From Paraburkholderia caffeinilytica (GTDB taxonomy: Bacteria > Pseudomonadota > Gammaproteobacteria > Burkholderiales > Burkholderiaceae): DNA of 64,000 nt. The stretch lies in the NCBI RefSeq assembly GCF_003368325.1, contig NZ_CP031467.1, positions 1,922,001 to 1,986,000 on the forward strand, read 5' to 3'. The translations under genes and the position numbers were made by a program. The first letter of the stretch is position 1. Each line of letters opens with the position of its first letter. Below are positions 1 to 64,000 of this stretch, piece by piece. The notes below the pieces were generated by a model that searched no databases, was not told the DNA's origin, and worked only from the letters and a program-made list of their open reading frames with translations.

Positions 1-1345
1 CGCGGAAATTCTCGGTTGCATTGGCGACCGCCTGTTCGACGCTGAACGAACCAATCTGATACGACGCGCCGAACAGCGACTTCAGTTTGTCGAGCCAGCC
101 GAGCTTCGCGTTGGCCGCGCTGCCGCTCAGTTCGATGTGCGCGCCGTCCACTTTCACTTCCGCGCCCGGCAATGCCATCAGCGGCAGCAGGCCGTCCAGA
201 TGCGCGAGCCAGCCGGCCGGCCTGGTGTCCTGATCGACCGTGACGTTCGCGACGAAACGGTCAGCACCGAAACGCTTTGTCAGCGCGTCGATCAGCTGGC
301 TTTTTTCGGCTTCGCTGTCGACCGTCGCGGTGAGCGTCGGCTTGCCGGCTGTGTCGACCGTGAAGCTGAGCTGGCTGTCCCTGGTCGGCGCGGGCGCCGC
401 GGCAGGTTGCTGCGCTTCGTTGGCGGCGCTGGCTGCTACGGCGCTGGCGGCAGGCGCCGAAGCAGCGGCATCGCTGGCCGGCGCTGCGGCAGCCGAGGCG
501 TCAGCCGGTGCGGACGCGGGCCGCACAGTCGCCTCGGCTTCCGCGCTGCTGCGCTCGCTGATTTGCTCGTCGCGTTGCTCGCTATGGCAACCACGCAGGA
601 ACAGGAAGGCCAGCACCGCGGCGATTGCCGCAAGCAGCCACCACAGCCACCTGCGCGAACGGGGCTCTTCGCGCACCACCGCATCCGCAGGCACGCGGAT
701 GCTCGACAGGGTTTCGGCCACCGGCTTGGCGGCCGGCGTCGGATGATCGATGTTCGCCGAGACCGCCTTCAGCTGCGACAGAATATTGCCGGTGAACGCG
801 CCGAGTCCACCGAGGCCAAGGCCTGCCAGCAGACGGTCGTTCAGGTGCGGCGCAATGGCCGGCAGTTGATCGCCCAGCAGCGTGGGCAGTTGGCCGACGT
901 TGCCCTGACCATCGAGAAAATGACGTTTCAGCAAGCCCAGCAGCGTAGCGCCGACGATACCCGTCATGGCGTGTGCCGCATGCGCCGGCACGCCAGTCTG
1001 GCTGGCGACTTCGTCGCTGAGCGTGTCGACGCGGCGATCGAGCACGCGCTCGAGCAACTGACGGCCCACGCCTTCCAGCTGGCTCACCCCCGTGGTGGTA
1101 CCGAGCAGCTGCGGCAACTGTTCGGCGATGTGCCCGTTCACCTCTGGCGAGAGGATCATGGCGAACAGCGAACGCGCGCCGTCGAGCGTCGCGCCTTTCT
1201 GCATCAGGCCGGCGGCAAGCGCCGGGCCGGTTGCTCCAAGCACCTTCTGGGTCGAGTCCGGTGACAACCCGAAACGGGCCGCCAGTTGTCGCACGACGCC
1301 GTCCGTCATCGCTGACTGAATCAGCTGAATCACATTGATACTCAT
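1..1345 (-). CDS. DUF937 membrane protein with BON-like domain (3' end outside window)
   Basis: The gene runs off the left edge, so only the N-terminal 448 residues are visible. They begin MSINVIQLIQSAMTDG. The first ~190 residues are an alpha-helical DUF937 region. A single membrane segment follows at about 228-250 (RRWLWWLLAAIAAVLAFLF), then an Ala/Pro/Ser-rich linker, then a segment resembling the BON-like fold that precedes OmpA domains (LSFTVDTAGKPTLTATV onward). From the family I expect a C-terminal OmpA peptidoglycan-binding domain beyond the window. The start is the ATG at 1343-1345, preceded by GGAAGCGAAGCG. The protein is probably an inner-membrane protein with a periplasmic C-terminus. 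Its function is not known to me. Confidence 0.8.
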   Translation of the reverse strand, partial: MSINVIQLIQSAMTDGVVRQLAARFGLSPDSTQKVLGATGPALAAGLMQKGATLDGARSLFAMILSPEVNGHIAEQLPQLLGTTTGVSQLEGVGRQLLERVLDRRVDTLSDEVASQTGVPAHAAHAMTGIVGATLLGLLKRHFLDGQGNVGQLPTLLGDQLPAIAPHLNDRLLAGLGLGGLGAFTGNILSQLKAVSANIDHPTPAAKPVAETLSSIRVPADAVVREEPRSRRWLWWLLAAIAAVLAFLFLRGCHSEQRDEQISERSSAEAEATVRPASAPADASAAAAPASDAAASAPAASAVAASAANEAQQPAAAPAPTRDSQLSFTVDTAGKPTLTATVDSEAEKSQLIDALTKRFGADRFVANVTVDQDTRPAGWLAHLDGLLPLMALPGAEVKVDGAHIELSGSAANAKLGWLDKLKSLFGASYQIGSFSVEQAVANATENFR

Positions 1346-1538
1346 CGCTTCGCTTCCTTGAATTCCCGAACGCGCCACCTGACGCGCTCCTTTTCGCGGC
1401 GCGATTATAGGTTTGGGGAAATCTCATAAACGAAGCGGCACAATTTATGACGAATTAACCGACGTTTGCCTAAATATTCTTATATTTGCGAGCCAAATTA
1501 GGGAAATTGACGTGCCGCCTGCCCGTACGAAGCAGCCC

Positions 1539-3188
1539 TCAAGCCGCGATGCCAGTGATGCCCGTCGACGCCATCGCCGGCCCCGTTTGCCCTTCGCGCC
1601 GGCTTGCCGCGATCAGGGCCGCCGCGCGCTCGCCGATCATCACCGTCGGCGAATTCGTGTTGCCGCCGATCAGCGTCGGCATCACGGAGGCATCGACGAT
1701 CCGCAACCCCGTCACGCCGCGCACCCGCAACTGCGGATCGACCACCGATTGCGCATCGCCGCCCATCCGGCACGTTGCCACCGGGTGATAGATCGTGTCG
1801 GCATGCTCGGCGATTGTCCGGCGCAACTCCGCCTCGGTCTGGTCGACGTGCGTGTACAGCTCCTTGCCGCCATACAGCGCCAGCGAAGGCGCGTCGAGAA
1901 TACGCCGTGCCATCTGCGCGCCCTCCACCAGCAGGTCGAGATCGCGCGAGTCGCTGAAAAACCGCGGATCGATCACGGGCGCCGTGCGAGCATCGGCGCT
2001 TGCCAGCGTCACCGTGCCGCGGCTATGCGGCCGCAGCACGCACACGTGCAGCGAATAACCGTGACCCCAGTGCATATGGCGGTTATGGTCGTCGACGATC
2101 GCCGCGCAGAAATGCAGTTGCAGGTCCGGCCGTTCGAGCGTCGGCCGGCTCTTCAGGAAGCCGCCCGCTTCGGCGACATTGCTCGACAGCATGCCCGTTC
2201 CATGCCGCAGGAAGGTCACGAACTGCGGCAGCATGCGCGCAATGCCGCGAATCGAAAAACCGGTCGGCTCGATCGACGACACCCGTTTGTTGATCGTGAA
2301 GTCGACGTGGTCGATCAGGTTCTGGCCGACCTCGGGCGCATCGTGCAGCACCGGAATGCCGAGCGACTGCAGATGCGCCGCCGGGCCGATACCCGAGCAC
2401 ATCAGCAGTTGAGGCGAATTGAACGCGCCCGCCGCCAGCACCACCTCGGCACGCGCTTCCAGCGTTTCGGTACGACCGCCACGCACGATTTCGACGCCGG
2501 TCGCGCGCTTGCCGTCGAACGTCACGCGCAGCACCGTCGCATCGGCGATCGTATGCAGATTGGGGCGCTCGCGGTCGTAGATATAGGCGCGCGCGACGCT
2601 GCAGCGCCGTCCGTCGCGCTGCGTCACCTGGTAGAAGCCAATGCCTTCCTGGTCCGCGCCGTTGAAGTCGTTGTTCGGTTTGTAGCCGGCTTCGGTCGCG
2701 GCCTGCACGAAACGCTTCGAAAACGGATTGCGATAGCGCAGATCGGACACCGTCAGCGGACCGTCCGCGCCGTGCCATGCGTCGGCGCCGCGCTCGTTGC
2801 CTTCGGCGCGCCGGAAATACGGCAGCACCTCGGCCCACGACCAGCCTTCGCAGCCGAGCTGCGCCCATTCGTCATAGTCGAGCGGATGGCCGCGCGTGTA
2901 GATCATCGCGTTGATCGCGCTCGACCCACCGAAGCCCCGCCCGCGCGGCTGATAGCCCTGGCGTCCGCCGAGCCCCGGCTGGGGCGTCGTCAGATAGCCG
3001 TAGTTGGTCTTGAGTTTGTGCGGCACGACGGCCGCCACGCCCACCGGCATGTTCACGAACAGATTGCGGTCCGTGTGCGGACCGGCTTCGATCAGGGCAA
3101 TCGTCGCGTCGGGGCAGCTATCCGCCAGACGGCTCGCGAGCGAGCAGCCGCCCGAGCCCGCACCGACGATGATGTAGTCGTATTGCAT
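1539..3188 (-). CDS. GMC-family FAD-dependent oxidoreductase (choline/alcohol dehydrogenase type)
   Basis: The protein has 549 residues. The N-terminal dinucleotide-binding motif YDYIIVGAGSGGCSLASRL binds FAD. A GMC signature follows around GRGFGGSSAINAMIYTRGHP. The C-terminal lobe carries the catalytic His region YHPVATCRMGGD and GGNTNSPTVMIGERAA. Such enzymes oxidise primary alcohols to aldehydes; the substrate cannot be told from sequence. The ATG at 3188 is preferred over an upstream in-frame TTG because GGAGGAG lies just before it. It diverges from an acyl-CoA dehydrogenase that is followed by an aldehyde dehydrogenase, so a small alcohol-to-acid oxidation module is plausible but inferred. 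Confidence 0.88.
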   Translation of the reverse strand: MQYDYIIVGAGSGGCSLASRLADSCPDATIALIEAGPHTDRNLFVNMPVGVAAVVPHKLKTNYGYLTTPQPGLGGRQGYQPRGRGFGGSSAINAMIYTRGHPLDYDEWAQLGCEGWSWAEVLPYFRRAEGNERGADAWHGADGPLTVSDLRYRNPFSKRFVQAATEAGYKPNNDFNGADQEGIGFYQVTQRDGRRCSVARAYIYDRERPNLHTIADATVLRVTFDGKRATGVEIVRGGRTETLEARAEVVLAAGAFNSPQLLMCSGIGPAAHLQSLGIPVLHDAPEVGQNLIDHVDFTINKRVSSIEPTGFSIRGIARMLPQFVTFLRHGTGMLSSNVAEAGGFLKSRPTLERPDLQLHFCAAIVDDHNRHMHWGHGYSLHVCVLRPHSRGTVTLASADARTAPVIDPRFFSDSRDLDLLVEGAQMARRILDAPSLALYGGKELYTHVDQTEAELRRTIAEHADTIYHPVATCRMGGDAQSVVDPQLRVRGVTGLRIVDASVMPTLIGGNTNSPTVMIGERAAALIAASRREGQTGPAMASTGITGIAA

Positions 3189-3509
3189 CCGCTCCTCCAA
3201 TTAGGTCGCTTTGCCTGCCGACCTTTGCTTGCCGACCTTGTCTCGTGCACACTTGTCTACGTGTGTTTTACCGGCATTGTAGGGAGCGTTCCGGCGCGAC
3301 GGCGAGTTCGTGTCAGAGCGATCCCTCTAAACGAAAACCCTCCCGCGACCCTATGATGAAAGACGCGCATGCGCCCGCCAGGCCGCCGCGTACGTCATTC
3401 AAACACGGCGCCCGGTGCGTCGTCCTCTGAGCGTGCGGCACGACACGCCACGATAAAACAGCACACCGCCGATCGGCGGCGGCGCGCATCCGGTGAACGG
3501 AGACAGCAG
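3189..3509. other. Divergent intergenic region between GMC oxidoreductase and acyl-CoA dehydrogenase
   Basis: This 321-bp stretch must hold the promoters of both flanking divergent genes. I see no convincing -10/-35 pair. Open reading frames extend into it upstream of the acyl-CoA dehydrogenase start, but the ribosome-binding site at 3498-3502 favours the downstream ATG. Confidence 0.4.
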
Positions 3510-5195
3510 ATGGAACGGCACAGTTTCGGCCACACCCACGACGTGACAAATCAGGCGCCGCCGCTCGCGGACTACAACCTGTTTTCGAGCGACGTGGCGT
3601 TGACCGCCGCCCTCGAGCGCGACGGGGCCGCGTGGCATCGCGAGGCGCTGCAGCGGCATGGCGCGGCGCTCACCACGCCGGAAACCCTCGCGCTTGCCGA
3701 ACTGGCGAACCGCCACACGCCCGAACTGGTCACGCACAGCCCGCGCGGCGAACGCATCGACGCACTCGAGTTTCACCCTGCGTGGCATACGCTGCTCTCG
3801 CTGTTGCGCCGCGAAGGCCTGCACGCGATGCCGTTTTCGGATCCGCAGCGCGGCGCGATGGTCGCGCGTTGCGCCGGCTACTTCCTGCACGCGCAACTCG
3901 AATCCGGCTCCCTCTGCCCGCTGACGATGACCTTCGCGAGCATCCCGGTGCTGCAACGCGAACCCGCGTTGTTCGACACGCTGCGCGACAAGCTCTACAC
4001 CCGTGAACACGATCCACGCGACGTGCCGCTCACGCAGAAAACCTCGGCGATGATCGGCATGGGTATGACCGAGAAGCAAGGCGGCTCGGACGTGCGCAGC
4101 AACCAGACCCGCGCCTATGCCACGTCCGGCAGCGGCCGTGGGGCGGAATACCGGCTCGTCGGCCACAAATGGTTTTTCTCCGCGCCGCAATGCGACGCGC
4201 ATCTGGTGCTCGCCCGCACCGACGATCACGAAGGCCTGTCGTGTTTCTACGTGCCGCGTTTCGCGCCGGACGGCAGCAAGAACGCCGTGCAGATCCAGCG
4301 CCTGAAGGACAAGCTCGGCAACCGCTCGAACGCCAGCAGCGAAGTCGAATTCTTCGACGCGTTCGGCATCATGATCGGCGACGAAGGCCGCGGCGTGCCG
4401 ACCATCATCGAAATGGCGAACTACACGCGGCTCGATTGCGTGATCGGCAGCGCGGCCCTGATGCGTGCGGCGCTGGTGCAGGCGATTCACCACGCACGGC
4501 ATCGCGACGCCTTCGGCCGCCATCTGGCCGATCAGCCGCTGATGCGCAATGTCCTCGCCGACCTGGCGCTGGAATCGGAAGCCGCGACGGTGCTGTTCAT
4601 GCGACTCGCGCGTGCGTTCGAAGCGTCGGCCGATCCGTCGTCGGCCGCACCCGCCGAACGCGCCTGGCGCCGGATCGTCACCCCGGCGGCGAAGTTCTGG
4701 GTCTGCAAGCGCACGCTCGAATTCACCGGCGAGGCGATGGAAGTCTGGGGCGGCAACGGTTACGTCGAGACCGGTCCGATGGCGCGCTTCTATCGTGAAG
4801 CGCCCGTCAATTCGATCTGGGAAGGGTCGGGCAACGTGATGTGCCTCGACGTGCTGCGCGCCATGGAGCGCGAACCCGAAGCGGCGCAGGCCCTGTTCGC
4901 AGCATGGCAAGCCGACGCCCAAGGGCATCCGGCTTTGAGCGCCGCACTCGGCAAACTTGCCGCCACGCTCAACGAACCCGCCGAGCATCGCGAAGCTTCC
5001 GCGCGACGGATCGCGCAGCACATCGTGCTGATCGCGCAAGCCAGCTTGCTGGTGAAGCACGCGCCGCCGGAAGTCGCCGAGGCCTTCATCGCGACGCGTC
5101 TCGCCGACAGCTGCGGCGAAAGCGGCCGCGTGTACGGCACGCTGCCGGCGTCGTTCGATCACGCGGCGATCATCGAGCGGGCGTTTCCCGCATGA
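3510..5195 (+). CDS. Acyl-CoA dehydrogenase family protein, AidB-like
   Basis: The protein has 561 residues, close to AidB-type acyl-CoA dehydrogenases (about 540) and longer than ordinary ones (about 380-400). AidB-like hallmarks are an N-terminal extension starting around LADYNLFSSD, the flavin/substrate region GMTEKQGGSDVRSNQTRA, VGHKWFFSAPQ, and the C-terminal EVWGGNGYVETGPMARFYRE and NSIWEGSGNVM. E. coli AidB belongs to the adaptive response to alkylation; many homologues are annotated as isovaleryl-CoA dehydrogenases. The true role here is unresolved. The ATG at 3510 follows GGAGA at suitable spacing; the upstream extension is Arg-rich and unlike the family. Confidence 0.85.
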   Translation: MERHSFGHTHDVTNQAPPLADYNLFSSDVALTAALERDGAAWHREALQRHGAALTTPETLALAELANRHTPELVTHSPRGERIDALEFHPAWHTLLSLLRREGLHAMPFSDPQRGAMVARCAGYFLHAQLESGSLCPLTMTFASIPVLQREPALFDTLRDKLYTREHDPRDVPLTQKTSAMIGMGMTEKQGGSDVRSNQTRAYATSGSGRGAEYRLVGHKWFFSAPQCDAHLVLARTDDHEGLSCFYVPRFAPDGSKNAVQIQRLKDKLGNRSNASSEVEFFDAFGIMIGDEGRGVPTIIEMANYTRLDCVIGSAALMRAALVQAIHHARHRDAFGRHLADQPLMRNVLADLALESEAATVLFMRLARAFEASADPSSAAPAERAWRRIVTPAAKFWVCKRTLEFTGEAMEVWGGNGYVETGPMARFYREAPVNSIWEGSGNVMCLDVLRAMEREPEAAQALFAAWQADAQGHPALSAALGKLAATLNEPAEHREASARRIAQHIVLIAQASLLVKHAPPEVAEAFIATRLADSCGESGRVYGTLPASFDHAAIIERAFPA

Positions 5196-5355
5196 AGCGA
5201 CGTGAACGGATCGACAAAGATTCAGCGTTTCCGGTTCGAAGCGGATGAGCCAGTCCGCGCTTGTTCAAAGCCTTTCACAAGACCGTCGCACGACAGGACA
5301 ACACACCAATAAGCGCGGCTCGACGCGCACGCTATCCATCAGGGAGTGGACACAC

Positions 5356-6774
5356 ATGAAGAACGATTTGCCGGAAGTCGTCGCGCTCGAAGCACTGTTG
5401 CGCGACCAACGCCATGCGTATTTGCGCGCGCCGTATCCGTCGTGGGAAGCCCGCGCCGGACACCTGAACGCGCTGCGCAAAGTCATGCTCGACAACCGCG
5501 ACGCCCTCGCCGACGCGATGAACGCCGACTTCGGCAATCGCGCGAAACAGGAAATCCTGCTCGCCGAATTCCTGCTCATCAAGGAAGAGATCGATGCCGC
5601 GCTCAGGCACGGCAAACGCTGGATGAGAGCGCAACGCCGCAGCACCAGCAAATGGCTGATGCCGGCACGTGCGAAAGTCGTGCCGCAGCCGCTCGGCGTG
5701 GTCGGCATTATCGTGCCGTGGAATTATCCCGTGCTGCTCGCCGCCGGTCCGCTGATCAGCGCGCTCACGGCCGGCAATCGCGCCATCATCAAGATGTCGG
5801 AGCTGACGCCGCGCACCTCGGCGCTATTCGAGCAACTGATCGGCCAGACCTTCGCGCGCGACCACGTCGCCGTGGTGAACGGCGATGCCGCGTTGGCCGC
5901 CGCGTTCAGCGCGCAACCGTTCGACCATCTGCTGTTTACCGGCTCGACCAAGGTCGGCCATGAAGTGATGCGCGCCGCCGCCGAACATCTGACGCCAGTC
6001 ACGCTGGAGCTGGGCGGCAAGTCGCCGGCCATCATCGGTCAGCATGCGCGCTTCGACAACGCGGTGGATAACCTCGTCGCCGGCAAGACGCTCAACGCGG
6101 GCCAGACCTGCGTCGCGCCGGACTACGTGCTGGTGCCGCGCGGCAAGGAGCAGGCCTTCATCGAACGGGCGCGCGCGCGGATGGCGAAGACATATCCCGA
6201 CTTCGCGCACAACCTCGACTACACCTCGATCATCTCGGAGCGGCACTTCGCACGGCTGCAACGTCTCGCCGACGAAGCGCAGGCCGCCGGCGCGCAACTG
6301 CACACGCTCACCGACAGTACGCCGGACGTCGCAAGCCGCCGCTTCCCGCTGATCGCGGTCACGAATGCGCCGGATGAAAGCGCGCTGATGCAGGAGGAAA
6401 TTTTCGGCCCGCTGCTGCCGATCGTCCCCTATGACACGCTCGACGATGCGATCGCGTGGATCAACACGCGTCCGCGCCCGCTCGCGCTGTATCTCTACGC
6501 CGACGACAGCGCGACCATCGAACGCGTCACGCGCGACACCATCGCGGGCGGCATGGCGATCAACGAAACGCTGATGCATCTGGCGTGCGAAAGCCTGCCG
6601 TTCGGCGGCGTCGGCGCAAGCGGGATGGGCGCGTATCACGGTTACGAAGGCTTCGTCACCTTCTCGAAAATGAAGCCGGTGCTGACGCAGGCGCGCCTGA
6701 ACGCGCGCGGATGGATCTCGCCGCCGTATGGCAAGCGGGTGAATGCGCTGCTGAAGCTGATGATGCGGTTTTGA
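5356..6774 (+). CDS. Coniferyl aldehyde dehydrogenase-type NAD(P)-dependent aldehyde dehydrogenase
   Basis: The protein has 472 residues of the aldehyde dehydrogenase superfamily. The catalytic Glu lies in TLELGGKSPAI and the catalytic Cys in NAGQTCVAPDYVLVP. The cofactor-binding stretch is GVVGIIVPWNYPVLLAAGP with FTGSTKVGHEVM. The short C-terminus and motif spacing match the CalB/fatty-aldehyde class, which often uses coniferyl or long-chain aldehydes. The start at 5356 is preceded by AGGGAGTGG; the upstream in-frame extension has no family similarity. It lies 160 bp after the AidB-like gene on the same strand, possibly under its own promoter. Substrate is inferred from family only. Confidence 0.85.
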   Translation: MKNDLPEVVALEALLRDQRHAYLRAPYPSWEARAGHLNALRKVMLDNRDALADAMNADFGNRAKQEILLAEFLLIKEEIDAALRHGKRWMRAQRRSTSKWLMPARAKVVPQPLGVVGIIVPWNYPVLLAAGPLISALTAGNRAIIKMSELTPRTSALFEQLIGQTFARDHVAVVNGDAALAAAFSAQPFDHLLFTGSTKVGHEVMRAAAEHLTPVTLELGGKSPAIIGQHARFDNAVDNLVAGKTLNAGQTCVAPDYVLVPRGKEQAFIERARARMAKTYPDFAHNLDYTSIISERHFARLQRLADEAQAAGAQLHTLTDSTPDVASRRFPLIAVTNAPDESALMQEEIFGPLLPIVPYDTLDDAIAWINTRPRPLALYLYADDSATIERVTRDTIAGGMAINETLMHLACESLPFGGVGASGMGAYHGYEGFVTFSKMKPVLTQARLNARGWISPPYGKRVNALLKLMMRF

Positions 6775-6864
6775 CGCGGCGGGCATCCGTGGGTGGGCAG
6801 CTGGGACAGAACGGCGTACTGCGACGACGGCCGCGGGGTAGGCGGCCACAACGAACGCATTCAC

Positions 6865-7230
6865 TCAGCGCCTGGGTGCCCCACCGGAAGCGTCCGCAAT
6901 GTCCGTGGCGACCACATCCGTGACGTCCTGCGCGGCGGCCATGCCGCCTGCGGGCTCGACCTCGGCGCCGCTTTCCAGCCGATGCAGCCACGCAAGCAAT
7001 TCCGCCACCGCCTGATAGAGCTGCGGCGGAATCCGCGTATCGAGGTCGACCTGCATCAGCAGCGAGACCATTTCCGGCGCCTCGTGCACATACAGGCCGG
7101 CTTCCTTGGCGCGCTGCACGATCATCTCGGCCAGCATGCCGTAGCCTTTGGCGATCACGCGTGGCGCGGGATCGCTGCCCTGTGCCTCATAGACGAGCGC
7201 GGCCGCGCTGCGGCGATGTTTGCGGCTCAT
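6865..7230 (-). CDS. FlhB2: stand-alone FlhB C-terminal domain (export-switch paralogue)
   Basis: The protein has 121 residues and corresponds only to the cytoplasmic segment of FlhB after the NPTH autocleavage site. PRVIAKGYGMLAEMIVQRA and PPQLYQAVAELLAWLHRL align with APKVVAKGVNLVAARIRE and GPLYGAVAEVLAWVYQL in the full-length FlhB of this window. It has no membrane segment and no NPTH. It belongs to the FlhX/YlqH-like family of FlhB fragments. Its ATG overlaps the stop of the FliK paralogue by one base, so translation is probably coupled. It is likely the last gene of the fliS-fliT-fliK2 operon, and may act in export substrate switching. Confidence 0.85.
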   Translation of the reverse strand: MSRKHRRSAAALVYEAQGSDPAPRVIAKGYGMLAEMIVQRAKEAGLYVHEAPEMVSLLMQVDLDTRIPPQLYQAVAELLAWLHRLESGAEVEPAGGMAAAQDVTDVVATDIADASGGAPRR

Positions 7231-8651
7231 CACATATCCCAATCGAAATCGTCGACCGGCGCCGCGCCGGGGCGAGTCACGCGCGCCGTGCCACGCCCCG
7301 CCGGCGCTTTATCAGTCGCCGAGGCCGCTGAGGCCGCCGACGCCGAGCGCGCATACGCCGACGCCGCTGCCTGCCCGGCCGCCGCAGCGCCTGCAGCGCT
7401 CATCGCGCCAGCCGGCATGCCGCCGCCGATCTCGCGAATGGTCAGTCCATTCAGTTCGATGCCCGCTGCCGCAAGCCGCTGACGAAAACTCTCACCCTGC
7501 GTCGCCAGCCGCGCCGCACCGGCCGGACTCGCCTGCACGCGCGCGACCAGCCGCGTGCCGGTCAGCGTCAGGTCCGCATCGACGGTGCCGAGCGTGGGCA
7601 GCGACAGCGTCAACCGCGTGCGCCACGGCTGATCGTCCCCGCTCGCCGTGCCGCCGCCGCTGCGATCCCACTCGTCGCCTTCCTGTTCGATGGTCCAGTC
7701 GAGCTTGGCACCCGGCCATGCTTCGCCGCTCCAGCGAAACTGCCCGGTGGCGAGCAGATCGAGTTGCTGCCGCACCAATGGAACGGTCGCCGGATGAACC
7801 GCGGCCACCATCGATTGAGCGTTTTGCGACGACCCGTCGTCGGCCAGTGACGCCGCTGCGCTGTGCACGCTCGAGTGAGCCGGCTGGCCATTCAGGTCGG
7901 ATAGCGAACTCGCCAGCACCTCGCCGGCCACGAAGCGCGCGGCCTGCACAGTCTGGATCGACGGCATCGCGCGGGCAGTCGCGTTACCTTCCGGCGCGCC
8001 GTTGGCTGGGCCGTTGGGCGTCGCGCTCATGCCTGGCCGGCCTGTCGCATTGGCAGAAGAGGCGGGATCGGCGTCGCTCGCCCAGTCGAGCGGCAATTGT
8101 GCGGCGGCGGCCACCAGCTTGTTTTGCGCCTCGCCGGCCAGGGCGTCGGGCGGGCGCTGGCCGGCCAGCCATTGCGCAAGATGGGATTCGTAGAACAAGC
8201 CGCTTTCGCCGACCGTCTGTTCGAGCGCCGCCGCAAGCGCCGCGACCGGCACCTGGGCCGCCGCCACATTGGCGGTGGCCGTCGTCGAAGCAGTATTGGG
8301 ATTCGCGGATGAGGCCACAGGCGTGGCAGTCACATCGAAAAGCGACAAGCCGCTCGCGTCGACGTCGAGGGCCGGCGCCGCCGGCCAGATCGGCGTCTGG
8401 CCGAGCACCGCCGGGGTTGCCTCGCCGCCGGAGTTCACGATCGCATTGAGCGTGAGCGCAACGGCGGACAGCGCAGTTTGCGCAGAGGCCGGCGGTGCCG
8501 GGGGCGGCGTAACGGGGGTGGTGTTGAGAATCTCGGTATCGACGCCCGCCGCGCCGGTCTGCGAGGCGGTCGCACTACCCGGCGCGAGATTGAGCAGACT
8601 GTCGACCCGGTTCGCAAGCAGCGAAGTGACGACCGCGTCGATTCCGTTCAT
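7230..8651 (-). CDS. FliK paralogue (second hook-length-control-like protein)
   Basis: The protein has 473 residues. A long Ala/Pro/Thr-rich, poorly conserved N-terminal part is followed by a recognisable FliK C-terminal domain near residues 350-420 (LTLSLPTLGTVDADLTL, RLVARVQASPAGAARL, LAAAGIELNGLTIRE). FliK family proteins are secreted and make FlhB switch from rod/hook to filament substrates. A separate, canonical fliK sits after fliJ, so this is a paralogue. It follows fliT and overlaps the FlhB2 start by one base. Cotranscription from the sigma28 promoter upstream of fliS would make it a late gene, unlike canonical fliK. Confidence 0.85.
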   Translation of the reverse strand: MNGIDAVVTSLLANRVDSLLNLAPGSATASQTGAAGVDTEILNTTPVTPPPAPPASAQTALSAVALTLNAIVNSGGEATPAVLGQTPIWPAAPALDVDASGLSLFDVTATPVASSANPNTASTTATANVAAAQVPVAALAAALEQTVGESGLFYESHLAQWLAGQRPPDALAGEAQNKLVAAAAQLPLDWASDADPASSANATGRPGMSATPNGPANGAPEGNATARAMPSIQTVQAARFVAGEVLASSLSDLNGQPAHSSVHSAAASLADDGSSQNAQSMVAAVHPATVPLVRQQLDLLATGQFRWSGEAWPGAKLDWTIEQEGDEWDRSGGGTASGDDQPWRTRLTLSLPTLGTVDADLTLTGTRLVARVQASPAGAARLATQGESFRQRLAAAGIELNGLTIREIGGGMPAGAMSAAGAAAAGQAAASAYARSASAASAASATDKAPAGRGTARVTRPGAAPVDDFDWDM

Positions 8652-8732
8652 ACCGATTCCTTGGTCACATTGGCAGCCACGCGCTCAAATGCAGTCAGGC
8701 GGGCTCAAGCAGCGCCCTGCTCAGGGGCAAAC

Positions 8733-9059
8733 TCAGCGCGCCCCGTACAGCTCCTTGAGCACGCGGGTCGGCCGTCCGGCGAACAGCGCCGACAGATTGG
8801 CCATGCGTGGATTCGCCAGATCGCGGATCGCGGCGTCGTCGGCCAGGATCTGACGAATCAGCGCATATTTGCGCAGGCGCTCCGCGTCGTCCAGTCTGAC
8901 GCCGGCTTCCGCGTCTTTCAACGCGTCCACCAGATTCCGATATTCCTCCTGCAAGTGGACCAGATCGTTCCACAGGGCGCGCCGGGCAGCTGTCAGCATG
9001 CGGCGGGAAATCGCTGCAATCGCCTCGTAGCGGGCGAAATATTCTGCGTTCGATGTCAT
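8733..9059 (-). CDS. fliT: Flagellar protein FliT (export chaperone)
   Basis: The protein has 108 helical residues beginning MTSNAEYFARYEAIA, with the LRKYALIRQILADDAAIRDL pattern typical of beta-proteobacterial FliT. FliT is the cytoplasmic chaperone of the filament cap protein FliD and in enterobacteria also inhibits FlhDC. Identity rests on size, helical pattern and position directly after fliS. Its ATG overlaps the fliS stop (ATGA), which fixes the start; an upstream in-frame extension lies inside fliS. Confidence 0.85.
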   Translation of the reverse strand: MTSNAEYFARYEAIAAISRRMLTAARRALWNDLVHLQEEYRNLVDALKDAEAGVRLDDAERLRKYALIRQILADDAAIRDLANPRMANLSALFAGRPTRVLKELYGAR

Positions 9060-9490
9060 CTCATGCTTTCCGCGGCCGGCTGGGCTGCCATCCGCGCGAT
9101 CTCCGGGGCAATCCCGATCCATGCCTCTTCGAGCGTCGCCAGCAGGCCATCGACCTCGACCAGCATCGCCTCGCTCTGTTTTATGTTGGCTTCGAGCAGC
9201 CGGCGCGACATATAGGTATATAGCGCGTCCAACCGCTCTGCAATCTCGCCGCCCACCTCAAGGTTCAGCGACAGTTGCAGCCCGCTTTCGACGATCTGGA
9301 TCGCCTTGCCGATCGCCTCACCACGAGCCGGCACATTGCCTTGCTGCACATGCATGCGTGCTTGCGCAATCGCTTGCCGTGCCCCCTGATACAACATCAC
9401 GATCAGACGATGCGGACTCGCGCCCATCACCCCTGTCTCGACGCCGACGCGCGCGTACGCATTGGCTCCAGAGTGTCCTGGGGAAAACAT
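9056..9490 (-). CDS. fliS: Flagellin export chaperone FliS
   Basis: The protein has 144 residues with the FliS core: AYARVGVETGVMGASPHRLIVM near the N-terminus, LYQGARQAIAQARMHVQQG, and LNLEVGGEIAERLDALYTYM. FliS binds the C-terminal helices of flagellin to prevent cytoplasmic polymerisation and deliver it to the export gate. AGAGGAGGAG directly precedes the chosen ATG at 9490, so the longer reading frame, which would include the Shine-Dalgarno itself, is rejected. A sigma28-type promoter lies 85-110 bp upstream. It heads fliS-fliT-fliK2-flhB2. Flagellin itself is not in the window. Confidence 0.95.
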   Translation of the reverse strand: MFSPGHSGANAYARVGVETGVMGASPHRLIVMLYQGARQAIAQARMHVQQGNVPARGEAIGKAIQIVESGLQLSLNLEVGGEIAERLDALYTYMSRRLLEANIKQSEAMLVEVDGLLATLEEAWIGIAPEIARMAAQPAAESMR

Positions 9491-9574
9491 CGGCGCTCCT
9501 CCTCTCATCTACAGCGGTTGGTCGTGGCCCCCGTCCGTGCACGCTGCCGCACATGGATTTCTGCCTGTACCTGG

Positions 9575-9602
9575 TTATCGGATAGGCAGCGAGAAAGCTT
9601 TA
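9575..9602 (-). promoter_or_regulatory. Sigma28 (FliA) promoter of fliS operon
   Basis: On the minus strand TAAAGCTT (9595-9602) is followed after 12 bp by TCCGATAA (9575-9582). This differs from the FliA consensus TAAAGTTT-N11-GCCGATAA at two bases and one spacer base. The predicted start is about 75 nt before the fliS ATG. The rest of 9491-9782 holds no gene. A G-rich stretch around 9610-9630 looks only weakly like the class II operator. Confidence 0.75.
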
Positions 9603-9782
9603 GGCCACTGTAAGGGGGAATAAGGGGCGGTATCGCGCTGAGCGCCGCAAGGCCGCCTGCCGCGAAGCGCCTCGAGGCGCGCCGGGCGGACCGTCCTGCC
9701 GTGCAACTACGCAGCATTGCAGCTGGGCGCATGCGTTCGGGCGGGCGGAACAGCCCTGCCGCCCGAGTCGCGTTTACACCGA

Positions 9783-10118
9783 CTACACCGACATCTGCAT
9801 GATGTCGTTATAGGCCGACACCAGTTTGTTGCGCACCTGCAGGCCGAACTGGAAGCCGACGTTGGCCTTCTGCATATCGACCATCACGTCGTTCAGCGAG
9901 ACGTTGGACGCGCCGAGTTCGAACGCCTGCGATTCGCCGATCGCCTTGGTCTGATCGCCGCTGATCTTGTCCAGCGAAGCCTTCAGCGCCGAGGCGAAAC
10001 CGCTGGCCGTCGCCGCGCCGGACTGGTCGGCCACCGAGGTGTTGCTGCCGGCCGCTTGCGCCGCCATCGACTGCATCTGTTGCAGCGCCGACGAGAGCGC
10101 GTTCACGGGCAAAGTCAT
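9783..10118 (-). CDS. fliE: Flagellar hook-basal body protein FliE
   Basis: The protein has 111 residues. The C-terminal two thirds carry the FliE signature: [13 protein letters not shown], then [20 protein letters not shown] and [16 protein letters not shown]. FliE is the periplasmic adaptor joining the MS ring (FliF) to the proximal rod (FlgB). The start is the ATG at 10118, with GGAGAGAA before it. It diverges from fliF, and the two share an operator region. Confidence 0.95.
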
Positions 10119-10173
10119 GTTCTCTCCAGGGAATGACGACCGGCATGCCAGAAACCGTACCGATCTGGACGAA

Positions 10174-10235
10174 AGCATAGCAGTGGGTCATCCGGGAAAG
10201 CCCCGAAACTAGGGGGAAAACCCGGCTCTATTCAA
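10174..10235 (-). promoter_or_regulatory. Candidate FlhDC-type class II promoter of fliE
   Basis: Read on the minus strand, GAATA (10229-10233) begins the dyad shared with the fliF promoter. A -10 hexamer TATGCT lies at 10174-10179, 57-62 bp from the motif start. The same spacing recurs in five other flagellar promoters in this window. There is no clear -35 box, as expected for an activator-dependent promoter. Confidence 0.6.
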
Positions 10236-10265
10236 GCAATCGGGTTGAGCCGCGCTGCGGATAAT
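10204..10265 (+). promoter_or_regulatory. Candidate FlhDC-type class II promoter of fliF
   Basis: CGAAACTA (10204-10211) and TATTC (10229-10233) form an imperfect dyad. The -10 hexamer GATAAT is at 10260-10265. The motif-to-hexamer distance is identical to that at flhB, flhF and flgA. The expected leader to the fliF ATG is about 85 nt. Confidence 0.65.
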
Positions 10266-10355
10266 TTCAATGGTGAAAGTCTCTGTCCGCACGCCCGCCG
10301 ACCCTCGGCGCGCCCAAGCGGCAGAACGCAAAGGCATCCCGGAGATACCCGACGC

Positions 10356-12155
10356 ATGGATTCGTCAGCCAACTCTTTGATCAACCCCGACGCCCGCATG
10401 GGCCTCGCCGGCGCGCAGCCGGGCGCCGGCGCTGCCGGCACCGGCCAGGCCGGCGGCGGCGCGGACCTCGGCGGCCTGGGGAGCAACCTGGGCGGCAATT
10501 TCGGCCAGCGTCTGTCTGGGCTCGCGCAAATGCGCGGCAACCCGCGTGCGCCGTTGATTTTCGCGGTCGCGCTGCTGGTCGCCATCGTCGCGGGTCTGTT
10601 CCTGTGGTCGCGCGCACCGGACTACAAGGTGCTCTACAGCAACCTGTCGGACCGCGACGGCGGCGCCATCATCACTGCGCTGCAGGCGGCCAACATCCCC
10701 TACAAGTTCTCCGACGCCGGCGGCGCGATCCTCGTGCCGGCCGAGCAGGTGCATGAAATGCGTCTGCGTCTGGCTTCGCAAGGCCTGCCCAAGAGCGGCT
10801 CGGTCGGCTTCGAGCTGATGGACAACCAGAAGTTCGGCATCAGCCAGTTCGCCGAGCAGATCAATTACCAGCGCGCGCTGGAAGGCGAACTGGAGCGCAC
10901 GGTCGAGTCGATTTCGTCGGTGAAGTCGGCACGCGTGCATCTGGCCATTCCGAAGCCTTCGGTGTTCGTGCGCGACAAGGAAGCGCCGTCTGCTTCCGTG
11001 CTGGTCAACCTTTACCCGGGCCGCGCGCTCGACGAAGGCCAGGTGCTGGCGATCACCCATATGGTGTCCTCGGCGGTGCCGGATATGCCGGTGAAGGGCG
11101 TGACCATCCTCGACCAGGACGGCAACCTGCTGACGCAGCCGTCCACCGGCAGCGGTCTGGACGCCTCGCAACTCAAGTACCGCCAGCAGATCGAGCGCAA
11201 CACCCAGCAACGCATCGACGCGATCCTGTCGCCCCTGTTCGGCTCCGGCAACGCGCATTCGCAGGTCAGTGCGGATATCGACTTCTCGCGCAGCGAGCAG
11301 ACCTCGGAAAACTACGGCCCGAACGGCACCCCGCAGCAGGCGGCGATCCGCAGCCAGCAAACGAGCACCGCCACCGAGATGTCGCAAGCAGCGGCCTCGG
11401 GCGTGCCGGGTGCGTTGTCGAACCAGCCGCCGCAGCCCGCTTCCGCGCCGATCACGGCGAGCAACGGCGCGAGCGGCGTGACCACGACACCGGTCAGCGA
11501 CCGCAAGGATTCGACCACCAACTACGAACTCGACAAGACCGTGCGGCATCTGGAGCGGCCGATGGGCGGTATCAAGCGTCTCTCGGTGGCGGTGGTGGTC
11601 AACTATCTGCGCGTGGTCGACGCCAAGGGCCACGCGACGATGCAACCCGTCACAGCCGACAAGCTCGCGCAGGTCGATCAGCTGGTGAAGGACGCGATGG
11701 GCTTCGACGCGGCGCGCGGCGACTCGGTCAACGTGGTCAACAGCGCGTTCACCGCCGACGTCGACCCGGACGCCGACCTGCCGTGGTGGCGCACGCCGGA
11801 CATGATCGCGCTCGCCAAACAGCTCGCGACCTACCTCGGCATCGCCGCAGTGGCCCTGTTCCTCTACTTCGTGATGGTGAAACCGGCGCTGCGCCGCGCG
11901 TTCCCGCCGCCGGAGCCGGTCGTCGCCGCAGCGCTGCCGTCGCCGGACGAGCCGGTCCTGCTGGACGGCATTCCCGCCGCCGAGCGCGCCAGTGCGGCAG
12001 CCGTCGCCGAACTGGAAAGCGACAGCGAACTGCTCGCGCTGGAAAACTCGAAACACAAATACGAACGGAATCTGGAATTCGCGCGCAACATCGCGCGCCA
12101 GGATCCGAAGATCGTTGCAACCGTCGTGAAAAACTGGGTGACCGATGAGCGCTGA
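10356..12155 (+). CDS. fliF: Flagellar MS-ring protein FliF
   Basis: The protein has 599 residues. There are two membrane segments, at about 68-88 (LIFAVALLVAIVAGLFLW) and 490-510 (YLGIAAVALFLYFVMVKPAL). The periplasmic ring-building part between them includes YKVLYSNLSDRDGGAIITAL and the RBM region IPYKFSDAGGAILVPAEQV. The cytoplasmic C-terminus binds FliG. FliF forms the MS ring that houses the export gate and the rotor. The start at 10356 gives the usual Burkholderia length; an in-frame upstream extension overlaps the promoter and is rejected. First gene of fliFGHIJK; its 3' end overlaps fliG by 11 bp. Confidence 0.97.
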   Translation: MDSSANSLINPDARMGLAGAQPGAGAAGTGQAGGGADLGGLGSNLGGNFGQRLSGLAQMRGNPRAPLIFAVALLVAIVAGLFLWSRAPDYKVLYSNLSDRDGGAIITALQAANIPYKFSDAGGAILVPAEQVHEMRLRLASQGLPKSGSVGFELMDNQKFGISQFAEQINYQRALEGELERTVESISSVKSARVHLAIPKPSVFVRDKEAPSASVLVNLYPGRALDEGQVLAITHMVSSAVPDMPVKGVTILDQDGNLLTQPSTGSGLDASQLKYRQQIERNTQQRIDAILSPLFGSGNAHSQVSADIDFSRSEQTSENYGPNGTPQQAAIRSQQTSTATEMSQAAASGVPGALSNQPPQPASAPITASNGASGVTTTPVSDRKDSTTNYELDKTVRHLERPMGGIKRLSVAVVVNYLRVVDAKGHATMQPVTADKLAQVDQLVKDAMGFDAARGDSVNVVNSAFTADVDPDADLPWWRTPDMIALAKQLATYLGIAAVALFLYFVMVKPALRRAFPPPEPVVAAALPSPDEPVLLDGIPAAERASAAAVAELESDSELLALENSKHKYERNLEFARNIARQDPKIVATVVKNWVTDER

Positions 12156-13140
12156 AGGCGTAATGAAGAGCGCGCTCCTGCTGATGTCGATCGGCGAGGA
12201 AGAAGCCGCGCAGGTGTTCAAATTCCTCGGGCCGCGTGAGGTCCAGAAGATCGGCGTGGCAATGGCCGCGCTGAAGAACATCACGCGCGAGCAGATCGAC
12301 GAGGTTCTGCAGGAGTTCGTGCGCGAGGCCGAGAAGCACACCGCCCTTTCGCTCGATTCGAGCGACTACATCCGTTCGGTGCTGACCAAGGCGCTCGGCG
12401 ACGACAAGGCCGGCGCGATCATCGACCGGATTCTGCAGGGCAGCGATACCAGCGGTATCGAAGGCCTCAAGTGGATGGATTCCGCGGCGGTGGCCGAGCT
12501 CATCAAGAACGAGCACCCGCAGATCATCGCGACCATCCTCGTTCACCTGGACCGCGATCAGGCGTCGGAAATCGTCGCCTGCTTCACCGAGCGTCTGCGC
12601 AACGACGTGCTGCTGCGGATCGCCACGCTCGACGGCATCCAGCCGGCCGCGCTGCGCGAACTCGACGACGTGCTGACGGGCCTCCTGTCCGGCAGCGACA
12701 ACCTCAAGCGCAGCCCGATGGGCGGCATCCGCACGGCGGCCGAAATTCTCAACTTCATGTCGAGCAACCATGAAGAAGGCGTCATCGAGAACGTTCGCCA
12801 ATACGACGCGGAACTCGCACAGAAGATCATTGACCAGATGTTCGTGTTCGAGAACCTGCTCGATCTGGAAGACCGCGCGATCCAGCTGTTGCTGAAGGAA
12901 GTCGAGTCCGAGGCGTTGATCATCTCGCTGAAGGGCGCGCCGCCCGCGCTGCGCCAGAAGTTCCTGTCGAACATGTCGCAACGCGCGGCCGAACTGCTCG
13001 CCGAAGACCTCGATGCGCGCGGCCCGGTCCGCGTCTCCGAAGTCGAGACGCAGCAGCGCCGCATCCTGCAGATCGTGCGCAATCTGGCGGAAAGCGGCCA
13101 GATCGTTCTAGGCGGCAAGGCGGAAGATGCGTATGTCTGA
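12145..13140 (+). CDS. fliG: Flagellar motor switch protein FliG
   Basis: The protein has 331 residues, normal for FliG. The N-terminal FliF-binding part starts MSAEGVMKSALLLMSIGEEEAAQVF. The middle domain contains the EHPQ motif (NEHPQIIATILVHL). The C-terminal torque domain contains DLLELEDR-like FENLLDLEDRAIQLL and the charged helix near SNMSQRAAELLAEDLDARG. FliG couples the MotAB stator to the rotor. Overlaps with both fliF and fliH suggest translational coupling. Confidence 0.97.
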   Translation: MSAEGVMKSALLLMSIGEEEAAQVFKFLGPREVQKIGVAMAALKNITREQIDEVLQEFVREAEKHTALSLDSSDYIRSVLTKALGDDKAGAIIDRILQGSDTSGIEGLKWMDSAAVAELIKNEHPQIIATILVHLDRDQASEIVACFTERLRNDVLLRIATLDGIQPAALRELDDVLTGLLSGSDNLKRSPMGGIRTAAEILNFMSSNHEEGVIENVRQYDAELAQKIIDQMFVFENLLDLEDRAIQLLLKEVESEALIISLKGAPPALRQKFLSNMSQRAAELLAEDLDARGPVRVSEVETQQRRILQIVRNLAESGQIVLGGKAEDAYV

Positions 13141-13810
13141 TCAGAACTCCGCGGCGAAGGAGAGCCTCTCGGCCTACCAGCGCTGGGAGATGGCCTCGTT
13201 CGATCCGGTGCCGCCCGCACCGCCCGAGGCCGAAGTCGACGACGGCGCGTTCGAAGCCGAACTCGAACGTCTGCGCGACGCCGCGCATGCGCAGGGCGTT
13301 GCGACGGGTCACGTGGCCGGACAGGCGCTCGGTTATCAGGCCGGTTACGAGCAAGGTCACGCCCAGGGTTTCGCGCAGGGCCAGAGCGAAGCGCGTGAAG
13401 AAGCGGCACGCCTTGCCGCGCTGGCCGAAACCTTCAAGGCGGCGCTCGACGGCACGCAAGGCGCGATCGCCGAGACGCTGGTCGCGTTGGCGCTGGACAT
13501 CGCCCAACAGGTGGTGCGCCAGCACGTGCAGCACGATCCGACCGCGCTGATTGCCGCCGCCCGCGAGGTGCTGGCCACCGAACCGGCGCTGATCGGTGCG
13601 CCTGCGCTGATCGTCAGCCCCGCCGATCTGCCGGTCGTCGAAGCCTATCTGATGGAAGAACTGCAAACGCGCGGCTGGACCGTGCGTACCGATCCGTCGG
13701 TCGAGCGCGGCGGCTGCCGCGCGCAAGCCGGCACCGGCGAGGTCGACGCCGGCATCGACACGCGCTGGGAGCGCGTCGCCGCCGCACTCGGCAAGGTGAG
13801 CACATGGTGA
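13133..13810 (+). CDS. fliH: Flagellar assembly protein FliH
   Basis: The protein has 225 residues from the ATG at 13133; a second in-frame ATG lies at 13127. GGCGGAAG fits the 13133 start better. A Gly-x-x-x-Gly-like helical stretch ([24 protein letters not shown], quoted only in part: [18 protein letters not shown]) is typical of FliH, as is the C-terminal ATPase-regulator domain ([17 protein letters not shown]). FliH is the peripheral-stalk-like regulator that holds FliI at the C ring. It overlaps fliG and fliI at both ends. Confidence 0.93.
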
Positions 13811-15504
13811 AGCCGACCCTCGAAGAGATCCGCGCCAGCGATCTGACGCCGCTCGAACGCGAGCTGGCGCTGGCGTCGTTCGGCGCCGAGGCGCTGGCGG
13901 AAGTGCCGGCTGCGGTGACGCCCGCCGCGGCTGCCGTCGCGGCCATCGACGCCGCGCTGCGCGATCAGGGCACCGGGCATCCGCGCGCCGGGAACCCGGC
14001 GAAGGGCGCGGCGAAGGGCGCGGCGGCAAAAGGTGAATCCGCCGCAGCGAGCCGCGAGTCCGCCGCTTCTTCGAAACCCGCTTCACCCCCTCCCGCCCCT
14101 GTTCCGTACGATCCCGCGCTCGACAGCAATCCGCACATGCAAGCCTGGCGCGGCCGGCTCGACGCGCTGCGCGCCCGCAACGCAATCGCCAAGCCGATGC
14201 GCGCTTGCGGACGTCTGACGCGCGCCGCCGGTCTGGTGCTGGAGGCGGTCGGTCTGCGCCTGTCGGTGGGCGCCGAAGTGATGATCGAACTGCCGTTCGG
14301 CAGTTCTCTGCAGATGGCCGAAGCCGAAGTCGTCGGTTTTTCCGGCGACAAGCTGTTTCTGATGCCGACCACCGAAGTGATCGGCCTTCTTCCAGGCGCC
14401 CGCGTGTATCCGCTCGAAAGCGCGCCTATCGCCGATCCGATGGCGGGCGCCAAGCGCCTGCCGGTCGGCTGGGAATTGCTCGGCCGCGTGCTGGACGCGT
14501 CCGGCCGTCCGCTCGACGGCCTTGGCCCGCTCGGCGCGCATGCCGATGCGCCGCTGTCCGCGCCGGTCATCAATCCGCTGAACCGCGAGCCGATTCACAA
14601 GGTGCTCGACGTCGGCGTGCGCGCGATCAACGCGCTCCTGACCGTCGGCCGCGGCCAGCGCATGGGCCTGTTCGCCGGTTCGGGCGTCGGTAAGTCGGTG
14701 CTGCTCGGCACGATGGCGCGCTACACCAGCGCCGAGGTGATCGTGATCGGCCTGATCGGCGAACGCGGCCGCGAAGTGAAGGAATTCATCGAACAGATTC
14801 TCGGCGAGGAAGGTCTCGCGCGCTCGGTCGTCGTCGCCGCGCCGGCCGACGTCTCGCCGCTGCTACGGATGCAGGCCGCGTCGTACTCGACCTCGCTCGC
14901 CGAATATTTCCGCGACCAGGGCAAGCACGTGCTGCTGCTGATGGATTCGCTGACCCGCTACGCAATGGCGCAGCGCGAAATCGCGCTCGCCGTCGGCGAA
15001 CCGCCCGCCACCAAGGGGTATCCGCCTTCGGTGTTCGCCAAACTGCCGGCGCTCGTCGAGCGGACCGGCAACGGCCCGGCGGGCGGCGGCTCGATCACCG
15101 CGTTCTACACCGTGCTGACCGAAGGCGACGACCAGCAGGATCCGATCGCCGATTCCGCGCGCGCGATTCTCGACGGCCACATCGTACTGTCGCGCTCGCT
15201 CGCCGAGGCCGGCCACTATCCGGCGATCGACATCGAAGCGTCGATTAGCCGGGCAATGACCGCGCTGATCGACGATAGACATCTCGAGAAAACGCGTATG
15301 TTCAAGCAAATGCTGTCGCGCTATCAGCGCAACCGCGACCTGATCAACGTCGGCGCCTATTCGAGCGGGCGCGACGCGCTGCTGGACCGCGCGATTGCGC
15401 TGTATCCGCGGATGGAAGCGTTTTTGCAGCAAGGTTTTCGTGAATGCGCGAACTTTGAGCCGAGTCTCGAAATGCTGGACGCTCTGTTTGCCCAAGGAGG
15501 CTGA
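13804..15504 (+). CDS. fliI: Flagellum-specific ATPase FliI (with long N-terminal extension)
   Basis: The protein has 566 residues, about 100 more than typical FliI. Walker A is [15 protein letters not shown]. Walker B and the active site lie in [19 protein letters not shown], followed by [18 protein letters not shown], the export-ATPase signature. FliI energises unfolding and release of chaperone-bound substrates at the export gate. The first ~25 residues ([20 protein letters not shown]) are helical, then a Lys/Ala/Ser/Pro-rich linker of ~75 residues with [11 protein letters not shown] precedes the beta-barrel domain. The start overlaps fliH, so the extension is likely real. Confidence 0.95.
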
Positions 15505-15506
15505 CG

Positions 15507-15956
15507 ATGGCGAAACACTTTCCGATCAAGACACTCATCGGCCTGGCTCAGGACGATGTGGACGCCGCCGCACAACGTCTGGGCCGCGCGCAGCGCGAGC
15601 GCAACGACGTGCAGTCGCAGCTTGATTCGCTGGTGCAGTACCGCGACGAATATCACGCGCGTTTCACGGCGACCGCTCAGACTGGCATGCCCGCCGGCAA
15701 CATGCGCAATTTCCAGGCATTCATCGACACGCTCGACGCCGCCATCGAACAGCAGCGCAACCTGCTGGTGACGGCCAATGCGCGGGTCGAGGCTGCCAAG
15801 CCCGATTGGCAACGCCAGAAACAGAAGCTCGGCTCGTATGAAGTGCTGCAGGCGCGGGGCGACGCAGCCGAAGCGAGAACCTTGGCGCGGCGCGATCAGC
15901 GCGATTCCGACGAACACGCCGCCCGCATTCTGAGGATGCGCGCCGAGGGCGTCTGA
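15507..15956 (+). CDS. fliJ: Flagellar export protein FliJ
   Basis: The protein has 149 residues and is almost entirely coiled coil, beginning MAKHFPIKTLIGLAQDDVDAAA. The family pattern of two antiparallel helices is seen, with QSQLDSLVQYRDEYHARF in the middle. FliJ resembles the gamma subunit of F-type ATPases, sits in the FliI hexamer pore and contacts FlhA. It starts 2 bp after the fliI stop, with AAGGAGG inside the end of fliI as the ribosome-binding site. Confidence 0.94.
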   Translation: MAKHFPIKTLIGLAQDDVDAAAQRLGRAQRERNDVQSQLDSLVQYRDEYHARFTATAQTGMPAGNMRNFQAFIDTLDAAIEQQRNLLVTANARVEAAKPDWQRQKQKLGSYEVLQARGDAAEARTLARRDQRDSDEHAARILRMRAEGV

Positions 15957-16017
15957 CACGCCTCTTCGCCGCCTCGATTGACCGAACACCCCGTTTGACG
16001 GATTGACAGGATTCCCT

Positions 16018-17697
16018 ATGTCGCTTCTTTCGCAGATCGGCTCACTGCTCGGCTCCGCCAGCAGCACATCCACTAGCGCGGCCATGGCTGCGGCGGCGAA
16101 TGCCAAGCCGTTTTCGCAAACCTTGCAGCAGAGCATCGACCAGCAAATCAACGCGGCCGCGCAGAGTGCGAGCCAGCCGCAGGCGTCGTCGTTCTTTTCG
16201 GCTGCGTCCGCCGCGTCTTCGGCGGCTTCGGCGTCCTCCGCGCCCTCGGCGGATTCGGCGTCCTCCGCGCCCTCGGCGGATTCGTCGAGCGTGCATGACG
16301 CACCGCCGCCGCCCGATGCTTCGACAGACAGCCCGGATGCCGCGAGCAGCAGCACGGACGACAGCAGTTCGACGAGCGCTTCCTCATCCGATTCGTCGTC
16401 CGCGTCGTCGTCGGCTTCGTCGGCTTCGTCGGCTTCGTCGGCTTCGTCGGCTTCGTCAGCTTCGTCGTCTTCGGCTTCATCGTCCGCGTCGTCTGGTAAT
16501 ACGCAGCAGGCTTCGACCGGCCAGACCGATGCGCCGCCCGCGAAGTCCGGCAACGCGGCCGCGCAGACCGATGCGGGCACGGCAGCGGCGGCGGCCGCCG
16601 CTCAGGCGCAAGCGCAGGCTCAAGCCCAGGCTCAAGCTCAAGCCCTGGCCAACACGAATAGCGCCACCGACCCGGCGACCGCCGATCCCGCCGCGGCACT
16701 GACTGACGCCGCGACCACGCTGCCCGGCACGGGCACGGACGCCACGACGGGCACCGCCACGGGCAAAAAGACGGGCGCGACCGATGCGAAGTCGGCGCAG
16801 GACGCCTTGCAAGCAGCCTTGGCCGCGCTGGCGGGCCAAGGCGTGGTTCCGGCGCAAGCGCTGGCGAGTGGCGCGGCGGCCAACACCGCGACGGCGGCAA
16901 GCGGGTTGGGCACTGACGCGAGCAACGGACTCAACGGAACCGCGGACGGCAAGACGCTTGCGGCCGGTTTGTTCGGTGACGGCAAGGGATCGAGCGCGGG
17001 CAAGACCGCGTTGACGGCGGCGGCGATGACGATGGCGGACCCATCGGCGGCGGCGAAGGCTACGGCTGACGCGCTGAGCGCGACGGCGGCCGGTGGTATG
17101 CAGGCTGACAATCTGGCGTCCTTCAAGAGTGCGGCCGATGCCGCGACGGCTGCACTGGCAGCCGGCCAGGCTGCGGCGAGCGCCGCGAGTACGACGGCGG
17201 CCGTGCAGACGACCGGTAACGCCGGTGCTGCCGAAGTGGCGAATACGTTGTCGCCGCAGGTGGGCACGACGGACTGGGAAGACGCGTTGAGCCAGAAGGT
17301 GGTGTTTTTGTCGAATGGGCATTCGCAAAGCGCCGAGCTGACTTTGAATCCGAAGGATCTGGGGCCGCTGCAGGTTGTGTTGCAGGTTGCCGACAACCAT
17401 GCGCATGCGTTGTTTGTGTCGCAGCACCAGCAGGTGCGGGAGGCTGTCGAGGCGGCGTTACCGAAGCTTCGCGAGGCGATGGAGTCCAATGGGATTGGGC
17501 TGGGGAGCGCCAGTGTTAGCGATGGGTTTGCCCGGCAGGGCGGGCAGCAGCAGAGTGCCGACTCGGGGCGCTCAGGGGCGCGCGGGGGCAGCGCGGGGAG
17601 TTTTGCCGGCGGCGCTGGGGCGGGTTCTGATTCTGATTCCGGCGTGGCTGGTGTTGCCGTGCGGCGGACTGTGGGGTTGGTGGATACGTTTGCTTGA
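16018..17697 (+). CDS. fliK: Flagellar hook-length control protein FliK
   Basis: The protein has 559 residues. The C-terminal FliK domain is clear at about 425-495: ELTLNPKDLGPLQVVLQVAD, ALFVSQHQQVREAVEAALPK, LREAMESNGIGLGSASVSDG. The long N-terminal ruler region is Ala/Ser/Thr-rich and low in complexity; around residues 120-160 it runs as repeated SSAS units, and a 27-bp block is tandemly duplicated at about 16228-16281. FliK is secreted, measures hook length and triggers FlhB switching. The ATG at 16018 fits the family N-terminus (MSLLSQIGSLLG). It ends the fliF operon; the repeat element begins right after the stop. Confidence 0.93.
   Translation: MSLLSQIGSLLGSASSTSTSAAMAAAANAKPFSQTLQQSIDQQINAAAQSASQPQASSFFSAASAASSAASASSAPSADSASSAPSADSSSVHDAPPPPDASTDSPDAASSSTDDSSSTSASSSDSSSASSSASSASSASSASSASSASSSSASSSASSGNTQQASTGQTDAPPAKSGNAAAQTDAGTAAAAAAAQAQAQAQAQAQAQALANTNSATDPATADPAAALTDAATTLPGTGTDATTGTATGKKTGATDAKSAQDALQAALAALAGQGVVPAQALASGAAANTATAASGLGTDASNGLNGTADGKTLAAGLFGDGKGSSAGKTALTAAAMTMADPSAAAKATADALSATAAGGMQADNLASFKSAADAATAALAAGQAAASAASTTAAVQTTGNAGAAEVANTLSPQVGTTDWEDALSQKVVFLSNGHSQSAELTLNPKDLGPLQVVLQVADNHAHALFVSQHQQVREAVEAALPKLREAMESNGIGLGSASVSDGFARQGGQQQSADSGRSGARGGSAGSFAGGAGAGSDSDSGVAGVAVRRTVGLVDTFA
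16228..16281 (+). repeat. 27-bp in-frame tandem duplication inside fliK
   Basis: Two adjacent copies of a 27-bp block encode ASSAPSADS-like units. The unit is a multiple of three, so gain or loss changes protein length without a frameshift. Confidence 0.7.
16405..16465 (+). repeat. Short-unit Ser/Ala-coding tandem repeat in fliK
   Basis: A run of TCGGCT-type units with TCG and TCT interruptions encodes repeated Ser-Ala-Ser. It lies in the non-conserved ruler part of FliK and stays in frame. Confidence 0.65.
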
Positions 17698-17919
17698 GCG
17701 GGGGTTTTTGCCTGTTCGGCGGTTGTTGTTTTTGTTTGGCTGTTTGGCTGTTTGGCTGTGGTGGTGGGCCTTGCTTGAGCTGGGTGCCTGCTCGGTGCGC
17801 TCTTGTCTGCGCGTTCTTGTCTGTATGCCCGCGGCGTCGGCCTTTCCTTGATCTGGATTTGGTGCCTTTCCTTGATTTGCTAGTGGTCTATTAGCGTTCG
17901 CCCCTGTGCGGGGCAGGCA

Positions 17920-17953
17920 CCTACTTTCTTTGCCGCCGCAAAGAAAGTAGGCA
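17920..17953. repeat. Hairpin in left arm of inverted-repeat element
   Basis: CCTACTTTCTTTGC pairs perfectly over 14 bp with GCAAAGAAAGTAGG across a CGCC loop. The right arm carries the counterpart at about 18660-18690 with different stem bases that still pair, which argues for structure being maintained. Confidence 0.7.
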
Positions 17954-18245
17954 AAGAAAGCGGCTCACACCGCTAATGCCAAGCGGGCACCGTAGCCTGC
18001 AACGGGTAGTGGTGCATCTGGAATCCGTGCTCGCGCCCCTGCGTTCGCGTGTGACAAGGGACTCATCAGTTCCCACTCCGCACTGCGTGCGTCGCGGACG
18101 GGTCTGCATGGGAAACCAGCGGCTTCGTTTGAGTGTCGTGGGAGCCATCGGCTTCGCCTCGGCGACGCGCCTCCGTACTCATAAGGGAACCCACACTTCA
18201 ATTGATTTGTCGGTGTGCCGCAATCACCGCCACGGTCACGCCCCC

Positions 18246-18376
18246 AACTCCAACTCCAACTCCAACCCCAACCCCAACCCCGATCACGATCACGATTGCG
18301 ATTGCGATTGCGATTGCGATTGGAACGGCAACAGTAACGGTGGCAGTGGCAGTGGCAGTGGCAGTGGCAGTGGCAA
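18246..18376. repeat. Contiguous hexanucleotide arrays
   Basis: Successive hexamer families run in one unbroken 6-bp phase: AACTCC x3, AACCCC x3, GATCAC x2, GATTGC x4, four variant hexamers, then GGCAGT x5. Neighbouring families differ by one or a few bases, as if one array had expanded and drifted stepwise. The tract lies at the centre of the inverted-repeat element. Confidence 0.8.
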
Positions 18377-18953
18377 TTGTGATGGCGGTGCAATGACGAG
18401 TTACTGCACGGTCGCGAAACGCGAGCATCAAAACGTGGTGGGTAGTTTTATGAAGCAGAACGCGAGATCACAAATGCAGGAGCCGAAACGTAGCGGTGGT
18501 TTTGTGAAGTACGCTTCGGCGCGCGCAGCGCCGCCGGAAGTATGACGCCCTTGTCACTAGCCTATGCAGGTGCACGAACACAGATTCCAGATGCACCACT
18601 ACCCGTTGCGAGCTGCGGGACCCGCTTAGCAGGATCGGTGTGGGCCGCTTTCTCTTGCTTACTTCTCTTTGCGGCGGCAAAGAGAAGTGAGTGCCTGCCC
18701 CGCACAGGGGCGAACGCTAATAGACCACTAACAATTCAAGGAAAGGCACCAAGGCCAGATCAAGAAAAACCCACCGCCGCAGGCAAACACCCAAACAACC
18801 AACAACCGCCGAACAGGCAAAAATCCCAATCCCCCGCCTGAAAGGCAAAAACAAGAGATAGCCCGCAATAACCCTTCTTTTCGACCCATCGCGCCGCAGG
18901 CAAATAAACAACAATCACCATCACCAGCACTAAAGGCAAGCAAAGCAAACCTC

Positions 18954-19460
18954 ATGGCAACCACGACCGCAAACCAGCAAGCCGCGCCCGCTTCCCCGGG
19001 CCCCTTGAAGCGCATCCTCCTGATCGCCCTCATCGCGATCATCGCCGCAGGCGCCGCCGGCGCGGGTGTGTGGTTCTACATGTCCAAGCGCACCCCGGCC
19101 CCGGCGTCGGCGGCAACCGCCAGCGCACCGGCGCCACTCCCCGTGCCGATCTTCTTCCCGCTCGAATCGATGACGGTCAACCTGCAATCGGACGACGGTC
19201 AGCAACACTTCCTGCGGATCGGCCTGACGCTCAAGCTCACCGACCCGAAAATCCAGCAGGAACTCACCGACCATATGCCGGAAGTGCGCAGCCGCATCCT
19301 CCTCGCACTGTCGAATAAACACCCGGAAGAACTCGCGCCGCTCGAGGGCAAACGCGCGCTGGCGACCGAACTCCAGACGCTGATCGAACAGCCGACCGAC
19401 AAAGGCGCGGCGCCAATCCACGTCCAGGACGTGCTGTTCACCGAATTCGTCGTGCAGTGA
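18954..19460 (+). CDS. fliL: Flagellar basal body-associated protein FliL
   Basis: The protein has 168 residues with one N-terminal membrane segment (ILLIALIAIIAAGAAGAGVWFYM) and a periplasmic domain with the FliL pattern PIFFPLESMTVNLQSDDG and FLRIGLTLKLTD. FliL surrounds the MotAB stator and supports torque. It is the first gene after the repeat element and begins fliLMNOPQR. No class II-type box was found in the 110 bp before it, so its promoter is unclear. Confidence 0.95.
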   Translation: MATTTANQQAAPASPGPLKRILLIALIAIIAAGAAGAGVWFYMSKRTPAPASAATASAPAPLPVPIFFPLESMTVNLQSDDGQQHFLRIGLTLKLTDPKIQQELTDHMPEVRSRILLALSNKHPEELAPLEGKRALATELQTLIEQPTDKGAAPIHVQDVLFTEFVVQ

Positions 19461-19537
19461 TGTTCTCAGTGACGTTCTCAGTGGCGTTACTAAGCGCTGC
19501 CATCATTAACCGCTTCGGGACGCACGAGGAATAAGGA

Positions 19538-20536
19538 ATGGGCCACGAAGAGTTCATGTCCCAGGAGGAGGTCGATGCCCTCCTCAAGGGCGTCACCGGT
19601 GAGTCCGACTCGGAAACCGAGCAGGCCGACCGTGCGGGCGTACGCCCGTACAACATCGCGACGCAGGAACGCATCGTCCGCGGCCGGATGCCCGGCCTCG
19701 AAATCATCAACGACCGCTTCGCGCGTCTGTTGCGCGTCGGCATCTTCAACTTCATGCGGCGCTCGGCGGAAATCTCCGTCGGCCCGGTGAAGGTGCAGAA
19801 GTACAGCGAATTCACCCGCAACCTGCCGATCCCGACCAACCTGAACCTGGTCCACGTGAAGCCGTTGCGCGGCACCTCGCTGTTCGTGTTCGATCCGAAT
19901 CTGGTGTTCTTCGTGGTCGACAACCTGTTCGGCGGCGACGGGCGTTTCCATACCCGCGTCGAGGGTCGCGATTTCACGGCAACCGAGCAGCGCATCATCA
20001 TGAAGCTGCTCAATCTCACGTTCGAGCACTACGCGGCGTCGTGGAAAAGCGTGCGCCCGCTGCAGTTCGAATTCGTGCGCTCCGAAATGCATACGCAGTT
20101 CGCCAACGTGGCGACGCCCAACGAAATCGTCATCGTCACGCAGTTCTCGATCGAGTTCGGCACGACGGGCGGCACGCTGCACATCTGCATGCCGTATTCG
20201 ATGATCGAGCCGATCCGCGACATTCTCTCGTCGCCGATCCAGGGCGAGGCGCTCGAAGTCGACCGCCGCTGGGTCCGCGTGTTGTCGCAGCAGGTGCAGG
20301 CAGCAGAAGTGGAACTGACCGCCGACCTCGCACAGGTGCCGGTCACGTTCGAACAGATCCTGAACATGCGCAAAGGCGATGTTCTGCCGATCAACATCCC
20401 CGAACGCATCACGGCGAAAGTCGATGGCGTGCCGGTGATGGAGTGCGGCTACGGAATTTTCAATGGTCAGTACGCGTTGCGGGTCCAGAAAATGATCAGC
20501 GCAGCCGACACGATGAAGGATGGTGGATATGAGTGA
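19538..20536 (+). CDS. fliM: Flagellar motor switch protein FliM
   Basis: The protein has 332 residues. The N-terminal CheY-P-binding motif is present as MSQEEVDALLKG. The middle domain (RLLRVGIFNFMRRSAEISVG) contacts FliG, and the C-terminal surface-presentation domain (RKGDVLPINIPERI, quoted as KGDVLPINIPERI) pairs with FliN. FliM forms the C-ring wall that sets rotation sense. The preceding GAGGAATAAGG gives a good ribosome-binding site. It overlaps fliN. Confidence 0.97.
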   Translation: MGHEEFMSQEEVDALLKGVTGESDSETEQADRAGVRPYNIATQERIVRGRMPGLEIINDRFARLLRVGIFNFMRRSAEISVGPVKVQKYSEFTRNLPIPTNLNLVHVKPLRGTSLFVFDPNLVFFVVDNLFGGDGRFHTRVEGRDFTATEQRIIMKLLNLTFEHYAASWKSVRPLQFEFVRSEMHTQFANVATPNEIVIVTQFSIEFGTTGGTLHICMPYSMIEPIRDILSSPIQGEALEVDRRWVRVLSQQVQAAEVELTADLAQVPVTFEQILNMRKGDVLPINIPERITAKVDGVPVMECGYGIFNGQYALRVQKMISAADTMKDGGYE

Positions 20537-20993
20537 CGTGAACGCAAAGACTGAGGCCGAACTGGCCGCCGGCGAGCCGCAAGTGGCCGCCGACGCAACC
20601 AGCGCCGAAGACGAAGCGGCGATGGCCGACTGGGCCAGCGCGCTGGCCGAGCAGAACGACAACACGGAAGTCAGCGCGACCACCGCAGGCGTGTTCCAGC
20701 CGCTCTCGAAGGTCGAACCGACCTCGACGCGCAACGACATCGACATGATTCTGGACATCCCCGTCCAGATGACCGTCGAACTCGGCCGCACCAAGATCGC
20801 GATCCGCAACCTGCTGCAGCTCGCGCAAGGTTCGGTCGTGGAACTGGACGGCATGGCAGGCGAACCGATGGACGTGCTGGTCAACGGCTGCCTGATCGCT
20901 CAAGGCGAAGTGGTGGTCGTGAACGACAAGTTCGGTATCCGTCTGACCGACATCATCACGCCGTCCGAACGTATCCGGAAGCTGAATCGATGA
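20529..20993 (+). CDS. fliN: Flagellar motor switch protein FliN
   Basis: The protein has 154 residues from the ATG at 20529; an in-frame ATG at 20520 would add three residues. GGATGGTGGAT before 20529 favours the shorter form. The C-terminal 80 residues are the FliN/SpoA domain: [50 protein letters not shown]. FliN forms the C-ring base and docks FliH-FliI. Its stop overlaps the fliO start (ATGA). Confidence 0.95.
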
Positions 20994-21664
20994 AATGCAT
21001 CGCCGGTCGTGCCGCGTTGCGCAGGCCATCGCATGCGTCAATTGCGTCACCTGCGTCACTTGCCTCACGCCCTGTTCTCCGTCGCGCCGTGCTTACGCCG
21101 ACCATCGCGACAACAGCGGCGAGTTCGATGCTGATGTTCGCCCTGACCTCCGTGACGACACTCGCCCCATCAGCCGCCTACGCGGCCGACATGAACGCGG
21201 TCAACAACGCCGCGAAAATCGCGTCGGGCGTGGGTGCGGGCACGGCCGTTCCGGCGCTCGGCGTCGGCGCGGTGCTGCAAACCATCGTCGGCCTGCTGGT
21301 CGTGATCGGTCTGGTGTTCGCCTGTGCATGGCTTGCGCGCCGCTTCGGCCTGCAGCCCGCCAATCGCGGCGGTCTGGTGAAAACGATCGGCGGCGCCTCG
21401 CTCGGCGGCAAGGAGCGGGTCGCGGTGGTGGAGATCGGCGAAACATGGCTCGTGCTCGGCACGGCGCCCGGCAATGTGCGCCTGCTGCACACGATGCCCG
21501 CCGGTTCGGTCGCGCTCGATCCGGTCGCAGGCTCGCAACCGGCTACACCAGGCGCATCGGGTACCGCGGCGGCGTTGCCCGGCACCTTCGGTCAACGCTT
21601 TCGCGATGCTTTGAAAGGCGAAGTGGGCAAACGTTTCAATGGCCAGGGCAGCGGGGATCGGTAA
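20990..21664 (+). CDS. fliO: Flagellar biosynthetic protein FliO
   Basis: The protein has 224 residues, long for FliO because of an N-terminal stretch of about 65 residues ending in [12 protein letters not shown], which looks like a signal or membrane segment ([21 protein letters not shown]). A membrane helix follows ([19 protein letters not shown]), then the FliO cytoplasmic motif [17 protein letters not shown] and [15 protein letters not shown]. FliO helps assemble the FliP ring. The start overlaps the fliN stop; a shorter start inside is possible. Confidence 0.9.
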
Positions 21665-22497
21665 TGCAGTTCAGTCTTCCATCAGCGCAACCCGCGCGTC
21701 ACGTTCACGCCGCTCGCCTGTCCCGCGCCGCCTCGAAAGTCGTTGCCGTCCTGCGCCGTGTCGCGCCAGTCGCCTTACCGGCGCTGATGCTCGCGCTGCC
21801 GACGCTGTCGTTTGCACAAGCCGCCGGCTTGCCGGCCTTCAATACGAGTCCGGGCCCGAACGGCGGCACGACCTATTCGCTGAGCGTGCAGACGATGCTG
21901 CTGCTCACGATGCTGTCGTTCCTGCCGGCGATGGTGCTGATGATGACGAGCTTCACGCGCATCATCATCGTGTTGTCGCTGTTGCGCCAGGCGCTCGGCA
22001 CGACCACCACGCCGCCTAACCAGGTGCTGGTCGGTCTCGCGCTGTTCCTCACGCTGTTCGTGATGTCTCCCGTGCTCGACAAGGCTTATAACGACGGCTA
22101 CAAACCGTTCTCCGACGGCTCGATGCCGATGGAAACCGCCGTCAACCGCGGCCTCGCACCATTCAAGACATTCATGCTGCGCCAGACCCGCGAAAGCGAT
22201 CTCGCGCTGTTCGCCCGCATCTCGCACGCCGCGCCGATGCAAGGTCCGGAAGACGTGCCGCTGTCGCTGCTGGTGCCGTCGTTCGTGACGAGCGAACTGA
22301 AAACGGGTTTCCAGATCGGCTTCACGATTTTCATCCCGTTCCTCATCATCGACATGGTGGTGGCGAGCGTGCTGATGTCGATGGGGATGATGATGGTGTC
22401 GCCCGCCACCATCTCGCTGCCCTTCAAGCTGATGCTGTTCGTGCTGGTCGACGGCTGGCAATTGCTGCTCGGCTCGCTCGCGCAGAGCTTTGTTTAA
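21664..22497 (+). CDS. fliP: Flagellar export gate protein FliP
   Basis: The protein has 277 residues, beginning [12 protein letters not shown] with an N-terminal signal segment ending near LSFAQAAG. The FliP core is unmistakable: [40 protein letters not shown], and [20 protein letters not shown]. Five FliP subunits form the export channel. The ATG overlaps the fliO stop by one base (TAATG), so the longer upstream reading frame, which lies within fliO, is not used. Confidence 0.97.
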
Positions 22498-22561
22498 CCG
22501 GCTTACTCAGTGGCGTCACTGAGTTACGCCACTCAACCCTTCACGCTTCCGGTACCACGCC

Positions 22562-22831
22562 ATGAATCAGGAATCCGTCATGACGCTCGCGCACCAGGCC
22601 ATGTATGTCGGCCTGTTGCTTGCCGCGCCGTTGCTGCTGGTCGCGCTGGTGGTCGGTCTGGTGGTGAGCCTGTTCCAGGCCGCCACGCAGATCAACGAAA
22701 CCACGCTGTCGTTCATTCCAAAGCTGCTCGCGATCGCCGTCACAATGGTGATCGCCGGTCCGTGGATGTTGACGACCATGCTCGACTACCTGCGCCAGAC
22801 GCTCACCAACATCCCGTCGCTCGTCAACTGA
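22562..22831 (+). CDS. fliQ: Flagellar export gate protein FliQ
   Basis: The protein has 89 residues with two membrane helices (AMYVGLLLAAPLLLVALVVG and AIAVTMVIAGPWMLTTMLDY) and the signature QAATQINETTLSFIPKLLA between them. FliQ subunits pack around the FliP/FliR channel. It starts 64 bp after the fliP stop, a larger gap than elsewhere in this operon. Confidence 0.97.
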   Translation: MNQESVMTLAHQAMYVGLLLAAPLLLVALVVGLVVSLFQAATQINETTLSFIPKLLAIAVTMVIAGPWMLTTMLDYLRQTLTNIPSLVN

Positions 22832-22877
22832 GCGCGGCCCCGGTCCACGCCCGTCGCGTCCCCCCTTCCCCAGCGTC

Positions 22878-23660
22878 ATGTTTTCCGTCACCTACGCCCA
22901 ACTGAACGCCTGGCTCACGGCGTTCCTGTGGCCGTTCGTGCGGATTCTCGCGCTGGTGGCGACCGCCCCCGTGCTCGGCAACCGTTCGCTGCCGACGCGC
23001 GTGAAGATCGGCCTCGCGGCCTTCATCACGATCATCGTCGCCCCCACGCTGGGCGCACTGCCGCAAGTCACGGTGTTTTCCGCCGAAGGCGTGTGGATCA
23101 TCGTCAACCAGTTCCTGATCGGCATCGCGCTCGGCATGACGATGCAGATCGTGTTTCAGGCGATCAGCGCCACCGGCGATTTTGTCGGTCTGGGCATGGG
23201 CCTCGGTTTCGCGACGTTCTTCGACGCGCAGGCGAGCAGTTCGAGCCAGGTGCTGTCGAGCTACATGAGCACGATCGCGATGCTGGTGTTTCTGGTGATC
23301 GACGGCCATCTGCAAATGATCAGCGCGCTGCTGACCACGTTTCAGTCCGTGCCGGTGTCGGCGAACATTCTGGGCGCGCCCGGCTGGCGCACGCTGGCGA
23401 ATTTCGGCAGCACCGTGTTTTCGGCGGGGCTGCTGCTGTCGCTGCCGGTGGTCGTCGCGCTTCTGATCACCAATATCTCGCTCGGCATTCTGAACCGCGC
23501 CGCGCCGCAAATCGGCGTATTCCAGATCGGCTTTCCGCTCACGATGCTGATCGGCATGCTGCTCCTGCAGCTGATGATCCCGAACATGATTCCGTTCTTC
23601 ATGCGCCTGTTCGACGTCGGCCTCGATCAGATGGGACGTGTGGCGGCCGGTTTGAAGTAG
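22878..23660 (+). CDS. fliR: Flagellar export gate protein FliR
   Basis: The protein has 260 residues with about six membrane helices. FliR features include NRSLPTRVKIGLAAFITII, EGVWIIVNQFLIGIALGMTM and FDAQASSSSQVLSSYMSTIA. One FliR completes the FliP5-FliQ4-FliR1 gate. It is the last gene of the operon; a bidirectional terminator lies between it and the convergent flgL. Confidence 0.97.
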   Translation: MFSVTYAQLNAWLTAFLWPFVRILALVATAPVLGNRSLPTRVKIGLAAFITIIVAPTLGALPQVTVFSAEGVWIIVNQFLIGIALGMTMQIVFQAISATGDFVGLGMGLGFATFFDAQASSSSQVLSSYMSTIAMLVFLVIDGHLQMISALLTTFQSVPVSANILGAPGWRTLANFGSTVFSAGLLLSLPVVVALLITNISLGILNRAAPQIGVFQIGFPLTMLIGMLLLQLMIPNMIPFFMRLFDVGLDQMGRVAAGLK

Positions 23661-23792
23661 AGCGGCTCCGCGGGCCGGCGACGGGTTTCGCGTGAGCCTC
23701 CTGCGGATTCCGGAAGAGGCAGAGAGTATGCCCCCACGCATTGCGCGTGCATCGCTCACTTCCCTTGGTCACGCATCGCCCCCCAAAAACGA

Positions 23793-23831
23793 GGAAGGGC
23801 GGAACCGGCTCACACCGGCTTCCGCCCTTCC
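23793..23831. terminator. Bidirectional terminator between fliR and flgL
   Basis: GGAAGGGCGGAA-CCGG pairs with CCGG-CTTCCGCCCTTCC, with one unpaired base and a short loop. A run of A precedes it and a T-rich stretch follows, so it can end transcription from both convergent operons. Confidence 0.75.
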
Positions 23832-23853
23832 TTGCTTCAGACTAGTCACCCGC

Positions 23854-25074
23854 CTAGTTCAGGTACTGGAACAGCGAAACACTTTGAATCTTCACAAACG
23901 CCTGCTGCGCCGCCTGCAGCGCATTTTGCGTCATCGTGTACTGGCCGATCGTCTTGGCCATGTCGGTCTGGGTCAGATCCGCGAGATTGCTCGACGTCTG
24001 CAATGTGTTGGTCTGCGTGACCGTCTGCAACGCCTGCACTTCCTGCTCGCGGCCACCCACCGCCGCCTGCGCGGTCACGACGTTGTTCATCGTGTTTTCG
24101 AGCTGGGTCATGCTGGTGTTCAGCGCGCTCTGGAAACTGGCCGTCGAGGCGCCGCCCGACACCGGCGTTTGCAGCGTGGTGATCAACTGGCTCAGGTTGG
24201 CGAACACATCCGTACTGCCTTGCGTGGCAGGGGTCACCGTGAAGCTGTCGCCCGCATTCGGCGCGCCGGTGATGTTCACCGTCTGGCCGCCGAGCGTGAT
24301 CGCCGAGCCGGCCGTGAAGGGTTGCGACGTACCCGTGGTCGCCGCCCCGGCCGGAGTAGTCTGGGTCACCGTGTAGGTGGTCGCCGACGTGAAGTTGATA
24401 CTGTACGTATCCGCATTGGCCGGATTGGTCGGGTTCGTCAAACTGACGGTGCTGATCACGCCGGTGCCCGTATTGCCGGTCGTCGCGGCCGGCACCGAAC
24501 TGGTTCCAATCGCAGCCACGCTGCCGAAGATCGCGATCCCGTTGTCACCGGTCTGGATGGTGTGCGAGGAGGTGATCTGCATGCTGGGCGTGCCGGTATC
24601 GCCCGAATAGGTCACGACGCCGGCCGAGTTCGTGGTGTACGGCTGCGCGGTGCTTTGATATCCGCCGAACAGAGCGTTGCCCTGCGGGTCGGTCGAATTG
24701 GCGAGCGTCATCAACTGGCTGCGCAAGCTCTGCAATTGCGTCGCGATCGAGCCGCGGTCGCCGTCGTTCAGCGAACCATCGCCGGCGCGCAGCACGAGCG
24801 TGTGAATGCTCTGCAACACCGTGTTGACGCTGCCGAGCGTCGAGTCTTCCTGTTGCAGCGAAGCGAGCGCCGCAGTCTGATTGGTCGTGTACTGCGACAG
24901 AGTCGTCGCCGTCGAGCTCAACAGCACCGCCTGCGCCGCGCCGAGCGGATTGTCCGACGGCGTGGAGAGACTCACGCCGCTCGAGATCTCTTGATACAAC
25001 TGCGACAACTGAGCTTGCTGATCGCTCATCGTCGCCACGTTCATATTGAAATACTGCGTACTGGAGATGCGCAT
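23854..25074 (-). CDS. flgL: Flagellar hook-filament junction protein FlgL (HAP3)
   Basis: The protein has 406 residues. The N-terminus MRISSTQYFNMNVATMSDQQ and the C-terminal helix ending QQAFVKIQSVSLFQYLN are flagellin-like and conserved in FlgL. The centre is Thr/Gly/Asn-rich and variable. FlgL joins the FlgK layer to the filament. The ATG at 25074 is chosen over a TTG six bases upstream because GAGGCG is well spaced. It follows flgK by 10 bp. Confidence 0.95.
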   Translation of the reverse strand: MRISSTQYFNMNVATMSDQQAQLSQLYQEISSGVSLSTPSDNPLGAAQAVLLSSTATTLSQYTTNQTAALASLQQEDSTLGSVNTVLQSIHTLVLRAGDGSLNDGDRGSIATQLQSLRSQLMTLANSTDPQGNALFGGYQSTAQPYTTNSAGVVTYSGDTGTPSMQITSSHTIQTGDNGIAIFGSVAAIGTSSVPAATTGNTGTGVISTVSLTNPTNPANADTYSINFTSATTYTVTQTTPAGAATTGTSQPFTAGSAITLGGQTVNITGAPNAGDSFTVTPATQGSTDVFANLSQLITTLQTPVSGGASTASFQSALNTSMTQLENTMNNVVTAQAAVGGREQEVQALQTVTQTNTLQTSSNLADLTQTDMAKTIGQYTMTQNALQAAQQAFVKIQSVSLFQYLN

Positions 25075-25084
25075 GTTCAACGCC

Positions 25085-27067
25085 TCACTGGAAGATGCCG
25101 AGTATCGTCTGGAACAGGGTCTGCGCAGTCTGGATGACCTTGCTGTTCGCCTGATAGAGCTGCTGATACTGAAGCAGGTTGGCTGCTTCTTCGTTGATGT
25201 TCACGCCCGAAACCGACTGCTGCGCAGTGGTGATCTGCGTCACCAGCGAGGTCTGTGCCGTGCTCGAGGTCTGAATCTGGTTGGTCTGGTTGCCGACCTG
25301 GTTGACGTAGTTCGCATACGCGCCCGTCAGCGTGACCGTGCCGCCGTCCAATGCCTTCGCCGTGGACAGGTTCGACAACGCCAGCGCGTTGCGGCCGTCG
25401 TTGTTCGCGCCGGTGTTCGGGCCGATGGTGAAGGTGTCGCCGTTAGCCGGTGCGCCGCTGATCGTCACCGTCACGCCGTTCATACTGCCGGCCGTCGCGT
25501 TATTGATCGTCAGCGTCGCGCCGTTGGTCGCCGAGTACGGGATGACGGGCGTCGTGGTGGTGTTGTACGTGGTGGTGGTCGGCGGCGTGCCGGCCGTCAC
25601 CGTCACGGTCGAGTTCGCCGGGAAGCCGGTCAGGCCGGTGCCGTTGTACGACAGCGTGGTGGTGGCGTTCGGCATCGTGTAGCCGGCCGTCACCGTGCCT
25701 TGCGTGATCGTGGCCGTGCCGGTATTGCTCGCCGTTGCGGCGCCGAGTACCGGTGCCGCAGCAGCGATCGCCGACGGATCCGAGGTCGCGGTGTTGAAGC
25801 TGTTCAGCGCGCCACGGGTCGGTTCGACGGTGAACGAATCGCCGGCGTTCATCGTGCCGGTGGTCGAGAAATTCAGGCCGTTGATCGGCTGGCTCAGATT
25901 GGTTGCCGAGCCCACCACGGCGCCGCTCGAATTGTCGGTCAGCGTGTAGGTGGTGCCGTTATAGGCAAGCGTGTAATCGCCGGTGGTCGGCTGCGCGGCA
26001 TTCGCGAACGAGACGCTCAGCGATGCGTTGCCGGTGTTCTGCGTATTCGCGTAGACGGTCGGGCTGCCCACCGAGAACAGCGCGCCGCCCTGGGCGCCGG
26101 CGAGCGTGATGCCGAGGCTGTTCTGCGCGTTGACCTGCGAAGCGAAGCTCACCGCGATCGCGCCGAGTTGCGCTTCGGCCGGATCGAGCGTCTGGCTGCG
26201 GAACGAGAGCAGGCCGCCGAGCGTGCCGCCCGTGACTTTGCTGTCCGGCAGGTCTTGCGGCGCGGCGGCCGGGTTCGCGCCGGCCTGGCCGAGATACTGC
26301 ACCGACAGTTCGCTGGTGTCGCCCGTCGAAGGCGCCGTGCCCAGGTTGTAGCTGTTGGTGGACGACACGAGCGGCTGGCCGTTGCTCATGAACACGCTGT
26401 AGCTGCCGTTGCTGTTCACGACATTCACGCCGATCAGTTGCGACAGGTTCGACACAGCCTGATCGCGCTGATCCATCAGCTGGTTCGGCGGCTGACCTTG
26501 CGAACTCGCCGCGGAGATCTGCCCGTTCAGCTGGGCAATCTGCTGCGTGTAGCTATTGATCTGCGAAACCGTGTTGGAGAGCTGTGTGTTGACGCTCTCG
26601 CGCAGCGAGTCGTATTGCTGACCCGCGGCATTGATCTGATTCACGAGTGTCTGCGCGCCGCTTACCGCCGTCTGACGAGTGGCCAGACTGGAGGCGTTGT
26701 TCGAGACATTCTGCAAACCGGTGAAATAGCTGGTGATCGCGCTCGCAATGCCGGCGGTCGGGCTGCCGATCAGATTGTTCAGCTGCGAGATCATAGTGTT
26801 GTACGCCGACAGCGAGCTGCCCGACGACTGTGCGTTGTTCAGCTCAGTGGTCAGGTACTGGCTGTACTGGCGCGTCACGGTGACGGTCGAGACGCCCTGC
26901 GGCAGATAGCCGGAACCTGTGTACTGGCCGCCGGTTTCGGCGTAGACCGGCGTTTCGATCGTGTAGCCCGGCGTCGACGCGTTGCTGATGTTCTGGCCGG
27001 TCGTCGTGAGTCCCCACTGGGCTGCGTTCAGTCCACTGAGTCCGAGATTGATGAGGTTGCTCGACAT
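25085..27067 (-). CDS. flgK: Flagellar hook-associated protein FlgK (HAP1)
   Basis: The protein has 660 residues. The N-terminus LINLGLSGLNAAQWGLTTTG with NISNASTPGY is the rod/hook/HAP export motif. The C-terminus (GVNINEEAANLLQYQQLYQA) is the matching helix. The middle is low in similarity and Thr/Asn/Gly-rich. FlgK forms the first junction zone on the hook. A canonical sigma28 promoter lies 60-85 bp upstream, so flgKL is a late operon separate from flgB-J. Confidence 0.97.
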   Translation of the reverse strand: MSSNLINLGLSGLNAAQWGLTTTGQNISNASTPGYTIETPVYAETGGQYTGSGYLPQGVSTVTVTRQYSQYLTTELNNAQSSGSSLSAYNTMISQLNNLIGSPTAGIASAITSYFTGLQNVSNNASSLATRQTAVSGAQTLVNQINAAGQQYDSLRESVNTQLSNTVSQINSYTQQIAQLNGQISAASSQGQPPNQLMDQRDQAVSNLSQLIGVNVVNSNGSYSVFMSNGQPLVSSTNSYNLGTAPSTGDTSELSVQYLGQAGANPAAAPQDLPDSKVTGGTLGGLLSFRSQTLDPAEAQLGAIAVSFASQVNAQNSLGITLAGAQGGALFSVGSPTVYANTQNTGNASLSVSFANAAQPTTGDYTLAYNGTTYTLTDNSSGAVVGSATNLSQPINGLNFSTTGTMNAGDSFTVEPTRGALNSFNTATSDPSAIAAAAPVLGAATASNTGTATITQGTVTAGYTMPNATTTLSYNGTGLTGFPANSTVTVTAGTPPTTTTYNTTTTPVIPYSATNGATLTINNATAGSMNGVTVTISGAPANGDTFTIGPNTGANNDGRNALALSNLSTAKALDGGTVTLTGAYANYVNQVGNQTNQIQTSSTAQTSLVTQITTAQQSVSGVNINEEAANLLQYQQLYQANSKVIQTAQTLFQTILGIFQ

Positions 27068-27124
27068 GCGTCATCCTGAAGGGCGACACCGACCGCTTGC
27101 CGCCGCGTTACTTGAACATCTTGT

Positions 27125-27151
27125 TTAACGGCCCCCGCGAGGAAAAATTGA
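27125..27151 (-). promoter_or_regulatory. Sigma28 (FliA) promoter of flgKL
   Basis: On the minus strand TCAATTTT (27144-27151), an 11-bp spacer and GCCGTTAA (27125-27132) match the FliA consensus in spacing and in most positions. It sits directly before flgK. Confidence 0.8.
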
Positions 27152-27223
27152 GGGCCATTCCGATGCTTGTTCGACGTTTGTTTCAACGTTTGCGAGGCGC
27201 GTGCAGCAAGGCTTTTTCGTCGT

Positions 27224-27997
27224 TCAGCGCACCAGCGAACGGCGCTTCATTTCGAGTTGGGTAATCAGGCGTTGCAGCGTGTTTTCGGCGCTGCCCGGCA
27301 GCGTCAGAAAACGGAAGCCGAGTTGATAGCGCTGCGTGCCGTTCGGCAACGCGGTGGAGCGGTGCGAGACCAGTTGCAGATCGAGTGAAAGCCGGCCGAG
27401 CGCGCCGAGCGACAGTTCGCAATCGTACAGGCGCGTGCCCATCGGCAATTCGGCCACGCGTTCATCCGCGGTGCGCATGCCAACCCCGCCGAGCGACAGA
27501 TCGTGCACTTCGAAGCGGAACGTATCGCCTTCGGGCAAACGGCCGCTGCACATGTACGGATCGAGAATCGGCGCATCGACGCGGAAATACTCGCGGCGCT
27601 GCACGTAGAACAACACCTCGGGGAAATCGGACTCGAATGCGGGCAGTCCTTCGTAGCGTGTTTCGCGCGGCGTGCCGGTGGAGAACTCGACGCGCACGCC
27701 GTCAGGCGACGCGTGGAACTGGCAGCGCGGCGCACTCAATAACCCTCTGTTCTGTTCGGAGAGCGCGCCCCAGTCGAAAGTGAAGGTGCGCCCGCGCACG
27801 TCGACTTCGAGCAGGCGCGTGACGAGCTGACCGCCCGCATATTCAACGGTAAGGAAATCGCCTCGATTGACGAGGTTGCGTAACTGAACGCCAATTTCCA
27901 GCGGATTGCGACGGCCGAAATCGGGTGCGCTTTCGTCTAGCGTGGCGTGCGACTGGCCGGGTGCGTCGGTCTGACCGTGCGACTGGGTAGTATCCAT
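27224..27997 (-). CDS. ycgR: Flagellar brake protein YcgR (c-di-GMP receptor)
   Basis: The protein has 257 residues. The N-terminal YcgR domain begins about residue 30 (NPLEIGVQLRNLVNRGDFLTVEY, read as LEIGVQLRNLVNRGDFLTV). The C-terminal PilZ domain has the c-di-GMP motif RREYFR and, 40 residues on, HDLSLGGVGM, the (D/N)xSxxG motif. YcgR bound to c-di-GMP acts on the motor to slow swimming. The ATG at 27997 is preferred; an in-frame start 60 bp upstream gives a Lys/Arg-rich leader. It has its own sigma28 promoter. Confidence 0.93.
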   Translation of the reverse strand: MDTTQSHGQTDAPGQSHATLDESAPDFGRRNPLEIGVQLRNLVNRGDFLTVEYAGGQLVTRLLEVDVRGRTFTFDWGALSEQNRGLLSAPRCQFHASPDGVRVEFSTGTPRETRYEGLPAFESDFPEVLFYVQRREYFRVDAPILDPYMCSGRLPEGDTFRFEVHDLSLGGVGMRTADERVAELPMGTRLYDCELSLGALGRLSLDLQLVSHRSTALPNGTQRYQLGFRFLTLPGSAENTLQRLITQLEMKRRSLVR

Positions 27998-28131
27998 GGG
28001 CTTGCCGGTATGCTTGTTCTTGCGGGCGCGTGCCAAGGCTCCTGCCGGGGCTTTCACGCGGTCTTCATCGAAGCCGCAGCACGCGCATTCAACCGGACAT
28101 TACAACGCTTTCCGGTATCGGGTCTAACTGA

Positions 28132-28158
28132 TTAGCGGCAGCATTCGGCCAAAATTTA
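28132..28158 (-). promoter_or_regulatory. Sigma28 (FliA) promoter of ycgR
   Basis: On the minus strand TAAATTTT (28151-28158), an 11-bp spacer and GCCGCTAA (28132-28139) form a near-consensus FliA promoter. The leader to ycgR is about 125 nt. Confidence 0.8.
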
Positions 28159-28265
28159 GGGGCCGGTAATGAAATATTTGCCGCAAACGTTAAACGCCGA
28201 TATTCCAGTCGTGGAATCCGCGTGCGTCGCATACCGGCGGCAATCACGCCGGTTATGCGGGTGGA

Positions 28266-28287
28266 CCGGCCGCCCGTAGGCGGCCGG
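28266..28287. terminator. GC-rich hairpin downstream of flgJ
   Basis: CCGGCCGCC and GGCGGCCGG pair over 9 bp around CGTA. There is no T tract, so intrinsic termination of the flgB-J transcript is uncertain. The rest of 28159-28408 shows no gene. Confidence 0.4.
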
Positions 28288-28408
28288 CCTCGTCCGTCTT
28301 GTTATGCACCTGGCCCCGTCGCGTGCATACTTTATTCGAGAAAATCGGACTGCATAAACCGGTCGGCTGTGCAGTCGAGTGCGATCGCACACCGGCATTA
28401 ACGGCAGG

Positions 28409-29416
28409 TCAGCCCATTTTCTGCATGATGGACATCAGCTTTTTCGCGTAATGCGGGTCGGTCGCATAACCCGCGCGCTGCATACCGGTGGCAAAGCCAT
28501 TCACGTCATGCGCGGAATTGATCACCTGCGCATAACGCGGATTGCCCTTGAGCAGGTTCGCGTAGTCGGTCATCGCTTCCTGATACGAGTCGTACGCCCG
28601 GAATTTTTCGACGGTGCGCTGCGGCTTGCCGTTCACATATTCGGTCGTAACGGTCGAGACAGTCTTGCCGGTCCAATCCTTGGACGCCTTGATGCCGAAC
28701 ACGTTGTGGCTGGTCGAGCCGTCCGATTTCCTGATCTCGCTCTTGCCCCAGCCCGATTCGAGCGCGGCCTGGCCGATGATGAAGCGCGCCGGAATGCCGG
28801 TTGCCGCGCTGGCGGCTTGCGCCGGCTCCGCGAGCTTGTCGACGAAAGCGTCGACCTTCGGCGAGCTGCCGTCGCCTTTGATCGGCGGCGTCAGCGCGCT
28901 GTTGGCCGAGTAGCCCTTGCCCATCGCCAGCTGGCCATTGGCCTGCGCGTTGCCGTAAGCCTTGGCGAGCGCGTTCAGCGCCGCGGTCTGGCCTTCGTCG
29001 CCGCCGCTGCCGCCACCCAGCGCGTTGGCCATGCCGGCGAGGCCGCCGCTCGCGCCGCCTGCGCCATTCGCGCCGCCCACCTGCATGCCCTGATTGCGCA
29101 TCATCTGCTTGAGCATCGCGTCAGCGACACCGATGCCCTTCTGCGACAGCTGTTGCGACAATTGCTGATCCATCATCGACGTGAAGGTGGCGCTGTCGTG
29201 CGAATCGAACGGACCATCCTGCGGCGTCGCATCGCGCATGCTCTTCAGCATCATCTGCGTAAACACCGCGTCGAACTGCTGCGCGGCCATCTTCATGCCG
29301 GCTTGCGGCGACGCCTTGGCCTGCGCGCTCAGCTTGCCGAAACCCTGCACGTCGAGCGCGAAGCGCTGAGTCAGGTCGTTCGCCGCATTGGCGGAATTGG
29401 TCGTATCCGAATTCAT
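28409..29416 (-). CDS. flgJ: Peptidoglycan hydrolase / rod cap FlgJ
   Basis: The protein has 335 residues and two domains. The N-terminal rod-cap part includes AAQQFDAVFTQMMLKSMRDA. The C-terminal glucosaminidase-type domain includes GQAALESGWGKSEI with the catalytic Glu, HNVFGIKA, and FRAYDSYQEAMTDYANLL. FlgJ opens the murein layer for the growing rod. It is the last gene of the flgB-J operon, 12 bp after flgI. Confidence 0.96.
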   Translation of the reverse strand: MNSDTTNSANAANDLTQRFALDVQGFGKLSAQAKASPQAGMKMAAQQFDAVFTQMMLKSMRDATPQDGPFDSHDSATFTSMMDQQLSQQLSQKGIGVADAMLKQMMRNQGMQVGGANGAGGASGGLAGMANALGGGSGGDEGQTAALNALAKAYGNAQANGQLAMGKGYSANSALTPPIKGDGSSPKVDAFVDKLAEPAQAASAATGIPARFIIGQAALESGWGKSEIRKSDGSTSHNVFGIKASKDWTGKTVSTVTTEYVNGKPQRTVEKFRAYDSYQEAMTDYANLLKGNPRYAQVINSAHDVNGFATGMQRAGYATDPHYAKKLMSIMQKMG

Positions 29417-29428
29417 CTGTTGTCTTCC

Positions 29429-30625
29429 TTAGATGATTTCCAGGTCGGCGCGCAAAGAGCCCGCCGCTTTCATGGCCTGCAGGATCGACATCAGATCCGC
29501 GGGTGTCGCACCCAGTGCGTTGAGCGCCTTCACCACATCGGCGAGGTTGGCGCCGGCGGTCACCATCTTCAGTGCACCGTTGTCCTGCTTCAATTGAATC
29601 TGCGACTGCTTGGCCGTCACTGTCTGGCCGTTCGAGAACGGACCCGGCTGACTGACCACCGGCTGCGTATTGATCACCACCGAGAGATTGCCGTGCGCCA
29701 CCGCGCAGCTTTGCAGCGTGACCATCTGGTTCATCACGATCGAGCCGGTGCGTGCGTTCAGGATCACCTTCGCGGCGGCTTGCGCCGGCTTGACGTCGAG
29801 GTTCTGCAATTGCGCCATGAAGGCGACCTGCTGCTCCGGATCGGACGGCGCGCGCAGTTGAATCGTGCGGCCGTCGAGCGCCGTGGCCGTGCCGCTGCCG
29901 AACGCATTGTTCACCGCTGCCACGACGCGCTGCGTGGTGTCGTAATCCATTTCGTTGAGGTCGAGCTGCATCGTGCCCGCTTGCGACACCGAGGTCGGCA
30001 CCGCGCGTTCGACGATCGCGCCGCCGGCGATGCGGCCCGCGGCCAGCGTATTCACCTGCACCTTGCTGCCGTTCGCGCTCGCGCCGGCGCCGCCCACTGC
30101 CAGGTTGCCCTGGCTGAGCGCATACACCTGGCCGTCGGCGCCCTTGAGCGGCGTGAGCAGCAGCGTGCCGCCACGCAGGCTCTTGGCGTTGCCGAGCGAG
30201 GACACCGTCACGTCGATTGCTTCACCGGGACGCGCGAACGGCGGCAGCACCGCCGTCACCATCACGGCGGCAACGTTCTTCAACTGGACGCTCGACAGCG
30301 ACGACTGCTGGTTGGTCGAGCCCGCCGCCTGGTTGTTGATCGAGATGCCGAGGTTCGCCAGCATGTTGGCGAGCGTCTGCGTGGTGAACGGCGTCTGCGT
30401 GGTCTGGTCGCCCGTGCCGTCGAGACCGACGACGAGGCCGTAGCCGATCAGCGGGTTGTCACGCACGCCCTGGATCTGCACGAGATCCTTCAGACGTTCG
30501 GCGTGTGCGGGCGTCGCCATTGGCAAGGCGGCGCAGGCGAGCGCGAGCAGCGCCGCGGCGCGGCCGAGCTGAACGAGTCGCGTGAAGCGGTTGAGGTGGC
30601 CGGAGCGAGAGAAGACGGTACGCAT
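29429..30625 (-). CDS. flgI: Flagellar P-ring protein FlgI
   Basis: The protein has 398 residues with a cleavable signal peptide ([21 protein letters not shown]). The mature N-terminus [21 protein letters not shown] is strongly conserved in FlgI, as is the C-terminus [20 protein letters not shown]. FlgI forms the periplasmic P ring around the rod. The ATG at 30625 is preferred over GTG codons just upstream at 30634. It starts 2 bp after flgH. Confidence 0.97.
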
Positions 30626-30627
30626 GA

Positions 30628-31326
30628 TCACCACGGCGACACGTTGAGGAAGAACCGCTGCAACCAGCCCATGTTTTCGGCTTCGTTGAGATAGCCCTTC
30701 GCGGAGTACTCGATCTTCGCGTCGGCTACCTGAGTCGAGTAGACGGCGTTCAGGTTGGAGATCGTGTTCGGGTTCACCACGCCGGAGAAACGCACGAATT
30801 CATCGCCCTGGTTGATCAGCATCTGCTTTTCGCCGCTCACCATCAGGTTGCCGTTCGGCAGCACGCCCGTCACCGTCACGGTGATCGTGCCGTTGAAGGT
30901 ATTCGACGCATTCGCGCCGCCGGTGCCCTGGAACGCGTTGCTGCCGCTCGCAGCCAGGTTGGCCTTGCCGAACAGGCCGCCGAGGAAGCCCGCGGTCGGC
31001 ACGCTGAAGGCCGTGGTGCCCGAACGATTCGCATTGGCGCCCGACGACTTCGTGGCGTTGACGTTTTCCTGGATCACGATCGTCAGGATGTCGCCCACAT
31101 TGCGCGGCCGCTGATCTTCGAACAGCGGCCGGCCCGCATAACCCGGGTTGAAGATCGAGCCGGGCGACTGCGCTTGCGGCGGCATCGGCGGCACAGCCGT
31201 CATCGGCTGCTGGGTGATCGGCTGCTTCGGCACGAGGCCGCAGCCACCCAGCGCCGCGAGCAGCGTGAGCTGCACGAGCGCCTGCGCGGTGCGCGAATGA
31301 ACCGGAATACGAGTGAAGTGCGACAT
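30628..31326 (-). CDS. flgH: Flagellar L-ring lipoprotein FlgH
   Basis: The protein has 232 residues. A lipobox LAALGGC gives a lipidated Cys near residue 29. Conserved FlgH parts are [40 protein letters not shown] and [20 protein letters not shown]. It forms the outer-membrane L ring. The start fits a signal peptide of normal length. Confidence 0.97.
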
Positions 31327-31356
31327 CTGGATTACCGCCCGTTAATTCCTGATCCC

Positions 31357-32145
31357 TCAAACCTGCATCTGGCTGAGGGTCTGCAGCATCTGGTCGGAAG
31401 TCGTCACGGCCTTGCTGTTGATTTCGTAAGCGCGCTGCGTCTGGATCATGTTCACCAGTTCCTGCACCACGTTCACGTTCGATGCTTCCACGTAGCCCTG
31501 ATTGAGCGTACCGGCGCCGTTCAGGCCCGGTTGCGCGACGTTCGGCGCGCCCGACGAAGCCGTTTCCGCGAACAGGTTTTCACCCTTCGCATCCAGACCG
31601 GTCGGGTTGATGAAGGTGGCGAGCTGCATCGAGCCGAGCTGCTGGCTGTTGGTCGAACCAGCGACGGTGATCGACACCACACCGTCGCTGCCGATGGTCA
31701 ACGAGGTCGCGTTGTTCGGAATCGTGATCGCCGGAAGCACCTGATAGCCGCTCGACGTGACGAGCTGGCCCTGCGCGTTGGTCTGGAACGAACCGTCACG
31801 CGTGTAGGCGGTCGTGCCGTCGGGCATCTGCACCTGAAAAAAGCCCTGACCGTTGATGGCGACGTCTTTCGAGTTGCCGGTCTGTTGCAGGTTGCCCTGC
31901 GTGTAGAGGCGTTCGGTCGCGACCTGTTGCACACCGGTGCCCAGCTGGATGCCGGACGGCAGTTCGGTGTTTTGCGTCGAGTTCGCGCCCGGCTGGCGGA
32001 CGGTCTGGTACAGCAGATCCTCGAACACCGCGCGCGAGCCCTTGAAGCCGTTGGTGCTGACGTTCGCGAGGTTGTTCGAAATCACGTCCATCTGCGCCTG
32101 TTGCGCGTTCATGCCGGTAGCGGCGATGTAGAGCGAGCGATTCAC
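31357..32145 (-). CDS. flgG: Flagellar distal rod protein FlgG
   Basis: The protein has 262 residues, the normal FlgG length. It starts [20 protein letters not shown] with [15 protein letters not shown], the axial-protein motif. [20 protein letters not shown] is the matching C-terminal helix. FlgG builds the distal rod. Thirty base pairs separate it from flgH. Confidence 0.97.
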
Positions 32146-32154
32146 AATTCTTCT

Positions 32155-32178
32155 CCTATCCCATGCAACACGGTTGCT
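32155..32178. repeat. Remnant of the flgB-flgC repeat family
   Basis: ATCCCATGCAAC followed by a small GCAAC-ACG-GTTGC hairpin matches the tail of the 49-bp repeats between flgC and flgB. It lies in the 60-bp gap between flgF and flgG. Confidence 0.5.
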
Positions 32179-32205
32179 GTGCCCGGACGAACCCGGAGCA
32201 ACCCG

Positions 32206-32964
32206 TTAACTAAAGCTGAGCAGCTGATTGGCAGACTGGTCGTTCTTGTCCGCGTTTTCCAGCAGCTTGGTTTGCATCTGGAACTGGCGGGCGTTGGTGA
32301 TCATCGCAACCATCGCGCTGACCGGATTCACGTTGCTGCCTTCGAGCGAAGCCGGCGCCAGCGTGACGGTCGGATCGGCGTCGGCGGCATTGCCGTCGGC
32401 GGTGCGAAAGAGGCCGTCGTCGCCGCGCGTCATGGTTTGCGGATTCGGATTCACCAGCTTCAGCTGATCGACGGTCACCACCGCGGTCGGCGGATCGCCC
32501 GGCGTCAGCGCGGACACCGTGCCGTCCTTGCCGATGGTGATTTCCGCACCCGGCGGCACCGATACCGGGCCGCCGTTGCCGAGCACGGTCTGGTTCATGG
32601 CGTTCACCAGTTGGCCGTTCTCGTCGACGTGCAGATTCCCGGCGCGCGTATAAGCCTCGTTGCCGTCGGCGGTTTGCACCGCCAGCCAGCCCGGACCCTG
32701 AATCGCCACGTCAAGCGGGTTGCCCGTCTGCTGGATCGGCCCCGGCGTGTAGTCGGCGCCCGGCGTCGACGACAGCACGAAGGTGCGCGTGGTGTCGTCG
32801 TTGATCGAACTGCCGTCGCCGAACGCCATCGGCACGGCGCGGAAAGTCGCGAGCTGCGCGCGAAAGCCGGTGGTCGAGGCGTTCGCCAGGTTGTTGGCAA
32901 CGATAGCCTGCTGTTCGAGCGCTTGCGTGCTGCCCGACATCGCGGTGTAGATCAGCCGATCCAT
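32206..32964 (-). CDS. flgF: Flagellar proximal rod protein FlgF
   Basis: The protein has 252 residues beginning MDRLIYTAMSGSTQALEQQA with NLANASTTGFRAQLA. The C-terminal helix is NPVSAMVAMITNARQFQMQT. FlgF is a proximal rod subunit. It sits 20 bp after flgE in the flgB-J operon. Confidence 0.96.
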   Translation of the reverse strand: MDRLIYTAMSGSTQALEQQAIVANNLANASTTGFRAQLATFRAVPMAFGDGSSINDDTTRTFVLSSTPGADYTPGPIQQTGNPLDVAIQGPGWLAVQTADGNEAYTRAGNLHVDENGQLVNAMNQTVLGNGGPVSVPPGAEITIGKDGTVSALTPGDPPTAVVTVDQLKLVNPNPQTMTRGDDGLFRTADGNAADADPTVTLAPASLEGSNVNPVSAMVAMITNARQFQMQTKLLENADKNDQSANQLLSFS

Positions 32965-32984
32965 GATGGGTTAGTCCCGGTCGC

Positions 32985-34496
32985 TTACAGGTTGATCAGG
33001 GTCTGGTCGACGGTCTGTTGCGTCTTGATCGTCTGCGCGTTTGCCTGATAGTTGCGCTGCGCGGTGATCAGGTTCACCAGTTCGCTCGTCAGATCGACGT
33101 TCGAGTTTTCCACCGCGCCGCCCTGCAGCACGCCGTGGTTGGTCGAGCCCGGCGTGGAGATCTGCGCGACACCCGATTGCGAGGTCTGCTGGAACTCGTT
33201 GTTGCCGAGATTCACGAGGCCGTTCTGGTTCGAGAAGTTCGCGAGCACGACCTGGCCGAGCGCCGCAGTCTGCTGGTTCGAGTAGTTGCCGGTCAGCGTG
33301 CCGTCGGAGCCGATCGTGAAGCTCGTCAGCGTGCCGGCTGCGTAGCCGTCGGGCTGCAGCGAGTTCACGCCGTCCTTGCCGCCGTACTGCGTCGTGCCGG
33401 CGATGTTCAGCGTCAGGTTCTGCGGCGTCGACGAACCGTCGGTGGTCGGAATGCTGAAGTTGAACACATAGGGCGTGGTGGTGGCGGTGCCGCTCGCGTC
33501 GGTCGTGCCGAGCAGCGTGCCCGACGAGTTGAAGTTCGCGTGGCCGACCAGGCTGGCCGTACCGGTCGACGTGCCTGCGTACACGTTCCACGTACCGGCC
33601 GACGTCTTGGCGAAGTACATGTTGACCGTCTGCGAGCCGCCGAGCGAATCGTAGACCGTCGTGCTGGTCGAGTAGTTGTACGTCGACGAGCTGTTCTGGT
33701 TGAACGCGACCGGGGTCGGCGCGATCGCGTAGCTGTCGCCGGTCGCCGGCGTGCCGGTGAACGTGATGCTCTCGCCGTTGCCGAGCGAGATCGCCGTGCC
33801 GGCCGTGTAGGTGGCAGACGCGGTCGTCGTGCCGAGCGTGCTGTCGGTCACCGTGTAGGTGGTCGGGCTCGTGAAGTTGACGGTGTAGTTGTCGTTGTTC
33901 GTGCCCGACGCGGTGTTCGTGATGGTCGCGCCGGTGGTGGTGAGCGTGCCGCTGTTGGTGGCGCCGGCCGTCACGGCCGGCGTGCCGAGCATCAGCGGGT
34001 CCTGCGCGTTCAGGTTCAGACCGGCGACGATCTTGGTGGTGGCTTGCGGCGCGATGTTCGCGGTCGGCACGCTGAGCGGCACGGTTTGCGCGGTGTTGAT
34101 GACGCCCGCGCTGTTCGCGGCGTAGCCCATCAGTTGCAGGCCTTGCGCGTTGGTGATGTTGCCGTTCTTGTCGAGCTGGAACACGCCGTTGCGCGAGTAC
34201 ACCAGCGAGCCGTTATTCGACAGCTGGAAGAAGCCGTTGCCGTTGATCGCGACGTCGAGCGCCTGGTTCGTGCTCGTGATCGTGCCTTGCGAGAACTGCT
34301 GCTGCACTTCGGAAAGCTTGGTGCCGATGCCGACCTGGTTGCCCACCGCGGTCGCCACCGAATTGGCGTACATGTCGGCGAATTGCGCCGCACCGCTCTT
34401 GAAGCCAACCGTATTCGCGTTGGCGATGTTGTTGCCGATCACGTCGAGGTCGCTCGACGACGCTGACAAACCACTCAAACCTTGTTGGTAACCCAT
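32985..34496 (-). CDS. flgE: Flagellar hook protein FlgE
   Basis: The protein has 503 residues, longer than the ~400 of enterobacteria. N-terminal MGYQQGLSGLSASSSDLDVI with NIANANTVGFKSGAA and C-terminal ENSNVDLTSELVNLITAQRN are the conserved axial helices. The extra length lies in a Thr/Ser/Asn-rich surface domain (about residues 150-260). FlgE polymerises into the hook whose length FliK controls. Confidence 0.97.
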   Translation of the reverse strand: MGYQQGLSGLSASSSDLDVIGNNIANANTVGFKSGAAQFADMYANSVATAVGNQVGIGTKLSEVQQQFSQGTITSTNQALDVAINGNGFFQLSNNGSLVYSRNGVFQLDKNGNITNAQGLQLMGYAANSAGVINTAQTVPLSVPTANIAPQATTKIVAGLNLNAQDPLMLGTPAVTAGATNSGTLTTTGATITNTASGTNNDNYTVNFTSPTTYTVTDSTLGTTTASATYTAGTAISLGNGESITFTGTPATGDSYAIAPTPVAFNQNSSSTYNYSTSTTVYDSLGGSQTVNMYFAKTSAGTWNVYAGTSTGTASLVGHANFNSSGTLLGTTDASGTATTTPYVFNFSIPTTDGSSTPQNLTLNIAGTTQYGGKDGVNSLQPDGYAAGTLTSFTIGSDGTLTGNYSNQQTAALGQVVLANFSNQNGLVNLGNNEFQQTSQSGVAQISTPGSTNHGVLQGGAVENSNVDLTSELVNLITAQRNYQANAQTIKTQQTVDQTLINL

Positions 34497-34539
34497 GACG
34501 GTCTCCGTATCTGGAAAGTCGGAACTGACTGAATCTGAA

Positions 34540-35271
34540 TCAGAGGATGGCGGCGACGCTGGTCAGCCCCACGGTCGAGCCGTTCGACAGCACGAGGCCC
34601 GGCGTACCGCTGCTCTGCATGACGACGCTTTGCACCGTCGCGCCCGCGAGCGTCGTGGCCGTCGCCTGCTGGCCGTTGATCGTGCCGACCGCGCTGATCG
34701 AGTAGGTGCCGTCGGGCAGCGTGTTGCCGGCCGAATCGGTCGGCGTCCAGCCCACCGGAATCGTGCCGGCCGACTGCTTGCCAAGGTCGATCGTGTTGAC
34801 GATCGTGCCCGCGGAGTTCTTCACGACCACCTGCAGATCGTTCACCGAGTTGGCGAGCTGCACGCCAAACGAGCTGGCCTTGCCGCTCGCGACCGTCACC
34901 GAGCTGCCCGGGGCGAGCACGGTCGAACCGATCAACAGCGCGGCTTGCGACTGCTGGCCTGCCGACATCTGCGTGGCGAGCGAGCTGAGCGTCGTGTTCA
35001 GCTGGCTGATACCCGAGACCGTGTTGATCTGCGCCAGCTGCGAGGTCATCTGCGAGCTGTCCATCGGATTGGTCGGATCCTGATTCTTCAGCTGCGCGAC
35101 GAGCAGTTGCAGGAAGGTGTTCTGCAGATCGGTCGCCGAGGTGCCCGAGGTGCTGCCGGTCGAGCTGGTAGAGCTGCTCGCGCTCGAGGCGCTGCTCGTG
35201 CCGTTCATGGTATCGAGCAGTGTTTGCGACACGGTCGTGCCGCTGCTGCCGATGGTGGTGTTGGTGGTCAA
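34540..35271 (-). CDS. flgD: Flagellar hook capping protein FlgD
   Basis: The protein has 243 residues. The conserved N-terminal part includes LQNTFLQLLVAQLKNQDPTN and MDSSQMTSQLAQINTVSGIS. A FlgD Ig-like region follows in the C-terminal half (IDLGKQSAGTIPVGWTPTDS). FlgD caps the growing hook and is discarded when it is complete. A Ser/Thr-rich linker lies at about 20-45. Confidence 0.96.
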   Translation of the reverse strand: MTTNTTIGSSGTTVSQTLLDTMNGTSSASSASSSTSSTGSTSGTSATDLQNTFLQLLVAQLKNQDPTNPMDSSQMTSQLAQINTVSGISQLNTTLSSLATQMSAGQQSQAALLIGSTVLAPGSSVTVASGKASSFGVQLANSVNDLQVVVKNSAGTIVNTIDLGKQSAGTIPVGWTPTDSAGNTLPDGTYSISAVGTINGQQATATTLAGATVQSVVMQSSGTPGLVLSNGSTVGLTSVAAIL

Positions 35272-35281
35272 GGAATTCTCC

Positions 35282-35707
35282 TCAGGTTCCGATCGTGAGC
35301 GTTTTCAACATCAGTGTCTTGGCGGTGTTCAGGGTCTCGACGTTGGCCTGGTACGAGCGCGAGGCCGAGATCATGTTGACCATTTCCTGCACCGGGTCGA
35401 CGTTGGGCAGCGTGACGTAACCGTCCGAGTTGGCCGCCGGGTTGCCAGGGTCGTAGGCGGTCTTCATCGGCGACGGGTCGTCGACCACGCCGGTGACCTG
35501 CACGCCGCCGATCTGCTGACCGGAGCCCGTGCGTGCGCCACCGATCGGGCTGACGGCGAACACCACCTGCTTGGCCTTGTACGGCAGGCCGTCCGGGCCG
35601 GTCGTGCTGTCCGCGTTGGCGAGATTCGACGCCGTCACGTTGAGCCGCTGCGACTGCGCCGACATCGCGGAGCCTGCAACACCAAAAATGTTCATCAAAG
35701 ATGGCAT
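35282..35707 (-). CDS. flgC: Flagellar proximal rod protein FlgC
   Basis: The protein has 141 residues, the normal FlgC length. It contains [20 protein letters not shown] and [20 protein letters not shown]. FlgC is a proximal rod subunit. A 199-bp gap, mostly repeats, separates it from flgB, which is unusual within this otherwise tight operon. Confidence 0.96.
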
Positions 35708-35722
35708 ATTTCCTTCCCTCTC

Positions 35723-35820
35723 CTGTCGATCGGAGTTAGCGCTTTAGCGCTTACTCCGATCCCATGCAACGCTGTCGATCGGAGTTAGCGCTTTAGCGCT
35801 TACTCCGGTCCCATGCAACG
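35723..35820. repeat. Two tandem 49-bp hairpin repeats between flgC and flgB
   Basis: Two copies (35723-35771 and 35772-35820) differ at a single base. Each contains CGGAGTTAGCGC-TTTA-GCGCTTACTCCG, a 12-bp stem with one mismatch, then CCCATGCAAC. After the second copy TGCAAC-GCA-GTTGCA makes another small hairpin. The remaining part of the gap shows only the flgC ribosome-binding region. Confidence 0.85.
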
Positions 35821-35906
35821 CAGTTGCACGGTTCGATCCGGCTTCAAGTTAATTCCCGTAGCGCTTTGTTCCTACCCACTGCTGTGTCTTTCCTCGGCAC
35901 CGGTTA

Positions 35907-36401
35907 TTACGAGCCTGACGTGATCGCCGACAGCATCGTCTTGATCTGGCTCGACAGCACCGTCATGCCCGATTCGAAGTGCAAGGTGTTGTCCGCGAAC
36001 TGCACCCGTTCCGCATCGATGTCGACCGTGTTGCCGTCGAGCGCGGGTTGCGTCGGAATGCGGTACTGCAAATTGCCGTAGTCGTCAGGCGTACCGCCGG
36101 TCGGCGTCAGCGTCGCCTTGCCGGACATGTGGCCCGGCGCGGTCGACACCATCGACATGCCGCTCGTCACCCCTGCGGGCTGCGTCATGGCGAGCGTCGA
36201 GTTGTTCGAGGCGCCCGTGCCCGCACCGCCGCCGGTCTTCTTCAGCGCGCCGGCCAGCGACGAAGCGAAGTCGACGTCGCGCGCCTTGTACCCGGGGGTA
36301 TCGGCGTTGGCGATATTCGACGACAGCAGCTCCTGCCGGTAAGCGCGCACATCGAGCGCCTGGCGGCCAAAGGCGAATTCGGCATCGAGTTTGTCCAGCA
36401 T
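35907..36401 (-). CDS. flgB: Flagellar proximal rod protein FlgB
   Basis: The protein has 164 residues. N-terminal LDVRAYRQELLSSNIANADT with PGYKARDVDFA is the FlgB motif. An insert of Gly/Ala/Asn-rich sequence follows. FlgB connects FliE to the rod. It is the first gene of flgB-J and diverges from flgA; both promoters share one operator. Confidence 0.95.
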   Translation of the reverse strand: MLDKLDAEFAFGRQALDVRAYRQELLSSNIANADTPGYKARDVDFASSLAGALKKTGGGAGTGASNNSTLAMTQPAGVTSGMSMVSTAPGHMSGKATLTPTGGTPDDYGNLQYRIPTQPALDGNTVDIDAERVQFADNTLHFESGMTVLSSQIKTMLSAITSGS

Positions 36402-36500
36402 AGAAATCTCCGGAGAACGTTCCCGAGGCTTCCCGTTTGTGCCGCGCTGTGCCTCGCGCGAGGATTGCGTCGGCCGGGAAGACCTTTTTGCATGAAGTGC

Positions 36501-36563
36501 ATCTTATGGGCCGAACGCAAGTGGCAATCGGACGAATAACCGGGAAAGGGGGCTTCTATTCAA
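36501..36563 (-). promoter_or_regulatory. Candidate FlhDC-type class II promoter of flgB operon
   Basis: On the minus strand GAATA (36557-36561) and TATTC (36534-36538) are a perfect 5-bp dyad 18 bp apart. A -10-like CATAAGAT lies at 36501-36508, at the spacing seen in the other class II promoters (one base offset). The leader to flgB is about 95 nt. Confidence 0.65.
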
Positions 36564-36593
36564 CGTTTGCGCAACGAGGGCGCTCACTAGAAT
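36532..36593 (+). promoter_or_regulatory. Candidate FlhDC-type class II promoter of flgA
   Basis: The same dyad (GAATA 36534-36538, TATTC 36557-36561) read on the plus strand has a -10 TAGAAT at 36588-36593, 57-62 bp from the motif start. The flgA ATG follows at 36629. Confidence 0.7.
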
Positions 36594-36628
36594 GCAAGGC
36601 GTACCGATGCATTCGATGGAGTAACACG

Positions 36629-38164
36629 ATGGACCAACCCACCTTCGATCCGACGCACCGCGCCAGCAGCGCGGCGGCGCATCGCGTGGGTGCGGGCGCG
36701 GTGCGTCGTGCTTCGCGCTGTGCGTCCCGTCTCCTGACGCGCCTCATCGTGAACCTGGCGGTATGGGTCGCCGGCGGCATCGTGCTGCTGCCGGCCACGA
36801 CCCAGGCTCAGCAGGCTCAGGACGCCAGCGGTCCGATCGTGATTCCCGGCCCGGGCGAAAAGAATCCGGCCGCGCTCAACGATCTGGCCGCCCAGATGCA
36901 GGCAACGCCCGCGAAGCGCACGGGTTCCGCGGCAACGCTCGCCGCCGCGACCGCACAGTCGCTGACGCCGGGGCCGGTCGCACGCGACGCCGATCGATTC
37001 ACCCGCGCCGCCAATGCGAGCGGCTCGATCGTCATTCCGGGCGCGGACGAGCCGCCGGCCGCGCCGCAGATGATCCGCACCAGTATCAAACCCGACGCGA
37101 ACGGGGTCGTGACCATTCCCGCGCCGGGAAGCGCCAATGCGACGGCGGCTGCAACTACGCCGGCGGCCGGAACGGCTCGCGTCAATGTGGCGCCGGCCTC
37201 GCGTCAGATCGTGCCGGTCGTGATGACTCCGGCGCCGTCGCTCAATGCCGGGCGGCAAGCTGCCGGCGTGCAGTCCGTCGTCGCCAATGCGCCTGGCGGC
37301 GTCGCGGCGAGCACGCCCACAGCCGGCGGCTTCGACAGTCTTGCTTCGCGCGGCGAGCCGCCGCAACTCGGCGCGAACGGCAAACCCGTTGTGGCCACGG
37401 CAGCGGCCGCGCCGACGCCCGCACCCATGCCGGCACCGCCTGCCACCATCGCCCGCACGCCGGCGATGCGGCAGGTGGCGCCGGCTGTCGCGCAACAGAA
37501 TCTGCGGCCCGCAGCAACGGCGCAACCCGTCCCGCTGGCTGGCCAGCAAGACGCCGAGGCGATCCGCAGTGCGGCGCTCGCCTTCCTGCAGCAACAATCG
37601 GCGGGCTTGCCCGGCAAGGTCGACATCACGGTCGCGCCGGCGTTTCCGCGCGGGCTCGCGGCCTGCACGATGCTCGAACCCTTCATGCCCAGCGGCGCGC
37701 GCCTGTGGGGCCGCATGACCGTCGGCGTGCGCTGCGCCGGCGAACGGCCGTGGACCATCTATCTGCAAGCGCGCATTTCGCTGCGCGCCACCTACTATCT
37801 GGCCGCCCGCGCCATGGCGCCGGGCGAAGTGTTCACGGCCGCCGACCTCGTCGCACGCGACGGCGACTTGACCGGTTTGCCGCAAGCGATCGTCACGGAC
37901 CCGTCGCAGGCGGTCGGCTCGGTGTCGCTCGTGCGGATCGCGGGCGGCATGCCGCTGCGCCGCGACATGCTGAAAAGCGCGTCGGCGGTGTCGATCGGAC
38001 AGACGGTGCGGGTCGTCGCAGCTGGAGACGGTTTCTCGATTTCCGCCGAAGGCAGCGCGATGAACAACGCGTCGCCAGGCCAGCAGGTGCGAGTGAAGAC
38101 GGCCAACGGCCAGATCATCTCCGGCATCGTCAAGGATGGTTCGACGGTGGAGATCCAGTTGTGA
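36629..38164 (+). CDS. flgA: Flagella basal body P-ring formation protein FlgA (enlarged)
   Basis: The protein has 511 residues, over twice the usual ~220-240. A membrane/signal segment lies at about 37-61 (LIVNLAVWVAGGIVLLPATT). A Pro/Ala/Thr-rich region of ~260 residues follows, then the C-terminal SAF/FlgA domain (RISLRATYYLAARAMAPGEV, AVGSVSLVRIAGGMPLRRDM, NGQIISGIVKDGSTVEIQL). FlgA is the periplasmic chaperone for P-ring assembly. The linker contains three motif copies near 67, 131 and 158 (IVIPGPGE, IVIPGADE, VTIPAPGS). The ATG at 36629 follows GGAGTAAC. Confidence 0.93.
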   Translation: MDQPTFDPTHRASSAAAHRVGAGAVRRASRCASRLLTRLIVNLAVWVAGGIVLLPATTQAQQAQDASGPIVIPGPGEKNPAALNDLAAQMQATPAKRTGSAATLAAATAQSLTPGPVARDADRFTRAANASGSIVIPGADEPPAAPQMIRTSIKPDANGVVTIPAPGSANATAAATTPAAGTARVNVAPASRQIVPVVMTPAPSLNAGRQAAGVQSVVANAPGGVAASTPTAGGFDSLASRGEPPQLGANGKPVVATAAAAPTPAPMPAPPATIARTPAMRQVAPAVAQQNLRPAATAQPVPLAGQQDAEAIRSAALAFLQQQSAGLPGKVDITVAPAFPRGLAACTMLEPFMPSGARLWGRMTVGVRCAGERPWTIYLQARISLRATYYLAARAMAPGEVFTAADLVARDGDLTGLPQAIVTDPSQAVGSVSLVRIAGGMPLRRDMLKSASAVSIGQTVRVVAAGDGFSISAEGSAMNNASPGQQVRVKTANGQIISGIVKDGSTVEIQL

Positions 38165-38306
38165 AGCGGCCCGGCGGCGAACCCGGCCGGCCACTCGCCG
38201 GCATGAATCCAGACGCGACAGCCGGCATGGTTGACGCAGAGGATGCCGACCCCGTCGTGGGGCCGGATCGGCTTGAAAGGAAAGGTAAAACCTGGAGCGA
38301 TTGCGC

Positions 38307-38334
38307 TAAAGTTTTGATCAGCGGTTGCCGTTAT
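38307..38334 (+). promoter_or_regulatory. Sigma28 (FliA) promoter of flgMN
   Basis: TAAAGTTT (38307-38314), a perfect -35 match, is followed after 12 bp by GCCGTTAT (38327-38334). It lies 30 bp before the flgM start, giving FliA control of its own anti-sigma factor. Confidence 0.85.
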
Positions 38335-38362
38335 CAGGATCAAATCGTTCAGGAAGCCAATC

Positions 38363-38719
38363 GTGAAAGTCGATTCCACAACCAATTCGAATCTGCCGAC
38401 GTTGAAAGACGCCCTGTCCCGCTCGCAGCAAAGCGACGCGGCGACCGCGAACACCAACGCGCAGAGTGCGGGCACGACCTCGCAGACCACCACCGCCAGC
38501 GGTTCGGGCGACGCCAGCGTCAACCTGTCGGGTCTGTCGCAGCATTTGCGCAGCCTCGCGGCGTCCGGTTCGGCCGACATCGACACGGCGCACGTCGAGT
38601 CGATCAAGGCGGCCATCAAGGACGGCTCGCTGAAGATCGATTCGAGCAAGATCGCCGACGGCGTGCTGAATACCGCGCGCGAACTGTTGCAAAGCAAAAC
38701 CTCGTCGACCGGCAACTAA
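38363..38719 (+). CDS. flgM: Anti-sigma28 factor FlgM
   Basis: The protein has 118 residues and begins at a GTG with AGGAA upstream. It is disordered and Thr/Ser/Ala-rich at the N-terminus. The FlgM C-terminal part is clear: VNLSGLSQHLRSLAASG, ADIDTAHVESIKAAIKDGSL, KIDSSKIADGVLNTARELL. FlgM holds FliA inactive until it is exported through the finished hook. Its own sigma28 promoter closes a feedback loop. Confidence 0.94.
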   Translation: MKVDSTTNSNLPTLKDALSRSQQSDAATANTNAQSAGTTSQTTTASGSGDASVNLSGLSQHLRSLAASGSADIDTAHVESIKAAIKDGSLKIDSSKIADGVLNTARELLQSKTSSTGN

Positions 38720-38813
38720 TCGACGCATCGAAGTACGGTGAATTGCCGGGCGGCATTCGACAAACCCGGCTCGCGAATCACGCGCGAGCCGCTGTGTTCA
38801 GCGAGTTGTTGAG

Positions 38814-39260
38814 ATGAAAGACGCCCTGCTTGCCACCCTCATCGAAGAATATTCGGCCGTCGAGGCGTTCGCCTCGATTCTGACGCTCGAGACCAAGGCA
38901 CTGACCGCCTTGTCGCCGCTGGAACTGCTGCCGCCGATCGTCGAGAAGAAAACCGAACTGATCGGCGTGCTCGCCAGGCTCGAGACCACCCGTGACACGC
39001 TGCTCGCGGAAATGGGCTTCCCGTCCGGCTGGCCCGGCATGGAGCTCGCGGCCAGTGCGGATGCGCGGCTGGCCGCGCAATGGGCGCTGCTGCAAAAAGC
39101 CGCCGAGCGTGCGCGGCGCTTCAATACGAGTAACGGTGAACTGATCCGCGTGCGGATGGACTACAACCAGCGCGCGCTGACGGCGCTGCAGGTGGCCGTG
39201 CCGCAAAAGACCGGTTTCTACGGTCCGGATGGCCGGATTCCCGCGCGTTCCGCAGCCTGA
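38814..39260 (+). CDS. flgN: FlgK/FlgL export chaperone FlgN
   Basis: The protein has 148 residues of predicted helix beginning MKDALLATLIEEYSAVEAFA. The pattern LTALSPLELLPPIVEKKTEL matches beta-proteobacterial FlgN. FlgN escorts the junction proteins FlgK and FlgL. It follows flgM by 94 bp and precedes a strong terminator. Confidence 0.9.
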   Translation: MKDALLATLIEEYSAVEAFASILTLETKALTALSPLELLPPIVEKKTELIGVLARLETTRDTLLAEMGFPSGWPGMELAASADARLAAQWALLQKAAERARRFNTSNGELIRVRMDYNQRALTALQVAVPQKTGFYGPDGRIPARSAA

Positions 39261-39319
39261 AGATTTCACTGAAACAGCGCGCTCCGCGCGCTAACCCGGC
39301 TGAGTAGATTGCATTGAAC

Positions 39320-39348
39320 AAAAGGGCTCGTCTTTGACGAGCCCTTTT
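39320..39348 (+). terminator. Rho-independent terminator after flgN
   Basis: AAAAGGGCTCGTC pairs perfectly with GACGAGCCCTTTT across a TTT loop, and a T-rich tail follows. Confidence 0.9.
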
Positions 39349-39568
39349 CGTTTTCCCGTTCCCGCAACTGGCGTTCACGCCTGCCGCCAGCGCGCGTTGG
39401 CCATCTGGCCAGGTAGCGCGAAATCCCCCGCCACGTTGAAATCACGGCTTCCCCCACTGAGCCCATCCACCGTCACGTGCAGCTTTCAAGGCTGCCTCAG
39501 GCGAGTCAGGTGGAACGTTACCCACTAGCGAGGTTGTGTAATCGTGTGTATGATACGAGGAGTGCAGT
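39349..39568. other. Intergenic region before hicAB
   Basis: This 220-bp stretch (with 39261-39319 part of a 308-bp gene-free gap) holds a -10-like TATGAT at 39549-39554 just before hicA; no matching -35 is evident. Nothing else is recognised. Confidence 0.35.
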
Positions 39569-39751
39569 ATGAACAGTGCCGAGGTCGTCAAAGTGATTCA
39601 AGCGGATGGTTGGCGGTTGGTCCGCACATCGGGCAGCCACCATCATTTCCGGCACGCGGTAAAAGCCGGTCTCGTGACCATCCCGCATCCAAAGAAGGAC
39701 CTTCCGCCCGGCACACTGAACAGCATCTTGAAACAGGCAGGCCTGAAATGA
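39569..39751 (+). CDS. hicA: HicA-type mRNA interferase toxin
   Basis: The protein has 60 residues, the normal HicA size. It has the dsRBD-like fold pattern VVKVIQADGWRLVRTSGSH followed by the catalytic His region SHHHFRH and VTIPHPKKDLPPGTLNSILK. HicA cleaves mRNA when HicB is lost. GAGGAG precedes the ATG. Its last codon overlaps the hicB start (ATGA). It lies between flgN and fliA, unrelated to flagellar function. Confidence 0.9.
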   Translation: MNSAEVVKVIQADGWRLVRTSGSHHHFRHAVKAGLVTIPHPKKDLPPGTLNSILKQAGLK

Positions 39752-40158
39752 AGAACCTGATTTTCCCGATCGCGATCGAGCCCGGTGACACACATCAAGC
39801 GTTCGGCGTGGTCGTTCCCGACATTCCGGGTTGCCATTCGGCGGGCGATTCGCTGGAAGAAGCCTATGCGAGCGCAAAGGAAGCAATCGAGGCGCATCTG
39901 GATACGCTGCTCGACGAAGGGTTGCCGATTCCCGAACGGCTGACGCTAGACGAGCATCGGCGCAATCCGGACTATGCGGGTTTCACGTGGGGGTTCGTCA
40001 CAACGCGGAATATTCCGGCGTTGAAGAAAGCGGTGCGCATCAATATCTCACTGCCTGAAGCGCTGGTTCACGATATCGACGCTTATGCCCAGGCGCGCGG
40101 CATGTCGCGTTCGGCGTTTCTCGCGCTGGCCGCGGAACATGAGATGGCAGACGCGTAA
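39748..40158 (+). CDS. hicB: HicB-type antitoxin
   Basis: The protein has 136 residues. The N-terminal HicB domain shows FGVVVPDIPGCHSAGDSLEE and AIEAHLDTLLDEGLPIPER. The C-terminal part (AVRINISLPEALVHDIDAYA, RGMSRSAFLALAAEHEM) is a ribbon-helix-helix DNA-binding domain, so it likely also represses its own operon. The start overlaps the hicA stop. It converges with fliA, with 54 bp between the stops. Confidence 0.9.
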   Translation: MKNLIFPIAIEPGDTHQAFGVVVPDIPGCHSAGDSLEEAYASAKEAIEAHLDTLLDEGLPIPERLTLDEHRRNPDYAGFTWGFVTTRNIPALKKAVRINISLPEALVHDIDAYAQARGMSRSAFLALAAEHEMADA

Positions 40159-40212
40159 AAGAGAAGAGAAGGTGGACGTTTCGCACTCCGCCGGTCAGCC
40201 GTCCATCGCCCC

Positions 40213-40947
40213 TCAAGTCGCCTCGGCGTTGGCCCAGGCCATTTCGCGCAGACGTGTGCGCAAGCGCGCCACGGCCTGGCTGTGCAACTGGCACACCCGC
40301 GATTCGCTGACTTCCATCACCGCGCCGATTTCGCGCAGATTCATGCCGCGTTCGTAGTACAGCGACATCAGCAGCTTCTCGCGTTCCGGCAAGCGGTCGA
40401 TCGCCTCGACCAGCGCCGAGCGCAGGCTGTCGTCGAGCAGCGCCGACAGCGGGTCCGAATGATCGACGCAATATCGGTCGAGAAACGGTTCGTCGTCCGC
40501 GGAACGGTCGAAGTCTTCGTAGTAGATCAACTGGCTGCCGTGCAGATCCTGGAGCATCGACTGGTACTCGTCGAGCGGCATTTGCAGATGCTCGGCAATT
40601 TCCGTTTCGCTCGCCGAGCGGCCCAGATTCTGTTCGACCTTGTGCACGGCGGACTCGACTTCGCGCGACGTGCGCCGCAAGCTGCGCGGCAACCAGTCGT
40701 TGCTGCGCAACTCGTCGAGCATCGCGCCGCGAATCCGCTGGCTGGCATAAGTCTCGAACTGCGCGCCCTGGTCTTCCTTGTAGCGGCTCGCCGCGTCCAG
40801 CAGTCCGATCATGCCGGCCTGGATCAGGTCGTCGAGATCGACGCTTGCCGGCATCTTGGCAACGAGCTGCAAGCCGAGGCGACGCACGAGCGGCGCGTAC
40901 TTCGTCAGAACGTCGGCTTGGGAAATCTTTCCCTGAGCGTTATACAT
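40213..40947 (-). CDS. fliA: Flagellar sigma factor FliA (sigma28)
   Basis: The protein has 244 residues. Region 2 includes LDDLIQAGMIGLLDAASRYK and FETYASQRIRGAMLDELRSN; region 3 follows (VHKVEQNLGRSASETEIAEHL, read as NLGRSASETEIAEHL); region 4 is LPEREKLLMSLYYERGMNLR with GAVMEVSESRVCQLHSQAVA. FliA transcribes the late genes whose promoters are listed here. The ATG at 40947 follows GGGGAG; a longer frame overlaps flhG. Third gene of flhF-flhG-fliA. Confidence 0.97.
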   Translation of the reverse strand: MYNAQGKISQADVLTKYAPLVRRLGLQLVAKMPASVDLDDLIQAGMIGLLDAASRYKEDQGAQFETYASQRIRGAMLDELRSNDWLPRSLRRTSREVESAVHKVEQNLGRSASETEIAEHLQMPLDEYQSMLQDLHGSQLIYYEDFDRSADDEPFLDRYCVDHSDPLSALLDDSLRSALVEAIDRLPEREKLLMSLYYERGMNLREIGAVMEVSESRVCQLHSQAVARLRTRLREMAWANAEAT

Positions 40948-40975
40948 CGTGCTCCCCTTGTCCTTGTGCCGCCTC

Positions 40976-41845
40976 TCAGGCGTGCTGCGCGGACGGTTGG
41001 TCGGCGTGTTGCGCCGCTGTAACTGTCGCAGGCGCCATCCACGGCGCTTGCGACGACATCGCTGGCCGCATCGGCCAGTACTGCAATTCGGCGGCAAGGT
41101 GCCGGAAGTCGCGCGCGGCCGGTGTCGATGGAAACGCATCGACGACACACCGCGACAACTCCAGAGCTCGCGCCATCCGCGCATCGGCGGCAATGCAACC
41201 GGCGTCTTCCAGCGCCACCGTCAGGTAGCGTCCGGCCACGCCGGCCAGATTGACAAAGGCGGTATGCGCGTCGTCCACGCTCTGTACATGGTTCACCAGC
41301 ACGCGGAACTGCGCGGTGGCGTGCGCGTAGTGCAGACGCTTCATGCACGCGTACGCCTCGGTGATCGCTTGCGCGGCCACCCGGGTCACGATCATCAGGT
41401 CGTGCGCCTGGATTGCGAGAGGCGACAGGTGGCCGTGCTCGTCGAGTTGCGCGTCGATCAGCACGATGTCGGCGGAACCGCGCAGCAGCACGTCGAATTG
41501 CGCGGCCGTGCGGCCCTCGCGGTTGTCGGGCGAAGCAGCCAGCACGGAGAAGCCCAGCGCGTGGCGCGCGGCGGCATCGTCGAGCGTCATCTCGCCGCGC
41601 ATCACCGCCGCAAAATTGCCTGCGCCGCGCACGCCGCCGAGCATCGCGCTCACCGATTTCTCGCCGAGGCACTCGTCGATCACCAGCACGTCCTTGCCCT
41701 GCTGCGCGAGCGCCGCAGCGAGGTTCACGACCGTCGTGGTACAGCCGACGCTGGCCGAGCCGCCTGTCACCGCAATCACGCGCGAGCCGCTACGGGCCAA
41801 CAGCCGCCGCAGTCCTTCTGCCTGATCGGAGATGAACTTATCCAA
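40976..41845 (-). CDS. flhG: FlhG/FleN-type MinD-like protein with degenerate P-loop
   Basis: The protein has 289 residues and a MinD/ParA-like core. The N-terminal MDKFISDQAEGLRRLLA resembles the FlhG helix that contacts FlhF. The P-loop position reads VTGGSASVGCTTTVVNLA: the signature lysine before GG is Thr and the P-loop lysine is Cys35. The following GKDVLVIDE and DIVLIDAQLDEHGHLSPLAI match MinD-family switch and Walker B. A C-terminal helix follows. FlhG regulates flagellar number with FlhF. It overlaps flhF and precedes fliA by 28 bp. Confidence 0.88.
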   Translation of the reverse strand: MDKFISDQAEGLRRLLARSGSRVIAVTGGSASVGCTTTVVNLAAALAQQGKDVLVIDECLGEKSVSAMLGGVRGAGNFAAVMRGEMTLDDAAARHALGFSVLAASPDNREGRTAAQFDVLLRGSADIVLIDAQLDEHGHLSPLAIQAHDLMIVTRVAAQAITEAYACMKRLHYAHATAQFRVLVNHVQSVDDAHTAFVNLAGVAGRYLTVALEDAGCIAADARMARALELSRCVVDAFPSTPAARDFRHLAAELQYWPMRPAMSSQAPWMAPATVTAAQHADQPSAQHA

Positions 41846-43802
41846 AGCGGACCTCGTGCAGGTCGGCCGTTGAACGCGCCGACAGCGCGGACAGCAACGC
41901 TGGAATGTCGTCGTCGTGCGGCACGAACGGGGAGTTGTCGCGCGGAATGCAGAACGTGCTCTTGATCAGGAATTTCTTCGTTGCGACGTACAGGTTTTCC
42001 GGCACCTTCTGACCGGTCGACACGTAGTGCACGGGCAACTTGTAGCGGATCACCGTATCGAGCACGCCGCCCAGATTGGTGGCTTCGTCGAGCTTGGTCA
42101 GGATGCAGCCGGCGAGCGGCTGTTGATCCGGCGCGCGCTGATAGGCCTGCACGACTTCGTTCAGCGTATCGCCGTGGCTCGTCGCGTTGAGCAGCAGCAG
42201 ACGTTGCACCGGCTGACCGGCGCGGCACAGCATCGCGATCTGGTCGGAGACCAGACGATCGCGCTGGCTCATGCCGATCGTGTCGATCAGCACGATGTGC
42301 TTGTTGCGCAATTCGGAGAGCGCGAGTTGCAGATCGCCGCCGTCTTTCACCGCGTGAACGGACACGCCGAGAATCTTGCCGAAGATGCGCAGTTGTTCGT
42401 GGCCGCCGATCCGGTAGCTGTCGGTGGTGAGGAGCGCCACCTTGCTGGCGCCGAAGCGCATCACGCAGCGCGCGGCAAGCTTGGCGGTCGTCGTGGTCTT
42501 GCCGACGCCCGTCGGGCCCATCAGCGCGAACACGCCGCCGCGCTCCATCAGCGCGTCTTCGTCTTCCATCACCGGCAGATTCGATTCGAGCACCGAACGC
42601 ACCCACTCCATGCCGCCATCCATGTTGTCGACGTCCTCGGGCAGGTTGTCGACCATCATCTGCACGAGTTGCGCAGAAAAGCCGGCGGCGAACAGGTGCT
42701 TGGTGAGCGCGGCGCGCGCCGGGCTGCGGCGCTGGCGATCGCCCCACAGCAGGCCGGCGAAGTGCTCTTCCATCATCCCGCGCATCGACGACAGCTCGCT
42801 CATGACGGTGTCGTTGACGACCTGCTCCATCCGCGCCTTGATCGCTTCGGCGACCGAAGCGGGCGTGCGGGTGTCGTCGCCGGCAGGCAGCGACGGTGCC
42901 ACTTTCTGAGCTGTGCGGCGCGCGGCGAGTTGCGCGGCTTCGCGAGCCCACTCGGGCGTATCGGTGACTTGCGGCGCGGCCGGTCGGGCAGCGGCCTGTT
43001 GCGAGGCCTGTGAGGTTTCTTGAGCGGCGGGTTCCACGGCGGCGCCGAGGCCCTTGGCCATGGCGGCAGCGGGTGTCATCGCTGCGGGGCGCGCGCTGTA
43101 CGCGCCCTGCTGCTGCTGCTGTTCGGCGGCAATCCGGCGAGCATGGTCGATCAGCCACGGATTCGATTCGGCCATCGTGCGCGGCGCCTGAGCTTCAGCG
43201 TCGAACGCGGCCGGCACGCCGGCGGCTTTGAGCAGATCGGCGCGGATGTCTTCGGTGAGACGCGTCGCGGCAGCGCGGGCGCTGGGCTGCCCTGTGCTGC
43301 CCGATTGCGGCAGCGATGCTGCAGCGGGCGCGGCCAGCGCTGCTCTGGGCGCGTTCGGCAGCGTGGCTTTCGGCGCGGCAGGGACGGTGGCGGACTTCGC
43401 GGCTGAGCCTGAAGCAGCGTTGGCGGTCTGAACCGTGCTAACCGTGTTCGGCGCCATGTTCTCCGCGCCCGCTTCCGGGCTTGCGCCGAACACCGACGAG
43501 AACACATCGGGCATGCCGCTCGCATACGGATTCGCTTGCATCATCGGATTGGCGCGCGGTGCGGCGAGTGCGGGTTGTTGTCCGGCCATGGCATTCATCG
43601 GCGAGGCCAGCGATGCGCCTGCGCTGCCGCGCGGCGCTTTCGGCGTGATGGCGGCGAGCTCGCTGTCGGCCAGGGCGACGATTTCGACGCTGCCGTCGTT
43701 CATCGTGCGATTGGACAAAACGACGGCATCCGGGCCCAAGGCTTCGCGCACGAGACGCAGAGCATCGCGACTGGTAGCACCGACAAATTTACGAATGTTC
43801 AA
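41838..43802 (-). CDS. flhF: Flagellar biosynthesis SRP-like GTPase FlhF
   Basis: The protein has 654 residues, longer than most FlhF (about 400-500). The N-terminus NIRKFVGATSRDALRLVREA is conserved. An Ala/Pro-rich B region of ~300 residues follows. The NG domain has G1 MGPTGVGKTTTTAKL, LLTTDSYRIGGHEQLRIFGK, G3 LIDTIGMSQRD and G4 LTKLDEATNLGG. FlhF places the flagellum at the pole and recruits the first basal-body parts. The start is a TTG at 43802 with GGGGG upstream; an in-frame GTG at 43829 is less likely. Confidence 0.93.
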   Translation of the reverse strand: MNIRKFVGATSRDALRLVREALGPDAVVLSNRTMNDGSVEIVALADSELAAITPKAPRGSAGASLASPMNAMAGQQPALAAPRANPMMQANPYASGMPDVFSSVFGASPEAGAENMAPNTVSTVQTANAASGSAAKSATVPAAPKATLPNAPRAALAAPAAASLPQSGSTGQPSARAAATRLTEDIRADLLKAAGVPAAFDAEAQAPRTMAESNPWLIDHARRIAAEQQQQQGAYSARPAAMTPAAAMAKGLGAAVEPAAQETSQASQQAAARPAAPQVTDTPEWAREAAQLAARRTAQKVAPSLPAGDDTRTPASVAEAIKARMEQVVNDTVMSELSSMRGMMEEHFAGLLWGDRQRRSPARAALTKHLFAAGFSAQLVQMMVDNLPEDVDNMDGGMEWVRSVLESNLPVMEDEDALMERGGVFALMGPTGVGKTTTTAKLAARCVMRFGASKVALLTTDSYRIGGHEQLRIFGKILGVSVHAVKDGGDLQLALSELRNKHIVLIDTIGMSQRDRLVSDQIAMLCRAGQPVQRLLLLNATSHGDTLNEVVQAYQRAPDQQPLAGCILTKLDEATNLGGVLDTVIRYKLPVHYVSTGQKVPENLYVATKKFLIKSTFCIPRDNSPFVPHDDDIPALLSALSARSTADLHEVRFG

Positions 43803-43865
43803 GCTGGACCCCCGATGAGGTATACGCACTAACGGACCGGCAACATACCGCTTCCCATTGAGATC

Positions 43866-43927
43866 ATTATTGCGAAACCCGTCGAGTGACGATCGATGGA
43901 TAAAGACCGTTAAAGGTGGGCAATTCG
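43866..43927 (-). promoter_or_regulatory. Candidate FlhDC-type class II promoter of flhF operon
   Basis: On the minus strand CGAATTG (43921-43927) and TTATCC (43898-43903) are at the same spacing as at flhB. The -10 is AATAAT (43866-43871), 57-62 bp from the motif start. Beyond the operator, CGATCGTC and a TCTCA-TGG block are also shared with the flhB promoter. Confidence 0.65.
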
Positions 43928-44060
43928 GGCGATGGAAACGCGCCGCAAGTCACGTGCTGGGCGGTTTTAAACGGGCTCGCCGCACTCGCCGGGCGGGGCT
44001 TCCGCGGACGGAGCATGACGCTGGCCAGCCGCTTGCGGCGCGAAAAGTTAGGCGCCGAAA

Positions 44061-44087
44061 TGAAAACCGGCGCTCGAAGAGCGCCGG
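44061..44087 (-). terminator. Rho-independent terminator after flhA
   Basis: On the minus strand CCGGCGCTC pairs with GAGCGCCGG across TTC, followed by TTTTCA. It separates flhBA from the flhF promoter. The rest of 43928-44144 holds nothing recognised. Confidence 0.8.
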
Positions 44088-44144
44088 CGGAAACCATCGG
44101 TCTGGAACGGCTGCGGCTAGCCGCGAGGTTTAACCATGCGGGGT

Positions 44145-46247
44145 TCAGCCGTGCGCCCCGATCAGATTCACCACCTTGATATTGCGCGTATCCGGCACTT
44201 CCGCATAAGACAGCACCTTCAGCTGCGGCAGGCTGCGGCGCAGGAAGCGCGCGAGCATCGGCCGCAATGCGTGCTGCACCAGCAGCACCGGCGACAGCCC
44301 AAGGTTCTGCTGACGCGTCATCGCCTTCTGCGTTTCGTTCAGCAATGTATGCGCGAGGCCCGGTTCGAGGCCCGGATTGGCGCCCGTGGAAAGCGCCTGC
44401 GACAACACCCGCTCCAGATTCGAATCGAGGCCCATCACCTGCATGTCGCCCACGCCCGGGAACCACTGCTGCGTAATCGCACGGCCCAGCGCGAGGCGCA
44501 CGGCGGCGGTGAGATCGTGCGCGTCGGTAACCTTCGGCGCGTGTTCGGACAGCGCTTCGAGAATCGTGCGCAAGTCGCGGATCGGCACGCCTTCTTCCAG
44601 CAGGTTTTGCAGCACCTTCTGCAGCGTGGTGAGCGGCAGCGACTTCGGCACCAGATCGTCGACCAGCGACGGCGTGTCCTTCTGCATCCGCTCCAACAGC
44701 GCCTGCACTTCGCGGCGGCCGAGCAGTTCGGACGCATGCGTGACCACGAGGTGGTTCAGATGCGTCGCCACCACCGTGCTCGAATCGACCACCGTGTAGC
44801 CGTACACCTGCGCCTGCTCGCGCAGATTCGTATCGATCCAGATGGCCGGCAGACCGAACGCCGGATCTTGCGTCGGCGTGCCCGGCAGCGCGGCGGACAC
44901 CTGCCCCGGGTTGATCGCCAGCCATTGCCCCGGATACGCTTCGCCGACGCCCACCTCGACACCCTTCAACGCGATCCGGTAACCGTTCGGCCGCAATTCG
45001 AGGTTGTCGCGGATATGGATCACCGGCGGCAGGAAGCCGATTTCCTGCGCGAACTTCTTGCGGATGCTCTTGATCCGTTTGAGCAGTTCGCCGTCCGAGT
45101 TCTTGTCGACGAGCGGAATCAGCCGGTAGCCGACCTCGAGGCCGAGCGTGTCGATCATCGTCACGTCGTCCCAGCTGGCTTCGGTGTTCTCGACCGGCGC
45201 GAGCGTAGCCGGGGCGACGTCGACCAGTGTCGCGCTGTTCTTGCGAGCTTCGCTGCGCTTTTTCATCGTGCGGCCGAGCTGGATCAGGCCGCCGCCGAGA
45301 ATCAGGAACGCGAAGTGCGGCATGCCGGGAATCAGGCCCATCAGCACCAGAATGCAGCCCGTGATCATCAGCACGCGCGGGTTGGTGAAGAGCTGCCCGG
45401 TCAGTTGCGTACCGATGTCTTCGTTGGTCGCGACGCGCGAGACGATCACACCGGCCGCCGTCGAAATCACGAGCGACGGGATCTGTGCGACGAGGCCGTC
45501 ACCGATCGTCAGCAGCGTGTAGGTCTTGCCCGCGGACGCGAAGTCCATGCCGTGCTGCACCATCCCGACAATCAGTCCGCCGACGATGTTGATCACCATG
45601 ATCAGCAGGCCGGCGATCGCGTCGCCGCGCACGAACTTGCTGGCGCCGTCCATCGACCCGTAGAACTCGGCTTCCTGGGAGACTTCCAGACGGCGCTTGC
45701 GAGCCTGATCTTCGTTGATGAGGCCGGCGTTCAGATCGGCGTCGATCGCCATCTGCTTGCCGGGCATCGCATCGAGCGTGAAGCGCGCGGAAACTTCCGC
45801 GATCCGCCCCGCGCCCTTGGTGATCACCATGAAGTTGATCACCATCAAAATGACAAAGACGACGATACCGACCGCGAAGTTGCCGCCCACGAGGAAGTGG
45901 CCGAACGACTCGATCACCTGGCCGGCCGCGTCGGGGCCGGTATGGCCCTCGAGCAGCACGACGCGGGTGGAGGCCACGTTCAGCGACAGGCGCAGCAAGG
46001 TCGAGAACAGCAGCACGCTCGGGAAGGCGGCGAAGTCGAGCGGCTTCATCGTGTACATGCTGACGAGCAGCACCATCACGGAAAGCGCGATGTTGAAAGT
46101 GAACAGCAGATCCAGCAAAAACGGCGGCAACGGCAGAATCATCATGCCGAGGATCATGCAGATCAGCACCGGCCCGGCGAGGGCGCGCAAATTGGTGCCG
46201 CTCAAGGCATCTGGCCGTCGGGACAGGAATCCGGCGCGAGCGTTCAT
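44145..46247 (-). CDS. flhA: Flagellar export gate protein FlhA
   Basis: The protein has 700 residues. About eight N-terminal membrane helices include LICMILGMMILPLPPFLLDL and FPSVLLFSTLLRLSLNVAST. The FHIPEP region is present (GNFAVGIVVFVILMVINFMV, KGAGRIAEVSARFTLDAMPG). The cytoplasmic C-terminal domain forms the nonameric ring that receives chaperone-substrate complexes. The start overlaps the flhB stop (ATGA). Confidence 0.97.
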   Translation of the reverse strand: MNARAGFLSRRPDALSGTNLRALAGPVLICMILGMMILPLPPFLLDLLFTFNIALSVMVLLVSMYTMKPLDFAAFPSVLLFSTLLRLSLNVASTRVVLLEGHTGPDAAGQVIESFGHFLVGGNFAVGIVVFVILMVINFMVITKGAGRIAEVSARFTLDAMPGKQMAIDADLNAGLINEDQARKRRLEVSQEAEFYGSMDGASKFVRGDAIAGLLIMVINIVGGLIVGMVQHGMDFASAGKTYTLLTIGDGLVAQIPSLVISTAAGVIVSRVATNEDIGTQLTGQLFTNPRVLMITGCILVLMGLIPGMPHFAFLILGGGLIQLGRTMKKRSEARKNSATLVDVAPATLAPVENTEASWDDVTMIDTLGLEVGYRLIPLVDKNSDGELLKRIKSIRKKFAQEIGFLPPVIHIRDNLELRPNGYRIALKGVEVGVGEAYPGQWLAINPGQVSAALPGTPTQDPAFGLPAIWIDTNLREQAQVYGYTVVDSSTVVATHLNHLVVTHASELLGRREVQALLERMQKDTPSLVDDLVPKSLPLTTLQKVLQNLLEEGVPIRDLRTILEALSEHAPKVTDAHDLTAAVRLALGRAITQQWFPGVGDMQVMGLDSNLERVLSQALSTGANPGLEPGLAHTLLNETQKAMTRQQNLGLSPVLLVQHALRPMLARFLRRSLPQLKVLSYAEVPDTRNIKVVNLIGAHG

Positions 46248-47467
46248 GCGGAGGCTCCTGGAGCGTCGTCGTTATCTGGGTTATTGGCAGAATTAAGCAC
46301 GTCGGCGGCCTCCTGCTCGGCGTCATCGTCCGATACGCCGCCCTTGTCGAGATCCGCCGGCACGTCGAACTCGGTCGGTGCGACCGGCGCGACGCCGCCT
46401 TCGGTATTGAAACGCCGCAACTGATACACCCACGCGAGCACCTCGGCGACCGCGCCATAGAGCGGGCCGGGAATCTCACGGTTCAGATCGACGTTGTGAT
46501 ACAGCGCACGCGCGAGCGGCGGCGCTTCGAGCAGCGGCACGTTGTTTTCGGCGGCGATTTCGCGAATTCGCGCGGCCACCAGGTTCACGCCCTTGGCGAC
46601 CACCTTCGGTGCGCGCATCTCGCCGTCGGTGTACTGCAGCGCGACCGCGAAGTGCGTCGGGTTGGTCACCACCACGTCGGCCTTCGGCACCTGGGTCATC
46701 ATGCGACGGCGAGCGATGGCGCGCTGCTGCTGGCGAATCCGGCCTTTCACGTGCGGATCGCCTTCGCTTTCGCGGTGTTCGCGCTTCACTTCTTCCTTCG
46801 TCATGCGCAGTTTCTTGTGGAACTGCCAGAGTTGATACGGCACATCCAGCGCGGCCACCACAAACATGCCCGCCACCGTCATGCCGCAGCACACCGCGAT
46901 CAGATGCATAGTGTTGGCGAGCGCCAGTTGTAGCGGCTGGGTCGCCAGCGCGAGAATTTCCTCGCGGCGATTCCAGATCGCCGTGCCGCCGATGCAGCCC
47001 ACCACCAGCGTCTTCGCGAGCGACAGGCCGAGCTGAACCGGTCCGTTGATCGAGAATATCTTGCCGAGCCCTTCGATCGGATTCAGCCGGTTGAACTTGG
47101 GCTCGAGGCCTTTCGAAGACAACTGCCAGCCGCCCAGCGCCATCGGCGCGAGCAGGGCGGCGGCGCCGGTGAAGCCCAGAACCGGCAGCAGCGCGTACAG
47201 GCCTTCGCGGCTCGCGGCGCCCGCGCCGATCAGCATGCGGCGGGTTTCGAATACGGTGGCGTGGTCGAAGGTGAAGGACGAGCGCAGCATGCCTTGCAGA
47301 TGCTCGCCGATGCTGCCGGACATGCCCCATACGCCGAAGAATCCCGCGGCCAGTAGCGCAAACGTCGACAGCTCCCGCGAACGCACGATCTGCCCTTCCT
47401 CCCGCGCCTTTTGCAGGCGCCGGGGAGTGGCTGATTCGGTTTTTTCGAGGTCGCTATCCTCTGCCAC
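46244..47467 (-). CDS. flhB: Flagellar export switch protein FlhB
   Basis: The protein has 407 residues from a GTG at 47467, with GGAG 7-8 bp upstream. The N-terminus AEDSDLEKTESATPRRLQKA is the FlhB hallmark; an upstream extension is Arg-rich and not conserved. Four membrane helices are followed by the autocleavage motif VVTNPTHFAVAL and APKVVAKGVNLVAARIREIA. FlhB changes export specificity on FliK contact. It is first in flhB-flhA. A fragment paralogue, FlhB2, lies at 6865-7230. Confidence 0.96.
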   Translation of the reverse strand: MAEDSDLEKTESATPRRLQKAREEGQIVRSRELSTFALLAAGFFGVWGMSGSIGEHLQGMLRSSFTFDHATVFETRRMLIGAGAASREGLYALLPVLGFTGAAALLAPMALGGWQLSSKGLEPKFNRLNPIEGLGKIFSINGPVQLGLSLAKTLVVGCIGGTAIWNRREEILALATQPLQLALANTMHLIAVCCGMTVAGMFVVAALDVPYQLWQFHKKLRMTKEEVKREHRESEGDPHVKGRIRQQQRAIARRRMMTQVPKADVVVTNPTHFAVALQYTDGEMRAPKVVAKGVNLVAARIREIAAENNVPLLEAPPLARALYHNVDLNREIPGPLYGAVAEVLAWVYQLRRFNTEGGVAPVAPTEFDVPADLDKGGVSDDDAEQEAADVLNSANNPDNDDAPGASA

Positions 47468-47516
47468 AAACGCTCTCCAGTCGGCTGAGGCACGGCGCCT
47501 CTTTCCAGTGAGAGCG

Positions 47517-47578
47517 ATTATTCCCGTTCGACGCAAGCGACGATCGGCGGATAAGGGCGGGGAAAGGGGGGTATTTCG
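47517..47578 (-). promoter_or_regulatory. Candidate FlhDC-type class II promoter of flhBA
   Basis: On the minus strand AAATA (47572-47576) and TATCC (47549-47553) are the dyad, separated by 18 bp. The -10 AATAAT is at 47517-47522. AAATA equals the enterobacterial FlhDC half-site core. The remaining part of 47579-47801 shows no gene. Confidence 0.7.
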
Positions 47579-47801
47579 AGCGATGGGGCGGCCGGCAAGC
47601 GACGTGGCGAGGCTTACCGGCTGGGCCGGGGTGGTTCCGCCGAGGCGATGGGGCGTGGGCTAGGCGTGTGCCTCGCAACCGGCGGCAAGCCGAACGCATT
47701 CGCCAGCGGCTGACGGGCCGGCTGCGGTACGCAATCTCAGCTACGGTCAGCGGACACCCGCGTCGAATCGCGCGGGTGCCCAGCTGGTTCCTACGTGTGC
47801 G

Positions 47802-49115
47802 TCACGAGCCCAGGAAGCCGACGTAAGGCGCTTGAGTGCTGGTCGCGAAGCCGTAGTACATGTAGCGGCCATAAAAGAACGGCAAACCGAGATCGAAGCT
47901 GCTGCTGCCGCCGATCTGCCCGGCCAGATCGTTGAACGCATAGTTGCTGGTGTTGCCGAACAGCGTCGACGCGCTCAGGATGCCGATGCTGACGCTCGCT
48001 CTCGTGCTGCTCAGCCCCCCCAGCGTGATCGACCGGGTCTGCGCGGACGACGGGCAATAGAACCCGGCGTAATTACTGCCGCATTGCGCAAGCGAGCTGT
48101 CGGCGAAGAAGTACGCGTTCGAGCCCGAGTCGAAGAACGCCGTCACCGTCGTGCCGTTGTAGACGCTGCTGTTCATGTTGCCGTAGGCATCGGTGGTGAA
48201 GGTCTGCGTGGCCGCCAGCGCGTTGTTCGACTGCGTGCCGATCCCGAACACCAGCGTGCCGGTGGCCGACGATGCACCGGTGTTCGACACCGGCGGCATC
48301 TGCACGATCACGCCGTTATTGTCGGCCGTGAAGTTGGCGACGGGATTGGCAACCTGCTGGCTGAGCGGCACCGCGGTGCGGGCGCAGGAGGTGCCGCCCG
48401 GACACGAGAAATAATTACTGTAGTTGGCGGCTGTCGACGCGTTCGAGCAGGTTGTGCCGCAGTCGGTGGCTGCCGTGCCGATGCCGAGAATGCCGTTGGC
48501 GCCGAGAGCGGTAACCGTGTTTTCCGCCGAGCCGCTGCCGCAACCGGATGACGGCACCGTGCTCGAGTCCTTGTCGCCGATGATCTGTATCGGAATGCCC
48601 GCCGAGGCCGTCGTTTCGCCGCCGATCTGTACGATCGCGGTGCGCACCGTGCCCCACGTGTAGCCGTCGGCAAAGGTCGCGCACTCGGCGAGCTGCTGGC
48701 CGCTGTTCACGGTAATAGGCGTCAACGCACTGAGCAACGAACTATTCAGCACCGAACTGACCAGGCGCAGCCCGAACGACCCCGTATCGAGCTGAACGTT
48801 GTTGATGGTCTGACAGTTGGATGTCGAGCCCGGCGGGCAGACCGTCACGCTAACCGTTGGAATATTGATGACGCCGCTTACACCGCGCCCAACCGTGATC
48901 GACACCGTGTTCGCCGCCGTCGCGGCAATCGGTTGCTGGGTCGGACTGGCCGGCAGCGAGCCGCCGTTCAGCACGCTCGACGAACTGCTGCTGGAACTGG
49001 AGCTGTCGCCGCCGCCACCGCCGCAGGCGGCCACCACCGACACCAACGCCACAGCCACGACAGCCTGCACCCAGCCCCTGAACTTCCCAGCAATATCACT
49101 TTGCATGGTTCGCAT
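47802..49115 (-). CDS. DUF3443 lipoprotein with aspartic-protease-like motifs
   Basis: The protein has 437 residues. A lipobox (VSVVAAC, Cys31) is followed by a Gly/Ser tract. Family DUF3443 is recognised from the overall pattern. Features recalling pepsin-type aspartic proteases are VQLDTGSFGLRLV (Asp110), NGILGIG (near 208) and TAFFDSGSNAYFF (Asp330). Many Cys residues suggest disulfides, so it is probably an outer-membrane lipoprotein facing the periplasm. The function is unknown to me; protease activity is only suggested. It follows the DUF2844 gene by 15 bp and is likely cotranscribed. Confidence 0.85.
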   Translation of the reverse strand: MRTMQSDIAGKFRGWVQAVVAVALVSVVAACGGGGGDSSSSSSSSSSVLNGGSLPASPTQQPIAATAANTVSITVGRGVSGVINIPTVSVTVCPPGSTSNCQTINNVQLDTGSFGLRLVSSVLNSSLLSALTPITVNSGQQLAECATFADGYTWGTVRTAIVQIGGETTASAGIPIQIIGDKDSSTVPSSGCGSGSAENTVTALGANGILGIGTAATDCGTTCSNASTAANYSNYFSCPGGTSCARTAVPLSQQVANPVANFTADNNGVIVQMPPVSNTGASSATGTLVFGIGTQSNNALAATQTFTTDAYGNMNSSVYNGTTVTAFFDSGSNAYFFADSSLAQCGSNYAGFYCPSSAQTRSITLGGLSSTRASVSIGILSASTLFGNTSNYAFNDLAGQIGGSSSFDLGLPFFYGRYMYYGFATSTQAPYVGFLGS

Positions 49116-49130
49116 CGTTCGTCCTCGCCC

Positions 49131-49676
49131 TTACTGGATGTCGGAACCGCTGACGCCGGCGGGCAACGCCGGCGGCAACCAGGCCTGACCGCTGAACGCG
49201 CCCATGTGTCCGCCGGAACGGACCACGAGGCTGCTCTGGTCGACCGCAACGGGACCACGACCGCCTCCGCGCGCCTCGCGCGCGGCTTTCACGCCGGCGA
49301 CGTATTGGGAGAAGTAGCTGCCGAGCAGATCGTTCAGATCCGGCATTTGCGGGCCATGCCACGCGATGCCGAAGACCGAGCCGTCCGCGGCGAGGTATTC
49401 GCGCACCACCGTGCCGTTGCCGAGCGTCGTCTCACGCACGGTGTAGGACGCCGAAGCCGAGGTGGAAGAGGCCGCGCTCGATGCAGAACGCATCACGCTT
49501 TGAGCCGCCGTTGCCGAACTGGTGCCCGGTTGCACGGTGCGGGAAGAAACCGACGCATCCGTAGGGGGTGTCATCGGGACGCCGCCCAGTCCCGCATAAG
49601 CGGACTGCACGGCTGACAACGAACAGGGTAATGCAAGCGCCATCACAAACCCGGCGCGGCGTACGCGACTCCACAT
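49131..49676 (-). CDS. DUF2844 exported protein
   Basis: The protein has 181 residues. A signal peptide ends near LSAVQSAYA. The mature part has a Ser/Ala-rich segment then the DUF2844 core YTVRETTLGNGTVVREYLAA and DGSVFGIAWHGPQMPDLNDL. The start at 49676 has GGGAGGAG upstream. It pairs with the DUF3443 gene downstream, a pairing I recall as common in Burkholderia. The function is unknown. The 293-bp region upstream (49677-49969) shows no clear promoter or terminator. Confidence 0.85.
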   Translation of the reverse strand: MWSRVRRAGFVMALALPCSLSAVQSAYAGLGGVPMTPPTDASVSSRTVQPGTSSATAAQSVMRSASSAASSTSASASYTVRETTLGNGTVVREYLAADGSVFGIAWHGPQMPDLNDLLGSYFSQYVAGVKAAREARGGGRGPVAVDQSSLVVRSGGHMGAFSGQAWLPPALPAGVSGSDIQ

Positions 49677-49969
49677 GACGAGGCTCCTCCCGAGCTGCTG
49701 TTGCTCGGCTCGCACCTCGTGCAAGCCGGCCGCATGTATGCAGATCATACGGCACCGCTGCGGTCGCATGCCGGAGGATTGCCTCGCCGTGCCACCGACC
49801 GGCGACTGTTTCTCACCGGAAAGCCGTGCCGCTGCTTGAGTCCGTAGTATGCCTGTGGTTTGTGTCGGCAGACAGCAGGCGCACGCCGGAGCGTGGCCTG
49901 CCACCCGTACCGATCTGAAGATCTGGGACCTGGAGATCCGGCCTCGCGCCCTTGCGGGCCGCCGCCGGG

Positions 49970-50680
49970 TCAGAAGCCGAGGCTTGCCAGCAGATCGTCG
50001 ACCTGCGACTGGTCCTGCACCACGTCCGTCTTGCCTTCCGGATTGATCTGCGGACCGTTCAGCAGATGTTCGGGGCTGCCGGTGGGCGACGTCTCGGCCG
50101 CCAACGCCGCTGCATTCGCCGCGAACTGTTCGCGCCGCTCGAGCGCGATATTCTCGACCAGCACGCCGAGCAGTTGCTGCTCGATCAGGTACACGACATC
50201 CGTGATCTTCTTGATGACCTGGCCTGTCAGATCCTGAAAGTCCTGCGCCAGCATGATCTCCATCAGCTGCGCGTTGGTCGCGGTGGTCACCTCGGGCACG
50301 CCGCGCAGAAAGGTGCGCGTGTCGTTCATCAGCGCACGCACTTCCTCGCGTTCGATCGGCGCCGCGTACCACTGCTCCCAGCGCGCGTCGAGTTCGCCGG
50401 CGTCTTTCTGCAGTTGTTCCTGGATCGGCTTGGCGATGTCGATCGATGACAGCACGCGCTCGGCAGCCTGCTCGGTCATGTTCGCGATGTACTTGAGACG
50501 ATCGCGCGCATCGGGCACGGCTTCCGCCGCACGCTCGACGTGCTTGTCGATCCCGAGTTCCCGCATCGAGTCGCGCAGCGTGCGCGTCAGTTGTCCGATA
50601 CGGGCGAGGATGCGGTCTGACGCGAGGTCGCCGCTGTCGTTCACCGGTTCGGCGCCTTGCGCGTTGGTCGGCAGAGTCAC
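49970..50680 (-). CDS. cheZ: Chemotaxis phosphatase CheZ
   Basis: The protein has 236 residues from a GTG at 50680. The active-site helix is QLMEIMLAQDFQDLTGQVIK, with the catalytic Gln in QDLTGQ, and the C-terminal CheY-binding tail DQSQVDDLLASLGF is present. CheZ dephosphorylates CheY-P. The longer upstream frame lies inside cheY and is rejected; GGGAG before the GTG supports the start. It is the last gene of the chemotaxis operon. Confidence 0.95.
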   Translation of the reverse strand: MTLPTNAQGAEPVNDSGDLASDRILARIGQLTRTLRDSMRELGIDKHVERAAEAVPDARDRLKYIANMTEQAAERVLSSIDIAKPIQEQLQKDAGELDARWEQWYAAPIEREEVRALMNDTRTFLRGVPEVTTATNAQLMEIMLAQDFQDLTGQVIKKITDVVYLIEQQLLGVLVENIALERREQFAANAAALAAETSPTGSPEHLLNGPQINPEGKTDVVQDQSQVDDLLASLGF

Positions 50681-50681
50681 A

Positions 50682-51077
50682 TCAGCTCCCGGTCTTGGCC
50701 ATCTTCTCGAGAATCTTGTTGAGCTTCTCGTCGAGCGTCGCGGCCGTGAACGGCTTGACGACATAACCGCTCGCGCCGGCCTGAGCCGCCGCGATGATGT
50801 TTTCCTTCTTGGACTCGGCCGTCACCATCAGCACCGGCAGATGCGTCAGATGGGCGTCGGCGCGGATTTCCTTGAGCATGGCCAGACCGTCGAGGTTCGG
50901 CATGTTCCAGTCGGAGATCACGAAGTCGTACGCCCCGCTGCGCAAACGCGCGAGGCCGGCTTGACCGTCTTCCGCCTCGTCGACGTTCGAGTAGCCGAGC
51001 TCTTTGAGCAGGTTGCGAACGATCCGGCGCATCGTCGGAAAGTCGTCAACCACCAGAATCTTCATTCCCTTATCCAT
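50682..51077 (-). CDS. cheY: Chemotaxis response regulator CheY
   Basis: The protein has 131 residues. The acidic pair is in [14 protein letters not shown], the phosphorylation Asp in [14 protein letters not shown], the switch Thr in [12 protein letters not shown] and the Lys in GYVVKPF. The similarity to E. coli CheY is high, so this is the main CheY that binds FliM. It lies between cheB and cheZ; the 91-bp gap to cheB holds a fragment of a repeat. Confidence 0.97.
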
Positions 51078-51111
51078 TTCATTCCCTTTGCTTGATCCAT
51101 GATGCGGCGCA

Positions 51112-51145
51112 CGACCGCCAATTCAATTTACTCCGGCCCCATGCC
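51112..51145. repeat. Repeat-family fragment in the cheB-cheY gap
   Basis: TTTACTCCGGCCCCATGC resembles the hairpin 1 tail of the 49-bp repeats between flgC and flgB (TTACTCCGGTCCCATGC). It lies in the cheB-cheY gap. Confidence 0.45.
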
Positions 51146-51168
51146 TGGCGCTCGCCGTCAGGCCCGCA

Positions 51169-52263
51169 TCATACCCGCTGTACGCGATCGCCCATCAACG
51201 ACAAACGCGCCATCACACGACGGCTCATTTCCGGCAGCGACGCAATTTCGTCGGCGGCGCCGAGCGCAATGGCTTCGCGCGGCATGCCGAACACGATACA
51301 GCTCGCTTCGTCCTGCGCAAGGGTATACGCCCCTGCTTTTTTCATGTCCAGCAGGCCAGCGGCGCCGTCGCGCCCCATCCCGGTCAGGATCACGCCGACC
51401 GCATTCTTGCCCGCATGCTGCGCCGCTGAACGGAACAGCACGTCGACCGACGGCCGGTGCCGGTTCACCGGCGGTTCGTCCGACAAATGCGCAATGTAGT
51501 TCGCGCCGCTGCGCGCCAGCAACAGGTGAGCGTGACCGGGCGCGATATACGCATGTCCCGGCAGCACGCGTTCGCCGTGCTCTGCCTCTTTAACGGTAAT
51601 CCTGCACAAACCATTAAGGCGTTGTGCAAAAGATTTTGTGAAACCCGGCGGCATATGCTGCGCGATCAACACGGCGGGCGCATCCGGCGGCAGCGGCACG
51701 AGCACTTCGCGGATCGCTTCGGTGCCGCCCGTCGACGCGCCGACGATGATCAGCTTCTCGGTACTGAGCAGCGGATTGTTGAAGAGCGGCGCGGCGGCGG
51801 GCGCGTGCGCGGCAGGCGTGGCCGCGTGCTGCACCGGCGCGGCCTGGCGCACGCGCGCGCGGGCCGCCGCGCGAATCTTGTCGGCGAGCTTTTCCGCGTA
51901 GTCGAGCATGCCGTCGCGAATACCGACCTTCGGCTTGGTGACGAAGTCGACCGCGCCCAGTTCCAACGCGCGCAGCGTGATTTCATTGCCACGCTCGGTC
52001 AGCGACGACACCATCACGACCGGCATCGGCCGCAGGCGCATCAGCTTCTCGAGGAAGTCGAGACCGTCCATGCGCGGCATTTCCACGTCGAGCGTCAGCA
52101 CGTCCGGATTGTGCTGCTTGATGAGATCGCGCGCGACCAGCGGGTCGGGTGCGGTCGCCACGACGGTCATGTCCGATTGGCCGTTGATGATTTCCGTCAT
52201 CAGGCTGCGGATCAGCGCCGAATCGTCGACGCACAGTACTTTGATCTTTTGCACAGCGCTCAC
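51169..52263 (-). CDS. cheB: Chemotaxis methylesterase CheB
   Basis: The protein has 364 residues. The receiver domain shows [20 protein letters not shown] and [20 protein letters not shown]. The methylesterase domain has the catalytic Ser in [15 protein letters not shown], His in [14 protein letters not shown] and Asp in [15 protein letters not shown]. CheB demethylates and deamidates receptors. It starts inside the last codons of cheD (ATGA overlap). Confidence 0.97.
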
Positions 52264-53030
52264 GCCTCCTCTGTAGTTCTGGCGTTGTTTGAATTAATCG
52301 GGCGCGGGCTTGCGCCGAACAGTTCGATGCGCGGCTTCGATGCGCCTGCGCCCGCACTGCTGCCGGCCGCGCCGAACAGTTCGACCTTGGGGCGCGTGGC
52401 GGCGGGCGTCGAGAACAGCTCGACCCGTTTGCGCGCCGCGGCGAGCCGCTCGGCACGCGCCTCGGCACTTTGCCGCACGAGCGCCTGTTCGCGCTCGGCC
52501 ACCCCGGCTTCCTGCTGCAGGCGCAATTTCTTCACCATCACCTGGCCGGTGCGCGGCATGAAAGCGACCTTGCGCGGATGGTTGCCCTGCAAATCCTCAG
52601 CGACGATGCGGATTTTTTCGAGCGCCAGATAGCGGCGCACGAATTCCGAATTGCGGTCGCCGATGTTCATCGTCGTCATGCCGGCCAGCACCGCGCCGCC
52701 GCCGAACACCTTGGCTTCGAAACGCTCGCGCCGGCCGCCGGCCTTGATCAGTTCGTTGATCAGCACTTCCATCGCGTACGCGCCGTAGCGCATCGAATCC
52801 GACGCGGGCTGGCCGGCGTCCGCGCCGTCGTCGGGCAGCATGAAGTGATTCATGCCGCCGATGCCGGCCGTGCGATCCTGGATGCAGGCCGCGACACACG
52901 AACCGAGCACGGTGACGAGCACCATGTCTTCGTGGGTCGTGTAAAACTCGTTCGGCAGCAACTTCACGCCAGGGCGCTGGAAGTGGTTGTCGAAGTACAG
53001 ATTGGTGGCGATCGGCAGGCTGCTGCTCAT
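52260..53030 (-). CDS. cheD: Chemoreceptor deamidase CheD with ELF-repeat tail
   Basis: The protein has 256 residues; typical CheD has about 160-200. The catalytic Cys45 is in [14 protein letters not shown] and His62 in GGMNHFMLP. The conserved [17 protein letters not shown] follows. After about residue 165 there is a charged helix ([20 protein letters not shown]) and a tail with three motifs: KRVELFS (201-207), PKVELFG (214-220) and PRIELFG (233-239). CheD deamidates Gln in receptors. It overlaps cheR and cheB starts. Confidence 0.93.
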
Positions 53031-53974
53031 GCGGTCACCCCGCTCGTCGTGGCACTGCCGGCAGGGCTCGCGGCGCCTGCGTCGCGAGTCAGCTCATAGA
53101 CGGTCTGGCCGCGCAGCTTGAACGCCTGCGTCACATAGGTGAAGTTTTCCGAGTGGCCGGCAAACAGCAAGCCACCCGATTTCATCAGCGGCTCGAAGCG
53201 CGAGAGCACCTGCGCCTGCGTCGGCTTGTCGAAATAGATCATCACATTGCGGCAGAAGATCGCGTCGAACTGCGAGCGCAACTGGTAATCGCGGTCAGTC
53301 AGATTCAATTGTTCGAAGCGCACCATCGCGCGCACTTCCGGGCGCACCTTGACCATGCCGGCATGCGCGCCGGTGCCCTTCAGGAAGAAGCGCTTGAGCC
53401 GCTCGGGCGACAGATGCTTCACCTGGTCGAACTGGTACATGCCGGCTTCGGCTTTCGCCAGCACCTGCGTGTCGATGTCGGTGGCGAGCACGCTGGCCTG
53501 ACGCGCGCCGCTGTCGCCGAGCGCTTCGATCAGCGTCATCGCGATCGAATACGGTTCCTCACCGGTCGAAGCCGCCGAGCACCACACCGAAACCGGCTGC
53601 GCGCGGCGCGGCACGAACTCGGCAAGGATCGGAAAGTGATGGGCCTCGCGGAAGAACGCGGTCAGGTTGGTGGTCAGCGCATTGGTGAACGCTTCCCACT
53701 CGGCCGGATCGTTTTCCGCTTCGAGCAGATCGAGGTACTGCTTGAAACTGTCGAGGCCACGGGCACGCAAGCGGCGCGCCAGACGGCTGTACGCCATATC
53801 GCGCTTGTGATCCGACAGCGAAATGCCCGCGCTGCGATGAATCAGATCGCGAATGCGAGCGAAATCCGCCGACGTGAATTCGAAGTCCCGTCCCTGCTCG
53901 CCGGCTCTAGCCGATTCCGCCCGCTCGGGGCGTGCCGGTTGGGGACGTTGCTGCTGTGCGCGCGTTGCCATCAT
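53027..53974 (-). CDS. cheR: Chemoreceptor methyltransferase CheR
   Basis: The protein has 315 residues. The N-terminal CheR helical domain ([20 protein letters not shown]) precedes the SAM-binding domain with [19 protein letters not shown] and [20 protein letters not shown]. CheR methylates receptor Glu residues. A Gln/Arg-rich tail of about 35 residues precedes the domain. The ATG at 53974 is chosen over an in-frame TTG. It follows the receptor gene, whose C-terminal pentapeptide may tether it. The 204-bp gap 53975-54178 shows nothing further. Confidence 0.95.
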
Positions 53975-54178
53975 GAGAGTCCCTGCCTGCAATACGAGCC
54001 ATCCCGCTTGTCGCCAGGCGGATTGCTTCTGGCGAAAGGAGTTGTGTTCGCGGGGTCGCGCCCGCCCGCGAGTTCTGCCAACACGCAGTCGGCCCGCGAC
54101 ACGCTACTTAAGCGTGCTTCGATGATTCGCCCCTCATGGAGCGAGATGCCGAATGACCGCATGTCTTTGTGCCAATTC

Positions 54179-56068
54179 CTAAAACGTTTCCCAGTCCGCG
54201 TCCGATCCTGCGGTCGCGGCGCCTGCTGCGGCCGGACGTGCTGCGGAGTCGGATGCGGCGCGGGCCGTCTTCGGTTTGAGCGCCGGTTCGACACGCGCGG
54301 TATCGGCAACCTGGGTCGCCGAAGCCGGTGCTGCATGCGTTGCCGCGCTTGCCGGCCTGTTTGCCGCGGGGTGCGCAGCGGCGTGTGCGGACGCTTGCGG
54401 CGCGGCCTTTGCGGGCTGCGCGTGCTGGTTGCCGCCCCTGCCGCCGCTCTTGCCGCCGTTCGTGCGTACCGCCGCTTGCGGACGCGCTGCAGTCGCGGCG
54501 CTGCGCGTCTGGCCGCCGGCTACTTTCCAGCCGTTCACCACCGCTTGCAACTGGCGCGTCTGATCTTCGAGCGACGCCGCCGCAGCCGCTGCCTGCTCGA
54601 CCAGCGCGGCGTTCTGCTGCGTGACTTCGTCCATCTGCACGACCGCGCGATTCACCTGTTCGATGCCGCCCGACTGCTCTTCGGAAGCCGCGCTGATTTC
54701 GCCCATGATGTCGGTCACGCGGCGCACCGCCTGCACGATCTCGTCCATCGTGGTGCCCGCCCGGCCGACCAGCTCCGATCCGCTTTGCACCTTGTCGACC
54801 GAGTCGCCGATCAGTTCCTTGATTTCCTTCGCGGCGCTCGCGCTGCGCTGCGCGAGACTGCGCACTTCGCCTGCAACCACGGCGAAACCGCGACCCTGTT
54901 CGCCTGCCCGCGCGGCTTCGACTGCCGCGTTCAGCGCGAGAATGTTGGTCTGGAATGCAATGCCTTCGATCACGCCGATGATGTCCACGACCTTGTTCGA
55001 ACTGGTCGCGATGCCCTGCATCGTCGTGACGACCTGGCTCACCACGTCGCCGCCGCGCGTCGCGATATCGGACGCATTGACGGCCAGCTGGCTCGCCTGG
55101 CGCGCGTTCTCGGCGTTCTGGCGCACGGTGCCGGTCAGTTGCTCCATGCTCGAGGCGGTTTCCTGCAGCGACGCGGCCTGCTGTTCGGTGCGTTGCGAAA
55201 GATCGGTGTTGCCCATGGCGATTTCGCGCGCGCCGGTGTCGATCGATTCGGTGCTGCTGTGAACCGCCGTCACCATCGTTGCCAGGCTTTCCTGCATGCG
55301 CTTGATGCCGGCGAACAGGCGGCCGATTTCGTTGCGGCTGAACACGTTGATCTGCTCGGACAGATCACCCGAGGCGATCCGTTCGAAGCACGCCGTCGCA
55401 TCGTTCAGCGGCTGCACGATCAGGCTGCGCAGCGCGAAGCGGATGCCCACGACCAGCAGCAGTGCGATCGCGGTGACGCCGATGATCAGCGTGGTCATCA
55501 GCGAGATGTTCGATTGCGCGCTGGCCTGCTGATCCACGGCAAGCTGCTGCAGCGTCTTGATGACGGAGGACGCAACGTTGTCGTACGCCAGGAACATCGG
55601 CGGGATCTTGGTATCGGCGATCGCGTGATAGGCCGCCGGATCGTTCGCGCGCAACGCGGCGAACTCCGGTTCGACGCCGTCTCGCGTCAAGGTCGCGCGG
55701 CGCGCCGTCAGATCGTCGATCAGCGCCTGGTCAACGCCGCTCTTCGGTGCGTTGAGAAACGCCTGCCAGTTCTCGCTTGACTTGCTGAACAGGACCTGGG
55801 CACGATCGAGCGCCGTCTTCGCCTGCTCGGTATCGCCGGCGGCGCTCAACGCGGTGACGCGGTCCAGCGTCAAGCGCGCACGCAACAGGTACGCCGACGC
55901 ATCGTCGAGCGAGTGAATGGCGACCAGATCGCCGCGTGCGATCCGGTCGAGCGATTGGCTCGCGCCGTTCAGCGCGGTTAGGCCAAGGGCGCCGACCACG
56001 ATGGTCAGCGCCACCAGAATGATCCCCACCATCGTCAGCGATGTGCGAATCGACCACCTGCTCAGCAT
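54179..56068 (-). CDS. Methyl-accepting chemotaxis protein (Tar-type)
   Basis: The protein has 629 residues. TM1 is at about 10-32 and TM2 at about 190-212, framing a Tar-type four-helix periplasmic domain. HAMP follows (LRSLIVQPLNDATACFERIA). The signalling tip is IEGIAFQTNILALNAAVEAA and GRGFAVVAGEVRSLAQRSA. After the bundle comes an Ala-rich linker of about 100 residues and the C-terminus DWETF, like the NWETF that binds CheR and CheB in E. coli. It is probably the operon's main receptor; ligand unknown. Confidence 0.95.
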   Translation of the reverse strand: MLSRWSIRTSLTMVGIILVALTIVVGALGLTALNGASQSLDRIARGDLVAIHSLDDASAYLLRARLTLDRVTALSAAGDTEQAKTALDRAQVLFSKSSENWQAFLNAPKSGVDQALIDDLTARRATLTRDGVEPEFAALRANDPAAYHAIADTKIPPMFLAYDNVASSVIKTLQQLAVDQQASAQSNISLMTTLIIGVTAIALLLVVGIRFALRSLIVQPLNDATACFERIASGDLSEQINVFSRNEIGRLFAGIKRMQESLATMVTAVHSSTESIDTGAREIAMGNTDLSQRTEQQAASLQETASSMEQLTGTVRQNAENARQASQLAVNASDIATRGGDVVSQVVTTMQGIATSSNKVVDIIGVIEGIAFQTNILALNAAVEAARAGEQGRGFAVVAGEVRSLAQRSASAAKEIKELIGDSVDKVQSGSELVGRAGTTMDEIVQAVRRVTDIMGEISAASEEQSGGIEQVNRAVVQMDEVTQQNAALVEQAAAAAASLEDQTRQLQAVVNGWKVAGGQTRSAATAARPQAAVRTNGGKSGGRGGNQHAQPAKAAPQASAHAAAHPAANRPASAATHAAPASATQVADTARVEPALKPKTARAASDSAARPAAAGAATAGSDADWETF

Positions 56069-56118
56069 CTTGATGCTCCCTGTTTCGATCTGTCTTTCGT
56101 ACTGGCGCGTAGCGATGC

Positions 56119-56667
56119 TTACGCGCCGAGCGTTTCGATCAACGCCATTTCACGGCTGGTCATCAGCTTCTCGATGTCCATCAGGATCAGCATGCGACCG
56201 TCGACGGTGCCGAGACCCGTCAGGTACTCGGTCGTCAGCGTCGCGCCGAATTCCGGCGCCGGCATGATCTGGTCGGTGGCGAGCGTCAGCACGTCGGACA
56301 CGCCGTCCACCACCATCCCGACCACGCGATGCGCGACGTTCAGAATGATCACGACAGTCTGGTGGTCGTACTCGACACGGCCCAGATGGAACTTGATGCG
56401 CATGTCCACGATCGGCACGATGATGCCGCGCAGATTGATCACGCCTTTGATGAACTCAGGCGCATTGGCGATCCGCGTCACGTTGTCGTAGCCGCGGATT
56501 TCCTGCACCTTGAGAATGTCGATGCCGTACTCTTCGGCGCCGAGCGTGAAGACGAGGAATTCCTGACCGCCGGCGTCCGCCTGCTGCGAGTCGCGGCGGC
56601 CATTCGTACCGCTCGCGTTCGCGACGCTCGAATTGATGGATTGGACTTCTGCCACGTTAGCCCCCAA
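56119..56667 (-). CDS. cheW: Chemotaxis coupling protein CheW
   Basis: The protein has 182 residues. The CheW SH3-like fold is seen in [39 protein letters not shown] and [20 protein letters not shown]. CheW links CheA to receptors. A short N-terminal extension ([15 protein letters not shown]) is unusual but not conserved. It sits between cheA and the receptor gene. Confidence 0.97.
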
Positions 56668-56736
56668 ACGGTTGGGATGAAATAAGTTGAGTGAGTGTTG
56701 CTAAAACTGCGTGCCTGACCGATGCCATCACGGATG

Positions 56737-59103
56737 TCAGGCGAGGCTCATCGCGCCGTGTGCATGGCGCGATTCACGATTCAGCGCCGCCACATCCACA
56801 ATCAGCGCAACACTGCCGTCGCCGAGAATGGTTGCGGCGGAAATGCCGTGCACCTTGCGGTAATTCGTTTCCAGATTCTTCACGACCACCTGCTGCTGCC
56901 CCACCAGTTCGTCGATCAGCATCGCAAAGCGGCGCCCTTCGGTTTGCATGATGGTGACGATGCCTTGCGTCGGCTCCTGCTTGGCGTCGTCGACGTTGAA
57001 CACTTCGTGCAACGCGACGAGCGGCAGATATTCACCGCGCACGCGCACCACGCGTTCGCCGTTGGCCACCGTGTAGATGTCCTCGGCGAGCGGTTGCAGC
57101 GACTCCATCACGAAGTTCAGCGGCAGAATGAAGATCTCGTTGCCGACCTTGACCGACATACCGTCGAGAATCGCCAGCGTGAGCGGCAAGACGATGCGCG
57201 TGGTGCTGCCCTTGCCGGCATGCGAGGTGATCTCAACGTGACCGCCCATCGACTGGATGTTGCGTTTCACCACGTCCATGCCGACGCCGCGGCCCGAGAC
57301 GTCCGTGACCTGCTCCGCCGTCGAGAAGCCCGGCAGGAAAATCAGGTTCCAGACTTCTTCGTCGGTCATCGTCTCGCTGACCTGCATGCCCTGCTTCGCG
57401 GCCTTCGCGAGAATCTTGTCGCGGCGCAAACCGGCGCCGTCGTCGCTCACCTCGATGACGATGTTGCCGCCGTGATGCGCGGCCGACAGCACCAGCTGAC
57501 CGGTCGAATCCTTACCCGCCGCACGCCGCGCTTCCACGGTTTCGATGCCGTGGTCGAGACTGTTGCGCACGAGGTGAGTCAACGGATCGATGATCCGTTC
57601 GATCAGGCTCTTGTCGAGTTCGGTCGCCTGACCGAACGTGACAAGCTCCACTTCCTTGCCGAGTTTCGCCGCCAGATCGCGCACCAGACGCGGGAAGCGG
57701 CTGAACACGTAGTCCATCGGCATCATGCGGATCGACATCACCGCTTCCTGCAGATCGCGCGCATTGCGCTCGAGCTGCGCCATGCCGTTGAAGAGCCGGT
57801 CGTGCAGCGCCGGATCGAACGTGCTGGTGGTTTCGGCCAACATCGCCTGGGTGATCACCAGTTCGCCAACCAGGTTGATCAGCTGATCGACCTTTTCGAC
57901 GCCGACGCGAATCGAGCTGCCTTCCGCGCCGCCTGCTGCCGCGGCCGGACGCGCCGCGGCTTTGCGATCCTGTTCGGCGGTCGCCGGCGTGCTTACCGCC
58001 CCGCTTGCTGCGCCGTTTGGCGCACCGCCTGGTGCACCGTTTCCGGCCGATGCGCTGCTCGCTGCCGCAGGCGCGGCCGCGGCAGGCGCCGGCGTTTTTG
58101 CCGGCGACGCCGGCGTGTCGAACAGTCCATGCGTGGCGGCGGCTTGGGCGGGTGCAGCGGTGTGAGCCGCCGGTGCTGACGACGCTGCCTGCTCCGCCTC
58201 AACTGCGTGTGCCGTTTGTGCTGCATGCGCCGGGGTCGAATCGGCAGCGTCCGGCGTTCCAGGTTCGCCTTGCTGCGTCTCGTCCGCCGGTGCGGTGCCG
58301 CGGCCGATCGAGATCTGACTTTCGTCGATCACGAAGCAGCACACGGCGATGATGTCGTCGGAGGTCACATCGGTCTGGAGCCACAGCGTCAGATCGCCGC
58401 CGCTCTTGACCCGCCCGACAATGTTGCCCAAGTTGCCGAGCTCTTCGGCCAGCAGTTCCTGGTCCTTCTCACCAACGCCCCGTAGCGTAATTTTCAGATG
58501 GGGGCCGGCTGCATCGCCGGCGCCCTCGGCTTGTCCGGTCTGTGCCGGTTCGCCGTCAGTCCATTCACCCGCCGCCTGCACCGCCTGTTCGACGACGTGC
58601 TCGGGCGGGGTGCCACCTTGAGCCGCGGGTTGTGCTTCTACCGGTGCTTCTACTGGTATTGCTGCCGCCGGCGCGGTCGGGGCCGGCGCTGCGGCCGGTT
58701 CGGCGCCGAGGCGGCTTTCCGCATGCAACTGTTCGAGCTTCGCGCAAATCGCCTTGGCGACGGCGCCATCCGGCTCGGCGCTCGCGCGGTAATCCGTGAG
58801 CTGGCCCGACAACACGTCCTTGGTTTCGAGGAACGTGTCGATCATGTCCTTGCGCAGCACGAGTTCGTTATTGCGCGCGCGGTCGAGCAGCGATTCGAGA
58901 ATGTGGGTCGTTTCCGTCAGCGCGGTAAAACCGAACGTCGCCGCGCCACCCTTGATCGAATGCGCCGCGCGGAAAATCGCCGCGAGGTCTTCGGGGTCCG
59001 GATGCGCGATATCCAGATTGAGCAGCAACTGCTCCATCTGCGCGAGCAGTTCGTCCGCTTCGTCGAAGAACGTCTGATAGAACTGAGTGATGTCGAGTGT
59101 CAT
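56737..59103 (-). CDS. cheA: Chemotaxis histidine kinase CheA
   Basis: The protein has 788 residues. Hpt domain: IFRAAHSIKGGAATFGF with phosphorylated His48. P2-like region and Ala/Pro-rich linkers follow (about 150-400). The dimer helix and kinase include the N box LTHLVRNSLDHGIE, G1 VSDDGAGLRRDKI, and G2 SGRGVGMDVVKRN. The C-terminal CheW-like domain ends the protein. CheA phosphorylates CheY and CheB. The start follows a well-spaced purine stretch. Confidence 0.97.
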   Translation of the reverse strand: MTLDITQFYQTFFDEADELLAQMEQLLLNLDIAHPDPEDLAAIFRAAHSIKGGAATFGFTALTETTHILESLLDRARNNELVLRKDMIDTFLETKDVLSGQLTDYRASAEPDGAVAKAICAKLEQLHAESRLGAEPAAAPAPTAPAAAIPVEAPVEAQPAAQGGTPPEHVVEQAVQAAGEWTDGEPAQTGQAEGAGDAAGPHLKITLRGVGEKDQELLAEELGNLGNIVGRVKSGGDLTLWLQTDVTSDDIIAVCCFVIDESQISIGRGTAPADETQQGEPGTPDAADSTPAHAAQTAHAVEAEQAASSAPAAHTAAPAQAAATHGLFDTPASPAKTPAPAAAAPAAASSASAGNGAPGGAPNGAASGAVSTPATAEQDRKAAARPAAAAGGAEGSSIRVGVEKVDQLINLVGELVITQAMLAETTSTFDPALHDRLFNGMAQLERNARDLQEAVMSIRMMPMDYVFSRFPRLVRDLAAKLGKEVELVTFGQATELDKSLIERIIDPLTHLVRNSLDHGIETVEARRAAGKDSTGQLVLSAAHHGGNIVIEVSDDGAGLRRDKILAKAAKQGMQVSETMTDEEVWNLIFLPGFSTAEQVTDVSGRGVGMDVVKRNIQSMGGHVEITSHAGKGSTTRIVLPLTLAILDGMSVKVGNEIFILPLNFVMESLQPLAEDIYTVANGERVVRVRGEYLPLVALHEVFNVDDAKQEPTQGIVTIMQTEGRRFAMLIDELVGQQQVVVKNLETNYRKVHGISAATILGDGSVALIVDVAALNRESRHAHGAMSLA

Positions 59104-59201
59104 GCCTGGGTCACCGCGAGAGTTCCTGTCTAGGCTTGGGCTGCCGTGCCGCCGCGTCGAAAGCTTCTATAACTTGTGTAAAGGTGGCGCTTATGAGGCG
59201 C

Positions 59202-59579
59202 TCATGTGTTGTCCGAATCGGCCAGTGCCGCGACCAGTTCGGTCAACATGTCGGGGTCGAGCGGCTTTTCGATCCAGCCGGTCGCCCCCGCCGCCCGAGC
59301 CGCCGCCTTGAACGGCTCGCCCGATTCCGTCGTGAGGACGAGGATGGGCGTCGCCTGATAAGCCGGATTGCCGCGCAGTTCCGTGATCAGATCGAGGCCG
59401 GTTTTGCCCGGCATGTGCTGGTCCGTCAGCACGAGGTCGAACGACATGGCGAGCGCGTTTTCGAGCCCTTCATTGCCGTCCGCCGCGAGCGTCACTTCAT
59501 AGCCGGCCGTCGTCAGCGTGGCGGCGAGGATTTGCCGCATCGATGCCGAATCGTCGATTGCCAGGATGTGCCTGATCAT
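59202..59579 (-). CDS. CheY-like response regulator
   Basis: The protein has 125 residues, one receiver domain. The acidic pair is in LAIDDSASMRQIL, the phosphorylation Asp in LVLTDQHMPGKTGL, the Thr in LVLTTESGEPFKA and the Lys in GWIEKPLDP. It lies between motB and cheA, distinct from the CheY near cheZ. Such extra CheYs may act as phosphate sinks or bind other partners; which is not shown here. Confidence 0.94.
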   Translation of the reverse strand: MIRHILAIDDSASMRQILAATLTTAGYEVTLAADGNEGLENALAMSFDLVLTDQHMPGKTGLDLITELRGNPAYQATPILVLTTESGEPFKAAARAAGATGWIEKPLDPDMLTELVAALADSDNT

Positions 59580-59598
59580 GAAAACCTCGCTGCACTTA

Positions 59599-59663
59599 CG
59601 CTTGGGATCGACCTGCCGTCCGCGCCACCCGGGCGCATGGACCGGCCAGCCGATCGCTGTCTG
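59599..59663. other. motB-cheY-like spacer
   Basis: Short gap with no feature beyond the ribosome-binding region of the downstream response regulator. Confidence 0.3.
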
Positions 59664-60671
59664 TTACTGGGCAGCCGGCGCTACCGCCGGCACCTTCGGT
59701 GCAACCGTCACCGGTTGCGCAAGTCTTTGCAGCAGCGGCTTGGAGCCGGCTGCGTCGTCCGACAAGGTGGTCGTGGTGGAGTCGTCATGGTCAAGCGCCT
59801 CCTCCGACTTCCTGTTCAGCACGATGATGCTGATGCGACGGTTTTCCGGGTCCATCGGGTCCGCCTTGTTCAGGTTCTGCGTCGACGCGAGACCGAGCAC
59901 GCGCATCACCTTCGCTTCGTCCATGCCGCCGGCGATCAGCTCGCGGCGCGACGCATTGGCGCGATCCGCGGACAATTCCCAGTTGCTGTAGCCCTTCTCG
60001 CCGCCCGCGTATTGCACGGCGTCGGTGTGCCCTTGCACGATGATGCGGTTCGGCACGTCGTTCAGCGTGTGGCCGATTTCGCGCAGGATGTCGCGCATGT
60101 ACGGTTCCACCACGTCTTTCGCGGTCGCGAACATCGGCCGTTTCTGCGAGTCGACGATTTCGATGCGCAAGCCGGTCAGCGTCGAATCGATGCGGATCTG
60201 CTGCTTGAACTGGCGCAGCACCGGATTCGCTTCGATCGCGGCCATCAGCTTGACCTGCAGATCGTGGAGGCGGACCTGTTCGCGACGTTCCAACTCGCCC
60301 TGCAACTGTTTGACCGAGTCGTCGTTGCTATGGGAGACCGTGCGCTCGGCGCGATTGTTGCTGCCGTCGGTCGAGCGCGTCACGCCCTGTGCGTCGGTCG
60401 AAATGTCGCGGCCGCCGCCCTTCAGAATGCTCGAGTCCTCGGCGCTGCGATCGCCGCCCCACAACGTGATCTTCAACGGCTGGTTGAAGTAATCGGCGAT
60501 GCCCTTCAACTGCACGGTGGAAGCCGAGCTCAGCAGCCACATCAGCAGGAAGAACGCCATCATCGCGGTCATGAAGTCCGCATACGCGAGCTTCCACGCG
60601 CCGCCGTGATGACCGGCCTTCTTCGGCGCGGAGCGCTTGACGACAATGGCGCGGTCTTTGTCCTTGCTCAT
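59664..60671 (-). CDS. motB: Motor stator protein MotB
   Basis: The protein has 335 residues. A basic N-terminus, then one membrane helix with the proton-carrying Asp32 (KLAYADFMTAMMAFFLLMWL). The plug and linker follow, then the OmpA-type peptidoglycan-binding domain (IIVQGHTDAVQYAGG, NWELSADRANASRRELI). MotB anchors MotA to the wall. It follows motA by 21 bp. Confidence 0.97.
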   Translation of the reverse strand: MSKDKDRAIVVKRSAPKKAGHHGGAWKLAYADFMTAMMAFFLLMWLLSSASTVQLKGIADYFNQPLKITLWGGDRSAEDSSILKGGGRDISTDAQGVTRSTDGSNNRAERTVSHSNDDSVKQLQGELERREQVRLHDLQVKLMAAIEANPVLRQFKQQIRIDSTLTGLRIEIVDSQKRPMFATAKDVVEPYMRDILREIGHTLNDVPNRIIVQGHTDAVQYAGGEKGYSNWELSADRANASRRELIAGGMDEAKVMRVLGLASTQNLNKADPMDPENRRISIIVLNRKSEEALDHDDSTTTTLSDDAAGSKPLLQRLAQPVTVAPKVPAVAPAAQ

Positions 60672-60692
60672 CGAATCGGTTCCCGGCGCCCG

Positions 60693-61553
60693 TTACTTGG
60701 CTTTGACGCGGCGCACGTGCTCTTCCAGCTCGGCGAACGACGGGCGTTCGGTCGAGAAGAGCACTTTGCGGCCAAATTCGACGGCAATCGCCGGCGCATA
60801 GCCATTCAGGCTGGCGAGAATCGTGACCTTGATGCACTGGAACATCTTGGTCGACTCGGTCACGCGCTGTTCGGCGACGCTCGCGAGCGGGCCGATCAAC
60901 CCGTACGAAAGCAGAATCCCGAGGAAGGTGCCGACCAGCGCCTGGGCGATCATCTCGCCGAGCACGGCCGGCGGCTTGTCGGCGGAGGCCATGGTGTGCA
61001 CCACGCCCATCACCGCGGCCACGATACCGAACGCCGGCATGGCGTCGCCGACCTTGTTCAGGGCGTGCGCGGGCGCCTCGCCTTCCTGGTGATGCGTTTC
61101 GATCTCCTCGTCCATCAGGCTTTCGATCTCGAACGCGTTCATGTTGCCGCCCACCATCAGACGCAGGTAGTCGGTCAGGAATTCGATGATGTGGTGGTCG
61201 GCGAGGATCTTCGGATACTGCGTGAAGATCGGGCTCTTCGACGGATCGTCGATGTCGGCTTCCAGCGTCAGCGTGCCTTCCTTGCGCGCCTTGGCGAGCA
61301 GGACGTAAAGGAGCGCCATCAGCTCCATATAGACGTCCTTGTTGTACTTTGCGCCCTTGAATAGGGTTGGAATGACGCGCAGCGTCGCCTTGATCGTCTT
61401 CATCCCGTTACCGAGAATGAACGCACCGACGCCGGCGCCGACGATCATCAGCACTTCAACGGGTTGCAGCAGCGCGCCAAGATGGCCGCCTTCCAGCGCG
61501 TAACCGCCGAAAACGGACAAAAGCGTCACGAGTGTTCCCACGAAAATCAGCAC
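60693..61553 (-). CDS. motA: Motor stator protein MotA
   Basis: The protein has 286 residues from a GTG at 61553. Four membrane helices are present (LIFVGTLVTLLSVFGGYALE; GVGAFILGNGMKTIK; PAFGIVAAVMGVVHTMA; ALVGTFLGILLSYGLIGPLA). The conserved charged cytoplasmic loop lies between helices 2 and 3. MotA forms the proton channel ring with MotB. A sigma28 promoter lies upstream, and motA heads the motAB-che operon. Confidence 0.97.
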   Translation of the reverse strand: MLIFVGTLVTLLSVFGGYALEGGHLGALLQPVEVLMIVGAGVGAFILGNGMKTIKATLRVIPTLFKGAKYNKDVYMELMALLYVLLAKARKEGTLTLEADIDDPSKSPIFTQYPKILADHHIIEFLTDYLRLMVGGNMNAFEIESLMDEEIETHHQEGEAPAHALNKVGDAMPAFGIVAAVMGVVHTMASADKPPAVLGEMIAQALVGTFLGILLSYGLIGPLASVAEQRVTESTKMFQCIKVTILASLNGYAPAIAVEFGRKVLFSTERPSFAELEEHVRRVKAK

Positions 61554-61598
61554 TGCCGAGCCCTCACAAAGAAGCGACGGTGACCGTCGTTAATCTGG

Positions 61599-61625
61599 TT
61601 TACGGCAACGAAGCAGAAAACTTTG
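61599..61625 (-). promoter_or_regulatory. Sigma28 (FliA) promoter of motA-che operon
   Basis: On the minus strand CAAAGTTT (61618-61625), an 11-bp spacer and GCCGTAAA (61599-61606) give a near-consensus FliA promoter. It lies 45 bp before the motA GTG. The 249-bp gap 61554-61802 to flhC holds no other feature I recognise. Confidence 0.85.
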
Positions 61626-61802
61626 GTGGAAAAGCGGCTCGTCGCTCCGGTGTAAACCAGAGGCGGGTTAAACCGGGTGGGTATGGCCCGGTCCCGGGAC
61701 ATCGTGCTGGAAGGCCCGCCGAATGGGGTCGTGGGCGTGCATAACGGCGTGGGCAACGGTGCAGCGCGGGTTGGGAGCCAGGGGCCGGCGCCGCGCTGCG
61801 GC

Positions 61803-62363
61803 TCAAATTTCGAGCGCGACGAGGCTTTCGCGGGCCCGGGCGTCGGCAAATTTCTTTGTCTTACCTGCACGCGACGGCGGCTGGCACAGCCCACAGACGA
61901 AGGCGTGCTGCGGGTCGTGGGCATGCGCGACAAAATGTCCGCTGCACCGGCAGCAGGCGGTCATTTGCAGCATCCCGGAGTCGAAGAAGCGCACCAGCGT
62001 CCAGGCGCGCGTGAGACTGAGCACGGGCTCGTCGTCGTGCAACTGGACATGTTCCAGATAAAGGCGGTAGCTCTTCACGATCGACTGGATCGTCAAACAG
62101 CCGCCGTGATCGGCCATGAAACGGTAGATGTTGTAGAACAGCGACGAGTGAAAGTTCGGCTGCCAGGTCATGAACCAGTCAGTCGAAAACGGCAACATGC
62201 CCTTGGGCGGGGACACCCCTTTCAATTCCTTGTACAGCTTGATCAGCCGGTCGCGCGACAGGCTGGTTTCCGCTTCCAGCAATTGCAGACGCGCACCGAG
62301 TTCGATTAGCTCGATGGCGAGGGTGATTTCCCTGACTTCCTGCACAACGCTTTTATATGCCAT
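61803..62363 (-). CDS. flhC: Flagellar master regulator subunit FlhC
   Basis: The protein has 186 residues, the usual size. The N-terminal EITLAIELIELGARLQLLE and the TDWFMTWQPNFHSSLFYNIY stretch are highly conserved in FlhC. The zinc-binding Cys cluster is CCRCSGHF and CGLCQPPSR. With FlhD it forms FlhD4C2, which activates class II promoters. It follows flhD by 51 bp. Confidence 0.97.
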   Translation of the reverse strand: MAYKSVVQEVREITLAIELIELGARLQLLEAETSLSRDRLIKLYKELKGVSPPKGMLPFSTDWFMTWQPNFHSSLFYNIYRFMADHGGCLTIQSIVKSYRLYLEHVQLHDDEPVLSLTRAWTLVRFFDSGMLQMTACCRCSGHFVAHAHDPQHAFVCGLCQPPSRAGKTKKFADARARESLVALEI

Positions 62364-62414
62364 CCGCTTCTATTTCCCCCGTCCTGATCGCTTTGTTTGA
62401 GCAAAAAGCCGCCA

Positions 62415-62735
62415 TCAGCTAAGTTGCTCGACTGGCTGGCTGGCCATCAGGATCGCGGAATGCGCCTGAGCCACGGCGCTGGACTTGCCTTTGTCCGCCA
62501 GGGCGGACAGCACGGCATGGTCATCGAAACGGAAACGGCACAGCACCTGATTGGATGCCGCCAGCTTCACGGTCTGTGCCAAAGACAGATTGGCGAGCAC
62601 GTCGGCCAACTGGTCCGAAATCCCCATGCGAAACATGCCCATCGGCTTGTCTTCGCGCAGCAGACGCTGGGCGAGCAGGAGATAAGACAGGTTGACTTCT
62701 CTGATCTCATTGAGCATTTCGCTTGTCGCGCTCAT
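62415..62735 (-). CDS. flhD: Flagellar master regulator subunit FlhD
   Basis: The protein has 106 residues, beginning MSATSEMLNEIREVNLSYLL, with LLAQRLLREDKPMGMFRMGI and LANLSLAQTVKLAASNQVLC. FlhD is the dimeric partner of FlhC. GGGGGAA is 5-6 bp before the ATG at 62735; the longer frame reaching 62936 lies in the leader and is not conserved. First gene of flhDC. Confidence 0.96.
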   Translation of the reverse strand: MSATSEMLNEIREVNLSYLLLAQRLLREDKPMGMFRMGISDQLADVLANLSLAQTVKLAASNQVLCRFRFDDHAVLSALADKGKSSAVAQAHSAILMASQPVEQLS

Positions 62736-62911
62736 GATTCCCCCGGGGTGTATCTGGCTGGTCAGGCCGTTACGGAAACGTTTGCTCGAACGCGCGCACT
62801 TAAACCGCACGAATCGGCTCGTTTCTGGTCTTGCGAGCATTGTGTCGAAAGGGGGAGCGGACGAAAATCGGACAGACACCCTGCCTGCTTGACAGATTAA
62901 TCCGTCATTCG

Positions 62912-62930
62912 TGTAGGAATTTTTCCTACA
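62912..62930. promoter_or_regulatory. Dyad TGTAGGAA-N3-TTCCTACA in flhD leader
   Basis: A perfect 8-bp inverted repeat with a 3-bp centre lies about 180 bp upstream of flhD and 150 bp downstream of its predicted -10. As DNA it could be a repressor or activator site; as RNA a small hairpin. A smaller dyad AATAC-N2-GTATT lies at 62948-62959. Confidence 0.5.
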
Positions 62931-63079
62931 AACCAAGGGTCGGAAAGAATACTGGTATTGACGAGGGGCCGCGCAGCTTGGGGCTCGTGATGCGTTTTGG
63001 CTAATTCCTCGGCAGAAATGTGAACCAAATGGTGAGTTCTGAATGACTCACAATCCGCACCTTGCAGCGGTGAGGAAGA

Positions 63080-63107
63080 ATTATAAGACGTTTTCACTTC
63101 AGCGCAA
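63080..63107 (-). promoter_or_regulatory. Predicted sigma70 promoter of flhDC
   Basis: On the minus strand TTGCGC (63102-63107), 16 bp, then TATAAT (63080-63085), a perfect -10. The implied untranslated leader to flhD is about 340 nt. Confidence 0.65.
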
Positions 63108-63440
63108 CGAGGCTGGTGTAGGGCAACGTTCAATCTGTGGGATCGTCCTTTGCACCTGCTCCCTCAGCGTCTGGACGCCCATCCCGTCGTGCCTGCCGGC
63201 TATCTGGACGGCCTCCTGGCGACCTGTTACGCATCATGTTTCGCGCTGTAACAACATTAAGCGTTTGAAAAATAACTCGAATTAGCGCAGCCGATCCCGA
63301 TAATGACGCTAAGGGATAACCCGATGCAGGTTCGGAATACCCTCGGGCGGCGGCTTACCGCGCCCAACCGTCCGTCAGGCATTCGCTCCTCGCTCGACCC
63401 GAGCGCCGTTGTGCGATGCCGTCTTGAACAGGAGAAACGC

Positions 63441-64000
63441 ATGCGAATCGCACAAATTGCGCCGTTGTACGAAGCTGTCCCGCCGAAACTCTATGGCGGC
63501 ACCGAACGCGTCGTCTCGTATCTGACCGAAGCCCTGGTCGACCTGGGCCACGACGTCACGCTGTTTGCGAGCGGCGACTCCGTCACCTCAGCGAACCTCG
63601 ACGCGTGCTGGCCGCGTGCGCTGCGCCTCGACCCGACAATTCGCGATGCGTTGGCTCCGCACATCCTGATGATGGAAAAGGTGCGTAAGGTCGCGCATGA
63701 ATTCGACGTGCTGCACTTTCATCTCGACTACATGCCGTTCCCGCTCTTCACCACCATGGACACGCCGTTCGTGACCACGCTTCACGGCCGTCTGGATTTG
63801 CCGGAGCTGCAACCGGTGTTCGACGCGTTCTCGAATGTGCCGGTGGTGTCGATCTCCGATTCGCAGCGCGTGCCGCTGCCCCAGGCCAACTGGCTGAACA
63901 CGATTTACCACGGTCTGCCCGAGCAACTGCTCACGCCGCAGACGCACAAGAAGCCGGAATATCTGGCGTTCCTCGGCCGTATCTGTCCGGAGAAGCGCGT
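63441..64000 (+). CDS. Glycosyltransferase family 4 protein (3' end outside window)
   Basis: The first 186 residues are visible. They begin MRIAQIAPLYEAVPPKLYGG with TERVVSYLTEALVDLGHDVT, the GT-B N-terminal motif of family 4 transferases. The nucleotide-binding C-terminal domain starts at the right edge (LAFLGRICPEKR). GGAGAAACGC precedes the ATG. Its sugar donor and acceptor are unknown. Divergent from flhDC, so probably unrelated in regulation. Confidence 0.85.
   Translation, partial: MRIAQIAPLYEAVPPKLYGGTERVVSYLTEALVDLGHDVTLFASGDSVTSANLDACWPRALRLDPTIRDALAPHILMMEKVRKVAHEFDVLHFHLDYMPFPLFTTMDTPFVTTLHGRLDLPELQPVFDAFSNVPVVSISDSQRVPLPQANWLNTIYHGLPEQLLTPQTHKKPEYLAFLGRICPEKR

Follow-up and report, generated by a model that had tools for sequence, protein, structure and literature searches.

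A conserved, probable FlhDC class II operator at a constant distance from the -10 hexamers of flagellar promoters in a Paraburkholderia genome

Flagellar genes of the window and the flgA/flgB intergenic region

The window, a stretch of 64,000 nucleotides (C2:1922001-1986000; positions on the contigs are written in this form), belongs to an 8.3-Mb genome of three contigs. Its FlgC shares 97-99% identity with the FlgC of Paraburkholderia aspalathi, domus, and fungorum, which places the genome in Paraburkholderia. The family search of the window returned fliE, fliF, fliG, fliI, fliJ, fliL, fliM, fliN, fliQ, and fliR, as well as flgC, flgB, fliA, flhF, flhA, flhB, motB, and motA, while flgN gave a match below threshold only. 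An FlhG-like ParA/MinD protein is also encoded, and flgA and the remaining flagellar genes are named from their position. The flgB gene (35907..36401, minus strand) was recognized by TIGR01396 with an E-value of 2e-31. The flgA gene (36629..38164, plus strand) is the open reading frame ending at 38164, with a start codon of our choice; for another frame at the same locus, 36763-38817, the family search gave no match.

The window also contains flhD (62415..62735, minus strand, 106 aa), identified by PF05247 (E 2.5e-42) and matching the solved chains 8j56_A and 1g8e_A, and flhC (61803..62363, minus strand, 186 aa), identified by its matches to the solved chains 8j56_C (E 6.2e-76) and 2avu_E (E 1.1e-70), in agreement with an earlier note on this DNA according to which FlhDC itself is encoded here. 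The closest solved relative of both proteins is 8j56, followed by 2avu for FlhC and by 5hxg and 1g8e for FlhD. We take 8j56 to be the FlhDC of Cupriavidus necator, and the study of that structure reportedly examined the binding of promoter DNA too. A second complete flhD-flhC pair is located at C1:910556, in a 3.3-kb locus with no visible flagellar gene, and a lone short flhD at C1:1509055; many related genomes have 2-5 flhD matches.

The dyad GAATA-N18-TATTC spans positions 36534-36561, between the divergent flgB (36401, minus strand) and flgA (36629, plus strand), as the earlier note had stated, and the exact pattern has a single copy within the window. It forms the core of a longer box (36524..36571) common to the two promoters, which obtains the highest matrix score of the window, 34.7, and an E-value of 8.8e-4 genome-wide with the R1 model described below. 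The -10 hexamers are TAGAAT for flgA (36588..36593, plus strand) and TAAGAT for flgB (36501..36506, minus strand). The fixed spacing put forward in the earlier note holds, but not its value of 57-62 bp, the start-to-start distance from the GAATA core being 54 bp for flgA and 55 bp for flgB. A genome-wide search for GAATA-N17-19-TATTC finds 5 places, only 1 of them in the flagellar cluster, compared to 3 for the reversed control pattern. The literal dyad is therefore near chance level and is no useful definition of the operator, and it would not pass the test of specificity set in the earlier note.

The region upstream of flgB was aligned in 81 rows, consisting of this genome and, out of 329 relatives, the best 80, most of which are Paraburkholderia or Caballeronia (the consensus covers all rows, of which 20 are displayed). 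Both half-sites, both -10 hexamers, and the spacer are conserved in this alignment, while the outer flanks drift. Over the 79 distinct anchored sequences, the mean information amounts to 1.93 and 1.78 bits at the -10 hexamers of flgA and flgB, respectively, and to 1.61 and 1.71 bits in the half-sites. The spacer between the half-sites (1.58 bits), the gap on the flgB side (1.25 bits), and the 13 bases past the flgB -10 (1.5 bits) are conserved too; the gap on the flgA side is lower, at 0.81 bits, and the outer flanks are lowest, at 0.65 and 0.68 bits. Conservation among these relatives extends to a CATGCAAAAAGG block on the minus strand at 36483-36494, in the flgB leader shortly after the -10.

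The full box and its distance to the -10 hexamer

A matrix for the full box of ~48 bp was obtained from a search in other genera that was seeded with eight half-sites from this window, so that its training is not wholly independent, and it was then rebuilt from 86 boxes (172 half-sites) with the own genus excluded. The five best scores in the window all fall at flagellar promoters, and the sixth is 16.4, at position 26723; in a Markov null of 60 sequences of 64 kb, a single match reached 22.4, the lowest of the flagellar scores. For an Infernal sequence model, R1, 40 of the 86 boxes were used, each entered in its two orientations, which gave 80 rows. With 150 of 2562 first-look candidates scored, it gave 16 places in the genome at E <= 10, of which the best five are flhB, flgA/flgB, fliE/fliF, C1:2396160, and flhF, that is, four flagellar boxes out of five.

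After flgA/flgB, the highest matrix score, 31.7, is that of the flhB box heading the flhBA operon (47540..47587, minus strand), which is also the top R1 match of the genome (E 2.2e-5) and is followed by AATAAT at offset 55 (47517..47522, minus strand). The box of flhF-flhG-fliA (43889..43936, minus strand; score 28.9, rank 3; R1 E 0.02 genome-wide), found in some genera only, likewise precedes AATAAT at offset 55 (43866..43871, minus strand). The box shared by fliE and fliF (10195..10243; score 25.5, rank 4; R1 E 0.013 genome-wide) has GATAAT at offset 55 on the fliF side (10260..10265, plus strand) and TATGCT at offset 54 on the fliE side (10174..10179, minus strand). The fifth-ranked box, upstream of fliL (18845..18892, plus strand), scores 22.4, with a weak distal half contributing 4.4 bits, and the -10 table scan places AACAAT at offset 55 (18910..18915, plus strand). 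It is only ninth in the R1 scan of the 150 scored candidates (E 0.37), below a site internal to fliI and two unexplained sites. The fliL boxes were outside the training set of the matrix, and a box of at least 18 precedes 26 of 30 fliL loci, this genome counted, the other four scoring 4.8, 11.4, 16.1, and 17.4. The fliI-internal site (15235-15274; R1 E 0.12, matrix score 15.7), which has a -10-like hexamer at offset 54, was taken as a chance match.

According to the earlier note, six promoters share the operator, with the layout of flgA/flgB repeated at fliE, fliF, flhB, and flhF. The promoters named do share it, and fliL had been overlooked; what recurs is not the literal dyad, which has two mismatches each at fliE/fliF, flhB, and flhF, but the degenerate box of ~48 bp at the same distance from the -10. 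The cores are 18 bp apart at flgA/flgB, flhB, flhF, and fliL, and 19 bp apart at fliE/fliF. Of 30 family genomes, this one counted, 24 provided a usable region for fliE/fliF, 30 for flhB, and 24 for flhF; corresponding boxes are found across them at fliE/fliF and flhB, and only in part at flhF.

The -10 hexamers were scanned with a textbook sigma-70 table over offsets 33-89, and were never part of the training. In the window, all seven promoters have offsets of 54-55. Outside this genome, 322 box-promoter pairs have a box of at least 18, and the best -10 lies at offset 54-56 in 319 of them (flgB 119/120, flgA 120/120, fliF 21/21, fliE 19/21, flhB 29/29, and flhF 11/11), compared to 4.3% of 4060 random placements. 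These loci share descent, the distinct sequences numbering 88 for flgB (as 75-mers), 20 for fliF, 29 for flhB, and 11 for flhF, and loci with a box below 18 were left out (flgB 9/129, fliF 2/23, flhB 0/29, and flhF 12/23). The nine flgB loci with no box of at least 18 within 330 bp comprise five from genus g24, one with a score of 17.4, one with 4.4, and two from genomes lacking FlhD. In the five g24 loci a box is located further upstream, with scores of 13.5-21.1, one of them reaching 18. In the 80 family genomes, a FlgB match is present in 50, and 47 of these also have an FlhD match. Two genomes of one genus (G064 and G074, both 100% complete) have neither an FlhD match nor a box at flgB, while in G038, with a completeness of 70%, the flgB box is present and an FlhD match is absent.

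The flhF box was followed in 30 FlhF loci. It is present in 6/6 loci of this genus, 5/5 of g10, and 3/3 of g14, and missing in 5/5 loci of g12 and 5/5 of g25. The remaining genera contribute six loci, three of which (L203-L205) extend past the flhF start, L205 by 138 bp only, and have no box there; L206 and L207 barely reach the promoter or do not reach it, and L208 is not a true FlhF (E 3.8e-11). The internal class II promoter before flhF-flhG-fliA therefore looks lineage-specific. The flhF promoter (43802-43936) and the flhB promoter (47467-47587) are identical at 56 of 105 positions, the highest value of 21 promoter pairs within this genome, the others having 27-49; the former may be a copy of the latter, a reading that is suggestive only.

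Reading of the box as an FlhDC operator

The box can be compared with those of E. coli, for which the class II FlhDC consensus is given as AAYGSSNNAAATAGCG-N10-12-CGCTATTTNNSSCRTT in PMC9962212, and a base-specific form as ANNAN18TNWTN6WT in PMC12888815. The latter has 11 matches in the window and fits flgA/flgB on both strands, and it does not fit fliE/fliF, flhB, flhF, or fliL. The matrix was also run on E. coli K-12, where the highest-scoring box of each intergenic region was used. The scores are low, 8.7-18.9, and in one region the two best places lie inside motA and motB; R1 recovered the fliA site alone from 45 kb of E. coli. Shared features are the inverted half-sites with AAATA/GAATA cores 16-18 bp apart, a box in the flgA/flgB intergenic region and another in that of fliE/fliF, and the distance to the -10, which in E. 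coli is at offset 54 for seven of eight promoters (flgB, flgA, fliF, fliE, fliA, fliL, and fliD). The eighth, flhB, has a weak box of 8.7 and its best -10 at offset 70. The differences concern the core, which in the window is GAATA rather than AAATAGCG, or GAATA-like and thus one base off AAATA, the outer part, which is closer to CAATCGG, and the core distance of 19 bp at fliE/fliF, one above the E. coli range. Furthermore, flhF has its own box here, unlike in E. coli, and fliA, which overlaps flhG, has none.

Acidovorax delafieldii is another member of the Burkholderiales. FlhDC boxes are described for it upstream of flgA, flgB, flhB, fliE, fliF, and fliL, with a motif of 34 bp, and fliA has the box there, whereas here it is flhF (PMC12888815). 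Among the matches listed in our literature search, no title or abstract dealt with FlhDC boxes in Paraburkholderia. The element is thus a conserved FlhDC class II operator of a family that has already been described, and not a new model; the published work is refined here in two points, the exact distance that is conserved and the presence of a box at flhF. The earlier note had proposed both an FlhDC class II operator at a constant distance from the -10 and its novelty: the former is supported by the other-genera matrix, the conservation, and the comparison with E. coli, and the latter is not supported, the box being known already from E. coli and Acidovorax.

Taken together, the box sequence, its conservation, the spacing, and the presence of flhD and flhC argue strongly that the boxes serve FlhD4C2 as operators at class II flagellar promoters of the sigma-70 type, a reading to which we assign a probability of about 0.93. 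We infer binding and activation, and likewise polymerase recruitment and the transcription starts, by analogy with E. coli FlhDC, which is reported in PMC4183435 to be necessary for the recruitment of the sigma-70 polymerase at its promoters. The operator would consist of two inverted half-sites with a consensus of approximately CAATCGGnCGAAWARA, their GAATA-like cores 18-19 bp apart. The promoter-proximal half-site would cover the -35 position, with the -10 starting 54-55 bp from the distal core, and FlhD4C2 on the box would direct the sigma-70 RNA polymerase to the -10 in place of -35 recognition. At flgA/flgB and fliE/fliF a single box could fire in both directions, because it is symmetric and both -10 hexamers are equally distant from it.

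Two other explanations have to be weighed. The dyad might be a chance palindrome and the common layout a product of pattern-seeking, and the bare dyad, judged from the counts given above, is indeed not enriched near flagellar genes. However, the whole block is conserved in the 81-row alignment, the matrix from other genera ranks the flagellar boxes on top, and the -10 spacing holds even though the hexamer was absent from the training, which makes a coincidence very improbable. It could also be that a regulator other than the FlhDC of the window uses the box, for example the pair at C1:910556, and the genome does hold this second complete flhD-flhC pair in addition to the lone short flhD. But the box is a rough match to the consensus for FlhDC in E. 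coli and a close one to the spacing there, and the cluster's own flhDC adjoins its targets; we therefore consider this alternative unlikely, if somewhat less so than coincidence. Both pairs might also share the box.

With the boxes read as operators of the window's FlhDC, the geometry of FlhDC promoters in the Burkholderiaceae would differ from that in E. coli by no more than 1-2 bp, and a box with a -10 at 54-56 would provide a sharp rule for reading FlhDC regulons where ChIP data are absent. Three candidates emerge from this rule: an RNA that FlhDC may control, a TPR-like protein gene following fliD-fliT, and a gene whose product has a lytic-transglycosylase domain.

Box sites beyond the flagellar cluster

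Fifteen of the 16 R1 places were rescored with the matrix, giving eight of at least 18 and seven lower ones. The best -10 is at 54-56 in at least one direction at all eight of the former and at two of the seven latter. The eight are the flagellar boxes among the five best-ranked R1 places, the fliL box, and the sites C1:3413860, C2:1998175, and C1:2396160. For sites outside the flagellar cluster it should be kept in mind that in E. coli the motif, even if bound in vitro, is insufficient for binding in vivo, as stated in PMC4183435.

At C1:3413860-3413905, a box of 25.3 is followed by TAAACT at offset 55. The unit that follows, with the box in the region C1:3413860-3414460, has a conserved 5' region of ~75 nt that contains a hairpin with a C-rich loop (ACGCGG-UCUUCCCC-CCGCGU). 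Its middle is rich in GCAGTA, and an intrinsic terminator lies at about +520. A blastn search with 261 bp of it detected the unit in 12 out of 20 congeneric genomes. All ten loci retrieved have the -10 at offset 55, with box scores of 15.2-27.2. In nine of them a terminator follows at a distance of 298-592 nt, and an ATG-initiated ORF of more than 50 aa is absent from all ten. A 35-aa ORF beginning with MERQ was rejected as a gene, its frame being broken by indels between loci. A model of the RNA part alone, built from the ten loci, was then searched in 150 family genomes and gave matches in 15 at E <= 0.01. In 13 of these the box is at the same place with a -10 at offset 55, and 11 of the 13 have the terminator; nine belong to this genus, three to g14, and one to g25, and three were already among the model loci. 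Their box scores range from 12.1 to 25.8, four being below 18. The other two matches (E 0.0019 and 0.0044) have no box.

For the unit itself (C1:3413935), Rfam gave nothing at the gathering score in the five of ten loci searched at E <= 1, and the two matches below gathering were both elsewhere in their loci. A stable fold was dismissed as support, with z-scores of -0.07 and -0.28, and in the consensus fold no pair is changed on both sides and the covariation term is unfavourable; the case for the RNA therefore rests on the promoter, the conservation, and the terminator. These suggest that FlhDC probably drives a conserved non-coding RNA directly in Paraburkholderia and its relatives, a reading whose probability is slightly lowered by the four boxes, out of the 13, with scores under 18. 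No title or abstract among the literature matches listed concerned an FlhDC-driven small RNA in this group. If the reading is correct, the class II tier would comprise a small RNA along with the structural genes, and the C-rich loop could pair with ribosome-binding sites.

The box at C2:1998175-1998220 scores 18.2, with a -10 at 54-55, and is located between fliD-fliT and a gene for a protein that appears TPR-like by eye. Its counterpart in genome G020 scores 20.7 with a -10 at 54. Our guess is that the TPR-like protein could be a flagellin-modification enzyme. The box at C1:2396160-2396204 scores 30.0, with TAAGCT at offset 55, and lies upstream of a gene for a protein in which a signal-like start is combined with the L domain of soluble lytic transglycosylases (SLT_L).

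R1 places outside the cluster occur in five congeners too. Seven stretches were taken, one being that of C1:2396160 in this genome, two carrying the RNA unit, and four covering other R1 places. Two of these four, box-like sites at G055:C109 and G040:C13 outside the flagellar clusters of two congeners, score 20.7 and 19.7, respectively, and have a -10 at 55. The score of the other two is 7.1, and a -10 at 55 is present in one of these.
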